Below are positions 1 to 64,000 of a DNA stretch of 64,000 nucleotides, one piece after another (the first letter of the stretch is position 1; every line of letters begins with the position of its first letter). A program made the translations under genes and the position numbers. The DNA is taken from NCBI GenBank assembly GCA_902543375.1, contig CACBYE010000005.1, positions 1-64,000 on the forward strand. The letters run 5' to 3'. Under the pieces are notes generated by a model, which worked only from the letters and a program-made list of their open reading frames with translations, was not told the DNA's origin and made no database searches. Source of the DNA: an uncultured Pelagibacteraceae bacterium (GTDB lineage Bacteria > Pseudomonadota > Alphaproteobacteria > Pelagibacterales > Pelagibacteraceae).

Positions 1-1145
1 GCAAAGAAATATGGATTAACTCCAAAAAATTCAACTAAAGGTAAAAAAATTGGAACAAAAATAATTAAAATTTCTGTCCATTCTAGCGGCCACCCTAATA
101 AAAAAATAATTATTTGGGTTATTACTAAGAATTGCCAAGGCTGAAGATTTAAAGATTTAAAGAAATGTTCAAATACTTCATGCCCACCTAAATAAGAAAA
201 AACAGAAGCGAAAGTCCAAGAACCGATAAACAACCACATAATCATAGCTGTTGTTTTTGCTGTTAAAAATACTGACTCTTTAAAATTTTTCCATTTTAAG
301 GTTTTATAGAAATAGGAAAGCACTAAAGCACCAAAAGCACCCACTGCGGCAGCCTCCGCTGGAGTAGCAATACCTGCAAGTATAGTCCCCAAAACTAAAA
401 TAATAAGTGAGAATAATGGTAAAAATGAAACTAAAACTTCTCTCATAATTACAGATGGTGGTGGTATCTCCTCTGCAGCTGGCTTTGGAGCTATTGATGG
501 ATTTAACCAAGCCCTGAAAACTGCATAACCAATGTATAATCCGGCTAACATCAGTCCTGGAAATATTGCGGCAGCAAATAATCTTAAAGGAGACAACTGT
601 GCAATAACAGAGTAAACAATTAACATAATGCTTGGTGGAATTAAAATACCTAAGCACCCACCAGAACAAATTATTCCAGATGCAAATTTTTTATCGTACC
701 CAGCCTTTACCATTGCTGGCCAAGCTAAAAGTCCCATTAATGTAACAACAGCTCCAATAATTCCTGTTGCTGTTGAAAATAAAGTACAAGTTATTAATGC
801 TGCAACTGCCATCGAAGCAGGAAGTTTGTGAGAAGCTAATCTGATTGCAAAAAATAATTTTGCAACTATTCCTGCTCTTTCAACTAAATAACCCATGAAT
901 AGAAAAAGAGGTACGGCGGTCAAGACATTGTTGTCCATTACCGTATAAGTATTTTGCACAAAAAGTTGGAATATCCTATTATCAAAAAGATGTTCCATTT
1001 TTGTTGGATCGAAGTAAGCATAATATCCAAAACCCAAACCCATTGCCATTAATGTGAATGCAATTGGAAATCCTAATAAAACTGCAAATAGGAATATCCC
1101 CATCATCATAATTGCAACTTCTGGATTTGTAAGACTAAATAACAT
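1..1145 (-). CDS. dctM: TRAP transporter large permease DctM (3' part outside window)
   Basis: Membrane permease of a tripartite ATP-independent periplasmic transporter, which carries an organic acid across the inner membrane using an ion gradient. I translated it directly: it opens with ATG at 1145 and stays open to base 1, giving 381 codons of a family usually about 430-460 residues long, so the C-terminus lies beyond the window. It is very hydrophobic and contains the DctM hallmark GATPAEAAAVGAFGAL and a GIIGAVVTLMG-type segment. Its start overlaps the end of dctQ by 11 bases, so the two are translationally coupled. Substrate cannot be read from this subunit; neighbours suggest 2-hydroxy or 2-oxo acids. 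Confidence 0.93.
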   Translation of the reverse strand, partial: MLFSLTNPEVAIMMMGIFLFAVLLGFPIAFTLMAMGLGFGYYAYFDPTKMEHLFDNRIFQLFVQNTYTVMDNNVLTAVPLFLFMGYLVERAGIVAKLFFAIRLASHKLPASMAVAALITCTLFSTATGIIGAVVTLMGLLAWPAMVKAGYDKKFASGIICSGGCLGILIPPSIMLIVYSVIAQLSPLRLFAAAIFPGLMLAGLYIGYAVFRAWLNPSIAPKPAAEEIPPPSVIMREVLVSFLPLFSLIILVLGTILAGIATPAEAAAVGAFGALVLSYFYKTLKWKNFKESVFLTAKTTAMIMWLFIGSWTFASVFSYLGGHEVFEHFFKSLNLQPWQFLVITQIIIFLLGWPLEWTEILIIFVPIFLPLVEFFGVNPYFF

Positions 1146-1725
1146 CGTCTACATTTCCTTTCTGAGCAGTTCTCATTAATATTTTTTCGGTTTCCTCTGC
1201 ATCTGCTGAAACTCTTTCAGGCCAACCACCTTCTTTAATACAAATCAAACATCTAAATACTTCACTAATGCCTTGTAATGTTAAAAGAGTTCCTGACAAA
1301 GGTATTAAAGACTTTGCCATATAAATTTGTATTTGTGCTGGACTATTCCAGCTGGTCTCTCCAATTTTCCAAGCCAAGGCAGCATACTCGTATCCATAAA
1401 AAGCCAAAGCGATAACGCCTGGAAAAAAGAAAATAAAATATAAAACCAAATCAATATAAGCCTGTGTTTTTTGAGAGAATAGTCTATAGATAACATCTCC
1501 TCTAACATGCGCTTCAGTTGATAATGTATAAGCACCAGCCATCATAAAAATTGCTCCATACATTTGAAGACTAAAATCAAAATTCCATAAAGTAGGAGCA
1601 TTTAGTGCATATGCCATAAATACCTCATAGCATGTCCCACCCATTAAGATAACTATGCACCATGAAAAAGCTTTACCCATCGAGACACTTAAACGATCAG
1701 CAAACTTTATGTAGGATCTCATCAT
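1135..1725 (-). CDS. dctQ: TRAP transporter small permease DctQ
   Basis: Small membrane subunit of the TRAP transporter, bridging the periplasmic binding protein and DctM. The 196 residues show about four hydrophobic segments (for example around 18-40, 55-75, 90-115 and 140-165), normal for DctQ. The family is poorly conserved, so the call rests on topology, length and position between dctP and dctM. A strong hairpin lies between dctP and this start, so its expression is probably lower than that of dctP. The N-terminus begins MMRSYIKFADRLS; either of the two Met codons could be used. Confidence 0.85.
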   Translation of the reverse strand: MMRSYIKFADRLSVSMGKAFSWCIVILMGGTCYEVFMAYALNAPTLWNFDFSLQMYGAIFMMAGAYTLSTEAHVRGDVIYRLFSQKTQAYIDLVLYFIFFFPGVIALAFYGYEYAALAWKIGETSWNSPAQIQIYMAKSLIPLSGTLLTLQGISEVFRCLICIKEGGWPERVSADAEETEKILMRTAQKGNVDDVI

Positions 1726-1765
1726 AGATATAAACTTTTATTGAATTGTACTCAAATAATCAAAC

Positions 1766-1790
1766 AAAAAAGGGGGCCGAAGCCCCCCTT
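1766..1790 (-). terminator. C(UUCG)G hairpin with U-tract between dctP and dctQ
   Basis: Read on the minus strand, a stem of about nine pairs (A-A-G6-C paired with G-C5-T-T-T) closes on a UUCG tetraloop with the stabilising C-G closing pair, followed at once by six T residues. It lies 22 bases after the dctP stop and about 40 bases before dctQ. This is the form of an intrinsic terminator. Inside a TRAP operon it probably acts as a partial terminator or 3'-end stabiliser, letting the binding protein be made in excess over the permease. Confidence 0.88.
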
Positions 1791-1811
1791 AATAAAAATT
1801 ATAAAAGTTAA

Positions 1812-2969
1812 TTATATCTTAACTTTTCCAATTGGACCAAACTCATTTTCATAAGCAAGTTTGTAATTTGGCTGATTCATCAGCAAGTATTTCATTACTC
1901 TCTTCGCATATGATTTCTGAGAATCGACAACTTTTTTAAAGAAAGGATCTTTCTTATTGAAATCACCGATTACCTTGTCCCAACCTTTTAATTGTTGAGC
2001 TAAGATCTCATCAGAAGTTTGATACACATTTACTTTATGCTCATTCATCAACTTAGCTAAGTCAGCTGAGTATCTTACTAAAGCTTTAAAGTAGTTATCA
2101 CTGTTTGCAGCGTAAGCAGCATTTTTCAATATTGCTTGGTGCGCTGGTGATAAACTATTATATGTTTTTTTGTTTACTGGTATCTCAAACATCTCTTGAG
2201 ATTGGTGAAAGCTTCCTAAGTGATAGTGCTTAGAAACATCTTGCATACCAAATTGAGAGTCTGAAGTTGGGTTGTTAAACTCAGCTGCTTCAATCAAACC
2301 AGTTTTCATAGCTGGTTGAATTTCACCACCTGGTAATTGTCTAACTACCATTCCCATTGCAGTTAAAACGTTAGTCGCTAAACCAACTGTTCTATACTTC
2401 ATACCTTTAACATCAGATACTTTAGTTACGTTCTTTTTGAACCAACCGAAAGGCTGTGCTGGCATAGGCATATGGAAAAAACCAATATAATCGAAACCTA
2501 CTTTTGCAAGTGTTTCATCATAAAGTTTTCTTCCTCCACCATACTCCATCCATCCCATAACTTCTTGAGATGACATACCGTATGAAGGACCAGTTCCAAA
2601 TAAAGATGCAGCTGGATTTTTACCATACCAATATGCAGTCACCCAGTGACCCATATCAACTACACCAGAACTAACTGCTTGTCCGATTTCTGAAGTCTTT
2701 ACGACTGCTCCAACTGGTTGAAGATCTATCTTAAGTGTACCTCCAGACATTTCGTCTACCATTTTGCAATAGTCACCGGCCATTTCAAAAAAGATGTTTG
2801 CTCCACTTGGCCATGCAGCTTGCATCTTTAAAGTTTTGTGACCGCCTGCAGTTGCTATGTTTGGCATTGCAACAGCAGCTGCAGCTACAGCACTCGCTTT
2901 AGCAGCAGTTTTAAAGAACTTACGTCTTGAAGATGTTTTAATCTTCAATGATTTGTTTTCTTTAGTCAT
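1812..2969 (-). CDS. dctP: TRAP transporter substrate-binding protein, DctP/TakP type
   Basis: Periplasmic solute receptor of the TRAP system. The 385 residues start with a twin-arginine-like signal (SSRRKFFKTAAKAS, residues 13-26) and an Ala-rich hydrophobic stretch ending near ATAGG at 38-43, so Tat export of a folded receptor is possible. The mature part resembles the TakP branch, with KGMKYRTVGLA, which holds the ligand-binding Arg of the family, and GLIEAAEFNNPTSD. TakP proteins are known to bind 2-oxo acids and relatives bind lactate. A strong Shine-Dalgarno AAGAGGAGT precedes the ATG. The next genes encode lactate-type dehydrogenases, supporting such a ligand. Confidence 0.92.
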   Translation of the reverse strand: MTKENKSLKIKTSSRRKFFKTAAKASAVAAAAVAMPNIATAGGHKTLKMQAAWPSGANIFFEMAGDYCKMVDEMSGGTLKIDLQPVGAVVKTSEIGQAVSSGVVDMGHWVTAYWYGKNPAASLFGTGPSYGMSSQEVMGWMEYGGGRKLYDETLAKVGFDYIGFFHMPMPAQPFGWFKKNVTKVSDVKGMKYRTVGLATNVLTAMGMVVRQLPGGEIQPAMKTGLIEAAEFNNPTSDSQFGMQDVSKHYHLGSFHQSQEMFEIPVNKKTYNSLSPAHQAILKNAAYAANSDNYFKALVRYSADLAKLMNEHKVNVYQTSDEILAQQLKGWDKVIGDFNKKDPFFKKVVDSQKSYAKRVMKYLLMNQPNYKLAYENEFGPIGKVKI

Positions 2970-2973
2970 TATT

Positions 2974-2982
2974 ACTCCTCTT
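2974..2982 (-). promoter_or_regulatory. Strong Shine-Dalgarno of dctP
   Basis: The minus strand reads AAGAGGAGT just before TAATA-ATG of dctP. Most starts in this window have weak or no purine-rich site, so this near-perfect anti-16S match stands out and fits high expression of an abundant periplasmic receptor. It lies in a 116-base gap that probably also holds the dctP promoter, since the preceding gene ends at 3086; I could not place a convincing -35/-10 pair. Confidence 0.7.
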
Positions 2983-3085
2983 AAGTTAATTAACTAGAGT
3001 AATTAAGCATAGAATCAAATTAGAGTCTTTCTAAAAAAACGTGCTGATGACGCAGAAATTTAATTAAATTCAATCTAGGGTAGTA

Positions 3086-4039
3086 TTAATTAACTTTATT
3101 TACACAATTTCCGGTGTTGAAAAACTCATCAATATTATCAATAGCTAAATTAGCCATTGCAATCCTAGTGTCTTTAGTTGCGCTTCCTAAATGAGGTAAA
3201 ATGAATGCTGATTTAATTTTTAGATAACCGGGATTTAAATTTGGCTCATTCTTGTAAACATCTAAACCCGCTGCATAAATTTTTCTCCTATTAAGTGCAT
3301 CTATCAAAGCTTCGTCATCAACTATATCACCTCTTGCAACATTTGTTATTACTGCTCCTTTTGGAAAATATTCAACTGTTTCTTTATTTATCATATTTTC
3401 AGTTTCTTTGGTTGCAGGGCAACAAATAGACAAGACATCTGAAACTGAGAAAAGACTTTTAATATTATCGTGATAAGTAGCTCCATTTTCTTTATCTTCA
3501 GATAACTTTGACCTATTGTGATAATGTATCACCATACCTAAAGACTTTGCTATTCTTGCAATTTTTTGTCCAATCCTTCCCATCCCTAAAACTCCCAACC
3601 TAGTTCCAGTTAGTTGCTTACCAATTAAATAATCTGCTGACCATTTCCAACCACCGTCTTTTGCAGACTGAATACCTTCTGAAGCTCTTCTGCATGCACC
3701 TAAAATTAATAGTATGCCGATTTCTGCCGTAGCATCGGACAATACATCTGGAGTGTTGGTAACTGCGATACCTTTTTCTTTAGCAGCGTTTAAGTCGATA
3801 TTTCCAAAACCTACTGCAAAGTTTGAGATAATCTTAATTGTATCAGGCAACTTGCTAATAGTCTCTTTATCCATTTTATCAGTAAGTGATGTTAAAATTC
3901 CATCACAACCTTGGCTCATATCTATTACTTTGGATTGAGAGTATAGCTCATCATTGGTATTAAATATTGGATTAAATATTTTAGACGCTTTATCCTCACT
4001 ATCTTTGATCAATTTTCTTGTAATCAAAATTTTTTTCAT
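3086..4039 (-). CDS. NAD(P)-dependent D-2-hydroxyacid dehydrogenase (glyoxylate/hydroxypyruvate reductase type)
   Basis: Cytosolic enzyme interconverting a 2-oxo acid and a D-2-hydroxy acid with NAD(P)H. The 317 residues match the normal family length. Visible are the Rossmann motif LGMGRIGQKIARIAKSLGM, then HNRSK where the cofactor specificity loop lies, and the catalytic Arg in NVARGDIVDD, Glu in KNEPNLNP and His in LPHLGSAT. The GRIGQ form is most like GyaR/GhrB glyoxylate or hydroxypyruvate reductases. It begins 11 bases after the D-lactate dehydrogenase gene and ends before the dctP promoter gap, so it closes the dehydrogenase group. The exact substrate is open. Confidence 0.88.
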   Translation of the reverse strand: MKKILITRKLIKDSEDKASKIFNPIFNTNDELYSQSKVIDMSQGCDGILTSLTDKMDKETISKLPDTIKIISNFAVGFGNIDLNAAKEKGIAVTNTPDVLSDATAEIGILLILGACRRASEGIQSAKDGGWKWSADYLIGKQLTGTRLGVLGMGRIGQKIARIAKSLGMVIHYHNRSKLSEDKENGATYHDNIKSLFSVSDVLSICCPATKETENMINKETVEYFPKGAVITNVARGDIVDDEALIDALNRRKIYAAGLDVYKNEPNLNPGYLKIKSAFILPHLGSATKDTRIAMANLAIDNIDEFFNTGNCVNKVN

Positions 4040-4050
4040 AAACTTTTTTA

Positions 4051-5424
4051 TTAATTAAGATCGAATATCTTCCCAGGATTCATAATATTATTTTGATCAA
4101 TACTTCTTTTAATCAACTTCATTAAAGGAATATTGTCTCCATGCTCTTTTAGAAGATATTCTTTTTTGTGAAGACCCACGCCGTGTTCACCAGTTATTGT
4201 TCCGTTTAATTCTAATGTCTTTTTAATCAATAAGTCATTAAATTCCCTTATTTTTTTATAAGTTTCTTTTTTTTCAGGATCAAATGGTAACAGTACATGA
4301 AAGTTCCCATCTCCAAGATGGCCCACCATTGGAGCCCTAAGTCCAAATTTTTTTGCTTGCTCCTCAGCATAATTTACGCATTCTGTTATATTTGAAATAG
4401 GTAGACACACATCTGTCGAGTAAACTCTTCCATTATTTATCAAAGCTTTTACAGAATAGTATACATCCCATCTAGCTCTCCAAAGTTTATTTCTTTCTTC
4501 TAAATCTTTGGCCCATTTAAAAGAGCTACCATCATTATCTTTGGAGATTTCCTCCACGATTTTGATATTTTCATTATTAGATAGTTCTGTGCCGTGAAAT
4601 TCAAAAAAGAGCGTAGGTGTTTCTTCAACATTGGTTAATTTTGAGTAATTTATACTTATGCCCATTTGATCTTTGTTGAGCATTTCAATTCTTGCAATTG
4701 GTACACCATATTGAATTACTTGTTGTGCAGTTTGAACTGCTTTCTCCAAAGACGGGAAATGACAAACAGCAGACATTATACTTTCTGGTATAGGTGAGAG
4801 CCTTAATTGAACCTCAGTTATTATCCCTAATGTTCCCTCAGAGCCTATAAATAAATTAGTTAGATTATAACCTGCTGAAGTTTTTTTTGTTCTTCCACCT
4901 GTATTGATAATATCACCAGTAGGCATAACAACTGTAAGACCTGTGATAACAGTTTTCATAGTACCGTATTTAACGGCCATTGTTCCTGAGGCTGATGTTG
5001 AAGCCATACCGCCAATTGCTGCATTTGCGCCTGGATCGATTGGAAAAAAAACACCATCTTCTCTTAAATATTCGTTTAGTTGCTCTTTTGTTACGCAAGC
5101 TTGGACTCTACAATCAAAGTCCTCAGCGTTAACACTTAAAATTTTGTTCATCTTTTCTAAACAAATAGTTATTCCCTCTTCATTTCCTACAACATTACCT
5201 TCTAATGATGTTCCTGTACCAAAGGGCACTACAGGAATTTTATGCTCATTACAAAGTCTAAGTATTTGAGAAACCTCTTCATTGGTTTCCGGAAATACTA
5301 CAGCTTTTGATAAAATTGGATCATAGGTATCCTCACCTCTCGCATAATTTGTTCTTGTAGATACAGAAGTTGAAAATCTGGAATTAAAAATCTTTTTAAG
5401 TTCAGTTTGGACTTGATCATTCAT
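4051..5424 (-). CDS. dld: FAD-linked D-lactate dehydrogenase (cytochrome), GlcD/DLD family
   Basis: Flavoenzyme oxidising a D-2-hydroxy acid, most likely D-lactate, to the 2-oxo acid and passing electrons to cytochrome c or quinone. Of 457 residues, an N-terminal FAD-binding_4 domain (about 35-210) carries PVVPFGTGTSLEGNVVG, the form found in DLD rather than GlcD. The C-terminal FAD-oxidase domain has HLGDGNFHVLL and TGEHGVGLHKKEYL. No glcE or glcF partner is present, which also favours a single-subunit D-lactate dehydrogenase over glycolate oxidase. It lies between an aminotransferase and a 2-hydroxyacid dehydrogenase on the same strand. Glycolate or another short 2-hydroxy acid remains possible. 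Confidence 0.85.
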   Translation of the reverse strand: MNDQVQTELKKIFNSRFSTSVSTRTNYARGEDTYDPILSKAVVFPETNEEVSQILRLCNEHKIPVVPFGTGTSLEGNVVGNEEGITICLEKMNKILSVNAEDFDCRVQACVTKEQLNEYLREDGVFFPIDPGANAAIGGMASTSASGTMAVKYGTMKTVITGLTVVMPTGDIINTGGRTKKTSAGYNLTNLFIGSEGTLGIITEVQLRLSPIPESIMSAVCHFPSLEKAVQTAQQVIQYGVPIARIEMLNKDQMGISINYSKLTNVEETPTLFFEFHGTELSNNENIKIVEEISKDNDGSSFKWAKDLEERNKLWRARWDVYYSVKALINNGRVYSTDVCLPISNITECVNYAEEQAKKFGLRAPMVGHLGDGNFHVLLPFDPEKKETYKKIREFNDLLIKKTLELNGTITGEHGVGLHKKEYLLKEHGDNIPLMKLIKRSIDQNNIMNPGKIFDLN

Positions 5425-5463
5425 ATGAGAGAATATTAATAAAGATTAAGAGAAAAATACAGC

Positions 5464-6630
5464 TTATTTAGTTAGCATTTTCTTTATATTTTCTAAAGCC
5501 TGTGAAATGTTATCTCTTGAAGCTGCAAAGCTAAATCTTACGTAATTTTGGCAGGTTTCACCAAAAGCTGACCCTGGCACTATTGCTACTCCTGCTTCAT
5601 GCATAGCTTTTCTGGCAAACTCTGCTCCATTCATCCCTGTACCAATTACTTTAGGAAATGCATAGAAAGCTCCACCGGGTAAACTACATTCCACTCCTGG
5701 CAAATCATTTAAACCTTTATAAATTATATCTCGTCTTTGGGTAAATTTTTCCATCATAGCATCAATTGAATCGTCGGGACCATCCAATGCAGCAATACCT
5801 GCAAATTGAGCTGCAGCATTAACGCATGAAACACTATTTATTAATAATTTATTGACATGCTCAACCAAATGTTGTGGCCAAAAACTCCAACCTAGTCTCC
5901 ATCCAGTCATTGAATAAGCTTTGCTCCATCCCTCTAACACTATTAATCTTTCTCTTAATTCTGGATAATTAAAAAATGTTGGCATTTCTTTTCCATCAAA
6001 AATTTGCCTACTATAAATTTCATCACTAAGTATTGTTACATGAGGGTGTTTCTTAAGACCATCAGCTAGAACATCAATATCCTTTCTATCCACAAAGCTT
6101 CCAGTTGGATTGTTGGGGTTAATTAAAATCAACAATCGAGTTTTATCTGTTATTAAAGATAATATTTTATCTGGATCAAATTTTAGATCTTTATTTTCTG
6201 TCAAATCATATGGAACTGAGGTTGAACCTGTGTAATTTATCATGGACTCGTAAATCGGGAATGCGGGTGTTGGATGTATAATTTCTGCTCCTGGCTCACC
6301 AAAACATTGGATAGCATAACTCATTGTAGGCTTTCCGCCTGGCATTATTATTATTCTTTCAAAATCAATATCTACGTTATAACGTTTTTTTATCCATCTA
6401 GTTACTGACTGACGACATTCTGGGATACCGTTTGACATAACATATCCATGATGTCCGTCATCAAGTGCTTTTTTAGCAGCCTCAACAACATGCTTTGGAG
6501 TTTTAAAATCTGGTTGCCCTAACCCTAAATGGATCATAGGTTTTCCTTGAGCTTCAAGTTTTTTTGCTTCTGCTAGGACTGTAAATGCAGACTCTGTTCC
6601 TAATCTCTCTAGACTTTTAGCTAATTTCAT
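5464..6630 (-). CDS. PLP-dependent class I/II aminotransferase (aspartate aminotransferase-like)
   Basis: Cytosolic transaminase moving an amino group between an amino acid and a 2-oxo acid. The 388 residues are typical. Motifs include LINPNNPTGSF, LSDEIYSRQIF (PLP-contacting Asp and Tyr) and SKAYSMTGWRLGW with the Schiff-base Lys, then YVRFSFAASRDNI with the carboxylate-binding Arg. It sits among 2-hydroxy/2-oxo acid enzymes, so it may aminate the oxo acids they make. Gaps to both neighbours are short (10 and 39 bases). Aspartate, alanine or branched-chain specificity cannot be decided by eye. Confidence 0.88.
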   Translation of the reverse strand: MKLAKSLERLGTESAFTVLAEAKKLEAQGKPMIHLGLGQPDFKTPKHVVEAAKKALDDGHHGYVMSNGIPECRQSVTRWIKKRYNVDIDFERIIIMPGGKPTMSYAIQCFGEPGAEIIHPTPAFPIYESMINYTGSTSVPYDLTENKDLKFDPDKILSLITDKTRLLILINPNNPTGSFVDRKDIDVLADGLKKHPHVTILSDEIYSRQIFDGKEMPTFFNYPELRERLIVLEGWSKAYSMTGWRLGWSFWPQHLVEHVNKLLINSVSCVNAAAQFAGIAALDGPDDSIDAMMEKFTQRRDIIYKGLNDLPGVECSLPGGAFYAFPKVIGTGMNGAEFARKAMHEAGVAIVPGSAFGETCQNYVRFSFAASRDNISQALENIKKMLTK

Positions 6631-6640
6631 AATTTATCCT

Positions 6641-7792
6641 TTATTTTCTATAGATTAATTTTGAACTATTCAACTCTTTTAAAGTTTTACAACCCATTAA
6701 AACCATATTTCTATTTATCTCATCGTGCATGTTTTGAAGCAAATGTTCAACACCTTGTTGCCCCCCTGCGGCCAAAGAGAACAAAAACATTTTTCCAAAA
6801 CTACAAGCTTTTGCCCCTGCTGCTATAGCCTTTAAAACATGCGTTCCTCTTCTAACCCCTCCATCCAAAATTATTTCTAATTTATCACCTACAGCATCCG
6901 AAATTGCCTTTACTTGATCAAAGGGCGATCTTGATCCATCCAGCTGTCTACCTCCATGATTTGAAATCATTATAGCAGTGCAACCAATATCAATTGCTCG
7001 TTTTGCATCTTCAATTGACATAACTCCTTTTAATGCAAAAGGTCCGTTCCACCTCTTTGCACAATATTCTGCATCCTTCCATCCCATAGCAGGATCATAT
7101 TGTTCATTTATATAATCGATAACTGACTTAGCAATATTAGTTCCTTTATCTGTTTTTTTTTTGACATTTGATAATTCAAATCTTTTTCCAGTTAAATAAT
7201 TAAATACCCAACCAGGTCTCATTGCAAAACTCATTAAACTTTGTAAAGTTAACTTTGGCGGAGTTGTAAAACCTGTTCTATGATCTTTTTCTCTGTTTCC
7301 TGCCACTAAAGTATCAACCGTCAAACACATAGCATCAAAACCAGATCTTCTTGATCTATCTATTAAATCATCAGAAATTGATCTATCTTTATGAACGTAA
7401 AGCTGAAACATTTTTGGACCACTAGAAATATTTGATATTTCCTCTATTGAGTTATTTCCCATGGAGGACATGCTGTAGAAAGTTCCAAATTTTTCAGCTG
7501 CCCTAGCTGAAGCTTTATCTCCATCTGGATGATAAAGTCTTTGCATCGCTGCTGGTGATAGAAAAATTGGCATATCAATTTTTCGACCAAATAAAGTAGT
7601 CGATAAGTCTGGTTTTCCAACACTAGCGAGAATATTTGGAACTAAATCACAGTCATTGAATGAGTTGGTATTCCGTCTAAGGGTTGACTCATCGTCTGAT
7701 CCACCATCAATGTAATGAAAAATTGGTGCTGGCAATTTTTTTTTTGCCAATTTTCGAAAGTCTTCGAAATTATAACAATTTTTTAAACTCAC
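6641..7792 (-). CDS. lldD: FMN-dependent L-2-hydroxyacid dehydrogenase (LldD family), downstream copy
   Basis: Oxidises an L-2-hydroxy acid (L-lactate or related) to the oxo acid using FMN. The 383 residues carry the complete active site: Tyr27 (HYIDGG), Tyr132 (FQLYV), Lys255 (ALKGVMS), His279 and Arg282 (SNHGGRQLDGSRSPFD). The hydrophobic stretch around 177-205 matches the loop that attaches LldD and mandelate dehydrogenase to the membrane. It starts with GTG whose first G is the last base of the upstream TAG stop, so translation is coupled. It is a close paralogue of the next gene with the same length and active-site spacing. Confidence 0.92.
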   Translation of the reverse strand: MSLKNCYNFEDFRKLAKKKLPAPIFHYIDGGSDDESTLRRNTNSFNDCDLVPNILASVGKPDLSTTLFGRKIDMPIFLSPAAMQRLYHPDGDKASARAAEKFGTFYSMSSMGNNSIEEISNISSGPKMFQLYVHKDRSISDDLIDRSRRSGFDAMCLTVDTLVAGNREKDHRTGFTTPPKLTLQSLMSFAMRPGWVFNYLTGKRFELSNVKKKTDKGTNIAKSVIDYINEQYDPAMGWKDAEYCAKRWNGPFALKGVMSIEDAKRAIDIGCTAIMISNHGGRQLDGSRSPFDQVKAISDAVGDKLEIILDGGVRRGTHVLKAIAAGAKACSFGKMFLFSLAAGGQQGVEHLLQNMHDEINRNMVLMGCKTLKELNSSKLIYRK

Positions 7793-8943
7793 TACTTCCT
7801 AAATCTCAAATTATTTCTATTTAGGTCACTAATTTTAGTACAGCCCATGAGTTTCATGTCTCTAACTAATTCAGACTTATACTTTTCCAAGGCTCTTTCA
7901 ACTCCTGCCTGGCCAGCAGCAGCTAAAGCGTAAAGATAAAGTCTACCTCCTGAACAAGCTTTGGCTCCTAGTGATAATGCTTTCAACATGTGTGTTCCTC
8001 TATGAATTCCTCCCTCACAAATAACATCCAACTTATCTCCAACAGCATCAACAATTTCAGCTAATTGATCGAAGGGAGATCTTGATCCATCAAGCTGTCT
8101 ACCACCATGGTTTGATACCATGATGCCGGTACATCCGATATCGACAGCTCTTTTTGCGTCTTCAACACTCATAATACCTTTAAGTGCAAAGTGACCACCC
8201 CATTTAGAGCAAAGATTTTCTGCATCTTTCCAATTCATAGATTGATCTAACATGGTAGAAAAGTAATTTCCAATTGATGAGTTGGTACTGGTTCCTTCCT
8301 TTACAAAATCTTGAAGATGAGGAAGTTCAAATTTACCTTTTGTTAAATAATTTATTCCCCACATTGGTTTAGTAGCAAAACTAAAAAGACTTGATAATGT
8401 TAATTTAGGTGGAGATGTAAAACCAGTCCTAAGATCCCTCTCACGATTACCTCCGGTTATAGTGTCAACTGTTAAAGCCATAACATCAAATTTGGCAGCT
8501 TTTGCTCTTTCTAAACAGGAGTCATTTAGACCTCTGTCCTTATGGAAATAAAATTGAAACATTTTTGGAGTATCAATCATTGAGGATATTTCTTCTACGC
8601 TTACAGTAGCTAAAGCAGAAACACCAAACATTGTATTAAACTTTTTCGCAGCTTTTCCCACTGCTCTTTCACCATCGTAATGAAATAGTCTTTGAAGTGC
8701 TGTGGGAGACAAGTAAAAAGGTAGATCTAATTTTTTTCCAAAAATAGTGGTCGATAAATCAACGTCTGCAACGCCTCTTAAAACATTTGGAACTAAATCA
8801 ACATCATCAAATGCACTTGTATTCCTGGCATAAGTAACTTCGTCGTCAGCAGCACCATCTATATAATGGAATATTGGAGATGGTAATTTCTTTTGTGCTA
8901 ACTTTCTAAAATCACTAAAATTATGACAGTCTTTTAAATTCAT
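7792..8943 (-). CDS. lldD: FMN-dependent L-2-hydroxyacid dehydrogenase (LldD family), upstream copy
   Basis: Second member of the tandem FMN 2-hydroxyacid dehydrogenase pair. The 383 residues keep Tyr27 (HYIDGA), Tyr132 (FQFYF), Lys255 (ALKGIMS), His279 and Arg282 (SNHGGRQLDGSRSPFD), so it should be active. It differs from its partner in the FQFYF versus FQLYV pocket and the variable loop around 205-235, which suggests related but different substrates, or a heteromer. Its start lies 9 bases after the pagL-like gene. The family covers L-lactate dehydrogenase, glycolate oxidase and mandelate dehydrogenase; lactate is the best guess given the D-lactate enzyme nearby. Confidence 0.92.
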   Translation of the reverse strand: MNLKDCHNFSDFRKLAQKKLPSPIFHYIDGAADDEVTYARNTSAFDDVDLVPNVLRGVADVDLSTTIFGKKLDLPFYLSPTALQRLFHYDGERAVGKAAKKFNTMFGVSALATVSVEEISSMIDTPKMFQFYFHKDRGLNDSCLERAKAAKFDVMALTVDTITGGNRERDLRTGFTSPPKLTLSSLFSFATKPMWGINYLTKGKFELPHLQDFVKEGTSTNSSIGNYFSTMLDQSMNWKDAENLCSKWGGHFALKGIMSVEDAKRAVDIGCTGIMVSNHGGRQLDGSRSPFDQLAEIVDAVGDKLDVICEGGIHRGTHMLKALSLGAKACSGGRLYLYALAAAGQAGVERALEKYKSELVRDMKLMGCTKISDLNRNNLRFRK

Positions 8944-8952
8944 AGAACTCTA

Positions 8953-9462
8953 CTAAAACTTTTTAAGAAAATTAAACATATAACTATTTGCCCCAGGATT
9001 TTTATCTCCTAAACTTGCGTTAGACACATGATTGTAAGATACAGCAAAGTTTGTTGTTTCTGTAGTTTTATAGGATAATTGTACTTCTGATTTAAATTCA
9101 AGAACATGTCCTAAATCCTTTCCGTCCCCTTCATGATAAAGACCAGGAGCAAAGCTTGGAGTGAAAAAAAATGCACCCATGTCCATATTCCATTCAACTC
9201 CTGTATAAATATATGCAGCTGAATTTTCTGTTACAAACCCTCCTGTAATAGGTGAAATATTTCCTAAAAATGTGTTTCTATTTAAATTTTCATCTTGGTG
9301 TTGAAAACCTAACAATGTTGCTTTCTGCTTATCATCACTAAAATCAAAATTCCCAAGATATAAATTTAATTGATGATTGTTATTTTCAACTGAAGTGTCT
9401 CCAAATAATTTTGACGGCAAAGTCAAAATTAATAAGATTAATAAAATTTTTTTTAAAATCAT
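8953..9462 (-). CDS. pagL: PagL-like lipid A 3-O-deacylase (acyloxyacyl hydrolase family)
   Basis: Predicted outer-membrane beta-barrel that removes an acyl chain from lipid A. The 169 residues start with a signal peptide (MILKKILLILLILTLPSKLFG) and end with the family signature NHVSNASLGDKNPGANS followed by a terminal strand ending in Phe, as barrel proteins do. His145 and Ser147 match the catalytic His and Ser of PagL. The third residue, Glu140 in Pseudomonas PagL (14 after the His), is Asn159 here. It sits 5 bases after ccmH, an odd partner for cytochrome maturation. The family is convincing; activity is less certain. Confidence 0.8.
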   Translation of the reverse strand: MILKKILLILLILTLPSKLFGDTSVENNNHQLNLYLGNFDFSDDKQKATLLGFQHQDENLNRNTFLGNISPITGGFVTENSAAYIYTGVEWNMDMGAFFFTPSFAPGLYHEGDGKDLGHVLEFKSEVQLSYKTTETTNFAVSYNHVSNASLGDKNPGANSYMFNFLKKF

Positions 9463-9467
9463 AATAT

Positions 9468-9839
9468 TTAATTTAGATTATTTTTGTTATTAAACTTTCT
9501 AATGATTATGGCACCCCCTGCCAAGAATATCAAGAGAGGCAATAGCCATAAAAAATAAGTATTTCTGTTGAAAACTGGATCATACAATATCCATTCTCCA
9601 TATTTTGTTTTTAAAAAACTATATATTTGCTCCTCACTCATGCCTTCTTGAATTTTGTTTTTAATTAATAATTTTAAACTTATTGCAAACTCTGAGTCCG
9701 AGTCATACACCGATTGGCCCTGACAAATTAGACATCGCAAATTTTTTGCTATTTTATTTTCAGTTTTAATATCTTCTGCCTTTAAGAAATTAAAATTTAA
9801 AATAATACTTGCGATTAAAAATATATGAATAAATCTCAT
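9468..9839 (-). CDS. ccmH: Cytochrome c maturation protein CcmH
   Basis: Membrane-anchored periplasmic oxidoreductase that handles apocytochrome c thiols for heme ligation. The 123 residues hold a signal/anchor (1-20), the signature LRCLICQGQ with Cys36 and Cys39, the conserved KYGEWILYDP segment and a C-terminal membrane helix near 100-115. This is the short form without the fused CcmI/TPR region. Its start overlaps the ccmG stop by 4 bases. Confidence 0.95.
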   Translation of the reverse strand: MRFIHIFLIASIILNFNFLKAEDIKTENKIAKNLRCLICQGQSVYDSDSEFAISLKLLIKNKIQEGMSEEQIYSFLKTKYGEWILYDPVFNRNTYFLWLLPLLIFLAGGAIIIRKFNNKNNLN

Positions 9840-10354
9840 CTAATTATTTTCTTAATTTCTAATAAATCCTCATTATTTATTGGCCCAATAAATCTTTTAA
9901 TAATTTTATTTTCATGTATTAAGAAACTTTCTGGAACTCCATAAGCACCCCAATTAATCGACGCAATACCATCCTTGTCTGAAACAATTATATTATAGGG
10001 ATTTCCTAGATCTTTTAAAAAACTTGTGGCATTTTTAAAGTTATCTTTATAATTGAATCCTATTAATTCTATTTTTTTGTCCTTTTTTAAATCCATTAAA
10101 ATTTTATGTTCATCTCTACAAGGGATACACCATGATGCCCAGATGTTCATTAAATAGTATTTATTACCTCTAAAAATTTTTTCTGAAATAATTTTTGTGT
10201 TATCTCCTAAAGATTTTAACTCAAATGATGGAACTTCTTTTCCCTGATTTGAGATGGGAGTGTATAAATTTGGATTTTTTAAACCTTTGAAGAAAATCAC
10301 AAAAGTAATTAAAAAAAATAAAATTAAAGTTATTGTAATGACTTTAGATTTCAT
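9836..10354 (-). CDS. ccmG: Thiol:disulfide interchange protein CcmG/DsbE
   Basis: Periplasmic membrane-anchored thioredoxin that reduces apocytochrome c cysteines. I start it at the ATG at 10354 (MKSKVITITLILFF), giving 172 residues with an N-terminal membrane anchor; an earlier in-frame start at 10387 would add 11 residues inside ccmF and spoil the anchor. The active site is WCIPC (Cys76, Cys79) in NIWASWCIPCRDEHKIL, and the cis-Pro region is GVPESFLI. It overlaps ccmF by 11 bases. Confidence 0.93.
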   Translation of the reverse strand: MKSKVITITLILFFLITFVIFFKGLKNPNLYTPISNQGKEVPSFELKSLGDNTKIISEKIFRGNKYYLMNIWASWCIPCRDEHKILMDLKKDKKIELIGFNYKDNFKNATSFLKDLGNPYNIIVSDKDGIASINWGAYGVPESFLIHENKIIKRFIGPINNEDLLEIKKIIR

Positions 10355-12221
10355 ATCTTTTTTTAAAAAAACTAAGAAGACCACCAAAACTAATTAATAT
10401 TACTGAAATCCATATCCAAATCATAAAAGGCTTAACTTGATATCTAATATTAAAATATTCCTGGTTTTGAACATAATTCATTGTCATAAACTTATCTGTA
10501 AGTAAGTTTGTTTTAATGTCAGCTTCACTCGTTATAATATTTGGTTGATTATATATCCTTAGCTCAGGATTAAGAGTATCTGATGAACCATCCGTATGTA
10601 GAACATTAAATTTTCCTATAATTGCCTTGAAATTTTTTTCATCTTCTTGATCAATATTTTCAAAATTTATTGTAAATTTATCAGACCTAAAAGTTTCCCC
10701 AATTTTTAAATTAGTAATTATTTCATTAGAAAAAATATTATTAAATAAAACGCTCAAAATTAATAAACTGAAACCAAAATGAGCAATGTTTTGAGATAAA
10801 TTTTTTAGTCTTTTGATAAAAAATTCTCTTAAAGTGGAGAAAAATAAAAAAAAAGCGGAAGTAACCAAAATTGTGTTAATCAGAAAACTTATATCAAATT
10901 CTTTAATTATTAATGCTGATAACAAAAACGATATCATTAAAAATATGATCATATAAAACTTATCTTTAAAATCTGATTTGATCCAATTTAGTTTTGGCCC
11001 AATTGCCATTGCTAGTAAAAATGGTATTAGGAAAGGTATTATAAGTTTATTATAAAAAGGTGGTCCAACAGATATTTTATTTGCAGTTATAACTTCTAAA
11101 AATATTGGATAAATTGTTCCTATTAAAACAACTGACAAAAAATACATCATAAACCAATTATTAACTAAAATTGATGACTCTTTACTAAGCCAAAAAAAAT
11201 TATTTTCTATTTTTTCTTTCTCTGAATGAAAAAAGATGAAAATAAAAATAGATAAAAAGATAAGTGTAAAAAGAAAAATTAAAATAAATAAACCCCTTTC
11301 TGGATCATTAGCAAATGTATGAACTGAATTTAAAATTCCAGACCTTACTAAAAAAGTACCACTCATACTTAAAGCAAAAGTTGCTATTGACAGTATCATA
11401 GCCCACGAGGTTAATATTTTTTTCTTTTCTAGAACTAATATACAATGAAGTAGTGTAGTTAGTGCAAACCATGGCATTAAAGATACATTTTCAACTGGGT
11501 CCCAAAACCAAAAACCTCCCCAGCCTAATTCATAATATGCCCAAATAGATCCAAGCAAAATTCCTAATGTAAGAAAAACCCAAGATATTAAAACCCATCG
11601 TTTAATATGTTTTGCCCATTCTTTTGTAACATGTGATGTGACCATGGCACCAAGGGCAGATGAGAATATTATCGAAGAACCCACATAACCTAAATATAAA
11701 ATTGGTGGGTGAATTGCCAAAGCAGGATCTTGTAAAATTGGGTTCAAGCCTAAACCTTCGTTTGGTTTTGGAAAAATATAATTAAATGGACTTGAGGTTT
11801 TGATCAAAAAAATAAAAAAGCCAATAATTATTATTTGTTGAAACAATAAAGTAAAAATTCTATATTTTGTTGGCTGTTGATTAGATCTAATCAGAAAAAT
11901 TGAGATAAACAGAGTTAGTACTAATAACCACAATAATAAACTCCCCTCATGATTGCCCCAAGTTCCAGAAATTTTATAAAACAAAGGTTTAGTTGTGTGA
12001 GAGTGATTGAAAACAGTTTCGTTGCTAAAATCTGAGTTAACAAAAGATATAATTAATCCTAAAAAACTAATAAGAACAAAAAAAAATTGAATAAATGTAA
12101 AAGATACTATTTTTTTATCTAAAACTTCAGAATTTTTTAAATTAATAAATGAATACAAAATTATAAATATTGAAAAAAAAAGTCCGAAGCTTAATGAATA
12201 AAAACCTATAAAACTTGCCAA
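10344..12221 (-). CDS. ccmF: Heme lyase CcmF
   Basis: Large polytopic inner-membrane subunit of the heme ligation complex that joins heme to apocytochrome c. The 625 residues have many membrane helices and the WWD-type heme-handling segment GWGGFWFWDPVENVSLMPW, plus conserved His in AIHPPILYLGY. The periplasmic C-terminal region (about 500-590) precedes a final helix. Length is normal. Only 2 bases separate it from ccmE, so it belongs to one transcript with the other ccm genes. Confidence 0.96.
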   Translation of the reverse strand: MASFIGFYSLSFGLFFSIFIILYSFINLKNSEVLDKKIVSFTFIQFFFVLISFLGLIISFVNSDFSNETVFNHSHTTKPLFYKISGTWGNHEGSLLLWLLVLTLFISIFLIRSNQQPTKYRIFTLLFQQIIIIGFFIFLIKTSSPFNYIFPKPNEGLGLNPILQDPALAIHPPILYLGYVGSSIIFSSALGAMVTSHVTKEWAKHIKRWVLISWVFLTLGILLGSIWAYYELGWGGFWFWDPVENVSLMPWFALTTLLHCILVLEKKKILTSWAMILSIATFALSMSGTFLVRSGILNSVHTFANDPERGLFILIFLFTLIFLSIFIFIFFHSEKEKIENNFFWLSKESSILVNNWFMMYFLSVVLIGTIYPIFLEVITANKISVGPPFYNKLIIPFLIPFLLAMAIGPKLNWIKSDFKDKFYMIIFLMISFLLSALIIKEFDISFLINTILVTSAFFLFFSTLREFFIKRLKNLSQNIAHFGFSLLILSVLFNNIFSNEIITNLKIGETFRSDKFTINFENIDQEDEKNFKAIIGKFNVLHTDGSSDTLNPELRIYNQPNIITSEADIKTNLLTDKFMTMNYVQNQEYFNIRYQVKPFMIWIWISVILISFGGLLSFFKKRYEI

Positions 12222-12223
12222 AT

Positions 12224-12643
12224 TTATTTCTCCTCTAATGCAGCCTTAACTTCTGGTGGCATATAATTTTCATCATGTTTAGCTAAAATTTTTGTGGCTA
12301 AAAAAAAATTTTTATCTTTTAAATATCCCTCAGCAACAACTCCTTTTTCCTCAGCGAAAAGATTTGGCACAACTCCAGAATAAACCACATTTATCTCATT
12401 TTTAAAATCTGTAACAACAAATTTTAACTCTTTTGAAATTATGGTTATAGAGTCTTTCTTGACCATACCACCTACTCTAATCTTTTTTTTATTAATTTCA
12501 CTCAAAGTTTTTATTTCGGTTGGAGATTTAAAGAAAATAACATTTTCTTCCAAAGACTTAATTAACAAAAAAACTGATAACACTAATGTTGCTAATATTA
12601 GTAATACGAAAAAAAATCTTAATTTAACTTTTCGCCCATACAT
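12224..12643 (-). CDS. ccmE: Heme chaperone CcmE
   Basis: Periplasmic heme chaperone that binds heme covalently and delivers it to CcmF. The 139 residues comprise a short cytosolic tail, one membrane helix (about 9-28) and an OB-fold domain with [31 protein letters not shown] and the heme attachment motif [12 protein letters not shown], with His123 and Tyr127. It lies 10 bases after ccmD. Confidence 0.95.
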
Positions 12644-12653
12644 GTTTCAGAAA

Positions 12654-12881
12654 TTAAATGCTTGAAGTGTTTGACAAAATTTCTTTATTAATATTTTGAG
12701 ATTTTGCAATAGCCGATCTTTCAGAATTTAAAGATCCAAATTTTGCTATAAATTTATTTTTTTCTCTATTGTATTGTACTTTGACAACTAAAAAAAGTGT
12801 CAAAAAACTAACTAAAGTAAAAGAAAATGCTGACCAAACATACTGGCCGTATCCATCCATAAAAAATAAATTTTCAATCAT
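12654..12881 (-). CDS. ccmD: Heme exporter protein CcmD
   Basis: Small membrane protein that helps release holo-CcmE from the CcmABC complex. The 75 residues show MDGYGQYVWSAFSFTLVSF, the typical CcmD start, one membrane helix and a charged tail. The tail (about 40-75) is somewhat long for the family. Its start overlaps ccmC's stop by 4 bases, and position between ccmC and ccmE supports the call. Confidence 0.85.
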   Translation of the reverse strand: MIENLFFMDGYGQYVWSAFSFTLVSFLTLFLVVKVQYNREKNKFIAKFGSLNSERSAIAKSQNINKEILSNTSSI

Positions 12882-13585
12882 AATCTATCTAACCCTTTAT
12901 TCTTAATTTTTATCAGTTCTGTATTATATTTCATTAAAAAAATCAGTAGAGAAAATAGGGCAAATGCCGCAGTCATTATCAATAAAGGAAAGAGCATTGA
13001 TAGGTCAATTGATGATTTCGAAAGAATGTTAATTGAAGCTGGTTGATGCAATGTATTCCACCAATCTACTGAGTACTTTATGATAGGAACATTAATTATT
13101 CCTAAAATTGAAACAATAGATGTGACTTTAAATACTTTATCATCATCTTCAAATATTCTCCACGCAACAACATAAATTAGGTAAAATAATGCTAATATTA
13201 ACATAGAGGTAATTCTTGCGTCCCAAGCCCACCATGTTCCCCAGGTAGGTTTCCCCCATATCGAGCCAGTAACAAGAGCTATTATATTGAATACTAATCC
13301 AGAGGGTGCCAAACTTTTTGCAATTAAAAAAAAGTTTCTCACTTTAAAAATGTATCCAACTAAGGATAAAAGAGTAATAACAGAAAAAATTCCTAATGAA
13401 ATCCAAGCTGCTGGTACATGAACATACATAATTCTTACAGAGTGACTTTGTTTGTAATCCTCAGGAGATAATATTAATGCTTCTGTTAATCCTATCGAAA
13501 GAATGACAATAAATAAAAATAAAACATACTTAGGGGCTTTCGATGTTATCGAAAAGATTTTATTTGGTTCAAAATATTTAAACAT
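12878..13585 (-). CDS. ccmC: Heme exporter protein CcmC
   Basis: Inner-membrane protein that presents heme to CcmE. The 235 residues have six predicted helices with the WWD signature GTWWAWDARITSML and the two axial His motifs YVHVPAAWISL and NTLHQPASI. It is the first ccm gene of this run; ccmA and ccmB are not in the window, so the transporter part must be encoded elsewhere. The 160-base gap before it holds a hairpin RNA candidate. Confidence 0.95.
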   Translation of the reverse strand: MFKYFEPNKIFSITSKAPKYVLFLFIVILSIGLTEALILSPEDYKQSHSVRIMYVHVPAAWISLGIFSVITLLSLVGYIFKVRNFFLIAKSLAPSGLVFNIIALVTGSIWGKPTWGTWWAWDARITSMLILALFYLIYVVAWRIFEDDDKVFKVTSIVSILGIINVPIIKYSVDWWNTLHQPASINILSKSSIDLSMLFPLLIMTAAFALFSLLIFLMKYNTELIKIKNKGLDRL

Positions 13586-13607
13586 ATATGAGATTATTTT
13601 TATTATG

Positions 13608-13710
13608 AAAAAACTGCCTGATCAAGAATGCTAGAGGGAGATAATAACGAAGGGTAAATAAGTAGCACCCTTGATCAGAATTAATCCATAGAAGCAAATT
13701 GCTGTGTCAA
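13608..13710 (-). ncRNA. Candidate small RNA or leader with a 16-pair hairpin
   Basis: Between hspQ and ccmC the minus strand has arms CTGATCAAGGGTGCTA (13678-13663) and TAGCATTCTTGATCAG (13633-13618), forming 16 consecutive pairs around a 29-base loop. Two inner pairs are G-U, so the helix is continuous only on the minus strand; the plus strand has an AA/CC mismatch there. Six T residues follow four bases later. TTGACA occurs upstream at 13710-13705 on the same strand, with only poor -10 matches near 13690. It may be a short independent RNA of about 70 nt, a ccmC leader, or simply the hspQ terminator. Confidence 0.5.
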
Positions 13711-13745
13711 AGGTTTGAGCTAAATGTGTTAAAAAAGTGATTTAT

Positions 13746-14066
13746 TTAATTAGATAGCTTAAAATAGCTAGATCCTTTTTTTCCAGAGAAAATTTCCTCA
13801 ATTAGAGGATGTTTTATTGGTTCATCTGAGTCATCAACTAGAAGATTTTGCTCAGAAACGTATGCTTCATAAGTGATCTCATCATTTTCAGCTAACAAAT
13901 GATAAAAAGGTTGATCTTTTTTAGGTCTTACATTTTTTGGAATGGATTGGTACCATTCTTCAGAATTATTAAACTCAAAATCAACATCATAAATCACACC
14001 TCTAAAGTCAAAGTGTTTGTGTTTTACAATATCACCAATTGAGAATTTAGCTTTTTGAATTGCCAT
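13746..14066 (-). CDS. hspQ: HspQ-like heat shock / hemimethylated-DNA-binding (YccV) family protein
   Basis: Small cytosolic protein of the HspQ family, which in E. coli is linked to proteolysis by Lon and was also described as binding hemimethylated DNA. The 106 residues start with KFSIGDIVKHKHFDFRGVIYDVD and contain DQPFYHLLAENDEITYEAYVSEQNLL, the conserved family core. It is divergent from yciB, with about 90 bases between them holding both promoters. Confidence 0.88.
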   Translation of the reverse strand: MAIQKAKFSIGDIVKHKHFDFRGVIYDVDFEFNNSEEWYQSIPKNVRPKKDQPFYHLLAENDEITYEAYVSEQNLLVDDSDEPIKHPLIEEIFSGKKGSSYFKLSN

Positions 14067-14155
14067 TATGTTTAGTATGGGTATTTAAAATTAAAAATCA
14101 ATAAGAAAAAATTAAAAGTTTTTACGAAAATGTTATTTGTGTTAATATCTTACTT

Positions 14156-14707
14156 GTGAACAAATCATTTTTAAAGTTTCTAACAGATTTTGGACCTTTA
14201 GTAATTTTTTTTTACTACTACTACGATAGTGGAAAAGACTTAAAAATTGCCATTCCTCCATTTATTATTGCGACAATAATAGCATTATCAATCGTATGGT
14301 TTTTAGAAAAAAAGATACCAAAGGTTACTTTGTTAAGTGGAGTTTTAATTACTTTCTTTGGTGGCTTAACAATTTACTTTAACAACCCAGTTTTTATTTA
14401 TATTAAACCAACAATTATAAATATTCTTTTTGCATTTGCTTTGATATTTGGAAGATACTTCACAAATGAACCTGTTTTAAAAAAATTAATGGGCAAGTCT
14501 ATCTCACTAACAGATGAAGGTTGGGAGGTGTTAAATAAAAGATGGATATATTTCTTCTTTGGCCTTGCAATACTCAACGAAATAGTTTGGAGAACTCAAT
14601 CTGAAGAATTTTGGGTAAACTTTAAAGTTTGGGGATTATTACCAATTACATTTATATTTACTGCTTTCCAAGTAAGTTTAATAAATAAATATAAGACAAA
14701 TGAGTAA
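14156..14707 (+). CDS. yciB: Inner-membrane septation protein A family (YciB/IspZ)
   Basis: Integral membrane protein affecting cell envelope synthesis and septation in enterics. The 183 residues form about five helices with LTDFGPLVIFFYYY, ALIFGRYFTNEPVLKKLMG and EEFWVNFKVWGLLPITFIF, all typical. It starts with GTG at 14156. Its end overlaps the next gene by 8 bases, a link seen in many alphaproteobacteria where yciB is near a DUF2794 gene. Confidence 0.9.
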   Translation: MNKSFLKFLTDFGPLVIFFYYYYDSGKDLKIAIPPFIIATIIALSIVWFLEKKIPKVTLLSGVLITFFGGLTIYFNNPVFIYIKPTIINILFAFALIFGRYFTNEPVLKKLMGKSISLTDEGWEVLNKRWIYFFFGLAILNEIVWRTQSEEFWVNFKVWGLLPITFIFTAFQVSLINKYKTNE

Positions 14708-15041
14708 TAATTTACGTCTAATAATTAATAATGTTAATAAAAAGAATATTGAAGAAAAACATTTTTTTGAAAAAGATGAATTAAAGATAATTTTAGACCT
14801 ATATGCAAAAATGGTTTCTGAAGGATCATGGAAAGATTATGGGCTTAATATTTCAAGTAAACAAGTTGGTTTTAGTGTTTTTAAAAATACTACCGAAAAT
14901 GCTTTGTACAAGATTTGTAAAAATTTTAAGCCGAAAAATAATAATCTTAAATATCTAATTACTGATGCAAATGGAAAAATATTTAGAAACTCTTCTGATT
15001 TAGGTAATTTGTTAAAAAATATTAATTGGAAAAAACTTTGA
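14700..15041 (+). CDS. DUF2794 family protein
   Basis: Small cytosolic protein of a family found in alphaproteobacteria, function unknown. The 113 residues show FEKDELKIILDLYAKMVSEGSWKDYGL, then SKQVGFSVFKNTTENALYKICK, the family pattern. It is translationally coupled to yciB (8-base overlap) and converges on the Bax-inhibitor gene with one base between the stops. Confidence 0.75.
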   Translation: MSNNLRLIINNVNKKNIEEKHFFEKDELKIILDLYAKMVSEGSWKDYGLNISSKQVGFSVFKNTTENALYKICKNFKPKNNNLKYLITDANGKIFRNSSDLGNLLKNINWKKL

Positions 15042-15042
15042 A

Positions 15043-15813
15043 TTATCTTCTTTGACCAAAAAGTCTAAGTAACATAATAAACAAATTAATAAAGTCTAAA
15101 TAAAGTGTTAATGCACCCATTACAGCTTTTTTACCCATTAGTTCACCTGTGTCGCTAGCAGCATACATATTCTTAATTTTTTGTGTATCGTAGGCCGTAA
15201 GTCCAACAAAAATTAAAACTCCTAAAATTGAAATTACAAAATACATCATCGAAGATTTCATAAATATGTTAACGATTGATGCAATTATGATTCCAATTAA
15301 CCCCATCATTAAAAAAGATCCTAATTTTGTTAAGTCTCTTTTAGTTGTGTAGCCATATATGCTCATAGCTCCAAATGTTGCTGAACAAATGAAAAATACT
15401 CTTGTGATACTCATGCCGGTATAAACTAACAAAATTGATGAAAGAGACAAACCCATTAACGCAGCAAAAATCCAAAAAGTTGTTTGAGCTTTTGATGCAC
15501 TCATTTTATTTATTCCAAAACTCATATAAAATACTACTCCAAGAGGAGCTAACATAACCAACCATTTTAACCCTGACATATAGATTGCGTTACCCATTTG
15601 AGTTAGTCCAACTATAGACCCTGAACTATCAGTCACAACAGACATTTTGAAAGTCACAAGTGCAATTATACCTGTCAGAAGAATTCCAGTTGCCATGTAG
15701 TTATATACTTTAAGCATGTAAGCTCTTAAGCCTTCATCTGTAACTGTTGATGTAGCTGATTGTTGAGCAGCTTGTTTAGCTCTTCCTAAGATACCTTTTT
15801 TATTAAATTCCAT
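15043..15813 (-). CDS. Bax inhibitor-1 / YccA family membrane protein
   Basis: Seven-helix membrane protein of the BI-1 family, related to E. coli YccA, which inhibits the FtsH protease, and to calcium-leak channels. The 256 residues include ARQ-rich start GRAKQAAQQSATSTVTDEGLRAYMLKVYNYM and the C-terminal signature GLTAYDTQKIKNMY followed by ALTLYLDFINLFIMLLRLFG. It is a single gene divergent from tas. Confidence 0.9.
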   Translation of the reverse strand: MEFNKKGILGRAKQAAQQSATSTVTDEGLRAYMLKVYNYMATGILLTGIIALVTFKMSVVTDSSGSIVGLTQMGNAIYMSGLKWLVMLAPLGVVFYMSFGINKMSASKAQTTFWIFAALMGLSLSSILLVYTGMSITRVFFICSATFGAMSIYGYTTKRDLTKLGSFLMMGLIGIIIASIVNIFMKSSMMYFVISILGVLIFVGLTAYDTQKIKNMYAASDTGELMGKKAVMGALTLYLDFINLFIMLLRLFGQRR

Positions 15814-15889
15814 GCTGAAATATATATAATCTTTTATTAATTATTCAAGATATCAAAAAAACAATAAATGACTAATACTTAAAACAGTA

Positions 15890-16930
15890 ATGAATTACAA
15901 AAAATTAGGAAATACTGATCTAAATGTAAGCACAATTTGTCTCGGTACAATGACCTGGGGTGAGCAGAACTCAGAAAAAGAAGGTTTCGAACAAATGGAT
16001 TTTGCTTTAAACCAAGGAGTAAATTTTTGGGATACAGCAGAAATATATTCAATTCCAATGAGAGAGGAAACGTATGGGGAAACTGAGAGAATAATTGGTA
16101 ATTGGTTTGAGAAAACAAAAAAAAGAAATGAAATTGTTTTGGCTACAAAAGTTTGCGGGAATACATCAAATAAATATATTAGGGGTGGTGGAAATAGTTT
16201 TGGTAAAAAAAAGATTAAAGAAGCTCTAGATGAGAGTTTAAAGAGACTAAAAACCGACTATATTGACTTATATCAACTTCATTGGCCTGAAAGAAATACA
16301 AATTTTTTTGGTGATTATGGTTATGAACATGATGAGAATGATAAAAATTGGACACCTTTTGAAGAAATTTTGGAAAGTTTAAAAAAATTTATTGAACAAG
16401 GTAAAATTAGATATGTAGGTTTATCAAATGAAACTGCCTGGGGTCTATCTAAATTTCTTGAACTCTCAAAGATGAAAGGGCTTCCAAAAATGATGTCAGT
16501 ACAAAATCCATATAATTTACTCAATAGAACTTATGAAGTTGGTTTGGCAGAAATTTCTGTAAGGGAGCAAAGCGGCTTATTAGCTTACTCTCCATTAGCG
16601 TTTGGATATCTAACAGGAAAATATAGAAATAATAAACTACCACCAAAATCTCGGATGCAACTATTTAAAAATTTTAATCGATATAAAAATGAAAATGGCC
16701 AAAAAGCTATCGACGAATATTACAAAATTTCGAAAAAATATAATTTAGATTTTACTCAAATGTCTTTAAAATTCTGTGAAATTCAACATTTTACCACAAG
16801 CGTTATTATTGGAGCAACAACAATGGAACAGTTGAAAACAAACATAGAAAGTGTAAATGTAAATTTAAACAGTGATATAATTAATGATATTAACAAAATT
16901 CAACAAAAATACCCTAACCCATGTCCATAA
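15890..16930 (+). CDS. tas: NADP(H)-dependent aldo-keto reductase, Tas type
   Basis: Cytosolic oxidoreductase reducing aldehydes or ketones with NADPH. The 346 residues follow the Tas pattern: MNYKKLGNTDLNVSTICLGTMTWGEQN, then FWDTAEIYSIP with catalytic Asp and Tyr, ATKVCG with Lys, and DLYQLHWPER with His, so the tetrad is complete. The Tas-type long insertion (about 150-165) is present. Its end overlaps ialB by 10 bases. The physiological substrate is unknown. Confidence 0.9.
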   Translation: MNYKKLGNTDLNVSTICLGTMTWGEQNSEKEGFEQMDFALNQGVNFWDTAEIYSIPMREETYGETERIIGNWFEKTKKRNEIVLATKVCGNTSNKYIRGGGNSFGKKKIKEALDESLKRLKTDYIDLYQLHWPERNTNFFGDYGYEHDENDKNWTPFEEILESLKKFIEQGKIRYVGLSNETAWGLSKFLELSKMKGLPKMMSVQNPYNLLNRTYEVGLAEISVREQSGLLAYSPLAFGYLTGKYRNNKLPPKSRMQLFKNFNRYKNENGQKAIDEYYKISKKYNLDFTQMSLKFCEIQHFTTSVIIGATTMEQLKTNIESVNVNLNSDIINDINKIQQKYPNPCP

Positions 16931-17427
16931 TTAAAAGATTTATCTTCACGTTTCTATTTTTAATCATTCCTATTACGATTAGTTTAGCAGATATTAAAAA
17001 GGTTGGTAAATTCAAAGATTGGGAAACGTTAGTAATCCAAGAAAGTTCTGGAAAAGTTTGTTTTGCTCAATCAATTCCAGTTTTACAGGCACCAAAAACA
17101 AATAAAAGAGATGCCAGATTATTTGTTACCTTCAGACCAAATGAAAAAATTTCTAATGAGATTAGTGCAACTGCTGGATATGAATTTAACAAAAACAATT
17201 CTGTTTTAGCAACATCAGGAAATAATAAATTTAAATTTGATATCAAACAACAAGGTTTTGCTTGGATGACAAGCGGTAAAAAAGAAAAGATAATGGTTAA
17301 GGTTATGAAAAAAGGATCAAGAATTATGGTTACTGGCTATAATGAAAAAGGATCTCAAACCATAGATCATTATTCATTGTTGGGATTTACTAAAGCTTAT
17401 AACTCTGCAAAAAAAGCTTGCAGTTAA
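16921..17427 (+). CDS. Invasion-associated locus B (IalB) family periplasmic protein
   Basis: Secreted protein of the IalB family, widespread in alphaproteobacteria including free-living ones, with no firm function. The 168 residues have a signal peptide (about 1-23, ending ISLA-D), then VGKFKDWETLVIQ, the family start, and two cysteines (Cys47 and Cys167) that could pair. It precedes argG by 3 bases, an arrangement that may be only co-transcription. Confidence 0.85.
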   Translation: MSIIKRFIFTFLFLIIPITISLADIKKVGKFKDWETLVIQESSGKVCFAQSIPVLQAPKTNKRDARLFVTFRPNEKISNEISATAGYEFNKNNSVLATSGNNKFKFDIKQQGFAWMTSGKKEKIMVKVMKKGSRIMVTGYNEKGSQTIDHYSLLGFTKAYNSAKKACS

Positions 17428-17430
17428 TTA

Positions 17431-18612
17431 ATGAAATCAAAAAAAAGAATTGTTTTAGCTTATTCCGGAGGTTTAGATACATCTATAATTCTAAAATGGC
17501 TTCAAGAAAATTATAGTGCAGAAGTAATTTGTTACACTTCTGATATAGGACAAGAGATTAATAGAAAAAAGATAATCAATAATGCTAAAAAATTTGGTGT
17601 TAAAAAGATTATAATTAAAAATCTAAAGAATATTTTCGTAAAAGAATATGTTTTTCCAATGATACGAGGAAACGCAGTTTACGAAGGGGTTTATTTATTA
17701 GGCACTTCTATAGCAAGACCATTAATTGCAAAAGACCAAATAAGAATAGCAAAAAAATTTAAAGCGTTTGCAGTATCTCATGGAGCAACAGGAAAAGGTA
17801 ATGATCAGGTCAGATTTGAGCTAGGTTACCATTATTTTGGTCCAAAGATAAAAGTTGTTGCTCCTTGGAGAATTTGGAAACTAAGGTCCAGAAATGATTT
17901 AATAAGTTATGCAAAAAAACATGGGATACCTATCCCAAAAGATAAAAAAGGTGCACCCCCTTTTTCTGTCGACGATAATTTATTTCATACCTCAACTGAG
18001 GGTAAGATTTTAGAAAATCCAAAAAATTCAGCTCCAGAATTTATTTTCCAAAGAACAACCTCTCCTGAAAAAGCACCAAATAAACCAACTTTTATTTCAA
18101 TTAATTTTAAAAATGGTGACCCTGTTGGAATAAATGGAAAAAAATTAAATCCTGAAAACATTCTTACCAAATTAAATTCTATTGCTGGAAAAAATGGCAT
18201 AGGAAGAGTCGACCTAGTTGAAAATAGGTTTCTTGGAATTAAATCAAGAGGAGTTTATGAGACACCAGGTGGAACACTTTTGATACACGCCCACAGAGCT
18301 ATCGAGTCAGTGACATTGGATAAAGAAACGATGCACAAAAAAGATTCGATCATGCCAAGATATGCAGAATTAATTTATAATGGTTATTGGTACTCAAAAG
18401 AAAGATTTAAATTACAAAAAATTATTGATCAAAAAAGAAATAAGGTAAATGGATCTGTAAAACTTAAACTATACAAAGGGAATATTACTATCCTATCTAG
18501 AATTACAAAGAGTACTGCGTACTCAATGAAAAAAGTTTCTTTTGAGGAAAATAAAACGTTCAATAAATCTAATGTTGAAAGATTTATTAATTATCACAAG
18601 AAAAAACTCTAA
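17431..18612 (+). CDS. argG: Argininosuccinate synthase
   Basis: Joins citrulline and aspartate using ATP in arginine synthesis, in the cytosol. The 393 residues include the ATP-pyrophosphatase P-loop LAYSGGLDTSIIL, TSIARPLIAK, SHGATGKGNDQVRFEL and the C-terminal GTLLIHAHRAIESVTLD region, all standard. Length is normal (about 400). No other arg gene is in the window. Confidence 0.97.
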   Translation: MKSKKRIVLAYSGGLDTSIILKWLQENYSAEVICYTSDIGQEINRKKIINNAKKFGVKKIIIKNLKNIFVKEYVFPMIRGNAVYEGVYLLGTSIARPLIAKDQIRIAKKFKAFAVSHGATGKGNDQVRFELGYHYFGPKIKVVAPWRIWKLRSRNDLISYAKKHGIPIPKDKKGAPPFSVDDNLFHTSTEGKILENPKNSAPEFIFQRTTSPEKAPNKPTFISINFKNGDPVGINGKKLNPENILTKLNSIAGKNGIGRVDLVENRFLGIKSRGVYETPGGTLLIHAHRAIESVTLDKETMHKKDSIMPRYAELIYNGYWYSKERFKLQKIIDQKRNKVNGSVKLKLYKGNITILSRITKSTAYSMKKVSFEENKTFNKSNVERFINYHKKKL

Positions 18613-18675
18613 TATTGTTAAGTTTTAGGACAATTTATGGTTTGTTAAATTTATTTTTAGTTATATCTTAGAATC

Positions 18676-19134
18676 ATGGAATCAATTAAAAATTGGATGA
18701 GAGATACAGCAAACATATTGTTTGATGATAGTAAGAATGATCTCCGTTCACTTCCTAAAACAGTCAGATTGCAAATTTTATTAGTTTTAAGCTTTATTTG
18801 GACAACAGTTTTTAGTTTATACGTATTTTCATATACAACTTTTGTATTTGGTTGGACTGGACTTTTTTTAGCTCATATTGGGTTGATCTTTGCTGTGTAT
18901 ATGACCTTTAAACACTTTCACAGGGCTGAAGAAAATTCATCTAGTGTTTTTAAAACAAAAAATTTTGACCCCTTTAAAATAATGGTCCTCGTTTTTGTGA
19001 TCGTATTTATATTCGTATTTTCTAAAGGAATTGAAGTTCTAACAAGTCCAAACCCCTACTCTTATTCAATACCATATGATGGCTCATCAAAATCTGTATT
19101 TGAAAAATGGTTGCCATTTAGTAAAGACAAATAA
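18676..19134 (+). CDS. Hypothetical membrane protein, three helices
   Basis: I do not recognise this 152-residue protein. It has an amphipathic charged start (MESIKNWMRDTANILFDDSKND), two close hydrophobic segments (about 33-52 and 58-77) and a third (about 99-117), then an extracytoplasmic-looking Ser/Tyr-rich tail. Its TAATGG stop-start overlap of one base with the psiE-like gene suggests a shared operon and perhaps a shared membrane role. Confidence 0.7.
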   Translation: MESIKNWMRDTANILFDDSKNDLRSLPKTVRLQILLVLSFIWTTVFSLYVFSYTTFVFGWTGLFLAHIGLIFAVYMTFKHFHRAEENSSSVFKTKNFDPFKIMVLVFVIVFIFVFSKGIEVLTSPNPYSYSIPYDGSSKSVFEKWLPFSKDK

Positions 19135-19514
19135 TGGAAAAAGTAGCTAAAAATTTACAACTTATTTTAATGGTTATTATTTTAGTAAGTACAGTAATTG
19201 CAGTGGGTATAGAGATGTATAAAATGTTTGAAAACAGGTCAGTTACTTTAGCTGATTTACTATTAATGTTTCTTTACCTAGAGGTACTTGCAATGGTGCG
19301 AGTTTTTTGGAACCAGCAATCAATAAGCATTACACTACCACTTTTAATAGCTATTACTGCTTTAGCGCGATTTATAATTCTTCAGGGAAAAGAAATGGAT
19401 CCAACAGCATTAGTTTATGAAGCTATCGCTATAGTGCTGATTGCAGGTGCAATTGTTATTCTTAGATTAAGACATAGTGATAAACTAGGTCTTAAGAAAA
19501 AAAAATCAAAATAA
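19134..19514 (+). CDS. psiE: PsiE-like phosphate-starvation-inducible membrane protein
   Basis: Four-helix inner-membrane protein of the PsiE family, named for phosphate starvation induction in E. coli, with unknown function. The 126 residues show the family layout: helix at 10-25, TLADLLLMFLYLEVLAMVRVFW, then ALARFIILQGKEMDP and a last helix ending at LRLRHSDK. It overlaps the preceding gene by one base and lies 6 bases before the photolyase-like gene. Confidence 0.8.
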   Translation: MEKVAKNLQLILMVIILVSTVIAVGIEMYKMFENRSVTLADLLLMFLYLEVLAMVRVFWNQQSISITLPLLIAITALARFIILQGKEMDPTALVYEAIAIVLIAGAIVILRLRHSDKLGLKKKKSK

Positions 19515-19520
19515 ATAAAA

Positions 19521-20660
19521 ATGAAGTTTGATGCCTCTAGGGCTGCGGCCTTAAATAAATTAAACAATTTTGTTGAGGAAAATCTTGCTGAATATTCTAA
19601 ATTAAGAAATTTTGATTTTGGACCAGAAAAGAGAACCAATGTATCCTGTTTATCTCCTTACATTACCCATGGAGTAATAAACGAAAGAGAAATAATTGAA
19701 AAATCACTTAGCAAATTTTCTTTTTCAAAAAATGAAAAATTTATTCAAGAAGTTTTGTGGCGAACGTATTGGAAAGGCTGGTTAGAATTAAGACCAAACG
19801 TTTGGACAGATTATTTGATTGAATTAAATAAAATTAAAGAAGATTTTAAAGATAACCAAAACTATAATAACGCTATTGAAGGAAAAACAAATATTGAGTG
19901 TTTTAATTACTGGGTAAATGAACTCAAAGAAAACAACTATTTACATAATCATACAAGAATGTGGTTTGCAAGTATTTGGATTTTTACTTTGGATTTGCCC
20001 TGGCAGTTAGGAGCAGAATTTTTTATGCAACACCTTTATGATGGAGATGCTGCGTCTAACACTCTTGGTTGGAGATGGGTAGCTGGGGTTCAAACGCAAG
20101 GAAAACATTATCTAGCCAGTGAATGGAATATTAAAAAATTCACAAATAATAGATTTAATAATATTAAGTTAAATGAGAACGCTCCCCCAAAGGTTTCAGA
20201 AAAAACTTACTCAATTATCAAACAAGATTTTGGTAATAAAAATTTAGATAATAGAAATCTTCTAATTTTTGAAAATAATTTATCTTTTGAAGCTAGTGAT
20301 TTCCAAAATAATGAATTTAAAAAGATTTATATAATTTCAAATAAAAATGAAACTAGATCTATAAAATTAAGTGAAAATGTTATCAAATTTAAATCACTTT
20401 TAATTGATGACCAAAAGCATAGATTAAATAATAAGTCCATAAGTTGTGAAACAATAGATATAAATGAAATTAAAAATATAGATGAGAGAGTTATCGCGTT
20501 ATATCCAAATGTCGGTGAAAGCCTCGATTATTTAAATTCAAATAGTTTAAAATTTGATTTTCTGTATAGAAAACTAGATCAGTACTCTTGGCAATATTGC
20601 AATAAAGGTTTTTTTAATTTTAAGAATTATATTCCCAAAATAATTTCAACTTTTAATTAA
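19521..20660 (+). CDS. Photolyase-like FAD-binding-domain protein with N-terminal FAD domain
   Basis: Member of the cryptochrome/photolyase FAD-domain superfamily. Of 379 residues, the first 212 match the photolyase FAD domain: EKFIQEVLWRTYWKGWLELRP, HNHTRMWFASIWIFTLDLPW, then DGDAASNTLGWRWVAG (174-189) and KKFTNNRFN. The usual N-terminal alpha/beta domain is absent. Instead, residues about 245-379 alternate beta strands and helices (LLIFENNL, KKIYIISN, VIALYPNVGE) and end GFFNFKNYIP, so the domain order may be reversed. Whether it repairs DNA or senses light is unknown. It is last in the plus-strand group after psiE. Confidence 0.75.
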   Translation: MKFDASRAAALNKLNNFVEENLAEYSKLRNFDFGPEKRTNVSCLSPYITHGVINEREIIEKSLSKFSFSKNEKFIQEVLWRTYWKGWLELRPNVWTDYLIELNKIKEDFKDNQNYNNAIEGKTNIECFNYWVNELKENNYLHNHTRMWFASIWIFTLDLPWQLGAEFFMQHLYDGDAASNTLGWRWVAGVQTQGKHYLASEWNIKKFTNNRFNNIKLNENAPPKVSEKTYSIIKQDFGNKNLDNRNLLIFENNLSFEASDFQNNEFKKIYIISNKNETRSIKLSENVIKFKSLLIDDQKHRLNNKSISCETIDINEIKNIDERVIALYPNVGESLDYLNSNSLKFDFLYRKLDQYSWQYCNKGFFNFKNYIPKIISTFN

Positions 20661-20669
20661 GGTTAAATT

Positions 20670-20816
20670 TTATTCATTCTCCAATTTAAACTTTTTTCTA
20701 TTATAAATTTTTTTTTCATTTTTTATTATTTTATTTCTTAACATTGGTGAACTTAACAATTTTGCTATTGGATTTTTTTTTTTAATTTTTTTTCTTTTTT
20801 TGATTTTCTTTCCCAT
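20670..20816 (-). CDS. arfA: ArfA-like alternative ribosome-rescue factor, 48 residues
   Basis: Found by direct translation. ATG at 20816, stop TAA ending at 20670. After a Lys-rich start, residues 15-41 run NPIAKLLSSPMLRNKIIKNE and then KKIYNRKK, which lines up with the E. coli ArfA core (N-x-I-x-x-LL-x-x-P-x-x-R-x-x-V-x-K-N, then KK and Y-x-RK) with a two-residue gap. ArfA recruits RF2 to free ribosomes stalled without a stop codon. Length equals the active, shortened E. coli form. It starts 6 bases after the Cys-rich gene. A ribosomal or other basic peptide is the alternative. Confidence 0.55.
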   Translation of the reverse strand: MGKKIKKRKKIKKKNPIAKLLSSPMLRNKIIKNEKKIYNRKKFKLENE

Positions 20817-20822
20817 AAAAAG

Positions 20823-21524
20823 TTATCTTGCAAGTTTTATAAAAATATCACCCATGCCAGCTTCTAAATTTTCTATAGGGGTATTATTTCTAAATTCGCA
20901 AAATCTTCCGGTTATCTGATGACTTTTTACAAAATCTATCTCGTCTTTTTCACAGCTTTTCCCATTATGTAGTAAACCTATTACTATTCGATCTTTGATA
21001 CTGTAGACTTGTTTATCATTAATTTTATCACCATCACAAAAATAATCTTTATTTACTTTGTTTGGAAAGTCTTGTTTTTTGCAGGGATTTTTAATTGTAA
21101 AAACAAAAAACTCTTTTACACCATCTTTAAATTTATGTTTCATTTTTTGAACTTCGGAGTATTTCATAATATCACATGAACATGGGACACAGCATTTATA
21201 GTAGCTACCACAAATCTTATTTTTAGTTTTTCTTTCGTTAACAAATATAAAATCTGGCTGACTATTAGGATCAATTAATGAGCCAGATACAGCACAATAT
21301 AATTTGTTGTACTCAATAAAATCTTTATAAGTAATATCTTTATCAATTATATATTTAAAGAATTTTGGGCCTGCAGCATTTCTATTTTTATCTGGAAATA
21401 TTCTTGACCAGTCATTAATCAAATCTTTGTAATAGTTTTTTTCTGATGAATTTGAGATATTTGAAAAAGACAAAACTAGAGCGATAATTACCAATGTCTT
21501 AATTATATTTTTTAAAAATCTCAT
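20823..21524 (-). CDS. Hypothetical secreted cysteine-rich protein
   Basis: I do not recognise this family. The 233 residues have a signal peptide (about 1-27: basic start, LVIIALVLSF core). The mature part holds ten cysteines (77, 105, 111, 112, 115, 117, 148, 163, 191, 209), with a dense CCVPCSC cluster. Such a content suggests several disulfides or a metal site in the periplasm. It is divergent from the fasciclin gene across about 150 bases and is followed by the ArfA-like ORF. Confidence 0.75.
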   Translation of the reverse strand: MRFLKNIIKTLVIIALVLSFSNISNSSEKNYYKDLINDWSRIFPDKNRNAAGPKFFKYIIDKDITYKDFIEYNKLYCAVSGSLIDPNSQPDFIFVNERKTKNKICGSYYKCCVPCSCDIMKYSEVQKMKHKFKDGVKEFFVFTIKNPCKKQDFPNKVNKDYFCDGDKINDKQVYSIKDRIVIGLLHNGKSCEKDEIDFVKSHQITGRFCEFRNNTPIENLEAGMGDIFIKLAR

Positions 21525-21675
21525 TTATTTAGATTAAAATTTATGGTTAAAGTTTAGTCTAGATTAATAGTTGTAACTTTCTACTGTTAAATATAAACAA
21601 TATGTGGTTTTTGTTTAAACATTTGTCGCACTAAATTAACCTTTTAAATTATTAATTTTTATATATTTAAAACAA

Positions 21676-22149
21676 ATGAAAAAAATTAGTTCAATTATCT
21701 GTTTATTAATAATGATTTTCGTACCAACGATTACATTTGCAAATATAATTAATCTACTTAATGAAACTGGCAAGTTTACTAAATTAAATGAAACACTAAC
21801 TAAGTCGGGTTTAGATAAAAATCTAGGGGGCGATGGACCATTTACAATTTTTGCACCATTGGATGATGCATTTGCTGCAATTAGTGCACAAACATATTAC
21901 GGCCTCTTAAGGGAAGAGAATAAAGAAAAACTAATAAACATCTTAGGAAGACATGTTTTTTCAAAAAAAATAACTTCTTCAGAAATAAACGGTGAAATAA
22001 AAATTAAGGCAATTAATGGTGAAGAGATAACGATTAAAAAGGTTAATGGAATTGTATATATAAATGAGGCTGAAGTTGTAACGGCTGACATTGAAGCTCC
22101 GAATGGTGTAATCCATTTTATAAATAGAGTTCTGCAACCTTTAAATTAG
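21676..22149 (+). CDS. Fasciclin (FAS1) domain secreted protein
   Basis: Exported single-FAS1-domain protein; such domains mediate adhesion or protein contacts. The 157 residues start with a signal peptide (about 1-22, ending TFA). The FAS1 core shows GDGPFTIFAPLDDAFAAI, LINILGRHVFSKKI and the H2 box PNGVIHFINRVLQPLN. It is convergent with the FG-GAP gene with adjoining stops. Its role is unknown here. Confidence 0.92.
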   Translation: MKKISSIICLLIMIFVPTITFANIINLLNETGKFTKLNETLTKSGLDKNLGGDGPFTIFAPLDDAFAAISAQTYYGLLREENKEKLINILGRHVFSKKITSSEINGEIKIKAINGEEITIKKVNGIVYINEAEVVTADIEAPNGVIHFINRVLQPLN

Positions 22150-23580
22150 TTATTTTTGATTTAAAACAATTGTTTCGTTTAATTTTTTGATAGAAATCGT
22201 TTCGGTTTGACCATTAGTCCATCTAACCTGAATTTTTATATTTTTTTCATTTTCTCGAATTCCATAGTGAGCCACTGGCTCCATTTGGCAAAGATAACCA
22301 GATCCAGAGTCAATTGTTTTAGAATGTTTTCTCAAATTTGAAATTAATGTCACTGATGCTCCTCTTGCAGGCGCACCGTATTTATTTAAAGGTTTTATTC
22401 TTAAATATTTATTTTGAGGATTTACTTTTGCTTTATACAAGGACAATGGCTGATCAAAACTTTCTCCGTGTGAAACTAATAACTCTAGAACACCGTCATT
22501 ATCTATATCAGCAACTGCTGCTCCAGTTCCATATCCATTTGGCTCTAAACCAACATCTAATGGTATTTGCTCAATCACACCATTATCTAATATTTTAAAA
22601 AGTTTATTAGGTTCACCAATGTTGTTCATGAAGACCTCATCATAACCATCATTATCTAAATCAGCTGAAATAACAGTTCTTATTCTTGAAGGCTCATCAA
22701 AAGGTGGCTTGGCTATATCTTGAAAGATATTATCCTTTAACACATAGGCTCTGTGAAATCCTCCCCAATTTCCATTTAAAATGTCCAATCGTCCTCTATA
22801 ATAAATATCAGACAAAGCAGTTCCTCTCCCATTTTGAAGAAAATCTTCAACTCTATATTCGTTTGCAACGTCTAAAAATTTACCCTCATTGTTTTTATAT
22901 AAAAAATTTGCTCCTCTTTCATTAGCCGCAAACACATCAATTTTATCAGAAATAATATGTCCAGCTACAACAGCTCGACCGCCAGTGACCTTTGCAAGAT
23001 TTAATTGAACAGATTTATCAACTATTATCTCGTCACTATATTCATAAAACCTAGTTGGTCCTCCATAATTCGCAACATAAACACCATAATTTCCATCACC
23101 TTTTCTGTCGACACAGACAACCGATCTGCCAGCAGTTAAATTAAGATCTCTCTGATTTTTTTCAATTTCAAATAAATCTACATACTTATCTTTTTCTAAA
23201 TCGATAAATCTGTCTGAATATTTTTTTGTTCCACTATATGTATCAGTGTTAAGAAAATATATTTCTTCATATCCATCTTTATCTATATCGCATGCAGCGA
23301 CCCCGATAGTTCTCCTAAACTCATCTGTAAACTTTTTTTGATTTACAATATTGATTAATTTTCCATTCTCATATGATAAAGCTAAATTCAAATAACCAAA
23401 TCCAGTTACTATAAAATCAAAATTTCCATCTTGGTTTACGTCCGTTACAGAAACTCCATAACTAAGTCTTTTGGGATTATCGACGATTTGGTTTGTAATA
23501 TCCTCAAAGAAATCAGCATATAGACTATTTGGGATTAACAGAAAAAATAAAACCACTATTTTTTTTAAATATTTTATCAT
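22150..23580 (-). CDS. Exported FG-GAP/VCBS repeat protein with C-terminal ASPIC/UnbV domain (CRTAC1-like)
   Basis: Predicted secreted beta-propeller. I place the start at ATG 23580 (MIKYLKKIVVLFFLLIPNSLYA, a clean signal peptide); a GTG at 23592 would overlap the previous gene. Repeats carry Asp-rich calcium-type loops such as DVNQDGNFDFIV, DIDKDGYEEIYF, DLDNDGYDEVFM and DIDNDGVLELLV, spaced 50-120 residues. The last 80 residues are the ASPIC/UnbV domain (GAPARGASVTL, then VRWTNGQTETI). It is last in the photolyase-DUF2256-DUF4174 operon, with one base between genes. A surface or periplasmic binding role is likely, partner unknown. Confidence 0.87.
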   Translation of the reverse strand: MIKYLKKIVVLFFLLIPNSLYADFFEDITNQIVDNPKRLSYGVSVTDVNQDGNFDFIVTGFGYLNLALSYENGKLINIVNQKKFTDEFRRTIGVAACDIDKDGYEEIYFLNTDTYSGTKKYSDRFIDLEKDKYVDLFEIEKNQRDLNLTAGRSVVCVDRKGDGNYGVYVANYGGPTRFYEYSDEIIVDKSVQLNLAKVTGGRAVVAGHIISDKIDVFAANERGANFLYKNNEGKFLDVANEYRVEDFLQNGRGTALSDIYYRGRLDILNGNWGGFHRAYVLKDNIFQDIAKPPFDEPSRIRTVISADLDNDGYDEVFMNNIGEPNKLFKILDNGVIEQIPLDVGLEPNGYGTGAAVADIDNDGVLELLVSHGESFDQPLSLYKAKVNPQNKYLRIKPLNKYGAPARGASVTLISNLRKHSKTIDSGSGYLCQMEPVAHYGIRENEKNIKIQVRWTNGQTETISIKKLNETIVLNQK

Positions 23581-23581
23581 C

Positions 23582-24115
23582 TTAATTCTCACTTTTTTTA
23601 CTTTTATATTTTTTCATCCAATCAATAAATATTTTTATGGCATCCTCCATATCTTCAGTTTTGTTAGGATGGTTCTTTGCTCTACCCAACATGGTTGCAA
23701 TGACATTTACCTGATACTTACTTGAACGATTTTTAATAGTTTTAATTGTATAAAGAGCTTTTTCCTTATTTTTAAATCCCAAACCTTGAGTGGTGGTTTT
23801 GGGATTATAATCTGAATAAAGAGATAAATTTATAGGTCTAGATTTTTTACTTAGAGGCATTTTATCTATGATTTTAAACATAATTTTGTAATTAAGTTTA
23901 TCCATTATCTTTTTAGATTTTCCATCAAAACCAATTAGATTGATAGAAAATTTTTCATTCTTATTAATTTTACAAATTAATTTTACATATCTTTTATGAA
24001 AATCTTTTATTTTATCTTGATATATTTTTTTCGTCTCTAGATAAATTCTATCCTTATAATTTGGGGTAGAAATAAGTAAGATTCTACTTTTCCATTTGTA
24101 TTTTCCTAAATTCAT
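23582..24115 (-). CDS. DUF4174 domain protein with an extra C-terminal domain
   Basis: Residues 1-91 read like DUF4174: LGKYKWKSRILLISTP, then LIGFDGKSKKIM and FKIIDKMPLSKK, matching the family's ending of the ID-x-MP form. DUF4174 is of unknown function, thioredoxin-like in outline but without a CxxC here. Residues 92-177 form a second basic domain (RPINLSLYSDYNPKTTTQG, GLGFKNKEKA, then a helical end) that I do not recognise by name. No signal peptide is visible, unlike many DUF4174 proteins. It overlaps the DUF2256 gene by 4 bases (ATGA). Confidence 0.6.
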   Translation of the reverse strand: MNLGKYKWKSRILLISTPNYKDRIYLETKKIYQDKIKDFHKRYVKLICKINKNEKFSINLIGFDGKSKKIMDKLNYKIMFKIIDKMPLSKKSRPINLSLYSDYNPKTTTQGLGFKNKEKALYTIKTIKNRSSKYQVNVIATMLGRAKNHPNKTEDMEDAIKIFIDWMKKYKSKKSEN

Positions 24116-24243
24116 ATTTTTTTGCTAGAGCATCTTTTTGAGCAATACTTAACCCTCTCCCAATTCAGCTTCCATTTTTTTCTCCAAGTGAAAGGTCTTT
24201 TACAAATAATACAGATTTTAGAAGGAAGATTTTCTTTTCTCAC
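24112..24243 (-). CDS. DUF2256 zinc-ribbon-like small protein, 43 residues
   Basis: Found by direct translation between the photolyase and DUF4174 genes. It starts with GTG at 24243 sharing its first G with the photolyase TAG stop, and ends with TGA overlapping the next ATG by 4 bases. The protein contains LPSKICIICKRPFTWRKKW and then YCSKRC: a CxxC...CxxxC pattern (Cys11, 14, 34, 38) suited to one zinc, with the family's PFTWRKKW core. DUF2256 proteins are known to occur beside cryptochrome/photolyase genes, as here. Function is unknown. Coupling at both ends makes co-translation nearly certain. Confidence 0.85.
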   Translation of the reverse strand: MRKENLPSKICIICKRPFTWRKKWKLNWERVKYCSKRCSSKKI

Positions 24244-25733
24244 TAAATTGTGTTTTGTTTAATAAATTTTTCTGCTGCAGGAAGAATTAATTTTTTCCTA
24301 TCAGTTTTCATTTTATCAAAAATTCTAACCATCATGGATAACCTTGGATTTTTCAAAAAAAATTTTCTATTTCGGTCAATAAATCTCCAATAAAGACCAT
24401 CCATTGTATTACACCAGTCTCCTTTTTTAAAATCCATCATTTTCATAAAATAAGCAGATCCACAGATATAAGGTTTGGTTGCAAATATCCCACCATCACT
24501 GAATAATCCCATACCATAAACATTTGGGACCATAACCCAGTCAGAAGAGTCTACAAACATTTCCATAAACCATTTGTAAACCATAACAGGTTTTATTTCG
24601 CAAAGGTTCATGATGTTGGATAAAATCATTAGCCTTTCAATGTGATGAGACCATCCGTGGTTAAGCGCATTTTTAATTGCATAATCGAGTGGTGGTAAAC
24701 CAGTTGTTCCGTCATACCAGGATTTTTTCATTTTTTTATTTTGATTAAAAAAATTTCCAGTTTCCATCTCATTCGAGTAACTTTGGTAAATTCCTCTCAT
24801 AAATTCTCTCCAACCAATTACTTGGCGTATGTAACCTTCTAAAGAATTCAACTTAATTTTTTTACTTTTATGAAAGTCGAGAACTTTTTTGATAATCAAC
24901 TCAGGCGTGATCAAGCCTAAGTTGATATAAGGACTTAAAGCACTATGAAATAAGATATTATCCTTTTGGTCAACTGCATCTTCATAATCGCCAAATAAAT
25001 TTGATTTTTCTTTTATAAAAAAATTTAAAAGCTTAATGACGTCATCATATTCTGTTGCATGCCAAAAATTGTCTGTTTTGCCAGGATGATCCTTAAATAA
25101 TTTCTCAATAATTGGTTTTAATTTTTTCGTGTGGTTTGTTTCATTAATTTTTGGAAATTTTGGAATAGAAATATTTTTAGGTAATTTATTTCTATTATCC
25201 TCATCAAAGCTCCATTTACCTCCTATTGGGTTTCCATCTGAGCCCATTAATATTCCTGATTTTTTTCTAACATCCTTATAAAAGGTTGCCATAAAGGGTT
25301 TTTTTGATTTCGATAAATATTGTTTAAATTCCTCTCTCGAATTTAAAAACATTGGAGTTTGTATAATATTCCACTTTATTTTTTCTTTTTTAATGAACTG
25401 ATTTATTTTTTTTTCAAAAAATTTATCCTCAACCTCAAAGCTTGAAATTTCTTTTATTTTTTTTGAAATTATAACTTTCTTTAATTTCTTTAAATAATCG
25501 TCTTTAAATTCTTTATCTTCAATTTTAATGTATTCTAATTTAAATTTATCCTTTTTAAGACTTTCAGCATGTGAACGCATGGAAGATAAGAAAAGAAGTA
25601 TCTTTTGTTTATGATGCTTTTCATAAGTACACAATTCATAATCCTCAGCCATGAAAAATAGATGGTCTTTTTTGAAGCGATCTAAGTATTTTGATGGAAA
25701 TAATTGATTTCCCAGTATAAAGAATAAGTTCAT
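24243..25733 (-). CDS. Cryptochrome/photolyase-related protein (FeS-BCP/CryPro-like family)
   Basis: FAD protein of the PhrB/CryB-like branch, some of which repair (6-4) photoproducts. The 496 residues have the N-terminal alpha/beta domain (MNLFFILGNQLFP start, LFFMAEDYELC) and the all-helical FAD region: YIRQVIGWREFMRGIYQ (301-317), HGWSHHIERLMILSNIMNLCEI, FVDSSDWVMVPNVYGMGLFSDGG, TKPYICGSAYFMKM. PhrB binds a 4Fe-4S cluster through four Cys. Here only Cys378, 424 and 441 occur after residue 35, and KKGDWC replaces the CxxC loop, so a cluster seems unlikely. It leads a four-gene operon and is divergent from an SDR with 27 bases between starts. Confidence 0.88.
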   Translation of the reverse strand: MNLFFILGNQLFPSKYLDRFKKDHLFFMAEDYELCTYEKHHKQKILLFLSSMRSHAESLKKDKFKLEYIKIEDKEFKDDYLKKLKKVIISKKIKEISSFEVEDKFFEKKINQFIKKEKIKWNIIQTPMFLNSREEFKQYLSKSKKPFMATFYKDVRKKSGILMGSDGNPIGGKWSFDEDNRNKLPKNISIPKFPKINETNHTKKLKPIIEKLFKDHPGKTDNFWHATEYDDVIKLLNFFIKEKSNLFGDYEDAVDQKDNILFHSALSPYINLGLITPELIIKKVLDFHKSKKIKLNSLEGYIRQVIGWREFMRGIYQSYSNEMETGNFFNQNKKMKKSWYDGTTGLPPLDYAIKNALNHGWSHHIERLMILSNIMNLCEIKPVMVYKWFMEMFVDSSDWVMVPNVYGMGLFSDGGIFATKPYICGSAYFMKMMDFKKGDWCNTMDGLYWRFIDRNRKFFLKNPRLSMMVRIFDKMKTDRKKLILPAAEKFIKQNTI

Positions 25734-25760
25734 AGCTAAATATAACTAATAAAATTTTTT

Positions 25761-26471
25761 ATGTCAGAAAAATATCTAATTTTTGGTGCGACAGGTTCAA
25801 TCGGATCTAGCTTGGCCGAACAAATGGTAAATTCAGGATTTAATGTGCATTTAGTTGGGAGAAGCGAAACTGAAACAAAGAATATTTCTGATAAATTAGG
25901 TTGTACTTTTACAATCGCTAATGTTTTGGAAAACGGTTTTATAGAAAAAGTTAAAAATGATATTTCAGAAGTTAAGGGTGTTGCTTACTGTGTAGGTTCT
26001 ATAGACCTAAAACCTTTAAGAATGGTAACAGAGCATGATTTTAATAAATGTATGAAATTAAATCTCTATTCAGCAGTTGAGGTTATCAAGGGTTATCAAG
26101 AAAGTTTAAAAAAAAGTAAAGGATCAGTAGTTTTATTTTCAACTGTAGCTGCTCAAAGAGGATTTACCAATCACACAATAATAGCGTCTACAAAAGCAGC
26201 AGTAGAAGGTTTAACAGTATCTCTAGCTGCTGAATTTGCTCCAAATATTAGAGTTAACTGTATTGCACCAAGTCTGACTAATTCGAAAATTGCTGAACCA
26301 ATGTTAAAAAATAAAGCATTGGCGGATGGGATAGCTAAAGCACATCCTTTAAAAAGGTTGGGTGAAGGTAAAGACTCAGCTTCACTGGCAAAGTTTCTTA
26401 TTACTGACGATAGCTCTTGGGTTACTGGTCAGATTATAGCTGTTGATGGTGGCAGATCAAAACTTTCCTAA
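25761..26471 (+). CDS. Short-chain dehydrogenase/reductase family protein lacking the catalytic Tyr
   Basis: Rossmann-fold SDR of 236 residues: LIFGATGSIGSSLAEQM is the cofactor-binding TGxxxGxG form, with YCVGSID as the NNAG-equivalent and a C-terminal TGQIIAVDGG. Ser127 and Lys145 of the catalytic set are present, but the expected Tyr four residues before the Lys is Ile141 (HTIIASTKAA). It may bind cofactor without classical SDR catalysis. It is divergent from the photolyase-related gene (27 bases) and is followed one base later by a sugar-dehydrogenase gene, so it probably belongs with the light-related group. Confidence 0.85.
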   Translation: MSEKYLIFGATGSIGSSLAEQMVNSGFNVHLVGRSETETKNISDKLGCTFTIANVLENGFIEKVKNDISEVKGVAYCVGSIDLKPLRMVTEHDFNKCMKLNLYSAVEVIKGYQESLKKSKGSVVLFSTVAAQRGFTNHTIIASTKAAVEGLTVSLAAEFAPNIRVNCIAPSLTNSKIAEPMLKNKALADGIAKAHPLKRLGEGKDSASLAKFLITDDSSWVTGQIIAVDGGRSKLS

Positions 26472-26472
26472 A

Positions 26473-27537
26473 GTGAAAAGCATAGTCGTAACAATATTCT
26501 TAGTTTTATTTATAGCAACCAATTCGGTTGCGGAAGAATTTAATTTTAAAAAAATTATAAATTTGAAAGGTCCTTGGGGTTCAACTTTTATTAATGATAA
26601 AGAATTATTGATCACAGAAAAAAGTGGATCAATCAAATTAATCAATCTTAATACAAAAAAAATTTCTAATATTAATCATAACCTTAATTTTTTAGAGCAT
26701 GGCCAAGGTGGTCTGCTTGATATTCTTTATAAAAACAATTTTGTGTATATTTCATATTCTGAAAATAGGGGTGGTGGAAAAACAAGCACTTCCATAGCAA
26801 AATCAAAATTTAATAAAAAGGATTTTATCTTTAGAAATATTTTTCAAGCAAACCCACCTATTAATTCTGGATATCATTTTGGATCACGGTTAGCCATAAA
26901 AGATGATTTCCTATTTGCATCTGCAGGTGAAAGAGGAGAGGGTATGATTGCACAAGATCCTACTAAACATCCAGGCAGCGTTATTAGAATTAATATTGAC
27001 GGAAGTATTCCAAAAGATAATCCAAAATTTCAAGGTAAATCCGATTGGCTTCCAGAAATTTATCAAATTGGAATCAGAAATCCTCAAGGTTTAACTTTGT
27101 CTCCATATGACGGAAAAATTTATATGAGCAATCATGGAGCAAGAGGGGGTGATTGGTTTGGTGAAGCAAAAATAGGTGAAAACTATGGATGGAAGATTTT
27201 AGGATGGGGTGGAACAAACTATTCAGGTATTCCAATCGGCCCTAAATGGAAACCAGGATTTACAAAAGCAATACATTATTGGGTTCCATCTATCGCAACA
27301 AGTGCGATAACAATCTATAAAGGTAAAGAATTTAATGAGTGGAATGGACATGCTTTGATTACTTCACTAAAAGATAAGTCTTTGAGAAAATTAATATTTA
27401 ATGACACTTCAAATGTGAAGGAAGATATAATTTTTAAGGATAAAATTGGAAGATTAAGAGATATTCAGGTACATCCAAGTAATGGGAAAATTTACTTTTT
27501 AGGTGCAGATGCTCTTTGGTTAATGGAGAAAAAGTAG
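26473..27537 (+). CDS. PQQ-dependent sugar dehydrogenase (soluble aldose dehydrogenase type)
   Basis: Predicted periplasmic beta-propeller oxidising aldose sugars with PQQ, like E. coli YliI. I start it at GTG 26473, one base after the SDR stop, which gives a clean signal peptide (KSIVVTIFLVLFIATNSVA); an ATG at 26443 lies inside the SDR gene. Of about 354 residues, family motifs include GQGGLLDILY, ASAGERGEGMIAQDPTKHPG, IGIRNPQGLTLSP, NHGARGGDWFGEA and the C-terminal RLRDIQVHPSNGKIYFL. No PQQ synthesis genes are visible in the window, so cofactor would come from elsewhere. Confidence 0.87.
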   Translation: MKSIVVTIFLVLFIATNSVAEEFNFKKIINLKGPWGSTFINDKELLITEKSGSIKLINLNTKKISNINHNLNFLEHGQGGLLDILYKNNFVYISYSENRGGGKTSTSIAKSKFNKKDFIFRNIFQANPPINSGYHFGSRLAIKDDFLFASAGERGEGMIAQDPTKHPGSVIRINIDGSIPKDNPKFQGKSDWLPEIYQIGIRNPQGLTLSPYDGKIYMSNHGARGGDWFGEAKIGENYGWKILGWGGTNYSGIPIGPKWKPGFTKAIHYWVPSIATSAITIYKGKEFNEWNGHALITSLKDKSLRKLIFNDTSNVKEDIIFKDKIGRLRDIQVHPSNGKIYFLGADALWLMEKK

Positions 27538-27594
27538 TTTTTTTAGATACAACTAGGTAATTAATTCTATTAAAACTTTGGTCTAAATAAATTT

Positions 27595-28491
27595 ATGAAT
27601 TGGGTTATCTTTACAGTTTTAGCAGCTTTTTTTCAGAATTTAAGAACGTCGTTACAGAAAAGATTAAATAAGAATCTATCATTAGTTGCCTCAGCATATG
27701 TAAGGTTTGCTTTTGCTTTACCATTTGCGTTTATAATATTTTTTATTAATTTTCGTAGTTTAAATATAGTTCAAATAATTTTAGATCAAAATAATTTTAT
27801 TTACTACACTTTCTTAGGAGCAATTTTTCAGGTTATATTCACATTACTGTTACTATATCTTTTTAAATTTTCAAATTTTGTTGTGGGAACATCCTTAAGT
27901 AAAACAGAGGTAATACAAATAGCTATATTCGAATATATTATACTTAAAGATAAATTAAATTTATTTGGAGTTATTGGAATAATAGTCGCCACTATAGGTG
28001 TAATTGTTATAACAATTAAAGATGTAAAATTATTTTTTAGAAATTTTTTTTCAAAGGTTACTCTTATAGGATTAACAACAGGTCTGATTTTAGGTTTGAG
28101 TGTTGTTTATTTCAGGGCAGCAGCATTATCACTTGAAAATTTTTCATCAAATTTTGATAAGGCAATTGCAACTTTATTTTTTGGTTTGTTTATCCAAACT
28201 GCAGTGGTAACGACTTATCTTTTGATTTTTGAAAAATCAGAATTTAAAAAATTTTATCAAAATAAAGTTGAAATTTGTTTCACAGGATTAGCTGGTTTTT
28301 TAGCAACATTATCATGGTTTTTTGCGTTTACCTTAATTCAAGCCTCTTTTGTTAGAGCAGTTGGTCAAATTGAAATACTTTTTAGTTATATGTCGTCAAA
28401 ATATCTTTTTAAGGAAAAAATAACTTTTATAGAAATTATGGGTATTATGATATTTATTTCTGGAGCAACTTTATTGCTACTAACAAAGTAA
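27595..28491 (+). CDS. DMT superfamily (EamA) transporter
   Basis: Inner-membrane permease of the drug/metabolite transporter family. The 298 residues form about ten hydrophobic helices in two EamA halves, with FQNLRTSLQKRLNK near the start, SKTEVIQIAIFEYIILKD at the end of the first half and a matching GQIEILFSYMSSKYLFKEKIT in the second. Substrate cannot be predicted. It stands alone on the plus strand and converges on the SHOCT gene with one base between. Confidence 0.87.
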   Translation: MNWVIFTVLAAFFQNLRTSLQKRLNKNLSLVASAYVRFAFALPFAFIIFFINFRSLNIVQIILDQNNFIYYTFLGAIFQVIFTLLLLYLFKFSNFVVGTSLSKTEVIQIAIFEYIILKDKLNLFGVIGIIVATIGVIVITIKDVKLFFRNFFSKVTLIGLTTGLILGLSVVYFRAAALSLENFSSNFDKAIATLFFGLFIQTAVVTTYLLIFEKSEFKKFYQNKVEICFTGLAGFLATLSWFFAFTLIQASFVRAVGQIEILFSYMSSKYLFKEKITFIEIMGIMIFISGATLLLLTK

Positions 28492-28492
28492 T

Positions 28493-28759
28493 TTAATTAT
28501 TTAGTAATTTATTTTTAGCCTTTTCAAATTCTTCTTCTGTCAAGACACCAGAATCTTTTAGTTTGTTAAGTTTTTCTAGCTCATCACTTAAAGACTGCTC
28601 CTCACTAGGTTGATCATAGGAAATTTTGTCTTCATTATCATCCTTTACTTTTCGATTAGCTTCTTTGGCACTAAAACCACTCATAATGGCTGTACCACCC
28701 AAATATAAAACAAAAAGGAAAATTGGAATTACTAAACTAAAAAAAATTAATTTTTCCAT
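28493..28759 (-). CDS. SHOCT-domain small membrane protein
   Basis: The 88 residues have one N-terminal membrane helix (about 4-27), a charged linker and a C-terminal SHOCT-type motif: LSDELEKLNKLKDSGVLTEE followed by EFEKAKNKLL. SHOCT domains are short C-terminal oligomerisation modules. It lies 3 bases after the next small membrane protein gene. Its function is not known. Confidence 0.75.
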   Translation of the reverse strand: MEKLIFFSLVIPIFLFVLYLGGTAIMSGFSAKEANRKVKDDNEDKISYDQPSEEQSLSDELEKLNKLKDSGVLTEEEFEKAKNKLLNN

Positions 28760-28762
28760 GAT

Positions 28763-28987
28763 CTAATCCTCATCCTCTTCCTCTTCTCTCCAATTTTTTT
28801 CATACATTAACCAAGCAGCATATATAACTGAGAATGTTCCAACAATCATACCATAATCAAAACCTGTTTGTTGATCATATAGGTACCATCCCAGTTGGGT
28901 TGCTCCAATAGTAGGGACTGTTAAAATCAAAAATACAATTGCAATTCTATAAGGATACTTTGGTTTCTTCACGCTATAAGGTATCAA
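28763..28987 (-). CDS. Hypothetical small membrane protein with acidic tail
   Basis: I do not recognise this short protein. It has a basic start (KKPKYPYR), two hydrophobic segments (about 14-34 and 44-62 counted from the TTG at 28987) and an acidic C-terminus (NWREEEEDED). No ATG is available: the start may be TTG at 28987 or, more naturally, GTG at 28972 (VKKPKYPYRIAIVF). It is between folD and the SHOCT gene on the same strand. Coding is supported by the compact spacing and the membrane-protein pattern. Confidence 0.6.
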   Translation of the reverse strand: MIPYSVKKPKYPYRIAIVFLILTVPTIGATQLGWYLYDQQTGFDYGMIVGTFSVIYAAWLMYEKNWREEEEDED

Positions 28988-29008
28988 AAAATTTAACTGG
29001 TTGTAACT

Positions 29009-29854
29009 TTAAAGTTGCGATCTTTTGAAACACTCTACGGTATTTTTTAATAAACACGCTATTGTCATTGGACCTACACCACCTGGAACTGGTGTTAAAG
29101 CTCTAGCACTTTTTGAAACTTCATCAAAAGCAACATCTCCAACAATACCCTTATCTGTTTTATTGATACCTACATCAATTACTATTGCATCTTTTTTTAC
29201 CCAGTCTCCCTTAACAAGTTCAGGTATACCAACAGCTGCAACAAGAATATCTGCTTCCAAACATTCGGCTTTAAGATTTTTAGTTTTTGAGTGGGTGATT
29301 GTAACTGTGCAATTTTCTTTCAAAAGAAGTTGTGTCATTGGTTTTCCATTTAAATTTGATCTGCCAATTATTACTGCTTTTTTTCCACTTAAATTTGGTT
29401 CAATTTTTTTAACTAACAAATAACACCCTAATGGAGTACATGGCACGGAACTTTCATAACCTGAGGAAAGACTTCCAACATTCATTGGATGGAATCCATC
29501 TACATCTTTAGAGGGATTAATTGCCTCTATAATCTTTTGTTTGTCTATATGTTTTGGTAAAGGTAACTGAACTAGAATACCTGATACGGTATCGTCTTTA
29601 TTAAGCTCATCTATTTTATCTAAGATAACTTTTTCCTCCACAGAATCAGGATACTTAATTACCTCTGATTTTAATCCTACTTCTTTTGCTGATTTCTCTT
29701 TATTTCTTACATATATCTGGCTGGGTGTTAGATCTCCAATCAATATAACTGTCAAGCCTGGAACTTTGTTATGTTTGTTTTTTAATTCAACTACTTCTTT
29801 TCTAAGTTCTTCTCTTAATTCAGCTGCTGCCTTTTTTCCATCTATTAAAATCAT
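29009..29854 (-). CDS. folD: Bifunctional methylenetetrahydrofolate dehydrogenase/cyclohydrolase
   Basis: Cytosolic enzyme interconverting 5,10-methylene-, methenyl- and 10-formyl-tetrahydrofolate, supplying one-carbon units. The 281 residues show YVRNKEKSAKEVGL with the catalytic Lys, GILVQLPLPKHID, PSKDVDGFHPMNVG, GRSNLNGKPMTQLL and PVPGGVGPMTIACLL, all standard. It precedes two small membrane protein genes and follows yggT by 4 bases. FolD is important in SAR11 one-carbon metabolism, though that is general knowledge. Confidence 0.97.
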   Translation of the reverse strand: MILIDGKKAAAELREELRKEVVELKNKHNKVPGLTVILIGDLTPSQIYVRNKEKSAKEVGLKSEVIKYPDSVEEKVILDKIDELNKDDTVSGILVQLPLPKHIDKQKIIEAINPSKDVDGFHPMNVGSLSSGYESSVPCTPLGCYLLVKKIEPNLSGKKAVIIGRSNLNGKPMTQLLLKENCTVTITHSKTKNLKAECLEADILVAAVGIPELVKGDWVKKDAIVIDVGINKTDKGIVGDVAFDEVSKSARALTPVPGGVGPMTIACLLKNTVECFKRSQL

Positions 29855-29858
29855 AAGT

Positions 29859-30149
29859 CTAAAATATTAAGGGTGCAATGTAGAGCTTCATACACATTTC
29901 TATAAACCAAATCAATAGAAGTAATATTATGGGTGAAATATCTAAAGATCCTAAATTCGGTAAAAAGCGTCTTATTCTAATCAAAAATGGATCGGTTAAA
30001 CGATAGGTCAACTCTAAAATTGAATAAACAAATCTATTTTGAGTATTTAATATATTAAATGCAATCAACCAACTTACAATTACATTCGCAATAACTACAT
30101 AAGAGTAAAGCTTTAAAATTTGTAAAGCCAAATAAAAAATAGCTATCAT
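29859..30149 (-). CDS. yggT: YggT family membrane protein
   Basis: Small protein of 96 residues with two membrane helices (about 15-33 and 72-90) flanking the YggT core: LTYRLTDPFLIRIRRFLPNLGSLDISPIILLL. YggT proteins are linked to osmotic or division functions in some bacteria, without a settled role. Its start overlaps the mscS stop by 4 bases. A second, more divergent YggT-like gene is at 39359. Confidence 0.87.
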   Translation of the reverse strand: MIAIFYLALQILKLYSYVVIANVIVSWLIAFNILNTQNRFVYSILELTYRLTDPFLIRIRRFLPNLGSLDISPIILLLLIWFIEMCMKLYIAPLIF

Positions 30150-31231
30150 TTTTTTTCAATGTAAATAGATGAACTTGGAAATGCAAAAGATGCTTTATTT
30201 TTCTCTACTATTTTTTTAATTTCAATTGCCAATCTTTCTTTTACTGACAACCATTCATTCCAACTATTTGACTTTGTAAAACAACGAACATACATGTCAA
30301 TGGAGCTATCCGAAAATTTATCTACTCTCACTGCTACACCAACTTTAGTGTCGTAATCTTCACTACTATTAATATAAGCCTCAATTTCATTTCTAATAGT
30401 TCTCAATTGATCAATAGTGGAGTCGTATTGAAGAGTTATAATCCAGCTAATTGCCCAATTATTTTTAGCACTATTATTAATGACAGCATTTTCTGCAAAT
30501 TGAAAATTAGGTATGATTGCAAGAGATTTATCAAACTTTCTTATTGTGGTTGATCTAAATCCAATTTTTTCAACTATACCCTCGATAATTCCTTCTACCT
30601 GTATCCAGTCTCCAATTTTAAATCTTTTCTCTACCAGAACTAAAATTCCTGAAATTAAATTTTTGAACAAATCTTGTGCACCTAAAGCAACTGCAACACC
30701 AAATAAACCTAATCCTGCAATAATTGGACCAATTTTGATTCCCCACAACTCTAGTACGGCAGCTAAGCCTAATATAAAAATTAATATTTTTAATGATTTA
30801 ATTATCCATCCAATAAGTTCTCTTGTTAAAAGTTTATCTAGTCCACTTAATATATAAGAGACCGGTTCAATTATTTGGTGGATGACCCAAAATATTAAAA
30901 TCGTTATCAAAGTTCTGTTGATAGTATCTACTATATCTCTACCTTCAGAAGTGAAAGTCATGTAATAACTCGCTATAAAAAATCCCAGAACGATTGGTAG
31001 AAATCTAGCTGGACCCTCTAGAGAACGAACAAAAGTGTCATCTAGTTTATTCGTGGTTCTTTTTGAAATAATTTCTAATTTTTTTATAACTAATTTACTT
31101 ATTAACCCCCTAAAAACTAGAAATATTAAAAATATAAAAATACCAATTAGTATTTGAAAAATGTCTACCCCAAGAATTCCTTTACTCCAAACAGATAAAA
31201 ATATTTCAGAAAAATTATTTATTATTTCCAT
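30146..31231 (-). CDS. mscS: Mechanosensitive ion channel, MscS family
   Basis: Membrane channel that opens under turgor stress. The 361 residues have an N-terminal helix, additional helices around 25-130, and the MscS pore and beta domain: GLGLFGVAVALGAQDLFKNLISG (pore-lining Gly/Ala helix, about 173-195), then RFKIGDWIQVEGIIEGIVEKIGFRSTTI and IPNFQFAENAVINNS. It is coupled to yggT by a 4-base overlap, and sits 2 bases after hemD. Confidence 0.92.
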   Translation of the reverse strand: MEIINNFSEIFLSVWSKGILGVDIFQILIGIFIFLIFLVFRGLISKLVIKKLEIISKRTTNKLDDTFVRSLEGPARFLPIVLGFFIASYYMTFTSEGRDIVDTINRTLITILIFWVIHQIIEPVSYILSGLDKLLTRELIGWIIKSLKILIFILGLAAVLELWGIKIGPIIAGLGLFGVAVALGAQDLFKNLISGILVLVEKRFKIGDWIQVEGIIEGIVEKIGFRSTTIRKFDKSLAIIPNFQFAENAVINNSAKNNWAISWIITLQYDSTIDQLRTIRNEIEAYINSSEDYDTKVGVAVRVDKFSDSSIDMYVRCFTKSNSWNEWLSVKERLAIEIKKIVEKNKASFAFPSSSIYIEKK

Positions 31232-31233
31232 TT

Positions 31234-31932
31234 TTAAATTTTATATAACAAAAACTCCTCTTCTCCAGGATTAAAAAGAAATATCTTCTTCCATTTAATT
31301 TCATTCAATATTGACGAGGTTTTTTCACCAATACACATTAAATTCGTGTCCATACAAAGAGCTTCTAATTGATGAAATTTGATAAAATTTAGAAAACTAT
31401 CTGCGCTATTTTGAGAGTAAATATATATAATATTTGGCATATTTTTTTTTAATTCTTTAACAAATTTTTCACTAAAATTTTTATTATGGGTAACTTTGTA
31501 ATTTATAATTCTTTTAATTTTATAACCTTCATTTAACAATTGTTGATCTAGATTTACTGATATTATTTCTCCACTTATATAAAGTAACTTACCAGTTGAT
31601 GGATTATAATTTTGTATAATTAATTCTTTTAAATTTGAAACATTTCCATCTGCAGCAATTGTATTTTGAAAACCTAAGCTTCTTGCCTTTTTTTCAGTAG
31701 CTTCTCCAACACAAAAACATTTAATTGTTTTATTAATTTCATTTAGATTTAAAAATTTTACAGCATTAGCACTGGTGAAGATGATCCCATTATAATCTAT
31801 AAACTCAATTTCATCATAAAATGTTTTCTCTACATTTAGTAACGGGAGATGAGAAACTTTATGACCTAGAGATTGAAATTTAATAATCATTTCAGAACAA
31901 TCTTCTAAAGGTCTTGTTAACAAAATATGCAT
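31234..31932 (-). CDS. hemD: Uroporphyrinogen-III synthase
   Basis: Cyclises hydroxymethylbilane to uroporphyrinogen III in heme synthesis. HemD is poorly conserved; the 232 residues show the usual start LLTRPLEDCSEMIIKFQSLG, the inter-domain IIFTSANAVKFL, and FCVGEATEKKARSLGF. The position one base after hemC is strong support. A second half includes YIYSQNSADSFLNF, matching the domain repeat. Confidence 0.9.
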   Translation of the reverse strand: MHILLTRPLEDCSEMIIKFQSLGHKVSHLPLLNVEKTFYDEIEFIDYNGIIFTSANAVKFLNLNEINKTIKCFCVGEATEKKARSLGFQNTIAADGNVSNLKELIIQNYNPSTGKLLYISGEIISVNLDQQLLNEGYKIKRIINYKVTHNKNFSEKFVKELKKNMPNIIYIYSQNSADSFLNFIKFHQLEALCMDTNLMCIGEKTSSILNEIKWKKIFLFNPGEEEFLLYKI

Positions 31933-31933
31933 A

Positions 31934-32851
31934 TTACTTTTTATAAGAATTATTAGATTTTAATTTTAAAATTTCACCAACTTCTTTACCTATTCCAATA
32001 TATTCTTCTAATTTACCAGTTTTTTTTTCATAAAATCTTTCTAGACCATCAAGTGAAAAAAGCTCAGCCTCTAAAGTAATTTTACCACCCTCTATTTTGG
32101 AATAAACTCCAACAGCTGTTTCACAATCACCTTCCAAAACTTTCAAAACGTTTCTTTCACTATGCGCTCTCATATATGTTTCTTCATGATTTATGTTTTT
32201 TAAAATCGAGTTTATTTTTTGATCTTGCTCTCTACATTGAAGTGCTATTATACCTTGTCCGGCACTAGGAATTATTTTTTCTGGAGAAAATATTTCTGAA
32301 ATTTCACTACCAAACTCTAAAAATTTAATTCCTGCATAAGATAAAATTATTGCATCATATAATCCATCTTTTAACTTTTTTAATCTTGTATCAACATTAC
32401 CTCTGATAAGTTTACATTGAATATCCGATCTAATTTTTTTTATCTGATATTCTCTTCGAAAAGAAGAAGTGCCAATAATAGAATTAGTTTTTAATTCACT
32501 TAATTTTTTTTTGTTTAATGTAATAAGAATTTCTCTTGGATCATTTCTTTCTAAAAATGCATCTGTGGTAAGGCCTTCGGTTTCTAAAGCAGGCATGTCT
32601 TTAAGAGCATGAACTGCTATATCTATATTTTTATACTTTAGCTCTTTTTCTATGTTGCTTGAAAATAGTCCCTTCCCACCAAATTCTGACAATCTTACAT
32701 CTTTAAACTCATCACCCTTGGTAGTTATTTTTTTTATAACAATATCTTGCTCTATAAAATCAGTATTTTTTATAATTTTTTCTCTTACTTTTTGTGCATA
32801 TAGTAAAGCTAACTTGCTGCCTCTTGATCCAATAGTAATTTTTTTACTCAT
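31934..32851 (-). CDS. hemC: Hydroxymethylbilane synthase (porphobilinogen deaminase)
   Basis: Polymerises four porphobilinogens to hydroxymethylbilane. The 305 residues contain TIGSRGSKLALLYAQ, GGKGLFSSNIEKEL, VHALKDMPA, GTSSFRREYQIKKIR and the dipyrromethane-attachment region EGDCETAVGVY with its Cys. It is adjacent to hemD and divergent from tsaD across 56 bases, an arrangement common in alphaproteobacteria. Confidence 0.96.
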   Translation of the reverse strand: MSKKITIGSRGSKLALLYAQKVREKIIKNTDFIEQDIVIKKITTKGDEFKDVRLSEFGGKGLFSSNIEKELKYKNIDIAVHALKDMPALETEGLTTDAFLERNDPREILITLNKKKLSELKTNSIIGTSSFRREYQIKKIRSDIQCKLIRGNVDTRLKKLKDGLYDAIILSYAGIKFLEFGSEISEIFSPEKIIPSAGQGIIALQCREQDQKINSILKNINHEETYMRAHSERNVLKVLEGDCETAVGVYSKIEGGKITLEAELFSLDGLERFYEKKTGKLEEYIGIGKEVGEILKLKSNNSYKK

Positions 32852-32907
32852 AAATAAATTTATTTCTTACTTGTATTGGGATTGTACAATTATTAAAAAC
32901 TATTTGA

Positions 32908-33981
32908 ATGAGTAAAAAACCCTTAATTCTTGGAATAGAGTCTAGTTGCGATGAAACGGCGGCCTCCTTGATATCTGAAAATGATCAAGGATTACCAATT
33001 ATATTATCTAATATTGTATCCAGTCAGGTAGAGGTTCATAGAGATTTTGGTGGAGTTGTCCCAGAATTAGCAGCTAGATCTCATATAGAAAAAATCGATT
33101 CGATCGTTCAAAGAGCAATAAGTGAAAGTGGAAAAAAAATAGAGGAAATTGATGCAGTAGCCTGCACAGCAGGACCAGGGCTTATTGTATGTTTATCCGT
33201 TGGTTTAAGTTTTGCAAAAACTTTTGCTTCGATAATGAACAAACCTTTTATTGCTGTAAATCATCTTGAGGGGCATGCACTAAGTCCCAAAATAAATTCA
33301 TTGCTGGATTATCCATATTTACTTCTTTTAATATCTGGAGGACATTCACAGTATCTTGATGTTCAAAGTTTAGGCAAATATAAAAGGTTAGGAACAACTA
33401 TTGATGACGCTCTTGGTGAAGCATTTGATAAAACAGCTAAACTTTTAGGGATCGAATTTCCAGGTGGACCACAAATAGAAATTTTGGCTAAAAAAGGTGA
33501 TCCAGAAAAATATGATTTGCCAAAACCAATTTTCAATAAAGGTGGATGCAATTTATCATTTGCTGGACTAAAAACAGCTGTTTTAAAAATAAATAAAACT
33601 ATCAAAACTGAACAAGAAAAATTTGATTTAGCAGCATCGTTTCAAACGACTATCGAAGAAATATTATCTAAAAAAACTAAAATTGCTTTTAAACAATTTG
33701 AAAAAGATAAAACTCTTAAAAAAAAAGTTTTTGTAATAGCTGGTGGTGTTGCAGCAAATAAAAAAATTAGATCAATGTTAATTAATTTATGTGAAGAAAA
33801 AAATTATGAAAGTATATTTCCTCCAATTGACCTTTGTGGTGATAATGCTGCAATGATTGGAATGGTAGGTTTAGAAAAATTTAAGTTAAAACAGTTTAAT
33901 GATCTAGATTATCCAGCAAAACCAAGATGGCCATTAGATGAAAAAGCGAGTTTTTTAAAAGGAGCTGGAGTAAAATTATAA
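32908..33981 (+). CDS. tsaD: tRNA threonylcarbamoyladenosine synthase subunit TsaD
   Basis: Transfers threonylcarbamoyl to A37 of ANN-decoding tRNAs with TsaB and TsaE. The 357 residues show ILGIESSCDETAAS, HLEGHALSPK with the two metal-binding His, LLLISGGHSQYL and the late PPIDLCGDNAAMIG Asp. It shares one base with the EVE gene start (TAATG). In many alphaproteobacteria gpsA follows; it is missing here. Confidence 0.97.
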   Translation: MSKKPLILGIESSCDETAASLISENDQGLPIILSNIVSSQVEVHRDFGGVVPELAARSHIEKIDSIVQRAISESGKKIEEIDAVACTAGPGLIVCLSVGLSFAKTFASIMNKPFIAVNHLEGHALSPKINSLLDYPYLLLLISGGHSQYLDVQSLGKYKRLGTTIDDALGEAFDKTAKLLGIEFPGGPQIEILAKKGDPEKYDLPKPIFNKGGCNLSFAGLKTAVLKINKTIKTEQEKFDLAASFQTTIEEILSKKTKIAFKQFEKDKTLKKKVFVIAGGVAANKKIRSMLINLCEEKNYESIFPPIDLCGDNAAMIGMVGLEKFKLKQFNDLDYPAKPRWPLDEKASFLKGAGVKL

Positions 33982-34394
33982 TGCAATATTGGTTAATGAA
34001 ATCAGAACCTGATGTGTGGTCAATTGATCAACAAAAAGAGGCTGGTGCAAGAGGAGCGCCTTGGGACGGTGTAAGAAATTATCAAGCAGCCAAAAATCTC
34101 AAAAATATGAAAAAGGGAGATCAATGTTTTTTTTATCATTCGAATATTGGGAAAGAAATTGTGGGAATAGTAGAGGTTGTGAAAGAGCATTTCATCGACA
34201 GAACAGATAAATCTGGAAAGTTTGTAGCAGTAACTGTTAAATTTTTAAAAAAATTAGATAAACCAGTAACTTTGGAGGATATAAAAAAAAGCAAGGATTT
34301 AAGCCATTTATCTCTGATTAAACAAAGCAGATTATCTGTAATGCCTATTGACTCTAAAAGCTGGAAGATTTTAAATAAGATGAGTAAATTTTAA
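33981..34394 (+). CDS. EVE domain protein
   Basis: Small cytosolic protein of 137 residues with the EVE fold, a PUA-like module thought to bind modified nucleobases. Motifs are [36 protein letters not shown] and [18 protein letters not shown]. It is coupled to tsaD by a one-base overlap and lies 4 bases before acs. EVE beside tsaD is common in alphaproteobacteria and hints at RNA-modification recognition, but function is unproven. Confidence 0.92.
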
Positions 34395-34398
34395 ATAT

Positions 34399-36471
34399 AT
34401 GCCAAAGAAAAAAAAATCAAAAAAGAAAAAAGCTAAGAAAAAATATTCAAAAAAAAAGAGAAAAATAAGCAGAATATCGAAAGCTAAAAAAACCTACAAA
34501 AAAAAACCTAAAAGTAAAAAAATTGAGGCATCCACTAAGGAACAAATAATTAAGATTAAACCTGAATGGGTTAAAAGAAGTCTAGCAAATAAATCTCAGT
34601 ATCAAAAAAAATATTCTGAATCTATTAAAAATAACAATACATTTTGGAAAAAAGAGGGAAAAAGAATTACATGGATAAAACCCTACAAAAAAATAAAGGA
34701 CGTGAAGTATAGCAAAGATGAAGTGAGAATTAAGTGGTTTGAAGATGGTACTTTAAACGCGTCAGTTAACTGTATTGATCGTCATTTGAAAGATAAAAAA
34801 GATAAAACTGCAATTATTTGGATAGGTGATGATCCAAAGGATACTCAAAAAATTTCTTATAAACAATTACATCAAAAGGTTTCAAAAGCTGCTAATGGCT
34901 TAAAAAAATTAGGAATACAAAAAGGTGATCGTGTAACTATTTATCTGACAATGATTCCCGAACTAGCAATCTTAATGTTGGCTTGTGCAAGAATAGGTGC
35001 AGTACACTCGATAATTTTTGGAGGTTTTTCCGCAGAATCAATCTCGGGAAGAGTTAATGATTGTAAATCTGAATATATAATTACGGCAGATGAAGGAGTG
35101 AGGGGAGGTAAGACTATTCCTCTGAAAGCAACAACAGATGAAGCTTTATCTAATTGCCCAGACGTCAAAAAATGTATTGTAGTGAAAAGAACTGGTAACT
35201 ATGTGTTCTGGAATGAAGATCGAGATGTTTGGTATCATGATTTGATAAAAGATGTTCCAAGTCATTCTGAGCCTGAAGAAATGAATGCAGAAGATCCTTT
35301 ATTTATTCTTTATACATCAGGATCAACTGGGAAACCTAAAGGGGTTCTGCATACTACCGGGGGATATATGGTTTATGCTTCTATGACTCATCAATACATT
35401 TTTAATTATAAACCAAACGATATTTATTGGTGCACAGCAGATATTGGATGGGTAACTGGTCATAGTTATATAATTTATGGTCCTCTTGCAAATGGTGCAA
35501 CCACTATAATGTTTGAAGGTGTTCCAAATTATCCTGATAGCTCAAGGTGGTGGCAGATAGTAGACAAATATAAAGTAAATACTTTTTATACTGCACCAAC
35601 GGCCATAAGGGCCTTAATGAGAGAGGGCGATGGCCCAGTCAATAAAACTTCTAGAAAATCCTTAAAACTATTGGGAACTGTTGGAGAACCAATAAATCCA
35701 GAAGCGTGGATGTGGTATTATAAAACAGTTGGAAATTCAAAATGTCCGATAGTTGATACATGGTGGCAGACAGAAACAGGGGGAATTCTTATTGCACCAC
35801 AAACTGGAGCTATTCCATTAAAACCAGGGTCAGCAACAAAACCTTTTTATGGAATTAAACCGGTATTAGTTAATAAAGATGGAAAAGAAATAAAAGGTGA
35901 GGGCGAAGGTAGGCTTTGTATAGCTCAATCTTGGCCTGGTCAAATGAGAACGGTATATGGTGATCATCAAAGGTTTATTGATACCTATTTTTCACAGTTT
36001 GACGGAAAATATTTTACTGGAGATGGATGTAAAAGAGATAAAGATGGTTACTACTGGATTACTGGTAGAGTTGATGATGTGATTATTGTTTCAGGACATA
36101 ATCTAGGTACAGCTGAAATTGAAAGCGCATTTGTTGCACATCCAAAAGTAGCTGAAGCTGCAGTAGTTGGATATCCTCATGATATTAAGGGAAATGGATT
36201 ATACTGTTATGTTACACTTAACGCAGGGGAGAGTGAGACTGGCGACTTAGATAGAGAACTAAAACTTTGGGTTAGAAAACAAATAGGACCTTTAGCAACA
36301 CCAGATCTAATTCATTTTACCCCAGGACTTCCAAAAACAAGGTCTGGAAAAATTATGAGAAGAATTTTAAGAAAAATTGCGGCAAATGAACATGGACAAT
36401 TAGGAGATACAACTACTCTTGCTGATCCAACTGTTGTAGATAGTTTGGTAGATAACAGAAAAAATATTTAA
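34399..36471 (+). CDS. acs: Acetyl-CoA synthetase with Lys-rich N-terminal extension
   Basis: Converts acetate, ATP and CoA to acetyl-CoA, AMP and PPi. The 690 residues align with E. coli Acs (652) from about residue 55 on: [30 protein letters not shown] (Trp456, fits acetate), [16 protein letters not shown] and [10 protein letters not shown] with Lys651, the acetylation site. Two oddities stand out: residues 1-41 hold 24 Lys and 2 Arg, and the conserved SGHR motif reads SGHN (Asn568). No ATG lies downstream before the core, so the tail is probably real. It is convergent with an unknown gene, with overlapping stops. Confidence 0.95.
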
Positions 36472-37091
36472 AACTTTATTCTTTCTTTAAATTCTTTTTT
36501 TACAACATCCCATTTTAAAATAACTGAATTAAGAACAATTTTACGATCTAACGTCTTTAAATCATCAGCGATTGGTGCCCACTTGTATAATGATAAAGCA
36601 CTAGAATTAAAGGGTAAATCATTATGATAATTGTCCCAATTGATATTCTGTAATCTTTCATCAAAACTTTTTTTTGCATTTTCTATAATATCTATCGGCA
36701 TTTTGTTTGTAATTTCGTCATCTAAAATTTTTAAAAAAATTTCTTTTGCCTTTTCAGTATCTTGATAATTAAAATTTGCTTTAAGCTTTGAAAATGTAAA
36801 GAATGTAAGATCTTGGAGAGCAACTGAATAAATATTCCACTTAGCAAGGTTAACCGAGTCCATGAAAGTATCATTCTCGAAATGAAGTACATATCTAGTT
36901 CCCATCCTTGTTTTAAGATATCCATAAAGAGTGACTTGGCTCACCCAAGCAGATTTTGATTGAATAAAAGCTTCAAGTTCATCTAAGTTGCTAATTTTCC
37001 CTTTAGGAATGAAAGCTTTAAACATGGCGAAGAGATAAGTCTTAAAATCACTTAAAGTTAAGTCTCTCCAAGTTAATTTGTATTTACCCAT
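36468..37091 (-). CDS. Uncharacterised protein
   Basis: I do not recognise this protein. With the ATG at 37091 it has about 207 residues ([20 protein letters not shown]); a GTG at 37112 would add seven. It lacks a signal peptide and membrane helices and is rich in aromatic and charged residues, with no known motif visible. It is divergent from the symporter genes and its stop overlaps that of acs. The regulatory region it shares with the symporter suggests a linked role. Confidence 0.7.
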
Positions 37092-37109
37092 AAAAAGCCC
37101 TATTTTTGA

Positions 37110-37200
37110 CACTTATAACTGAAAAAGGCCAGTAAATTTACCAATTTTAACACTTTAAATCTATTTTATAATGGTTATGGTTTTCGCCAGTTATAACTAA
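37110..37200. promoter_or_regulatory. Divergent control region with a repeated TTATAACT element
   Basis: Two nearly identical elements lie in the divergent gap: CACTTATAACTGAAAAAG at 37110-37127 and CAGTTATAACTAAAAAG at 37189-37205. The second includes a perfect palindrome AGTTATAACT. Between them is a good -10 (TATAAT, 37167-37172) for the symporter pair; a -35 upstream is weak. The elements could be operators for a regulator of both directions. Seen directly; function is inferred. Confidence 0.4.
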
Positions 37201-37216
37201 AAAGAGAGAGGTATAA

Positions 37217-37477
37217 ATGTCAAAACAAGAACAACACTGGGAAAAATCCAAGGGTTTGCTAATGATGACTTTAGCAATTTGGTTTGTTTTCTCAATTGGC
37301 ATCTTCTTATTCGGGGCTGAAATGAACGAAGTTACGGGACCATTTGGTTATCCGTTGACTTATTGGTTCACTTGTCAAGGTTCTCTTGGAATTTTCGTAA
37401 TACTAATTTTCTGGTTTGCGAATAGACAAGAAAAAATTGATGAAGAGTTCGGCTTTAGTGAGAGAGGAGATGACTAA
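37217..37477 (+). CDS. DUF4212 small subunit of a Na+/solute symporter
   Basis: Small two-helix membrane protein of 86 residues (helices about 17-35 and 50-72) with GPFGYPLTYWFTCQGSLG, the DUF4212 signature. It is paired with SSS family transporters of the VC_2705 type and probably is a structural partner. The preceding AGAGAGAGG is a good ribosome site. Its stop overlaps the next ATG by one base (TAATG). Confidence 0.9.
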   Translation: MSKQEQHWEKSKGLLMMTLAIWFVFSIGIFLFGAEMNEVTGPFGYPLTYWFTCQGSLGIFVILIFWFANRQEKIDEEFGFSERGDD

Positions 37478-39288
37478 TGCTAAAAGGTAATTTTATAGAC
37501 AATTTACCTAAAGTTTATGGAATCTATACAGGAGGATTTTTAGGTTTCATAATCATTATGTCAATTGGTGAGCAGATGGGTATGTCAGCTAAAGCAATAG
37601 GAATTTGTTTCGTTGCCTTTACTGTAGCCATCTATGCAATAATTGGTTATCTATCACGTACAGCGCAAGCAGATGCGTATTACGTAGCTGGAAGACAAGT
37701 ACCAACCGTGTTCAACGGAATGGCGACAGCAGCAGACTGGATGTCTGGTGCTTCATTCGTTGCAATGGCTGGTGGTATTTACTTTAAAGGTTACGGATAT
37801 ATGGCACTACTTGTAGGTTGGACTGGTGGATATGTATTAGTTGCATCACTATTAGCACCTTACTTAAGAAAATTTGGCTGTTACACAGTTCCAGATTTTA
37901 TAGGTACAAGATACGGTGGTAATTTAAGTAGATTCATGGCAGTAGTAGTTTTAACTGTTGCTTCATTTACTTATGTGACTGCACAAATTAACGCCACAGG
38001 TACAATTGCATCTGTTGCACTAGATATTCCATTTCAATACGCTGTATACGTTGGACTAATAAGTATCTTACTTTGTTCAATGCTTGGCGGTATGAGAGGA
38101 GTAACTTGGACACAGGTAGCTCAATATATCGTACTAATCATAGCTTACTTATTACCAGTATTCTGGATCAGTAACAAAATGGGTGCGGGTTTCTTCCCTC
38201 ACTTCATGTTAGCTGATGAAGTTTCTAGAATAGCCGAATTAGAGGCTCAGTTTGGTTTTGTTAAAAACTCTGCTGAAAATCTAAAAGAAGTACCAAAAGG
38301 TTTAGCTGGAATAACTAAAGCTCACTCAGCGGTGAACGCAACACCTTGGGCATTTATTTCATTAGCGTTAGCGATGATGATGGGAACAGCTTCATTGCCT
38401 CACGTTATGATGAGATATTTTACTACTCCAAGTGTAAAAGCAGCTAGAAAATCAGTAGGTTGGTCATTATTCTTTATCTTCCTACTTTATTCTTCTGCTC
38501 CAATGTTAGCGACACTATCTAAGTTGTCATTGATTGATCCGTCATTACCAACTGGTATTATCGGTAAATCAATAACTGAAGTTCAAGCGATAGATTGGTA
38601 TCAAAACTGGAACCAAGCAAACTTAATGTTTGTAAGCGACTTTAACGGAAATGGAACTCTAGAGTTAAACGAGTTTTTCATGGGTGGTAAAGCCGTTGTG
38701 TTAGCAACTCCAGAAATAGCTGGATTACCGTATGTAATCTCAGGTCTGGTTGCTGCTGGAGGTATGGCAGCTGCCATGTCAACAGCTGATGGTTTGATTT
38801 TAGCAATTGCAAACGCAATCTCACACGATGTTTACTATAAGATCATCGATCCAAAAGCTGAGACTGCGAAGAGACTAGTTGTTGCAAGGGTATTACTTGT
38901 AGTAATTGGTTTTGCAGGAGCAACAATCGCAGCTCTTGAGATCCAAGGTATCTTAGGTTCAGTAATCTGGGCTTTTGACTTTGCGATGTCAGGACTATTC
39001 TTCCCACTTGTACTTGGTGTATGGTGGAAGAGAGCTAACAAAGAAGGTGCTATAGCTGGTATGGCTTTAGGATTAATTTCTGGTGCTGGTTACCTAGTTT
39101 GGGTAAGAACAGGCGGAAGCGGATTCTTAGGTATAACACAGTTAACGTTTGGTATCTTTGGTTCAGCTGTCAGCTTAGTATCTATGGTTGTGGTAAGTTT
39201 AATAACTTCAGAACCAAGTGCTGCTACGCAGAGAATGGTTGACGAAGTTAGAGTACCATCTGGTAGATCTATCATCGGCAAACAATAA
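37477..39288 (+). CDS. Sodium:solute symporter (SSS family, VC_2705 type), acetate-type candidate
   Basis: Inner-membrane Na+-coupled carrier. The 603 residues show about 13 helices with YYVAGRQVPTVFNGMATAADWMSGASF, GYTVPDF-type loop CYTVPDFIGTRYGG, and SGLVAAGGMAAAMSTADGLILAIANAISHD. A loop at 388-399 (DFNGNGTLELNE) fits the EF-hand pattern, with Asp1, Asn3, Asn5, Gly6 and Glu12. The acetate permease ActP is the nearest known relative and acs lies two genes away, so acetate or another short acid is a fair guess. A clear terminator follows. Confidence 0.9.
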   Translation: MLKGNFIDNLPKVYGIYTGGFLGFIIIMSIGEQMGMSAKAIGICFVAFTVAIYAIIGYLSRTAQADAYYVAGRQVPTVFNGMATAADWMSGASFVAMAGGIYFKGYGYMALLVGWTGGYVLVASLLAPYLRKFGCYTVPDFIGTRYGGNLSRFMAVVVLTVASFTYVTAQINATGTIASVALDIPFQYAVYVGLISILLCSMLGGMRGVTWTQVAQYIVLIIAYLLPVFWISNKMGAGFFPHFMLADEVSRIAELEAQFGFVKNSAENLKEVPKGLAGITKAHSAVNATPWAFISLALAMMMGTASLPHVMMRYFTTPSVKAARKSVGWSLFFIFLLYSSAPMLATLSKLSLIDPSLPTGIIGKSITEVQAIDWYQNWNQANLMFVSDFNGNGTLELNEFFMGGKAVVLATPEIAGLPYVISGLVAAGGMAAAMSTADGLILAIANAISHDVYYKIIDPKAETAKRLVVARVLLVVIGFAGATIAALEIQGILGSVIWAFDFAMSGLFFPLVLGVWWKRANKEGAIAGMALGLISGAGYLVWVRTGGSGFLGITQLTFGIFGSAVSLVSMVVVSLITSEPSAATQRMVDEVRVPSGRSIIGKQ

Positions 39289-39301
39289 AAATAATCTTTA
39301 T

Positions 39302-39327
39302 AAGGGGCGATTAATTTCGCCCCTTTT
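39302..39327 (+). terminator. Intrinsic terminator after the symporter operon
   Basis: The sequence AAGGGGCGA, a six-base loop TTAATT, and TCGCCCCTT form a nine-pair stem followed by TTTT. It lies about 14 bases after the symporter stop, on the plus strand. This is one of the two strongest GC stems in the window. Confidence 0.9.
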
Positions 39328-39358
39328 AATTTCTACTTTTTTCAAATATAAATCTTAA

Positions 39359-39703
39359 ATGTCTGCTAACTTTCACCCTTTAGTATATATAATTGATTAT
39401 ATTCTAGGAGTGATAATGTGGACTCTGATTGGTAGAGTGGCAATGAATATTTTTCAAAGAGAGGACTCTCAATTTTTTTTTATGAGAGTTTTTGTAAAAT
39501 TTACTAATCCTCTTGTTAATTTATTTAAACCTATAACTCCATCTTTTATAATTCAACCAATCGTGCCCTTATACGTTGCTTGGTTTTTCTTTATGATAAG
39601 ATTTTACCTTATGCCTTGGATTTTGGGATACTCTGTGATGGGTATGTTATCATTTCCTTTAGAAAGTGAAATTTCAAGACAAATTTATCAATTTTTTAAT
39701 TAA
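39359..39703 (+). CDS. YggT-like membrane protein
   Basis: The 114 residues have an N-terminal helix (about 10-28), then RVFVKFTNPLVNLFKPITPSF, similar in layout to the YggT core, then a second hydrophobic part (about 68-100). The resemblance is weaker than for the gene at 29859, so the call is tentative. It follows the terminator and precedes rpe by about 40 bases. Confidence 0.6.
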   Translation: MSANFHPLVYIIDYILGVIMWTLIGRVAMNIFQREDSQFFFMRVFVKFTNPLVNLFKPITPSFIIQPIVPLYVAWFFFMIRFYLMPWILGYSVMGMLSFPLESEISRQIYQFFN

Positions 39704-39742
39704 TTAAATTTTAAAATTTGGTACTAGTATGTTTAGTCACCA

Positions 39743-40402
39743 ATGAAAAAAATACAAATTTCACCATCAATCCTATCTGCTGACTTCAGTCAATTGGGGA
39801 ATGAAATTAAGAGATTAGAAGATGCAGGAGCAGACATGATACACGTTGATGTCATGGATGGTCACTTTGTTCCTAATTTAACTATTGGTCCACCAGTTAT
39901 AAAAGCTCTTAGAAAACACACAAAATTGGTCTTTGATGTGCATTTAATGATTTCACCTGTGCATAAATATATCAAAGATTTTGCAGAAGCTGGTGCAGAT
40001 ATAATTACAATACATCCAGAAGCTACTAAAAACTTAAAAGAGTCAATTGAACAAATCAAGATTTTTAAAAAAAAAGTGGGAGTTTCACTAAACCCAGATA
40101 CTGAAATTAGTACAATCGAAGAAGATTTAGAAAATGTTGATTTGATATTAGTTATGAGTGTTTTTCCAGGTTTTGGTGGTCAAAAATTTATTCATAAAGT
40201 CATAGAAAAAATCAAATTATTAAAAAAAATTAAAGAAGAAAAAAATTATAATTATGACATTGAAGTAGACGGGGGAATAAATTTTGACAATTCTAAAGAA
40301 GTAATAAATGCAGGCGCAAATATTCTTGTCTCAGGAACAACTATATTTAAAGAAAATAATGGAAATATAAAAAAAAATATAGAAACACTTAAAGAAGTGT
40401 AG
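39743..40402 (+). CDS. rpe: Ribulose-phosphate 3-epimerase
   Basis: Interconverts ribulose 5-phosphate and xylulose 5-phosphate in the pentose phosphate pathway. The 219 residues are a TIM barrel with SPSILSADFSQLGNEI, HVDVMDGHFVPNLTIG, DVHLMIS, VMSVFPGFGGQKF and EVDGGINFDN, containing the metal-binding His and catalytic Asp residues. One base separates it from the heparinase-type gene, an order seen in other alphaproteobacteria (rpe - heparinase-like - purH). Confidence 0.97.
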   Translation: MKKIQISPSILSADFSQLGNEIKRLEDAGADMIHVDVMDGHFVPNLTIGPPVIKALRKHTKLVFDVHLMISPVHKYIKDFAEAGADIITIHPEATKNLKESIEQIKIFKKKVGVSLNPDTEISTIEEDLENVDLILVMSVFPGFGGQKFIHKVIEKIKLLKKIKEEKNYNYDIEVDGGINFDNSKEVINAGANILVSGTTIFKENNGNIKKNIETLKEV

Positions 40403-40403
40403 A

Positions 40404-42029
40404 ATGTTACTGAATGAATTTTTTAAAACTTTTTATATTTCAATCAGTTACATAAAAGACAAATTTGAAAATTTTTACAAAAATTCTACTTTATATGAGA
40501 AAAAAATTTCCAGAACTTTAGAGGTTGAATTTAATTACAAACCTAGCCCCTATTTGCTATCGTCTTTAATAAATTATCAAAACAAAAAATATAAAATTGA
40601 TGATTTAAATTTTAATAAAATTTGGGTAAATAAAAAAGAATCTAAAGAATTCAAAAAATTAAATAATTTTTTTTGGTTTTTTAGTCTTGATCTTAAATCC
40701 TCAAAGAAAATGACACAAAAAGTAATATTAGATTGGGTTACTAGAAATAATCGTTATCGAAAAGAAAGTTGGGAATTTGATACTACTGCCAAAAGAATAA
40801 TTTCATGGTTATCTAACCATCACCTTTCATATAATAAAAGTAATAGTGAATACAGATCAATATTTGATTACATGATCCAAAAACAAACTAATCACTTAAT
40901 AATTGAAATTAAAAAATCAAAAAATTTGGATGACAAAATTGTTGGTTGCTCAGCAATTATCTTAGTAGGATTATGTTATAAAATCGATAAAAGATATCTA
41001 TCATTTGGATTAAATCTTTTAAAAAAAATAATAAGAAATTTATTAGATAATGAAGGTTTCATAAAATCAAGAAATATAAAACAACAGATTTTTTATTTAA
41101 AGTATTTAATTCTGATTAAAGAGTGGTTTAGAGAATCTCAAGTTGAGACACCAGAACTTGTAGAAGAAACAATATATTATTTTGGAAAAGCGTATGCTTA
41201 TTTTTGGCAAAACACACAAGTGAATTTTTTATTTAATGGAAATAATATTACTAATAATAAAACTTTTGATAATTACCTTAAAAGACTAGGTTATAAATTT
41301 AAAAGTGATAATAAAGACTATGGCGGTTACACAATTTTACAAAATAAAAAAATTTGTATTGCAATGGATACGGGCTCCTCTCCAGATGTTAAATATTCAA
41401 AGGATTATCAATCAGGGGCTTTATCCTTTGAAATTATCTCAAATGGTAAAAAATTGATTGGTAATTGTGGATACTACAAAAAAAAAGATCAAAAACTCAA
41501 TAAATTATCAAAATCTTCTGCAACTCACAGCACTTTAATAATTGATGATAACTCATCATGTAAATTCTTAAAAGAAAGAGACAGATGGGTTCTTAAAACT
41601 GGACTAAGAGTAACGCAAAAAAAAATCATATTTGAAAAAGATTATTGGAGAATTACCGCAGCACATGACGGATATTTAAAAGATTATAAGTCAATACATG
41701 AGAGAAATATCGAATTTTATCCTGAAAAGATGATATTTGTAGGAAATGATAAAATTATAAAAAGAAAAAATAAAAACAATTATAAATTTGAAATTAGATT
41801 TCATTTAGAGCCAAATATCAAGTTAATGAAAACTCAAGATAAAAAATCAATTTTAATCGAATTAGATGAAGAGGGATGGAAATTTACATGTGATAATTAT
41901 GATATAAATATTGATAATGGTTTATATTTTGGCAATAAACATTTGTATGTTGAAAACAAAAACATTTTTGTATCTGGAATCTCAAATAATAGTGAAGAAA
42001 ATATTAAATGGGAAATAAAAAAAATATAA
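40404..42029 (+). CDS. Heparinase II/III family protein
   Basis: The 541 residues have an N-terminal helical part (about 1-300) resembling the alginate-lyase-type toroid, and a C-terminal beta domain like heparinase II/III: GGYTILQNKKICIAMDTGSS, YQSGALSFEIISNGKKLIGN, SATHSTLIIDDNSS. No signal peptide is visible, so it may act inside the cell or be non-classically placed. These proteins between rpe and purH are known in alphaproteobacteria; the true substrate, a cell-envelope or storage polysaccharide, is unknown. Confidence 0.85.
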   Translation: MLLNEFFKTFYISISYIKDKFENFYKNSTLYEKKISRTLEVEFNYKPSPYLLSSLINYQNKKYKIDDLNFNKIWVNKKESKEFKKLNNFFWFFSLDLKSSKKMTQKVILDWVTRNNRYRKESWEFDTTAKRIISWLSNHHLSYNKSNSEYRSIFDYMIQKQTNHLIIEIKKSKNLDDKIVGCSAIILVGLCYKIDKRYLSFGLNLLKKIIRNLLDNEGFIKSRNIKQQIFYLKYLILIKEWFRESQVETPELVEETIYYFGKAYAYFWQNTQVNFLFNGNNITNNKTFDNYLKRLGYKFKSDNKDYGGYTILQNKKICIAMDTGSSPDVKYSKDYQSGALSFEIISNGKKLIGNCGYYKKKDQKLNKLSKSSATHSTLIIDDNSSCKFLKERDRWVLKTGLRVTQKKIIFEKDYWRITAAHDGYLKDYKSIHERNIEFYPEKMIFVGNDKIIKRKNKNNYKFEIRFHLEPNIKLMKTQDKKSILIELDEEGWKFTCDNYDINIDNGLYFGNKHLYVENKNIFVSGISNNSEENIKWEIKKI

Positions 42030-43564
42030 TGAAAAGAGTTAAAACCGCATTGATATCCCTCTCTGACAAATCTTACTTAAAACCTTTACTAAAAGAATTA
42101 AAGAAAAATAATATAAAAATGATTAGCTCTGGTGGAACTTTTAAAGAAATTAGAAAACTAAAATTCAAATGTTTGGAGGTTTCAGACTTTACCGGTTTTA
42201 ACGAAATTCTCGAGGGAAGAGTGAAGACCTTACATCCTAAAATACATAGTGGAATTTTAAACAAAAGAAACAAAAAATCGCACCTAAAAGACATGAAAAA
42301 AAATAACTTTGAAAATATCGACTTAGTGATTGTAAATTTTTATCCTTTTGAAAAAACTGTTAAACAAACAAATAGTCACTCTAAAATATTGGACAATATT
42401 GATATTGGTGGTCCAACTATGGTTAGGGCAGCAGCAAAAAATTACAATGATGTTACTGTGATAACGTCTTTTGATCAATATTCAGAGCTCATTAGTGAAT
42501 TAAAAAAGAACAAAGGTTATACCACTTTAAAATTTAGAGAAAAAATGTCCAGAATTGCATTTGGTGAATCTGCTTACTATGAAGCTGTGATATCAAATTA
42601 TTTAAACAACTATAGCAATATTAATTTTCCTAAAAGGAAAATCTTGTACACAAATTTGATACAGGAACTCAGATATGGAGAAAATCCTCATCAGATAGGA
42701 GCATTTTATTCTCAAAATAAAAAAAATCTAATCAATCAAATTCATGGAAAAACCTTAAGCTATAATAATTATAGTGATATTTTTTCAGCGCTAGCAATTA
42801 CAAGATCACTTCCAAAAAATACTGGTACAGTTATTGTGAAACATGGAAATCCTTGTGGCGTCTCAACACTTAAAAATAATATTGATAGTTATAAATTTGC
42901 ACTAGCATCAGACCCTACAAGTGCTTTTGGTGGAGTTGTTTCATGTAATTATAAAATTACACCTAAAATAGCTTTAATTCTTAATGAAGTTTTTCTTGAA
43001 GTCATTATTGCAAATGGATTTGATAAAAATGCTCTAAAAATTTTAAAATTGAAAAAAAATCTAAGACTTATAGACTCATCAAAATTAACTTTTAATCATC
43101 TTTGGAAATTTAATTCTATAGGTGATTATACACTCATACAATCAGAGGATAAGGAAAATTTTTCTAAAAAGAACTTTAAAGTTGTTTCGAAGAGAAAACC
43201 AACTAAATCACAACTTGATAATTTGATGTTTGCTTTTAACGTGTGTCGCTACGTGAAATCTAATGCAATCGTTTTAGTAAGTAATAAGTCGACAATTGGT
43301 ATTGGCTCAGGGCAACCTAGTAGACTGGATAGTTGTAAAATTGCAATTAATAAAATGAACAAATTTTCAAAACTTAAACACGAGATTGTGGCAGCATCTG
43401 ATGCTTTTTTTCCATTTGTAGATGGGATAGAAAAGTTGGTTCAATCAGGAACTACTGCAATAATTCAACCCGCTGGCTCAATAAGAGACAAAGAAATTAT
43501 AAAATTTGCAAACGACACAAATACTATTTTAGTTTTTTCAAAAACTAGACATTTTAGACATTAA
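42029..43564 (+). CDS. purH: Bifunctional AICAR transformylase/IMP cyclohydrolase
   Basis: Last two steps of IMP synthesis. I choose the ATG at 42029, sharing an A with the previous TAA (TAATG); an earlier start at 42008 would lie inside that gene. About 511 residues: N-terminal MGS domain (VKTALISLSDKS, ISSGGTFKEI, LEGRVKTLHPKIHSGIL) and the AICARFT domain with ELRYGENPHQIGAFY, VKHGNPCGVS and SDAFFPFVDGIE. It converges with phhB by an 11-base overlap. Confidence 0.96.
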   Translation: MKRVKTALISLSDKSYLKPLLKELKKNNIKMISSGGTFKEIRKLKFKCLEVSDFTGFNEILEGRVKTLHPKIHSGILNKRNKKSHLKDMKKNNFENIDLVIVNFYPFEKTVKQTNSHSKILDNIDIGGPTMVRAAAKNYNDVTVITSFDQYSELISELKKNKGYTTLKFREKMSRIAFGESAYYEAVISNYLNNYSNINFPKRKILYTNLIQELRYGENPHQIGAFYSQNKKNLINQIHGKTLSYNNYSDIFSALAITRSLPKNTGTVIVKHGNPCGVSTLKNNIDSYKFALASDPTSAFGGVVSCNYKITPKIALILNEVFLEVIIANGFDKNALKILKLKKNLRLIDSSKLTFNHLWKFNSIGDYTLIQSEDKENFSKKNFKVVSKRKPTKSQLDNLMFAFNVCRYVKSNAIVLVSNKSTIGIGSGQPSRLDSCKIAINKMNKFSKLKHEIVAASDAFFPFVDGIEKLVQSGTTAIIQPAGSIRDKEIIKFANDTNTILVFSKTRHFRH

Positions 43565-43898
43565 TTATCTGATCAATTTTAGCCGCCAAGATGAAATCAT
43601 TTTCAGATAAACCCTCAATAGCATGTGTACTAATGTTAATCTTAGCATATCCCCAGCCAAAAATTATATCAGGATGATGACCTTCTTCCTCTGAAACTTT
43701 TCCAACTTCATTAACAAATTTTTGACTTTCTAAGAAATTTTTAAATTCAAATTTTTTTTCTAAAAGGTAAACTTTTTTATCATTTTGGATAATTTCCCAT
43801 CCATCAACTTTTTTCTGATATTTGTGAATTTCAGACATATCGAAAGCTTTTACACCGCCTTCACAGGGTACACACTTTTTTTTTAATAAATCACTCAT
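43554..43898 (-). CDS. phhB: Pterin-4a-carbinolamine dehydratase
   Basis: Dehydrates 4a-hydroxytetrahydrobiopterin, recycling the pterin cofactor of aromatic amino acid hydroxylases. The 114 residues show CVPCEGGVKAFDMSEIHKY, WEIIQNDKKVYLLEKKFEFKNF, and VGKVSEEEGHHPDIIFGWGYAKI with the conserved His pair. No hydroxylase gene is in the window. It starts just after the tRNA-Gly on the same strand. Confidence 0.93.
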   Translation of the reverse strand: MSDLLKKKCVPCEGGVKAFDMSEIHKYQKKVDGWEIIQNDKKVYLLEKKFEFKNFLESQKFVNEVGKVSEEEGHHPDIIFGWGYAKINISTHAIEGLSENDFILAAKIDQIINV

Positions 43899-43905
43899 AA
43901 CAAAA

Positions 43906-43980
43906 TGGAGCGGGCAAAGGGGGTCGAACCCTCGACCTTCTCGTTGGCAACGAGACGCTCTACCACTGAGCTATGCCCGC
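43906..43980 (-). tRNA. tRNA-Gly (anticodon GCC)
   Basis: The minus strand gives GCGGGCA for the 5' acceptor arm and TGCCCGC for the 3' arm, a D-arm with AGCTCAGTGGTAGAGC, the anticodon arm CTCGT-TGCCAA-CGAG with anticodon GCC, and the T-arm GAGGGTTCGACCCC. CCA is encoded after discriminator U. It is 75 nt with CCA and has no intron. Confidence 0.97.
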
Positions 43981-44029
43981 AAAACTTGGTTAATATAAAG
44001 ATTGTAAATTATTTTTCAAGAAATTTAAA

Positions 44030-44881
44030 TTATAAATAATTCAATTCACTTAAATTTTTTTCAAAAATATGATTTATTTTTTTGATATAAGCCTCGTCAA
44101 AATTTTTTCGCCACTCATTCTTAGGTCCTAAATGGAAAAAAGGAATTTTTTTATTGTCTTTACGTGCATTTATTGACTCACTAAATCCTTTGCTTTCCTC
44201 TATTTTTTTTAAATTTTCAAATGATGTACTTTTTACTGCTCTTTTTGCTTTTTCTCTGTTAAATCCATTTTTATTGTTAATTAATTTGTCTATAAAATCT
44301 ATTATTTCCTTAAACACAAAAAACGTTTCTTTCAATAAATCTTCATATTTTATAAATTTAACTGGAATTAATTTATTATATTTCCAAGATTGGTAATTTT
44401 TTTCCCAAGAACTAATAAATTGATAATCACTATAATCGTTTTTTTTTTTAAAATCGTAAGTAAAATTTTTTTCATCTTGCATTGCAATTAATGCTTCACT
44501 ATGCTTAATTTGAAAATGTCTTGCCATAGAGTCTATAACATTTCGAGGATCACGAACAATATAAATTCCACCGAGTGAATTTTTTACATTTGTAAAATCA
44601 TTTTGACCTAGTTTTACCAGAGCGTTATGCGTTTTAAAAAATCTTACTTTTTTATCCATGTTTATTTTTTCTTGAGCTGGTATCCAAAATCTGGCGCTAT
44701 CTCCAGGCTGGTTTGGATCAAAATTAAAGCCCTCTAGATTTTTTTTTGTTGGGAACTGTTCAATATTTCTTAAACTTTGATCTCCTAAAAAAAGACCATC
44801 ATTTGAATAATAATACGCACTTATTAAAGATCTTATCCATGTATTTCCATTTTTTGGGTAGGATGAGAGCCAAATAATCAT
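44030..44881 (-). CDS. Sulfotransferase family protein
   Basis: Uses PAPS to sulfate an unknown acceptor. The 283 residues begin MIIWLSSYPKNGNTWIRSLI, the 5'-phosphosulfate loop, and contain GGIYIVRDPRNVIDSMARHF, the 3'-phosphate motif, with YEDLLKE further on. It is a single gene next to tRNA-Gly, which may be a site of gene gain. The acceptor could be a glycan, lipid or small metabolite; nothing here decides it. Confidence 0.87.
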   Translation of the reverse strand: MIIWLSSYPKNGNTWIRSLISAYYYSNDGLFLGDQSLRNIEQFPTKKNLEGFNFDPNQPGDSARFWIPAQEKINMDKKVRFFKTHNALVKLGQNDFTNVKNSLGGIYIVRDPRNVIDSMARHFQIKHSEALIAMQDEKNFTYDFKKKNDYSDYQFISSWEKNYQSWKYNKLIPVKFIKYEDLLKETFFVFKEIIDFIDKLINNKNGFNREKAKRAVKSTSFENLKKIEESKGFSESINARKDNKKIPFFHLGPKNEWRKNFDEAYIKKINHIFEKNLSELNYL

Positions 44882-44933
44882 TTGTTAATTTTTAAAATTT
44901 TTTTATAATTATATTATATATTTTATAAAAATT

Positions 44934-45575
44934 ATGAATCTTCCTAAAATAATACCAGTTTTTCCATTAAGTAGTTTTATCATTTTCCCTAAAACAACTG
45001 TGCCTTTAAACATTTTTGAGCCAAGGTATGTAGAAATGATTAATGACAGTATGAAATCCGACAAATTTATTGGAATGGTTCAACCAAAAACTATAGAAAA
45101 TATTGATAATTTAAAATTTCCTGTTCTACACAAAGTTGGATGTCTTGGCAAAATAACTAGCTTCAAAGAGACTGACGATAAGAGGTATTTGATTGACTTA
45201 AAAGGTGTAATTAGATTTGAAATTAAAAAAGAAATTAACTCGAAAAAAAAGTATAGAGAATTTGAAATAAGTTTTGATAACTATATGCATGATTTAGAAG
45301 AAAAAAAAGAAGACATAAAGTTTTCAGATTTAGAGCTAATTTTTAAAGATTTTAAGAAATTATTTGAGAAGAGAGGTTTTATAATTAATTGGACAGCTTT
45401 AAAAAAGCAAAGTTTAGATGAAACTATTAACGCGCTGGCAATGGCTTCGCCATTTAGTTTAGAAGAAAAACAAGTTTTACTTGAGGCTCAAAACTTAAAT
45501 ATTAGAAAAACAAAAATTGCTCAAATTTTAAATACCTATACACACGATCAATTTGAAAATACAACTCTTCAATAA
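44934..45575 (+). CDS. Lon N-terminal substrate-binding domain protein
   Basis: The 213 residues match the Lon N-domain alone: IIPVFPLSSFIIFPKTTVPLNI, FEPRYVEMINDSM, GCLGKITSFKETDDKRYLIDLKG, and a helical C-terminal half with ALAMASPFSLEEKQVLLEA. No protease or AAA part follows. Such free-standing LonN proteins are conserved in alphaproteobacteria, with unknown function. It converges on the UbiH-like gene. Confidence 0.9.
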   Translation: MNLPKIIPVFPLSSFIIFPKTTVPLNIFEPRYVEMINDSMKSDKFIGMVQPKTIENIDNLKFPVLHKVGCLGKITSFKETDDKRYLIDLKGVIRFEIKKEINSKKKYREFEISFDNYMHDLEEKKEDIKFSDLELIFKDFKKLFEKRGFIINWTALKKQSLDETINALAMASPFSLEEKQVLLEAQNLNIRKTKIAQILNTYTHDQFENTTLQ

Positions 45576-45576
45576 T

Positions 45577-46659
45577 TTAAGTTTTTAATCCTACGTCAGC
45601 AATCTTTTTAAAATATTCATTTAAAAATTTATTTCTTCCGATATACTTTATAGAAGTGTCTATTATGTTATTTCTAATCATATTTTCAGAATTAAAATAC
45701 TCATAAATAAAATCAATTCCTTCTGAAAAAACAAAATTTCTACTTTTTGCTTCGTTTTGAAACTCAACGCATATAGTTTCATCTAATGGCAAACCAAGAC
45801 TAATTTTTTCATCAATTATGGTTAACAGTTTACTTATATCTCTTACTGACATGTTAAAACCTTGTCCTGCTAAAGGATGAATTTTATGTAATAAATCTCC
45901 GAAGGCTAATATATTAGAATTGTAATATTTTCTTATGTTTAATGATTTTAATTGGAACTTAGAAATTTTATTTATCTTTTTTATTTTATAAACAGAATTA
46001 AACCTAGTAATTAATTCCTTAATACAAAAATTATTTTCATTTGTTTTTGATCTCATAGATAAGACTACCGATGTTTTACTATTTGATATAGGTAAGAATG
46101 CTATTGGACCTTTGTTTGTAAAAATTTGCACTGCAGTATTATTCACATCTAATTTTTTATGATCTATGATTGTAGTAAAAGCAAAACTATTATATTTTTT
46201 TTCAAATTTTTTAAAAAAAAATTTTTTTGTAATTTCGTGGGTATGATCACAATTTATAATTAAATCATAATCAATCTTAATTAAATCTTTTAAAGGAATA
46301 TTTTTTTTTGAATTATAATATTTATTTTTGTAAAGTTCAGAATTTAATTGAGTATACACTTTATAATTACTCATTATGGAAAAAAGATTATTATGTAAAT
46401 CATCAAATTTGATTATTTCTTTATTTCCAGAGTTTTCTGAAAAAATCTTTATCTTTTTTATGGGCCACAAAATTTTATTTATATTTGATATACTTTTATT
46501 AAAAAAATTTATATTAGACTTTGAAAGTCCTATTGTACGTGTCTTGTCTAGATTAATATTTTTATGTTTGTAAAAGATATCAACAAATATCTCCTTATTA
46601 ACTAAAGCTTTTGCTAAAGTTAGGCTTGTTAAGTTATTTCCAATTATACAAACTTTCAT
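45577..46659 (-). CDS. UbiH/Coq6-like FAD monooxygenase, divergent
   Basis: Probable ubiquinone hydroxylase relative. I start it at ATG 46659 (MKVCIIGNNLTSLTLAKAL), giving 360 residues. The second FAD motif is good: AFGDLLHKIHPLAGQGFNMS (252-271). However, the Rossmann GxGxxG is degenerate (G7-N-N9-L-T-S12) and the usual ADG motif reads NCDH. Thus FAD binding may be altered, though the C-terminal motif is typical. It is divergent from ftsK with only 30 bases between starts. Role in ubiquinone synthesis is inferred. Confidence 0.75.
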   Translation of the reverse strand: MKVCIIGNNLTSLTLAKALVNKEIFVDIFYKHKNINLDKTRTIGLSKSNINFFNKSISNINKILWPIKKIKIFSENSGNKEIIKFDDLHNNLFSIMSNYKVYTQLNSELYKNKYYNSKKNIPLKDLIKIDYDLIINCDHTHEITKKFFFKKFEKKYNSFAFTTIIDHKKLDVNNTAVQIFTNKGPIAFLPISNSKTSVVLSMRSKTNENNFCIKELITRFNSVYKIKKINKISKFQLKSLNIRKYYNSNILAFGDLLHKIHPLAGQGFNMSVRDISKLLTIIDEKISLGLPLDETICVEFQNEAKSRNFVFSEGIDFIYEYFNSENMIRNNIIDTSIKYIGRNKFLNEYFKKIADVGLKT

Positions 46660-46689
46660 AATAAATTTAATTTTAACAAGAAAAATTAG

Positions 46690-48810
46690 ATGATACAAAG
46701 TGATAAATTTGAATCATTAGATATGAATATGAAAAAGATCATTAATTTAACTCTAGATTTTGTTGCAAAAAGGTTATCAGAAATATTTGGTGTTTTAATT
46801 TCTTTAGCTGGTTTAATTTTATTTATTTCGCTAATATCTTATTCTCCGGATGATCCAAACTTTATATTTCCTGAAAATATAGAGATAAAAAATTTACTTG
46901 GTTTTAGAGGCAGTTACATTTCAGATCTTTTTTTTCAATCTCTAGGCTTAATTTCTTTTCTTTTTTCATTCACACTTATTTTTACAGGTATAAAAATGAC
47001 TATAAGTAAAGATTTTTTTTTGGTAATTGAAAATTTATTTTATTCAATTCTATATTTAATTTTTGGCTCATTATTCTTTAGTTATTTCTACAATACTGCA
47101 TTTGCACTTTTCATTAATGGGAATGGAGGATTTGTTGGAACTTATTTGAATGAAAATATATTCAATAATTTAATAGTTATAAATGAAAGTATATCCTATT
47201 ATTTAATAATAGTATTAATTTCTGTTTTTTTTTTACTCAGTATAAATTTTAATGCTAAAAAATTTTATAATTTTTTAAAGAGGATGACATTATCCTTAAA
47301 TAAAAAAGAAAAAAATTATACAGATAAAAGTGAAGTTATAAGTGAATATATTCCACAAGACGAAATTAAAAATTTAATTCAAGAAGACTTGCCTTTTATT
47401 AAGGCCAATGAAGTTAAAGAAACCGAAAAATTGAAATTTAATTTACCGAGTGTTGATTTGCTTAAGATTCCTTTAAAAAAGGAGAGGGATACTTCTGAAA
47501 AAAATCAATCAAGTAACTCTGATTTCTTAGAAAAAATTTTATTAGACTTTGGTGTTAACGGAAAAATAAAAAAAATAAGTCATGGACCTGTAGTTACTCT
47601 TAATGAATTTGAACCTGCCGCTGGTGTAAAAGTATCAAAAATAATTAATCTTTCAGATGATATCGCAAGGAACACAAGTTCTGAATCAGCAAGAATTTCA
47701 ACTATCCCAGGAAATAATACTGTTGGAATTGAACTGCCTAATAAAACAAGAGAAAATGTTTACCTCAGTGAAATTTTGACTGATGCAGACTTTAAAAAAA
47801 AAGAAATCAAACTACCCATTGCCTTGGGTAAGAGTATATCTGGTAATCCAATAGTGGGGGATTTGTCTTCAATGCCTCACTTACTAATTGCTGGAACTAC
47901 AGGTTCAGGAAAATCTGTTTGTATTAACACGATTATATTGTCTCTTCTTTATCGACATACACCTAAAAGATGCAAGTTTATTTTGATAGATCCTAAAATG
48001 CTTGAACTCTCAACTTATGAAGGGGTACCACATTTACTATGTCCCGTAATCACTGAAGCTAAAAAAGCTGCTTCAGTTTTAGGTTGGGTCGTTAAAGAAA
48101 TGGAGAGTAGATACAGATTGATGACAAAAGAAGGTGTTAGAAATATTGACAGTTATAATTCAAAACACAGTCTGCCAATGCCTTATATCGTTGTAGTGGT
48201 TGATGAGATGTCAGATTTAATGCTAATAGCAGGAAAAGAGATTGAAAATTACATACAAAAATTATCACAAATGGCAAGAGCTGCTGGAATACACATTATC
48301 ATGGCTACTCAAAGACCTAGTGTGGATGTTATAACTGGTACTATTAAGGCAAATTTTCCTACAAGAATATCTTTTCAGGTTACATCAAAAATAGATAGTA
48401 GGACTATCTTAGGCGAGCAGGGGGCTGAACAATTATTAGGCAAAGGGGATATGTTATACATGTCATCTGCCAATAGAATTGTCAGAATACACGCTCCATT
48501 CGTATCTGATAATGAAATTGAAAATATTAATAACTATTTAAGAATGCAAGCAGAGCCTGATTATGTTGACGAAATTCTTAATTTTGCAGATGAAAAGGAG
48601 ATGAATGATGGCTCTAAGAATTTAAGTGACAAAGATGAGCTTTATCAGAGTGCTGTTGAGTTAATAAAGTCTGAGAGGAAAGCATCAACGTCTTTTTTAC
48701 AAAGAAAACTCCAGATTGGATATAATCGTGCTGCAAGAATAATCGATATGATGGAGGAAGAAGGCATTGTAAGTAAAGCCAATCATGTCGGAAAACGTGA
48801 TGTTCTTTAA
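46690..48810 (+). CDS. ftsK: DNA translocase FtsK
   Basis: Septal DNA pump for chromosome segregation. The 706 residues have four N-terminal helices (about 28-180), a short linker instead of E. coli's long one, the motor with Walker A AGTTGSGKSVC near 401, Walker B YIVVVVDEMSDLM near 500, and the gamma domain at the C-terminus (FLQRKLQIGYNRAARIIDMMEEEGIV), which reads KOPS-type sites. It shares one base with lolA (TAATG), a common order. Confidence 0.96.
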   Translation: MIQSDKFESLDMNMKKIINLTLDFVAKRLSEIFGVLISLAGLILFISLISYSPDDPNFIFPENIEIKNLLGFRGSYISDLFFQSLGLISFLFSFTLIFTGIKMTISKDFFLVIENLFYSILYLIFGSLFFSYFYNTAFALFINGNGGFVGTYLNENIFNNLIVINESISYYLIIVLISVFFLLSINFNAKKFYNFLKRMTLSLNKKEKNYTDKSEVISEYIPQDEIKNLIQEDLPFIKANEVKETEKLKFNLPSVDLLKIPLKKERDTSEKNQSSNSDFLEKILLDFGVNGKIKKISHGPVVTLNEFEPAAGVKVSKIINLSDDIARNTSSESARISTIPGNNTVGIELPNKTRENVYLSEILTDADFKKKEIKLPIALGKSISGNPIVGDLSSMPHLLIAGTTGSGKSVCINTIILSLLYRHTPKRCKFILIDPKMLELSTYEGVPHLLCPVITEAKKAASVLGWVVKEMESRYRLMTKEGVRNIDSYNSKHSLPMPYIVVVVDEMSDLMLIAGKEIENYIQKLSQMARAAGIHIIMATQRPSVDVITGTIKANFPTRISFQVTSKIDSRTILGEQGAEQLLGKGDMLYMSSANRIVRIHAPFVSDNEIENINNYLRMQAEPDYVDEILNFADEKEMNDGSKNLSDKDELYQSAVELIKSERKASTSFLQRKLQIGYNRAARIIDMMEEEGIVSKANHVGKRDVL

Positions 48811-49358
48811 TGAAGAATAAATTAATCATCTTATATTTATTTTTTTCAATTTTTGAGGCCTCAGCATCTATCAAAGAAAAGATAGTGCAAAACTTAAAAA
48901 CTACAGAAAATTTAACATTTAATTTTGAGCAAAATATTAATGGCAAAACTGAAAATGGTTATTGTGCATTATCATATCCTAAAAAAATTTTTTGTAGATA
49001 TAATTTAAAAAACAATAAAATTTTAGTTTCTAATGGAAAATCAATAGTAATAAAAACTACAAATAGTTATTATCTTTATCCACTTGAAAGAACACCCCTA
49101 AATTTAATACTAAATAAAAATTTTTTAATGAATAAAATCAACAGTTTGAACGAGAGAATTTTAGATAATAAATTTGTAAATTTTCAATTTTCTGAAGCTG
49201 ATTTTCAAGTAAATATATTCTTTGATTATAAAACTCTTAATCTGATAGGATGGCAGACTAAAGATATCTATCAAAATCTTAGCATCACCTTTCTGGCCTC
49301 TGTAAAAAAAAACCAAGAATTAAATAATAGTTTATTTATTCTACCTAAACAAAATTAA
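48810..49358 (+). CDS. lolA: Outer-membrane lipoprotein carrier protein LolA
   Basis: Periplasmic carrier of lipoproteins to the outer membrane. The 182 residues have a signal peptide (about 1-20, ending ASA), LTFNFEQNINGKTENGYCAL and YPKKIFCRYNLKNNKILVSNGKS, the family core. Cys are unusual for LolA but present here (GYCAL, FCRY). Its position immediately after ftsK supports the call. Confidence 0.85.
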   Translation: MKNKLIILYLFFSIFEASASIKEKIVQNLKTTENLTFNFEQNINGKTENGYCALSYPKKIFCRYNLKNNKILVSNGKSIVIKTTNSYYLYPLERTPLNLILNKNFLMNKINSLNERILDNKFVNFQFSEADFQVNIFFDYKTLNLIGWQTKDIYQNLSITFLASVKKNQELNNSLFILPKQN

Positions 49359-49858
49359 ATTAAAATTGACTCAGTTTTATAAACTCTCATGCCTCTTGAA
49401 ATATAATTATTTAAAGCATGTTCGTGATCTAGGGAGCATGTATGCACCCATACTCTCTTAGTGGTATCTGAAAAAGAGTTTTTAATAGCTGATGTTAAAA
49501 GAAATGAGCCTAAATTTTTATTTTGATATTCTTTGAGCAAACCCAAATAAGCAATTTCTGTCTCCTTTTTTTCCTGGTGAAAAATTAGTTCAAAATAACC
49601 AGCAACTTCATTAGCTTTTTTTAAGATATATGTTTTTACTTTTTGATCAGAAATATATGCGATCCACTGCCTATCTGTCCAAACTAGTCGGTCAGTCCAC
49701 CGATGTTCTTCACCGATACTTTTATAAAAAAACTTATTTATTTGAAAATCTGCTGGATCACTTAAGTCAACAATACAATCGTCTGGAGAAAATTTTGATG
49801 TTTTTAGATCTTTAAGAGAGTTAATTTCTAAATAATTTCTTTCAACCTTAATACTCAC
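49355..49858 (-). CDS. GNAT-family N-acetyltransferase
   Basis: The 167 residues have the acetyl-CoA fold: EVAGYFELIFHQEKKETEIAYLGLLKEYQ, then NKNLGSFLLTSAIKNSF as the pyrophosphate loop (degenerate Q-x-x-G-x-G/A). It starts at GTG 49858, overlapping the HIT gene stop by 4 bases. Substrate is unknown; small-molecule or protein acetylation are both possible. Confidence 0.82.
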   Translation of the reverse strand: MSIKVERNYLEINSLKDLKTSKFSPDDCIVDLSDPADFQINKFFYKSIGEEHRWTDRLVWTDRQWIAYISDQKVKTYILKKANEVAGYFELIFHQEKKETEIAYLGLLKEYQNKNLGSFLLTSAIKNSFSDTTKRVWVHTCSLDHEHALNNYISRGMRVYKTESILI

Positions 49859-50220
49859 TCCACCATCTTTCCAACTTTTTCACCTCCAAATAGATGAAAA
49901 TGTAAATGAGGTACCTCTTGACCACCATGTTCAGATGTATTAGCTAAAGCACGATAACCTTTGCCGCCGTCTACTGATATACCAAGTTTTTTAGCAACTA
50001 TATTGATACCCTTTAATAAACCGACCATTTCCTCTGGAGAGGCTTTTTGACTAAAATCATCAAGGTCAGGATATTTTCCCTTAGGTATTACCAGTGCATG
50101 AATTTTTTTTTGTGGGTTAATATCATGAAATGACAAAACATAGTCATCTTCGTAAATCTTTTTACAAGGAATTTCTCCCCTTAAAATTTTAGCAAAAATA
50201 TTATTATCATCGTAACTCAT
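49855..50220 (-). CDS. HIT family (HINT-like) nucleotide hydrolase
   Basis: The 121 residues show IFAKILRGEIPCKKIYEDD, FHDINPQKKIHALVIPK and the catalytic triad motif HLHFHLFGG in GGQEVPHLHFHLFGG, diagnostic for HINT-type nucleoside phosphoramidases. ATGA overlaps join it to hisE upstream and GTGA to the GNAT gene, so it is in the histidine transcript. Confidence 0.95.
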   Translation of the reverse strand: MSYDDNNIFAKILRGEIPCKKIYEDDYVLSFHDINPQKKIHALVIPKGKYPDLDDFSQKASPEEMVGLLKGINIVAKKLGISVDGGKGYRALANTSEHGGQEVPHLHFHLFGGEKVGKMVE

Positions 50221-50489
50221 TTTTTTCTTTTGTTTAGTTCTTCCATTACATCCTCAATTTTCACATCATTTGCCTCAAGATACATTATCAAATGATAGAA
50301 AACATCAGCTGCTTCATGAATTTTATTTGAATTTTTTTCAACTGCCTCAATAAGTTCATTAATTTCTTCTAAAATCTTTTCTTTGCTCAAAGATTTATCA
50401 CTAAGTAATTTATTAGTGTAAGAACCATCTACTGGGGTTTTTTTCCGCTCTCTTGCAAGATTAAATAAGCTTTCTAAAGTATTAAGCAT
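50217..50489 (-). CDS. hisE: Phosphoribosyl-ATP pyrophosphatase
   Basis: Second step of histidine synthesis, hydrolysing phosphoribosyl-ATP. The 90 residues show SYTNKLLSDKSLSKEKILEE, then HEAADVFYHLIMYLEANDV with the metal-binding Glu/Asp residues. Position after hisF is the standard alphaproteobacterial order (hisB-H-A-F-E). hisI is not nearby. Confidence 0.95.
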   Translation of the reverse strand: MLNTLESLFNLARERKKTPVDGSYTNKLLSDKSLSKEKILEEINELIEAVEKNSNKIHEAADVFYHLIMYLEANDVKIEDVMEELNKRKK

Positions 50490-50490
50490 A

Positions 50491-51246
50491 TTAAATTCTA
50501 ACAGGTATTCCTTTTGAGTCCAAATAATCCTTGGCTTCTTTTACTGAGTGTTTTCCATAATGAAATATAGAAGCTGCCAAAACTGCACTAGCTTTTCCTA
50601 ATTTAATTCCGTCCACTAGGTGATCTAAATTACCCACCCCGCCAGATGCAATAACTGGAATATTTACTTTAGATGAAATTTTTGACATAAGGTCAATATC
50701 ATAACCGACTTGTGTTCCATCTCTGTCCATAGAGGTTACTAATAACTCCCCTGCACCGTTTCTTTCCATTTGTTCAGCGTACTCCAACGCATCAATACCA
50801 CTATTATTTCTTCCTCCGTGAGTAAACACTTCCCACTTATCTCCATTTTTTTTGGCATCAATTGCAACTACAATACATTGAGAACCAAATTTTTTTGAAC
50901 TATCTACGACTACTTTTGAATTTTCAACTGCTGCAGTGTTTATTGAAACTTTATCAGCCCCACAATTGAGTAATTTGTTAATATCTTTCACACTTCGAAT
51001 ACCACCTCCTACAGTCAATGGCACAAAGCATTTTTTTGAAGTTTTCTCTACAACATCATAAATAGTTTCTCTATTTTCATTAGAAGCGGTGATATCTAAA
51101 AAACAAATTTCATCTGCTCCGCCATCGCTATAAATTTTAGCTTGTTCCACAGGATCTCCTGCATCTTTAAGATCAACAAAGTTAATACCCTTAACTACAC
51201 GACCATTTTTTACATCTAAACAAGGTATAATTCTATTTTTAAGCAT
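50491..51246 (-). CDS. hisF: Imidazole glycerol phosphate synthase, cyclase subunit HisF
   Basis: Makes imidazole glycerol phosphate and AICAR from PRFAR with HisH-supplied ammonia. The 251-residue TIM barrel contains [15 protein letters not shown] (Asp11-type catalytic residue), [17 protein letters not shown] and [14 protein letters not shown]. It overlaps hisA by 8 bases. Confidence 0.97.
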
Positions 51247-51955
51247 CTTCTTTCACCAGTTCTTCTAATTTTATATCTCCATCATAAATAGCTTTACCAA
51301 CTATTATACCTTCAACATTTTTTAAATTCTTCGCTTTTTTAATATCATCTATTGATGAAACACCGCCTGATATAATTACAGGACATTTTGACATCTCAGC
51401 AACTTTCATTGTTTCATCGAAATTTGGACTTTGTTTCATACCGTCTCTATTAATATCAGTATAAATCAATCTACTAACACCAAAGTCGTTAATTTCTTTT
51501 AAATAATCTAAAGTTAATTGATTAGAGCTTTCTTTCCATCCAGATACTGACAAATACCCGTCTTTAGCATCTAAACCCAGAGCAATATGATTTGGAAATC
51601 TTTCACATGATTCTTTTAAGAAATTTTTATCTTTAATAGCGGCGCTTCCCAGAATTACTTTCTCTACACCAGCATCAATATATTTTTGAATACTATCAGA
51701 ATTTCTGATACCACCACCTACCTCAATCTTTAAATTAAATTTACCAATTATATCCTGAATAATATCTAAATTTACTGTTTCACCAGTTAAAGCACCATCT
51801 AAATCAACTATGTGTAAATTTTTAAATCCATGGTCTTTAAATTTTCCTGCTTGTTCAGTTGGAGAAAATTCATACTCGGTTTTCTTATCAAAATTTCCTT
51901 TAACTAATCTTACACACTTTTTATCTTTAATATCTATTGCAGGAAATATTTTCAT
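51239..51955 (-). CDS. hisA: ProFAR isomerase HisA
   Basis: Isomerises ProFAR to PRFAR. The 238-residue TIM barrel shows [60 protein letters not shown] and [14 protein letters not shown], with Asp residues in the correct strands. Its ATG directly abuts the hisH TAA. Confidence 0.97.
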
Positions 51956-52582
51956 TTATAAACTTATAAAATTATCAATTATTTTGAGCCCAAACTTGTC
52001 ACTCTTTTCTGGATGAAATTGTGTACCAAATATATTTTCTTTCTCTACTGAACAAACTACTTTTGTCGAATAATCAGTAGTTGCTGAAATAACTTTTTTA
52101 TCATTTGGTACAAATTCATAACTATGAACAAAATACATATGAGAATTATTTTCTATATCCTTAAAAATTTTACTATCTTTGACGATATTGATTTCGTTCC
52201 AGCCAATATGAGGAAGTTTAAATTTTCCACCTTGATTATCTATTTTTGAAACTTTACCCGAGATCCATCCTAACCCCTTGGTCTCGGTTTCTTCATAGCC
52301 AATATCAGCAAACATTTGTAAACCAACGCAAATTCCAAAAAGAGGTTTTTTATTTGTTATTGCGAATTCACTGAGTGTATCTCTAAGACCTTTAATTTTA
52401 TTCAAAGCATCTATACAGCTTTTAAATGAGCCCTGACCTGGTAAAACTATTTTGTCACTCGATTTTATCTTATTTACATCTGAGGTGACCTCGATAGTTA
52501 CTTTATCATTTGCAACTTCTTTAAAAGAGTTTATTACCGAGCTTATATTGCCCGATTTATAATCAACAATTGTGACGTTCAT
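51956..52582 (-). CDS. hisH: Imidazole glycerol phosphate synthase, glutaminase subunit HisH
   Basis: Supplies ammonia from glutamine to HisF. The 208 residues have VDYKSGNISSVINS, the nucleophile motif FGICVGLQMF with Cys, and FGTQFHPEKS with the catalytic His and Glu. It lies 5 bases after hisB. Confidence 0.97.
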   Translation of the reverse strand: MNVTIVDYKSGNISSVINSFKEVANDKVTIEVTSDVNKIKSSDKIVLPGQGSFKSCIDALNKIKGLRDTLSEFAITNKKPLFGICVGLQMFADIGYEETETKGLGWISGKVSKIDNQGGKFKLPHIGWNEINIVKDSKIFKDIENNSHMYFVHSYEFVPNDKKVISATTDYSTKVVCSVEKENIFGTQFHPEKSDKFGLKIIDNFISL

Positions 52583-52587
52583 TAAAC

Positions 52588-53178
52588 TTATAAAGAACCT
52601 TTTGTAGAAGGAATAGTTTTTTTATTCCTAGGATCTATTTCCAATGCAGTTCTTAAAGATCTCGCCAATCCTTTATAGCAAGACTCAATAATGTGGTGAC
52701 TATTGTCACCATAAATATTTTCAACATGAAGAGTAATTCCAGCAGCTTGAGAAAATGCTTGAAACCATTCTTTAAAAAGTTCTGTATCCATCTCACCAAG
52801 CTTTTCAACCTTTAAATTAACTTTCCAAATCAAATAAGGTCTGTTTGAAATATCAATAGCTACACGTGATAAAGTTTCGTCCATTGGGATCATTGCGTGA
52901 GCATATCTTCTAATTCCAACAGATTTTTGTAACGCTTTTTTTAAAGCTTCACCAATGGCAATTCCTGTATCTTCAGTTGTGTGGTGTAGATCAATATGAG
53001 TATCTCCTTTAGCTTTTACACTCATGTCTATTGAAGAGTGCTTTGATAGTTGTTCAAGCATGTGGTTTAAAAAACCTATTCCTGTGTCAATTTTGTATTT
53101 ACCTTTACCGTCAATATTTAAATCAACACTAATGCTTGTTTCTTTTGTTTTTCTACTTATTTTGCCTTTACGCTTCAT
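52588..53178 (-). CDS. hisB: Imidazoleglycerol-phosphate dehydratase
   Basis: Dehydrates imidazole glycerol phosphate. The 196 residues are the monofunctional form with [16 protein letters not shown] and [17 protein letters not shown], the two metal-binding His clusters. It heads the histidine cluster and is divergent from hslV across 91 bases. Confidence 0.97.
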
Positions 53179-53269
53179 AATTAAAAACAGGTATACATAT
53201 ATTATTCAATTATGGCAATAATACTAAACCTGGGCTTGAAGTATCAAATTTAGTATCCATTTATAAGCT

Positions 53270-53785
53270 ATGACAACAATTGTATTAGTTCGAAAGAACG
53301 ACGAAGTAGTGGTTGCTGGTGATGGACAAGTAAGCATGGGGAATACTGTTGTAAAAAGCACTGCTTCAAAAGTCAGAAAAATTGAAAAGAGAGATGTGGT
53401 AGCAGGTTTCGCTGGATCAACAGCTGATGCTTTAACATTATTTGAAAGATTAGAGGGAAAATTAGAAAAGCATGCAGGTAACTTATCTAGAGCTGCTGTT
53501 GAACTAGCTAAAGATTGGAGAACAGACAAATATTTAAGAAGATTAGAGGCTCTAATGGCAGTTGGTGATAAGAGTAATAGTTATATAATTTCTGGAACAG
53601 GAGATGTTTTAGAACCAGAGGGAGATGTTATTGGTATTGGTTCTGGTGGCAATTATGCTTTGGCTGCAGGGAAAGTTTTAATGGAAAGTAATATATCAGC
53701 AGAAGAAGTTGCAAAAAAAGCAATAAAAGTTGCGGCTGATATATGCGTTTTTACAAATGAAAATGTCAAAATTGAAAAAATATAA
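53270..53785 (+). CDS. hslV: ATP-dependent protease HslV, peptidase subunit
   Basis: Threonine peptidase of the HslUV proteasome-like complex. The 171 residues start MTTIVLVRK, leaving Thr2 as the nucleophile after Met removal, followed by [34 protein letters not shown] and [17 protein letters not shown] overlap with hslU couples the two subunits. Confidence 0.97.
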
Positions 53786-55158
53786 TGGATAAATCTAACG
53801 TAACACAACTACACAAAAAAAATGAGAAACAAAATGAAGAGGCTTCATTGGTGAGCTCTTTGTCGCCTAGAGAAATTGTTTCAGAATTAGATAGATTTGT
53901 AGTTGGTCAAAATAAAGCTAAAAAAGCTGTTGCTGTTGCTTTAAGAAATAGGTGGAGAAGGCAAGCACTAAAAGGTGAAATGAGAAATGAAGTTTTGCCC
54001 AAGAATATTTTAATGATTGGTCCAACTGGGGTTGGAAAAACTGAAATTTCAAGAAGATTATCAAAATTGGCTGAGGCTCCTTTTGTTAAAGTCGAAGCGA
54101 CCAGATTTACTGAAGTGGGTTATGTTGGAAGGGATGTAGAACAAATTGTCAGAGATTTAATCGAGATCGCTATATCAATGGAAAAAGTTAAAAAGAGAAA
54201 AGAGGTTTATGCTAAAGCTCAAAAATTAGCTGAGGAAAAAGTATTAGATGCTTTGGTTGGGAAAAAAGCCAGTATGGCCACAAGGGAAAGTTTTAGAAAA
54301 AGACTTAGAGATGGAGATCTAGATAATAATGAAATCGAAATAGCTGTCAGCGACACAGGAGGTGGTAACACATCTTTCGAAATTCCTGGAATGCCCGGTG
54401 CTAATGTCGGAATGATCAATATTGGAGAAATGCTTGGAAAATCCATGGGAAAACAGGAAAAAAAGAAAAAAATGACAGTAAAAGAATCTCATGAAATTTT
54501 AATAAATGATGAATCTGATAAATTAATTGAACAAGATAAAATAATAAGATCAGCAAAGATTTCTACAGAGAATAATGGAATAGTTTTCTTAGATGAGATT
54601 GATAAAATTTCAGGAAGAACAGATAGAGTTGGTGGGGACGTTTCAAGAGAAGGTGTCCAAAGAGATCTATTACCTTTAATCGAGGGTACAACAGTGAATA
54701 CAAAATATGGACCTATTAAAACTGACCATATTCTTTTTATTGCGTCAGGTGCATTTCAGCTAGCAAAACCCTCTGACTTGCTTCCAGAGTTACAAGGAAG
54801 ACTTCCAATTAGAGTTGAGCTAGAAGCTTTATCAAGCGACGATTTTAAAAGAATCCTGAAAGAGCCTGATTTTAGTTTAATTAAGCAATATGTGGCGTTG
54901 TTAAAAACAGAAAATGTTGAATTAGAGTTCACTGAAGATGGGATTGATGCTATTGCAAATATTGCGTCTGAAGTAAATGCATCAGTTGAGAATATTGGTG
55001 CAAGGAGATTGCACACAATAATAGAAAAGATTCTTGATGAAATTAGTTTCACAGCAACCGATAGATCTGGTGAAAAAATCTCAATAAATAAAGAATATAT
55101 AAATAAAAATCTTGATAATCTTGTTAAAGATACAGATTTATCAAAATTTATTTTATAA
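53785..55158 (+). CDS. hslU: ATP-dependent protease HslU, ATPase subunit
   Basis: AAA+ unfoldase feeding HslV. The 457 residues include [16 protein letters not shown] (Walker A), an intermediate domain (about 110-240), [10 protein letters not shown] (Walker B), the sensor region and a C-terminal tail DTDLSKFIL that docks in HslV. Stop overlaps the smr stop by 6 bases (convergent). Confidence 0.97.
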
Positions 55159-55566
55159 TTTTTTTTTTAAAAAAACGTATAAAGCTCCACTGCCCCCATC
55201 CACAATTTCAGCATCAGTAATACTTTTTATCATTTTTATTAAATTTGAATTATTTTTGATAAATTCAGGAACAGAATTTTTTAGAATACCAAATTTCTTT
55301 GAAATATATGGATCTTTGTCATTTTGTGAATGCAGTCCTTTGCCGGTAACTATTTTAACTTTTGAGACTTTTTGATCAAAACAATCAATTAAAAAACTCT
55401 CAACCTTTTTGTTTGCCTCTTCAAGGGTAAAACCATGAAGATCAATTGATTTAGTTATATTTAGCTTATTATCTTTTTTTTCTAGGTCTTTATTTGGTAG
55501 CTTTTCTTTTTTTTCTAAAAAGTTTTTCCAATCTTCTTTGTCTTTATCTGAAATATTTCCGGTCAA
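55153..55566 (-). CDS. Smr domain protein
   Basis: The 137 residues hold an acidic/basic N-terminal half and a Smr domain from about 55: [20 protein letters not shown], then [12 protein letters not shown] and [12 protein letters not shown]. Smr domains have endonuclease activity in some proteins; recent work links them to RNA cleavage at stalled ribosomes. It ends on the hslU gene and lies directly after timA. Confidence 0.92.
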
Positions 55567-56163
55567 TTACGTAAGAGTATCAACTAACTGCCAATTTGGA
55601 TTATTTGTACTTGTGTCTCTAGAAAATACCCAGGTATCATAAATTTTCTTAATTTTTTCGGGATCACCGGAAACTATTTTTTTATCTTTATCCTTGATAC
55701 AAGTTATTACTTCAGCTACAAATTCTACTGTTACCTGTAAAATTTTTCCTAAATACTTATGTTCTTTAATGTTTGCAGAATTTACTCCAATAAAAGTAAT
55801 TTCGGCAAAATGACCTCTTTTGCTTCTCTCATTAAGTGCAATATTAAATTGATCAAAGATCTTATTACTTAATAAGGGTTTGCTTGTAGTTAGTTTATTG
55901 TCGCTATCACCAAAGTCTGTAATGATAGTCTCGTAGGCTATTTGAGCGCCTTTTAAAAAATCTTTTTTCGCATTTTCATCAAAACCATTTTTTTTATTTA
56001 TTTTAGTTTCAGGATTTATATTTTTCAGAATCTCCTCAAACTGAGGTGGGGCTTTTCCATCAAAGCCTGTTCTTTTGCCTAAAATTCCTCTGAGCCTTAA
56101 AAAAATAAAGCCAGCGATCATTGCCAATAAAATGATATCAATATATCCAAATCCGTATTCCAT
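55567..56163 (-). CDS. timA: Tim44/TimA family protein
   Basis: Membrane-anchored adaptor of alphaproteobacteria related to mitochondrial Tim44. The 198 residues have an N-terminal helix (about 7-24), GILGKRTGFDGKAPPQ and a Tim44 domain from about 60 (FLKGAQIAYETIITDFGDSD; then WVFSRDTSTNNPNWQLVDT). It sits next to smr, divergent from fxsA, a typical origin-near alphaproteobacterial setting. mltA, often between these genes, is absent. Confidence 0.92.
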   Translation of the reverse strand: MEYGFGYIDIILLAMIAGFIFLRLRGILGKRTGFDGKAPPQFEEILKNINPETKINKKNGFDENAKKDFLKGAQIAYETIITDFGDSDNKLTTSKPLLSNKIFDQFNIALNERSKRGHFAEITFIGVNSANIKEHKYLGKILQVTVEFVAEVITCIKDKDKKIVSGDPEKIKKIYDTWVFSRDTSTNNPNWQLVDTLT

Positions 56164-56220
56164 AATTTAAATCTAATTACTATGTTGATTAATTTCAACT
56201 AACAATTACATTAAAGACAA

Positions 56221-56646
56221 ATGAACACAGTACTTTTAGCTGTAATTTTAATCCCAATAGTAGAAATTTATCTTTTTATTAAGATAGGATCTCAAATAGG
56301 GGCTTTAAACACGATAATTCTCATATTTTTAACTGCAATTATAGGAGTTTATTACGCAAAATACGAAGGCATTAACACCTTAAGATCAGGTGTAACTCAA
56401 ATTATAAAAAATCAAATTCCTGCTTTTGAATTAATTTCAGGGGCTGCTATTGCTTTTGCTGCAGTTTTACTAATTCTCCCAGGATTTGCCACAGATATTG
56501 TTGGTTTTTTATTAATACTACCAATTACTAGGAAATTGATGCTTGGAAGATTAAATAAAAAATTTGAAAGAAAAAATAAAGAAGGAAATGATTTTATTGA
56601 AGGTGAGTTTGAAGATATAGAAGATGACAATGACAAGAAATTATAA
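56221..56646 (+). CDS. fxsA: FxsA family membrane protein
   Basis: Inner-membrane protein which in E. coli lessens phage T7 exclusion by F plasmids. The 141 residues have four hydrophobic segments with PIVEIYLFIKIGSQIG, GVYYAKYEGINTLRSG and LLILPGFATDIVGFLLILP, and an acidic tail. It overlaps secB by 23 bases. Confidence 0.92.
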   Translation: MNTVLLAVILIPIVEIYLFIKIGSQIGALNTIILIFLTAIIGVYYAKYEGINTLRSGVTQIIKNQIPAFELISGAAIAFAAVLLILPGFATDIVGFLLILPITRKLMLGRLNKKFERKNKEGNDFIEGEFEDIEDDNDKKL

Positions 56647-57052
56647 AATTTTAGCAAAATATATAAAAGATATGTCTAGTGAGACGCCAGATATAGAAAC
56701 TTTTATCTCTACTGGAAATCACATTCATAAATATGAATTAAATATAGATATTAAATCAATTGCCCTTAAAAATAAAATGATCGAAGTAAATATTGCTTTA
56801 AAATATCACCACAAAGATACAAAAGTTAAAAAATCTCATTTTGAAATTGTGTATGCTACGGTAATTCAAACAGAGGAGTCAATAAAAGAAAAAAAAGATT
56901 TAGAAAAAATAATTCTTTGTGAAGTTCCAAATGAAATTTATCCTGATTTAGAAAAATCTTTTTTGGATATGATGCATAATTCTGGTTACCCAAGTATAAA
57001 ATTAGAAAAAAAGATTGATTTTACTAAGCTTTATTTAGAAAAATTTAATTAA
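56624..57052 (+). CDS. secB: Protein-export chaperone SecB
   Basis: Cytosolic tetrameric chaperone that passes preproteins to SecA. The 142 residues show KYIKDMSSETPDIETF, YELNIDIKSIALKNKMIEVNIAL, and the hydrophobic groove region. The start (ATG ACA ATG) lies within fxsA. It converges on dnaQ with an 8-base overlap. secB near dnaQ is standard in alphaproteobacteria. Confidence 0.92.
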   Translation: MTMTRNYKILAKYIKDMSSETPDIETFISTGNHIHKYELNIDIKSIALKNKMIEVNIALKYHHKDTKVKKSHFEIVYATVIQTEESIKEKKDLEKIILCEVPNEIYPDLEKSFLDMMHNSGYPSIKLEKKIDFTKLYLEKFN

Positions 57053-57710
57053 AAAAATTTCTTTTCAAAAAATTTTTTAGATAAATCTTATGATTTTCAA
57101 GCTCTTGCAGAGTTGGGCTAACAATTTTTTTTGAATAAGAAACTTTACCTAAATTGAATTCCGGTAAATTTACATCATTTTTTTTGAAATCTAATGTTGG
57201 TTCTTTTTGGTCAATTAGATTTATATAAACTTTTGCCAAAAGGCTACAATCACCAAGTGCTGAATGTTGTACTCTTTTAGAGTTATCTATCCTGTATTTC
57301 TTACATAATGCATCTAGGCTTACTTGAGATCCTGGAAATTTCTCTCTAGCTAAAGTTAAGGTGTCTATGAACTCGTTATTAAGTTTTTTTTTTCCCAAAA
57401 TTTCTAGTTCGTTATTTAAATGAGATAAATCAAATTCTGCATTATGGATCACCAATCTTTTATCTTTTACAAAAGTTAAAAATTCTTCAACAACTTCCTT
57501 AAATTTTTTTTTATTAGATAAAAAATCATCTGTATATCCATGTATTTCAAGTGCTTTTTCAGACACCTTTCTTTCAGGATTTAAATAACAGTGAAATTTA
57601 TTTTTAGTCGGAACTAAATTATCTAATTCTATGCACCCAATTTCAACAACTCTATGACCTTCTTTCACTGAAATTCCAGTAGTTTCTGTGTCTAAAACTA
57701 TTTCTTTCAT
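57045..57710 (-). CDS. dnaQ: DNA polymerase III epsilon subunit
   Basis: Proofreading 3'-5' exonuclease of the replicase. The 221 residues contain the DEDDh motifs VLDTETTGISV, VIHNAEFDLSHL and HSALGDCSLLAKVY. A C-terminal part after about 180 probably contacts the alpha subunit. Its ATG directly follows the coaE TAA. Confidence 0.96.
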   Translation of the reverse strand: MKEIVLDTETTGISVKEGHRVVEIGCIELDNLVPTKNKFHCYLNPERKVSEKALEIHGYTDDFLSNKKKFKEVVEEFLTFVKDKRLVIHNAEFDLSHLNNELEILGKKKLNNEFIDTLTLAREKFPGSQVSLDALCKKYRIDNSKRVQHSALGDCSLLAKVYINLIDQKEPTLDFKKNDVNLPEFNLGKVSYSKKIVSPTLQELENHKIYLKNFLKRNFFN

Positions 57711-58280
57711 TTATAAAATTCTATTTAAAATGTGTTTAATTTGTACTTTAACAGATTTTTTTTTAAAATTATTCCTTATAATGAAATCTGATTTATTTTT
57801 TTTTCTATCAAGTGGAAGTTGAATCTTTTTGAAGTTTCTTAGTATTTTGATATTAAAATTTTTTCTCTTTTTTAATCTTTTTAAAACTTCGGATTTATTT
57901 GAGACGATAAAAACAAGTATATCGCCTTTTTTATTTATTTTATTTTCTAACAAAAGGGGAATGTCTAGAATTATAATTTTTTTAAAACGATTTTTTTTTA
58001 AAAATATTTGTAATTTTTTTCTAACTTCGAGATGTATAATCGATATAATTTTTTCTAAATTATTTTTATTTGCTAAAATTGCTTTTATAACTTCGATTTT
58101 TTTTATTGGAAATGAGCTGAAGTATAGTGGTAATCTTTTTTTCAGCTTTTTAAAAATGATCCTATTATTCTTGTAAATTTTTTCGACTTCTCGGTCAGCA
58201 TTAAAAACTGGATAACCAAAACAGCTTGCGATAAAACTTTTCCCTGAACCTATGTCTCCTAAAATTCCTATTCTTTTCAT
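57711..58280 (-). CDS. coaE: Dephospho-CoA kinase
   Basis: Last step of coenzyme A synthesis. The 189 residues start with RIGILGDIGSGKSFIAS (P-loop), then VFNADREVEKIYKNN, where the family has DAD-x-V, and IIHLEVRKKL. Very Lys-rich, reflecting base composition. Overlaps aroE by 4 bases. Confidence 0.93.
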   Translation of the reverse strand: MKRIGILGDIGSGKSFIASCFGYPVFNADREVEKIYKNNRIIFKKLKKRLPLYFSSFPIKKIEVIKAILANKNNLEKIISIIHLEVRKKLQIFLKKNRFKKIIILDIPLLLENKINKKGDILVFIVSNKSEVLKRLKKRKNFNIKILRNFKKIQLPLDRKKNKSDFIIRNNFKKKSVKVQIKHILNRIL

Positions 58281-59071
58281 TGATCTAATAATTTTAATAC
58301 CTCATCATTTATTTCTGGATTGATATTATGCCATAATTTAAATGCTTCAGAAGCCTGGTAAATAAACATTTTTTTTCCATTTAAAATTTGTGCACCCAGA
58401 TTTTTTCCAATTTGTAAAAAGTTGGTTTCTTTTGGATTATAAATTACATCATAAAAGAATTTGTTTTTATTTATGTTTGTGAAATTTAGATCGATCTTAT
58501 CATTCTTATCTAAGCCTAGACTTGTAGCATTAATTATCATATCAAACTCAGGAACCATTCCCCATTCTACGATTTTTAAATTTGAAAAAGTTTTTTTTAA
58601 CTCAATTGCTTTACTTTTAGTTCTGTTGCAAATTGTTATTTGTGAGACACCAGATTTTTCAAGTGCATAAATAATTGATGGAACAACGCCACCCGATCCA
58701 AGTATTAACACTTTTTTATTATTTAAATTAAACTCTGTATCTTTTAGACTAATTTGAAAACCAGCTATATCTGTATTATGGCCTGTTATTTTATTATTCT
58801 TGAAAAAAATGGTATTTACAGATTGAGTAATATTTGCCTCTTTACTTAAATCATCAAGAAAAGGTATTACATCTCTTTTGAATGGTACTGTAACATTAAC
58901 ACCACTTATTTTGTCATTTTTTATCTCATCAATCAATTCTATAATGTCATCACCATTTAATTTTCTTTTTTCATATACCGCATTAATATTGTTCTTCTTT
59001 AACCAATAATTATGAATTTCTGGGGACAATGAGTGTTCTATTGGATTTCCTATAACTAAATATTTTTTCAT
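58277..59071 (-). CDS. aroE: Shikimate dehydrogenase
   Basis: Reduces 3-dehydroshikimate with NADPH in aromatic amino acid synthesis. The 264 residues have VIGNPIEHSLSPEIHN, GVNVTVPFKRDVIPFLD (catalytic Lys), GHNTDIAGF (catalytic Asp) and ILGSGGVVPSIIYAL. Overlaps maf by 4 bases. Confidence 0.96.
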   Translation of the reverse strand: MKKYLVIGNPIEHSLSPEIHNYWLKKNNINAVYEKRKLNGDDIIELIDEIKNDKISGVNVTVPFKRDVIPFLDDLSKEANITQSVNTIFFKNNKITGHNTDIAGFQISLKDTEFNLNNKKVLILGSGGVVPSIIYALEKSGVSQITICNRTKSKAIELKKTFSNLKIVEWGMVPEFDMIINATSLGLDKNDKIDLNFTNINKNKFFYDVIYNPKETNFLQIGKNLGAQILNGKKMFIYQASEAFKLWHNINPEINDEVLKLLDQ

Positions 59072-59652
59072 TTATAGTTTGAAAGATATTGTTTTATCTT
59101 TTTTATTGGAAGTCCCATTATTGTATTTTTATCCCCTTCAATTCGTGAAAATAGTTTTCTTCCCTCCCCTTCAATTTGATAAACATTATAAGCATATAGT
59201 ACTTCATCTGAAATTTTATCTAAATAATCTATTAATTCATCATCTGTCATTTTTTTCATTGTTAAGGCTGCTTTGTCTGAATAATTCCAAACCATAGCAC
59301 CATTTTTAGAAATACAAACGGAACTGATCAAAAAATGTTTCTTTCCGTTAAGTTTTTTGAGTATAACTAAAGCTTCATTTCTATTGTTCGGTTTTGAAAT
59401 TAATTCACCATCTAGGTCTATCACACTGTCAGCCCCCAAAACTAAATTATCTTTATCAACAATGCTTATTTTGTTCGCTTTCAACTCAGCTAAGTTTTTG
59501 GATATAATTTCTGGAGAGGCTTTATCTTTTAATAAACTTATTTTTATAGTGTCTTCATCAATATAAGATGGCTTAACTTCACTAAAAATGTTATTTTCAT
59601 CAAGTATTTTTTTTCTTACCTTGCTTTTTGAGGCGAGAATGATTTTAAACAT
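59068..59652 (-). CDS. maf: Maf family nucleotide pyrophosphatase
   Basis: House-cleaning hydrolase of non-canonical NTPs. I start at ATG 59652 (MFKIILASKSKVRKKIL), giving 194 residues; an earlier start would run into the previous gene. Motifs ILASKSKVRKKIL, NLVLGADSVIDLDGELISKP and YQIEGEGRKLFSRIEGDKNTIMGLP are typical. It overlaps the PDRP stop by 8 bases. Confidence 0.95.
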   Translation of the reverse strand: MFKIILASKSKVRKKILDENNIFSEVKPSYIDEDTIKISLLKDKASPEIISKNLAELKANKISIVDKDNLVLGADSVIDLDGELISKPNNRNEALVILKKLNGKKHFLISSVCISKNGAMVWNYSDKAALTMKKMTDDELIDYLDKISDEVLYAYNVYQIEGEGRKLFSRIEGDKNTIMGLPIKKIKQYLSNYK

Positions 59653-60469
59653 CTTTTTTATAAATTTCGTAAATTTTAATAATTGAAGCTGCTGTTTCTT
59701 CAACTGATTTTCGTGTTACGTCGATTATTGGCCATTTATATTTTCTAAATGTATTTTTAGCGGCATCAACTTCTTTTTTAACTAAATCCATGTCTGTATA
59801 TTTTTTGTTTGAATTTTCTTTGAGAGAATTCATCCTATTTTTTCTTATCTCTACTAATCTCTCTGGTTCAGTATTAAGACCTACAACACATGCTATATTA
59901 GGATTTTCCTTTAAAATTTTTGGTAATGATTTATCGTTTACTAATGGAATATTTGAGGTCTTAAAGCCCTTGTTGGCTAAAAAAATTGAGGTAGGGGTTT
60001 TGCTCGTCCTGCTAACTCCTAATAGTATTATATCTGATTTTTGAATTTCTTTTATTAAATTTCCATCATCATGATTCATTGTAAATTGGATTGCTTCAAT
60101 TCTCTCATAATATTCCTCATCCATAGCGTATTGTCCACTAGGTTGGTGGGATGCCTTTTGATTTAAAAGTTTTGAAAAGCTTAATATCAAATCTCCTAAA
60201 ACACCAAAGCATGGTATTTTTTTCTCGTTGCTCGTTTTAGCTAGATATTTTGCTAAATTACTATCTACTATAGAATATAAAATTATAGCATTTTTGTTTT
60301 TTTCAGCATTTTCTAAAATTTTTAAAATTTGATTGACAGTCCTGGTAAACGAGAAAGTATGTATTTTATAATCAATATTTTTAAATTGAGCTTTAATTGC
60401 TATAAATATTCGATCTAAAGTTTCACCTGTAGCATCGGATATTAAATAAATTTGGTATAAATTATTCAT
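59645..60469 (-). CDS. Pyruvate phosphate dikinase regulatory protein (DUF299/PDRP family)
   Basis: Bifunctional kinase/pyrophosphorylase that switches pyruvate phosphate dikinase or PEP synthase. The 274 residues show YLISDATGETLDRIF, LGVSRTSKTPTSIFLANKG (P-loop-like, about 150-169), and WPIIDVTRKSVEETAASII. In alphaproteobacteria this gene borders the replication origin opposite hemE, exactly as here. Confidence 0.95.
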   Translation of the reverse strand: MNNLYQIYLISDATGETLDRIFIAIKAQFKNIDYKIHTFSFTRTVNQILKILENAEKNKNAIILYSIVDSNLAKYLAKTSNEKKIPCFGVLGDLILSFSKLLNQKASHQPSGQYAMDEEYYERIEAIQFTMNHDDGNLIKEIQKSDIILLGVSRTSKTPTSIFLANKGFKTSNIPLVNDKSLPKILKENPNIACVVGLNTEPERLVEIRKNRMNSLKENSNKKYTDMDLVKKEVDAAKNTFRKYKWPIIDVTRKSVEETAASIIKIYEIYKKDV

Positions 60470-60751
60470 GTAGTAATAATGTATAAGTTTGTACTACTTT
60501 TAACATATTGAAAATTTTTCATGTTTTTAAATTTTTGTTGTAAAACAAGGCTTTTATTAACAAAATTAAACATGTTGATAAATATTTTGGGTTTAGTGTT
60601 AATATACTTATTGAGCTACAATTTTTCAGGTATATTTACTAAATTTTAACTTCTAAATGTTAATTAAATGTTCATAAAATGTTTAAAAAACTTAATCAAC
60701 GTAATTCACAAACTATACTAATACTAATACTAAATATATTTATTAATTAAT
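60470..60751. other. Probable chromosomal replication origin (oriC)
   Basis: The 282-base gap separates the PDRP gene and hemE, the setting of oriC in Caulobacter and Rickettsia. It is extremely AT-rich. Sites of the form TTATNAACA occur at 60554-60562 (plus), and on the minus strand at 60573-60581 and 60669-60677; near matches lie at 60597-60605 and 60658-60666, and TAATTCACA is at 60702-60710. Each is one mismatch from the DnaA box TTATNCACA. Three tandem ATACTA copies (60715-60732) adjoin hemE and may be part of the unwinding element. Genes on both sides mostly point away from the gap. Confidence 0.8.
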
Positions 60752-61753
60752 ATGTCTCCTATCGAAGAAGTAATACTAAACAAAAAAACTGACATTAATC
60801 CTATTTGGATAATGAGACAGGCAGGCAGATACTTACCTGAATTCAGAGCAATAAGAAAAGCAAATCCAGATTTTATTAAATTATGTTTAGATGAAAAATT
60901 ATCTACCGAAATAACACTACAACCATTGAAAAGATTTGACTTAGATGCAGCAATAATTTTTTCAGACATTCTAATGTTACCATATGGATTAAATCAAAGG
61001 GTGGAATTTAAAAAAGGAGTTGGACCTATATTAGGTGAGCTAGATTTAGAAAGTATTTTAAAATTATCTGAAAACGACTTTGTTCAAAAAGTAAAACCTG
61101 TTTATGAATTAATTAACTCAGTAAAGAATAGTGAAATTACCAAAAATAAAAGTACTATTGGATTTGTTGGTGCACCATGGACTCTTTTGGTCTATATGAT
61201 AAATCAAGAGTCGCCCAAACTAGGCTTGAAAAAAAACTTTTTTGAAAATAAAAATTTAATCGATAAAACCTTAGTGGTTGTTGAAAAGTTTTTAAAAATA
61301 CATATTAAGTGCCAAATAGAAAGTGGTGCACAAATTATTCAAATCTTTGATAGTTGGGCTGGTTTATTAAATGAAAATGATCTCCAAAATTATATTTACA
61401 AACCCACTTTAAATTTAGTTCAATATGTTAAATCCTTAAACATTCCTGTTATATGTTTTCCTAGAAATATTAAAAATTATAAAAATTACTGTAATATTGT
61501 TAATCCGAGTGTTATTTGTATTGATTATAATACTGACCCGAAAGAAATTTTAAAAGATATTAAAATTCCAGTTCAAGGAGGAATGGATCCTAAAATTTTG
61601 TTAACAGACAAAGAAAACTTAAAAAAAGAAGCTAGGAAATATTTAGATATTTTTTTCGATCATCCTTATATATTTAACTTAGGTCATGGAATTTTACCTG
61701 AGACAGATCCTCAGATGATGGATTATTTAGTAAAAATGGTAAAAGATTATTAA
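60752..61753 (+). CDS. hemE: Uroporphyrinogen decarboxylase
   Basis: Decarboxylates uroporphyrinogen III to coproporphyrinogen III. The 333 residues contain PIWIMRQAGRYLPEFRAIR, the family signature with the substrate-binding Arg pair, FSDILMLPYGLNQ, IGFVGAPWTLLVYMI, and FNLGHGILPETDPQ near the end. It abuts hemH directly. Confidence 0.97.
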   Translation: MSPIEEVILNKKTDINPIWIMRQAGRYLPEFRAIRKANPDFIKLCLDEKLSTEITLQPLKRFDLDAAIIFSDILMLPYGLNQRVEFKKGVGPILGELDLESILKLSENDFVQKVKPVYELINSVKNSEITKNKSTIGFVGAPWTLLVYMINQESPKLGLKKNFFENKNLIDKTLVVVEKFLKIHIKCQIESGAQIIQIFDSWAGLLNENDLQNYIYKPTLNLVQYVKSLNIPVICFPRNIKNYKNYCNIVNPSVICIDYNTDPKEILKDIKIPVQGGMDPKILLTDKENLKKEARKYLDIFFDHPYIFNLGHGILPETDPQMMDYLVKMVKDY

Positions 61754-62752
61754 ATGAAAAATAATTTAGATCATCCGCAAATCAACTTTGGAAAAACTGG
61801 TGTTTTAATCATAAACCTAGGCACACCGGACTCAACAAGTTGGTTTGATATTAGAAAATATCTAAAAGAGTTTTTATCTGATAGAAGAGTAATAGAGGTT
61901 AATCCCATAATTTGGAAAATTATATTAAATGTTATTATATTAAATTTGAGACCCTCTAAAACAGCAAAGGCTTACAAAGAAATATGGATGAAAGACGCAA
62001 ATATTTCTCCACTTTTATATTACACACGCAGACAAGCTGAGAAATTATCAAGTCAAATATCAGAAGAAAATTTAATTATAGATTATGCGATGAGATATGG
62101 AAATCCTAGTATAAGAAGCAAAATTAAAACTCTTCATGATAAAGGTTGTGAGAATTTAATTATTCTTCCGATGTATCCACAATATGCTGCAGCAACTACA
62201 GCTACAGTTTGCGATGAAGTGTATAGAACTCTTATGAAAATGAGATGGCAACCATCATTAAAAATAATTCCTCATTATGAGTCTGACCCTTTATATATCA
62301 ACGCTTTAGTGAATTCCTTAAATAAAAAGATACAAGAAATTAATTGGAAACCAGACTTGATACTAGCATCATATCACGGTATTCCTCAAAAATATTTTGA
62401 CAAGGGAGACCCTTATCATTGTTATTGTCACAAAACCACAAGACTTATTTCAGAGAAATTTAAATCGATCGAAATAAAGACAACATTTCAATCTAGATTT
62501 GGTCCTCAAGAATGGCTTCAACCTTACACTGACAAAACCCTAGAAAATCTTCCAACTAAGGGAAAAAAGAACGTTTTAGCTATTTGTCCTGGTTTCTCCT
62601 CAGATTGTGTTGAAACATTAGAGGAAATTCTTATTCAAGGCAAAGAGAGCTTTTTAGACTCTGGAGGTGAAAATTTCGATATGGTGCCTTGCTTAAATGA
62701 TAATGATGATCATATCACTCTACTTAGATCTTTAATCCAAAAAAGTTTATAA
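61754..62752 (+). CDS. hemH: Ferrochelatase
   Basis: Inserts Fe(II) into protoporphyrin IX. The 332 residues show GVLIINLGTPDS, YAMRYGNPSIRSKI, ILASYHGIPQKYFDKGDPYHC with the catalytic His, and CPGFSSDCVETLEEI. Follows hemE with no gap and precedes hemJ by 3 bases, a heme operon at the origin. Confidence 0.97.
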   Translation: MKNNLDHPQINFGKTGVLIINLGTPDSTSWFDIRKYLKEFLSDRRVIEVNPIIWKIILNVIILNLRPSKTAKAYKEIWMKDANISPLLYYTRRQAEKLSSQISEENLIIDYAMRYGNPSIRSKIKTLHDKGCENLIILPMYPQYAAATTATVCDEVYRTLMKMRWQPSLKIIPHYESDPLYINALVNSLNKKIQEINWKPDLILASYHGIPQKYFDKGDPYHCYCHKTTRLISEKFKSIEIKTTFQSRFGPQEWLQPYTDKTLENLPTKGKKNVLAICPGFSSDCVETLEEILIQGKESFLDSGGENFDMVPCLNDNDDHITLLRSLIQKSL

Positions 62753-62755
62753 TTT

Positions 62756-63190
62756 ATGAACACGTATTTGCTTTTTAAATCATTACATCTTATATCGGTA
62801 ATTTCATGGATGGCGGGACTGTTATATCTTCCAAGAATTTTTGTCTATCACTCACAAAATAATACTCAACAAATCATTTCAGAAGTGTTTAAAGTAATGG
62901 AAAGAAAACTTTTCTTTTACATCATGACCCCAGCAATGATTTTATCCTGGGCGTTCGGTTTAATATTAATACATGAAATAGGATTTGATAAATTAGGACA
63001 AACATGGATGACTTTAAAGTTAATTTTTGTAACTTTATTGACTTTTTATCATTTTTATCTCGGTAGAATTCTTCGTCAATTTAAAGAAGATTCAAACACA
63101 CACACACATAAATTTTATAGACTAATAAATGAAATACCCACATTATTACTAATTTTGATCATATTTGTTGCAATATTTAAGCCTATCTAG
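62756..63190 (+). CDS. hemJ: Protoporphyrinogen IX oxidase HemJ
   Basis: Membrane oxidase converting protoporphyrinogen to protoporphyrin. The 144 residues have four helices with FKSLHLISVISWMAGLLYLPRIFVYH (conserved His11) and TWMTLKLIFVTLLTFYHFYLG with the conserved Lys. It completes a hemE-hemH-hemJ operon. Confidence 0.94.
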   Translation: MNTYLLFKSLHLISVISWMAGLLYLPRIFVYHSQNNTQQIISEVFKVMERKLFFYIMTPAMILSWAFGLILIHEIGFDKLGQTWMTLKLIFVTLLTFYHFYLGRILRQFKEDSNTHTHKFYRLINEIPTLLLILIIFVAIFKPI

Positions 63191-63255
63191 GGTTGAATAA
63201 TTCTAAAATATATCTATATTATTAGTAGTTATTAAGTCCTTAATAATTTTTAATC

Positions 63256-64000
63256 ATGAACATTCAAGAACTAAAACTCAAATCGTCAGAACAGCTCATA
63301 ACTCAAGCAGAAGAGTTGGGTATTGAAAATGCAAGCACATTAAGAAAGCAAGAAATTCTTTTTGCTATTTTGAAAAAAGTTGCTGAAAAAGAGGAAATTA
63401 CTGGAGCCGGTGTTTTGCAGTTACTTCAAGATGGATTTGGTTTTTTAAGAGCAATGGAGTCAAATTATCTACCAGGACCTGATGATATTTATGTAAGCCC
63501 CAGTCAGATTAGAAAATTTGGTCTAAGAACAGGAGATACGGTTGAGGGCCCTGTAAGGGCACCGAAAGAAGGCGAGAGATATTTTGCACTTTTACAAGTA
63601 AGTAAGATTAATTTTGAGGAGCCTGATAAATCCAGACACAAAATAGCTTTCGACAACTTAACCCCCTTATATCCAGACAAGCAATTAGTTATGGAAGTCG
63701 AGATGACAAAACCTGATAAAAAGCAGGATTTAACACCAAGATTAATAGATTTAGTAAGTCCAATAGGAAAAGGACAAAGATCAATAATTATTTCACCACC
63801 TAAGGCTGGAAAAACAATGATATTACAGAGTATAGCTAACTCAATAGCTAAAAATTATCCAGAATGTTATCTAATAGTTTTACTTATCGACGAGCGACCA
63901 GAAGAAGTCACAGACATGCAAAGAACTGTGAAAGGTGAGGTAATAAGTTCTACATTTGATGAACCTGCACAAAGGCACGTAGCGGTAGCAGAAATGGTCA
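63256..64000 (+). CDS. rho: Transcription termination factor Rho (5' part)
   Basis: Hexameric RNA helicase terminating transcription. I read it from ATG 63256 to the window edge, about 248 of roughly 420 residues. Visible are the N-terminal helical part, the RNA-binding cold-shock-like domain ([22 protein letters not shown]), and the ATPase P-loop [12 protein letters not shown], then [13 protein letters not shown]. hemE-hemH-hemJ-rho is the familiar order beside the alphaproteobacterial origin. Confidence 0.96.

Follow-up and report, generated by a model that had tools for sequence, protein, structure and literature searches.

The Caulobacter Cori and the origin of Rickettsia prowazekii are both located between hemE and a COG1806 gene, in gaps of 404 and 384 nt, respectively (PMC1914354). 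CtrA sites (TTAAN7TTAA) were described in Caulobacter and as missing in some relatives (PMC1914354); they are not a strict requirement for the class. DnaA-trios have the consensus 3'-GAT-5' (PMC8287927; PMC6669920). Epsilonproteobacterial origins show a lineage-specific preference at one position of the DnaA box, T5 (PMC5043019). No description of a SAR11 origin between PDRP and hemE was found in the accessible passages of the open-licence literature, and databases such as DoriC may hold a prediction.

The window, i.e., the whole stretch of DNA analysed here, comprises bases 1-64000 (64,000 nt) of contig 5 of a 1.07 Mb genome (20 contigs, 92% complete). The closest named matches of its hemE come from uncultured Pelagibacteraceae (SAR11 group) and share at most 90% identity with it. 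Below, g1 and f1 denote the genus and the family of the window; g8, f2 and similar labels stand for unnamed groupings. Judging from sequence comparison, the gap between PDRP and hemE is very probably the SAR11 chromosomal oriC:

60470..60751, no strand, 282 nt: proposed oriC, the PDRP-hemE intergenic gap, based on conserved neighbours, boxes, sampled skew and a profile
59645..60469, minus strand: PDRP/DUF299 (COG1806-type) gene, left neighbour; NF003742 300.4 bits (cut-off 225), PF03618 Kinase-PPPase 298.2 bits
60752..61753, plus strand: hemE, right neighbour; TIGR01464 308.7 bits (cut-off 302.95)

Like the hemE-COG1806 origins described before (PMC1914354), this locus has the same flanking genes, an AT-rich gap (82% AT vs 70% in the window) and several DnaA boxes. 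It differs from them in its shorter gap (282 nt), in having mostly A6 boxes (A at position 6) and in the lack of convincing CtrA or IHF sites.

hemE searches yielded 51 named loci and matches in 87 of 101 genomes. Eighty-one loci were fetched; with the own-genome copy and two loci cut by contig ends dropped, 78 showed both genes. The window and all 78 of these same-genus loci have PDRP and hemE pointing away from the gap, whose length is nearly fixed (260-286 nt). Seventy-five distinct gaps were aligned. Motifs were counted in 93 distinct same-genus gaps of 260-289 nt, comprising the aligned gaps and 19 more from complete or near-complete genomes (L052 was dropped as the own genome, L021 and L050 as cut contigs, L295 as having no hemE motif, together with two g5 loci; identical gaps were counted once).

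Since PDRP and hemE diverge from the gap, both promoters must be located in or near it, and the conserved gap length would fit a shared regulatory region. The gap could then be merely a divergent promoter region under the control of DnaA or another factor, with replication starting elsewhere. We consider this very improbable: a Maf gene replaces PDRP in f2, where hemE still adjoins a gap of 271-281 nt that contains boxes; DnaA-type boxes are enriched in the 93 gaps; a trio tract adjoins a box; and the sampled skew of two relatives points to the gap or its vicinity.

The f2 loci with a Maf-like gene in the place of PDRP are L129-L131 and L310-L323. The assignment was tested for L311, whose left-hand gene encodes a Maf protein (PF02545, 126 bits); a search of the 2-kb loci L129-L131 gave no match to PDRP. 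In two g5 genomes (L156, L157), a hemE with about 32% identity to that of the window is located apart from PDRP.

The alignment of 75 gaps contains eight box-like positions. Together with the other elements of the gap they are, in the order of the window:

60478..60486, minus strand: box 1, with the consensus TTATNAACA among relatives and a degenerate form in the window (AATGTATAA, plus strand); position 6 is A in 51 and C in 22 of 75 gaps
60538..60546, plus strand: conserved island TTGTAAAAC; TGTAAAAC in 53 of 93 gaps vs 3.6 expected
60554..60562, plus strand: box 2, TTATTAACA, exact; position 6 A 63, C 12 of 75
60573..60581, minus strand: box 3, TTATCAACA, an exact match in the window but of poor conservation (mean column frequency 0.68); position 6 A 34, C 38 of 75
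60613..60621, plus strand: conserved island, AAGCTTCAA in many relatives and GAGCTACAA in the window; AAGCTTCA in 41 of 93 gaps vs 0.1 expected
60658..60666, minus strand: box 4, first of an array, consensus TTATTAACA, window TAATTAACA; position 6 A 56, C 14 of 75
60669..60677, minus strand: box 5, second of the array, TTATGAACA, exact; position 6 A 59, C 13 of 75
60680..60688, minus strand: box 6, third and last box of the array, with the consensus TTnTnAACA and reading TTTTAAACA in the window; at position 6, A in 65 and C in 7 of 75 gaps; two of its columns are invariant
60693..60701, plus strand: weak box-like site directly adjoining box 7, reading TAATCAACG in the window; A at position 6 in 67 of 75 gaps; no variation in column 60700
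60702..60710, plus strand: box 7, hemE-proximal putative anchor box, consensus TTATTCACA, window TAATTCACA; C at position 6 in 70 of 75 gaps; no variation in the last three columns
60715..60732, plus strand: putative DnaA-trio tract of NTA steps, three ATACTA hexamers giving six steps, 4 nt after box 7
60723..60752, no strand: AT stretch of low stability by nearest-neighbour energy, likely first melting site

Fifteen columns are invariant over the 75 rows, and 14 of these are located inside the box-like positions or the trio tract. The conservation difference between elements and the rest was reached by none of 281 circular shifts and the invariant count by one; as box and trio positions were named after the alignment had been inspected, this test is partly circular. 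The three sites listed in the initial annotation (boxes 2, 3 and 5) have mean column frequencies of 0.94, 0.68 and 0.84, compared to 0.70 outside the elements. A profile of 70 gaps, from which the window, three close relatives and G012 were left out, gave 154.5 bits for the window gap and 89.1 bits for the G012 gap, with the next match at 5.0 bits (about 0.95 Mb searched); within the window it matches the gap alone. The alignment over SAR11 gaps, proposed initially as a check, has revealed conservation of boxes, trio tract and length in the genus of the window.

Three exact TTATNAACA sites in both orientations had been reported for the gap, and they are found at 60554-60562 (plus), 60573-60581 (minus) and 60669-60677 (minus). 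Dinucleotide shuffles of the gap contain 0.19 such sites on average (2000 shuffles, P = 0.0015). It had been suggested that the origin reading would fall if the motif were no more frequent here than in other AT-rich gaps; the opposite was observed, as none of 134 other intergenic stretches contains two or more sites and seven contain exactly one (stretches of at least 150 nt defined by a simple ORF caller and taken from the window, from the 20 kb following it and from samples of two relatives). Across the window TTATNAACA is at chance level (9 vs 10.4), so it is the clustering in the gap that matters. The own genome contains 171 TTATNAACA sites and 222 sites for the reversed control pattern.

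Among the matches listed, another cluster of four TTATNAACA sites was located at G000:C2:151.9-152.4 kb. It was rejected as a rival, being inside two predicted ORFs with no gap: one of 222 aa and an open frame of 445 aa, which is presumably carB-like. No DnaA boxes were found within 300 nt upstream of dnaA in the five of 23 loci where a motif located this gene.

Boxes 4, 5 and 6 form a same-facing array with a spacing of 11 bp. The low-affinity sites of E. coli oriC, which are 2 bp apart, can be likened to this array. Further likeness to E. coli oriC (MG1655) is seen in the order of elements: TTATCCACA, a 13-nt spacer and CTAATAAGA follow each other on one strand there, in the same order as box 7 and the trio tract. 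E. coli oriC differs in its neighbours (mnmG, mioC), in its C6 boxes and in its control by IHF and Fis.

According to the initial annotation, all boxes have A in place of the usual C at position 6. This is true for the three exact sites but fails for box 7 beside hemE, since TAATTCACA has C6. Relative to the canonical TTATNCACA box, the three exact sites deviate at this position and the box 7 consensus does not; strict TTATNCACA has no match in the window gap, where A6 sites are present instead. Among TTATNxACA matches in the 93 gaps, x is A in 218, C in 92, G in 3 and T in 4 cases, compared to shuffle means of 15.1, 3.5, 2.0 and 15.4, respectively. A6 (TTATNAACA) is therefore 14-fold over the shuffles, C6 (TTATNCACA) is enriched as well, and T6 is under chance. 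A prevails at six of the eight aligned positions (boxes 1, 2, 4, 5, 6 and the weak box), C prevails in box 7, and box 3 is mixed. The A6 box type is real and conserved, with the hemE-proximal box retaining C. The idea of a lineage-adapted box gains support from the enrichment of A and C, not of G and T, at this position.

An origin could also carry A6 boxes that are simply C6 boxes worn by AT-biased mutation, with no functional meaning. The gaps are indeed extremely AT-rich (16% GC over 93 gaps) and A6 boxes coexist with C6 ones; in f2, where GC content is 28%, both types are about equally frequent (7 A6 and 9 C6 in 17 gaps), and in g168 even T6 is above chance (7 vs 1.3 expected, next to 9 A6 and 8 C6 in eight gaps). 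However, T6 is as AT-rich as A6, and in g1 it is avoided while A6 is enriched, which speaks against AT drift as the whole cause, the g168 count notwithstanding. That A predominates at six of the eight aligned positions (75 gaps) also argues against mere wear, which we regard as unlikely.

In three other sets A6 boxes were found with no C6 boxes: 35 in g8 (15 gaps), 12 in g6 and g7 (five gaps) and four in g169 and g172 (two gaps). Among 30 hemE loci (about 4 kb) from other Alphaproteobacteria, nine have none of nine box spellings and 21 have one or more; three single TTATCAACA- or TTATTCACA-type matches occur among these 21.

The ATACTA repeats had been described as three tandem hexamers resembling an unwinding element. 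The hexamers are present, all exact, at 60715-60732; the tract, which runs into the low-stability stretch, has the character of DnaA-trios oriented as in E. coli oriC. A is invariant (75 of 75 gaps) at 60717, 60720, 60723 and 60726, preceded by T in 73, 66, 41 and 73 gaps, respectively. The complement of the tract reads 3'-NAT-5', and the trio consensus 3'-GAT-5' appears as CTA on the plus strand. At least three NTA steps near a box are present in 68 of 93 gaps, compared to 9% of shuffles. The published rule for the basal unwinding system (BUS) is looser, asking for a box with at most two mismatches to TTATCCACA, a spacer of at most 16 nt and at least three trios with a middle A (NTN on the top strand); 90 of the 93 gaps pass it, yet so do 57% of shuffles. 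The window gap conforms to this rule with a box, a 4-nt spacer and six NTA steps. By nearest-neighbour energy, only one other distinct 30-nt stretch of the window is less stable than the one starting at 60724. These data support the initial suggestion of an unwinding element, here a putative BUS-like DnaA-trio tract.

Runs of at least three NTA steps within 30 nt near hemE were found in 66 of 93 g1 gaps, 8 of 17 in f2, 3 of 5 in g6 and g7, both gaps of g169 and g172, 1 of 15 in g8 and none of eight in g168; several f2 gaps have CTACTACTACTA trios. The weakness of trios in the sister genera g8 and g168 is one difference from the BUS. Another is the most conserved base, which in SAR11 gaps is the third of each step and not the middle one. 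Finally, the SAR11 box closer to the consensus is located by the trios and the weaker one upstream, reversing the tendency described in PMC8287927.

GC skew was sampled in two single-contig relatives, G012 and G110 (twenty 20-kb samples each, terminus assumed opposite; the samples of G110 cover its contig up to the last 135 kb). The six best origin candidates by raw GC skew are at 1240-1290 kb in G012 and at 880-930 kb in G110, with the gap at 1262 and 910.5 kb, respectively. Raw signs fit in 7 of 10 right-arm and 10 of 10 left-arm samples of G012, and in 8 of 9 and 6 of 11 samples of G110. A third-position measure, in which gene direction is removed, fits in 8 of 10 and 9 of 10 samples of G012 and in 8 of 9 and 10 of 11 of G110; it places the best origin at 900-930 kb in G110 and 40-90 kb off the gap in G012. 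T-A skew gave a weak signal, and twelve 4-kb samples taken earlier from G012 were noisy (7 of 12 fitted). In the window itself the skew change at the gap is weak; the likeness to the hemE-COG1806 origins in this respect comes from the samples of the two relatives. A skew minimum elsewhere, initially given as a refuting outcome, is contradicted for these two relatives by the sampled raw skew, which points to the gap or its vicinity. A further reservation is that a published table lists HTCC1062 among genomes whose replication arms are unequal (PMC2099444).

Overall, conserved neighbours and length, the sites and the skew sampled in two relatives speak for the initial proposal of the gap as oriC. 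As the gene neighbours match those of Caulobacter, a Caulobacter-type origin controlled by CtrA and IHF could be expected. TTAAN7TTAA occurs 39 times in the 93 gaps vs 27.6 +- 5.2 in shuffles, about two standard deviations above, and loose TTWWN7TTWW is well above them (1110 vs 791.6), with the reservation that boxes 11 bp apart can yield such matches. However, there is no strict CtrA site in the window gap, and none of the four OmpR-type regulators in the own genome (92% complete) is named CtrA. Where listed, matches to the CtrA model have 112.8 and 34.8 bits, the cut-off being 350. The IHF consensus (WATCAAN4TTR or WATCAN5WTR) has no match in the window; in the 93 gaps the two forms occur 0 times vs 5.0 and 39 times vs 35.1 in shuffles. 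The IHF-alpha gene is over the cut-off in none of nine f1 genomes, but also in just one of 14 control genomes. Pelagibacter is reported to be without ctrA (PMC2877005). The enrichment of consensus sites for CtrA and IHF is not convincing, and control of the Caulobacter type is hardly credible, the least probable of the alternatives considered here.

An orphan winged-helix regulator in which no full receiver domain could be recognised (L113:13635-14213; G000:C5 at about 77.6-78.2 kb) is encoded about 17 kb from the gap on the hemE side; it gave the weak CtrA-model match of 34.8 bits (cut-off 350). PF00486 matches at a similar distance from the gap are present in G012, G102 and G110. A CcrM homologue was reported for SAR11/Pelagibacter (PMC3973325), yet GANTC, which CcrM methylates, is rarer than expected in the 93 gaps (2 vs 12.1). 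The islands TTGTAAAAC and AAGCTTCAA are strongly conserved, keep their places in the gap and match no CtrA, IHF or GANTC motif; the latter is at a constant distance from PDRP and is confined to g1 among the groups examined.

DnaA is encoded elsewhere, about 62 kb from the gap in G012. DnaA matches were obtained for 97 of the 101 relatives, over the cut-off in 77, and for all 26 further genomes. Just ahead of the recognition helix E. coli DnaA has FGGRDHTT. At the same position f2 has FGG (30 of 30 loci), g5, g6 and g7 have F[ST]G (5 of 5), g8 has FAN (2 of 2), g1 has F[SA]N (23 of 23), and FAN was found in four g168 genomes among the matches listed. DnaA of the window's lineage has lost the first glycine of this motif. 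Outside SAR11 this glycine is retained, with the exception of G221, G171 and second matches in G145 and G230, among the rows listed; the class-wide survey was read by eye, and 42 of 241 genomes gave no match.

Residues of DnaA making base-specific contacts have been described (PMC5043019), and their change was considered as a cause of A6. R399, P423, R432-T435 and H439 are kept, and residue 438 is I in both SAR11 families, so this explanation was rejected. With the shift at position 6 and no reported base-contact residue clearly changed, SAR11 differs from the epsilonproteobacterial case. N at residue 431 was rejected as well: the G431 genera g6 and g7 also use A6 (12 to 0), and FGN is found in other Alphaproteobacteria. 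Of these changes only loss of the first glycine follows A6 use, and it does so loosely, f2 (FGG) having 7 A6 and 9 C6 and g168 (FAN) 9 and 8. As the two coincide at the family level, effectively as one evolutionary event, we hypothesise at most that glycine loss is a possible partner of the altered boxes.

We infer a hemE-type oriC in which the DnaA boxes are spelled in a lineage-specific way and the unwinding element resembles the BUS. By analogy with known systems, DnaA would bind the C6-type anchor box 7 beside hemE and also the mostly A6-type boxes, including the three same-facing ones 11 bp apart, perhaps with different affinity for A6 and C6. From box 7 it would assemble on one strand of the adjacent trio tract, stretching that strand; the AT-rich stretch beside hemE would then open and the helicase would load. 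We give a probability of about 0.87 to the reading of the gap as oriC with DnaA loading from a C6 anchor and mostly A6 boxes and opening via the trio tract.

A further-reaching version is speculative, and we are inclined to doubt it as a whole: recognition by SAR11 DnaA may have changed along with the glycine loss, A6 boxes being its normal sites; the C6 box would commit DnaA to the trios and the A6 boxes would serve as the assembly array; and with CtrA gone, timing might depend on a lineage-specific factor acting on the AAGCTTCAA or TTGTAAAAC island.

The location of the proposed SAR11 origin is ordinary for the class. What makes it a new variant within the hemE type is the way its boxes are spelled, the array of boxes and the absence of evident CtrA input. 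With a defined origin, the growth of SAR11 could be estimated from marker frequency, and A6 boxes may constitute a natural test of the evolution of DnaA specificity.
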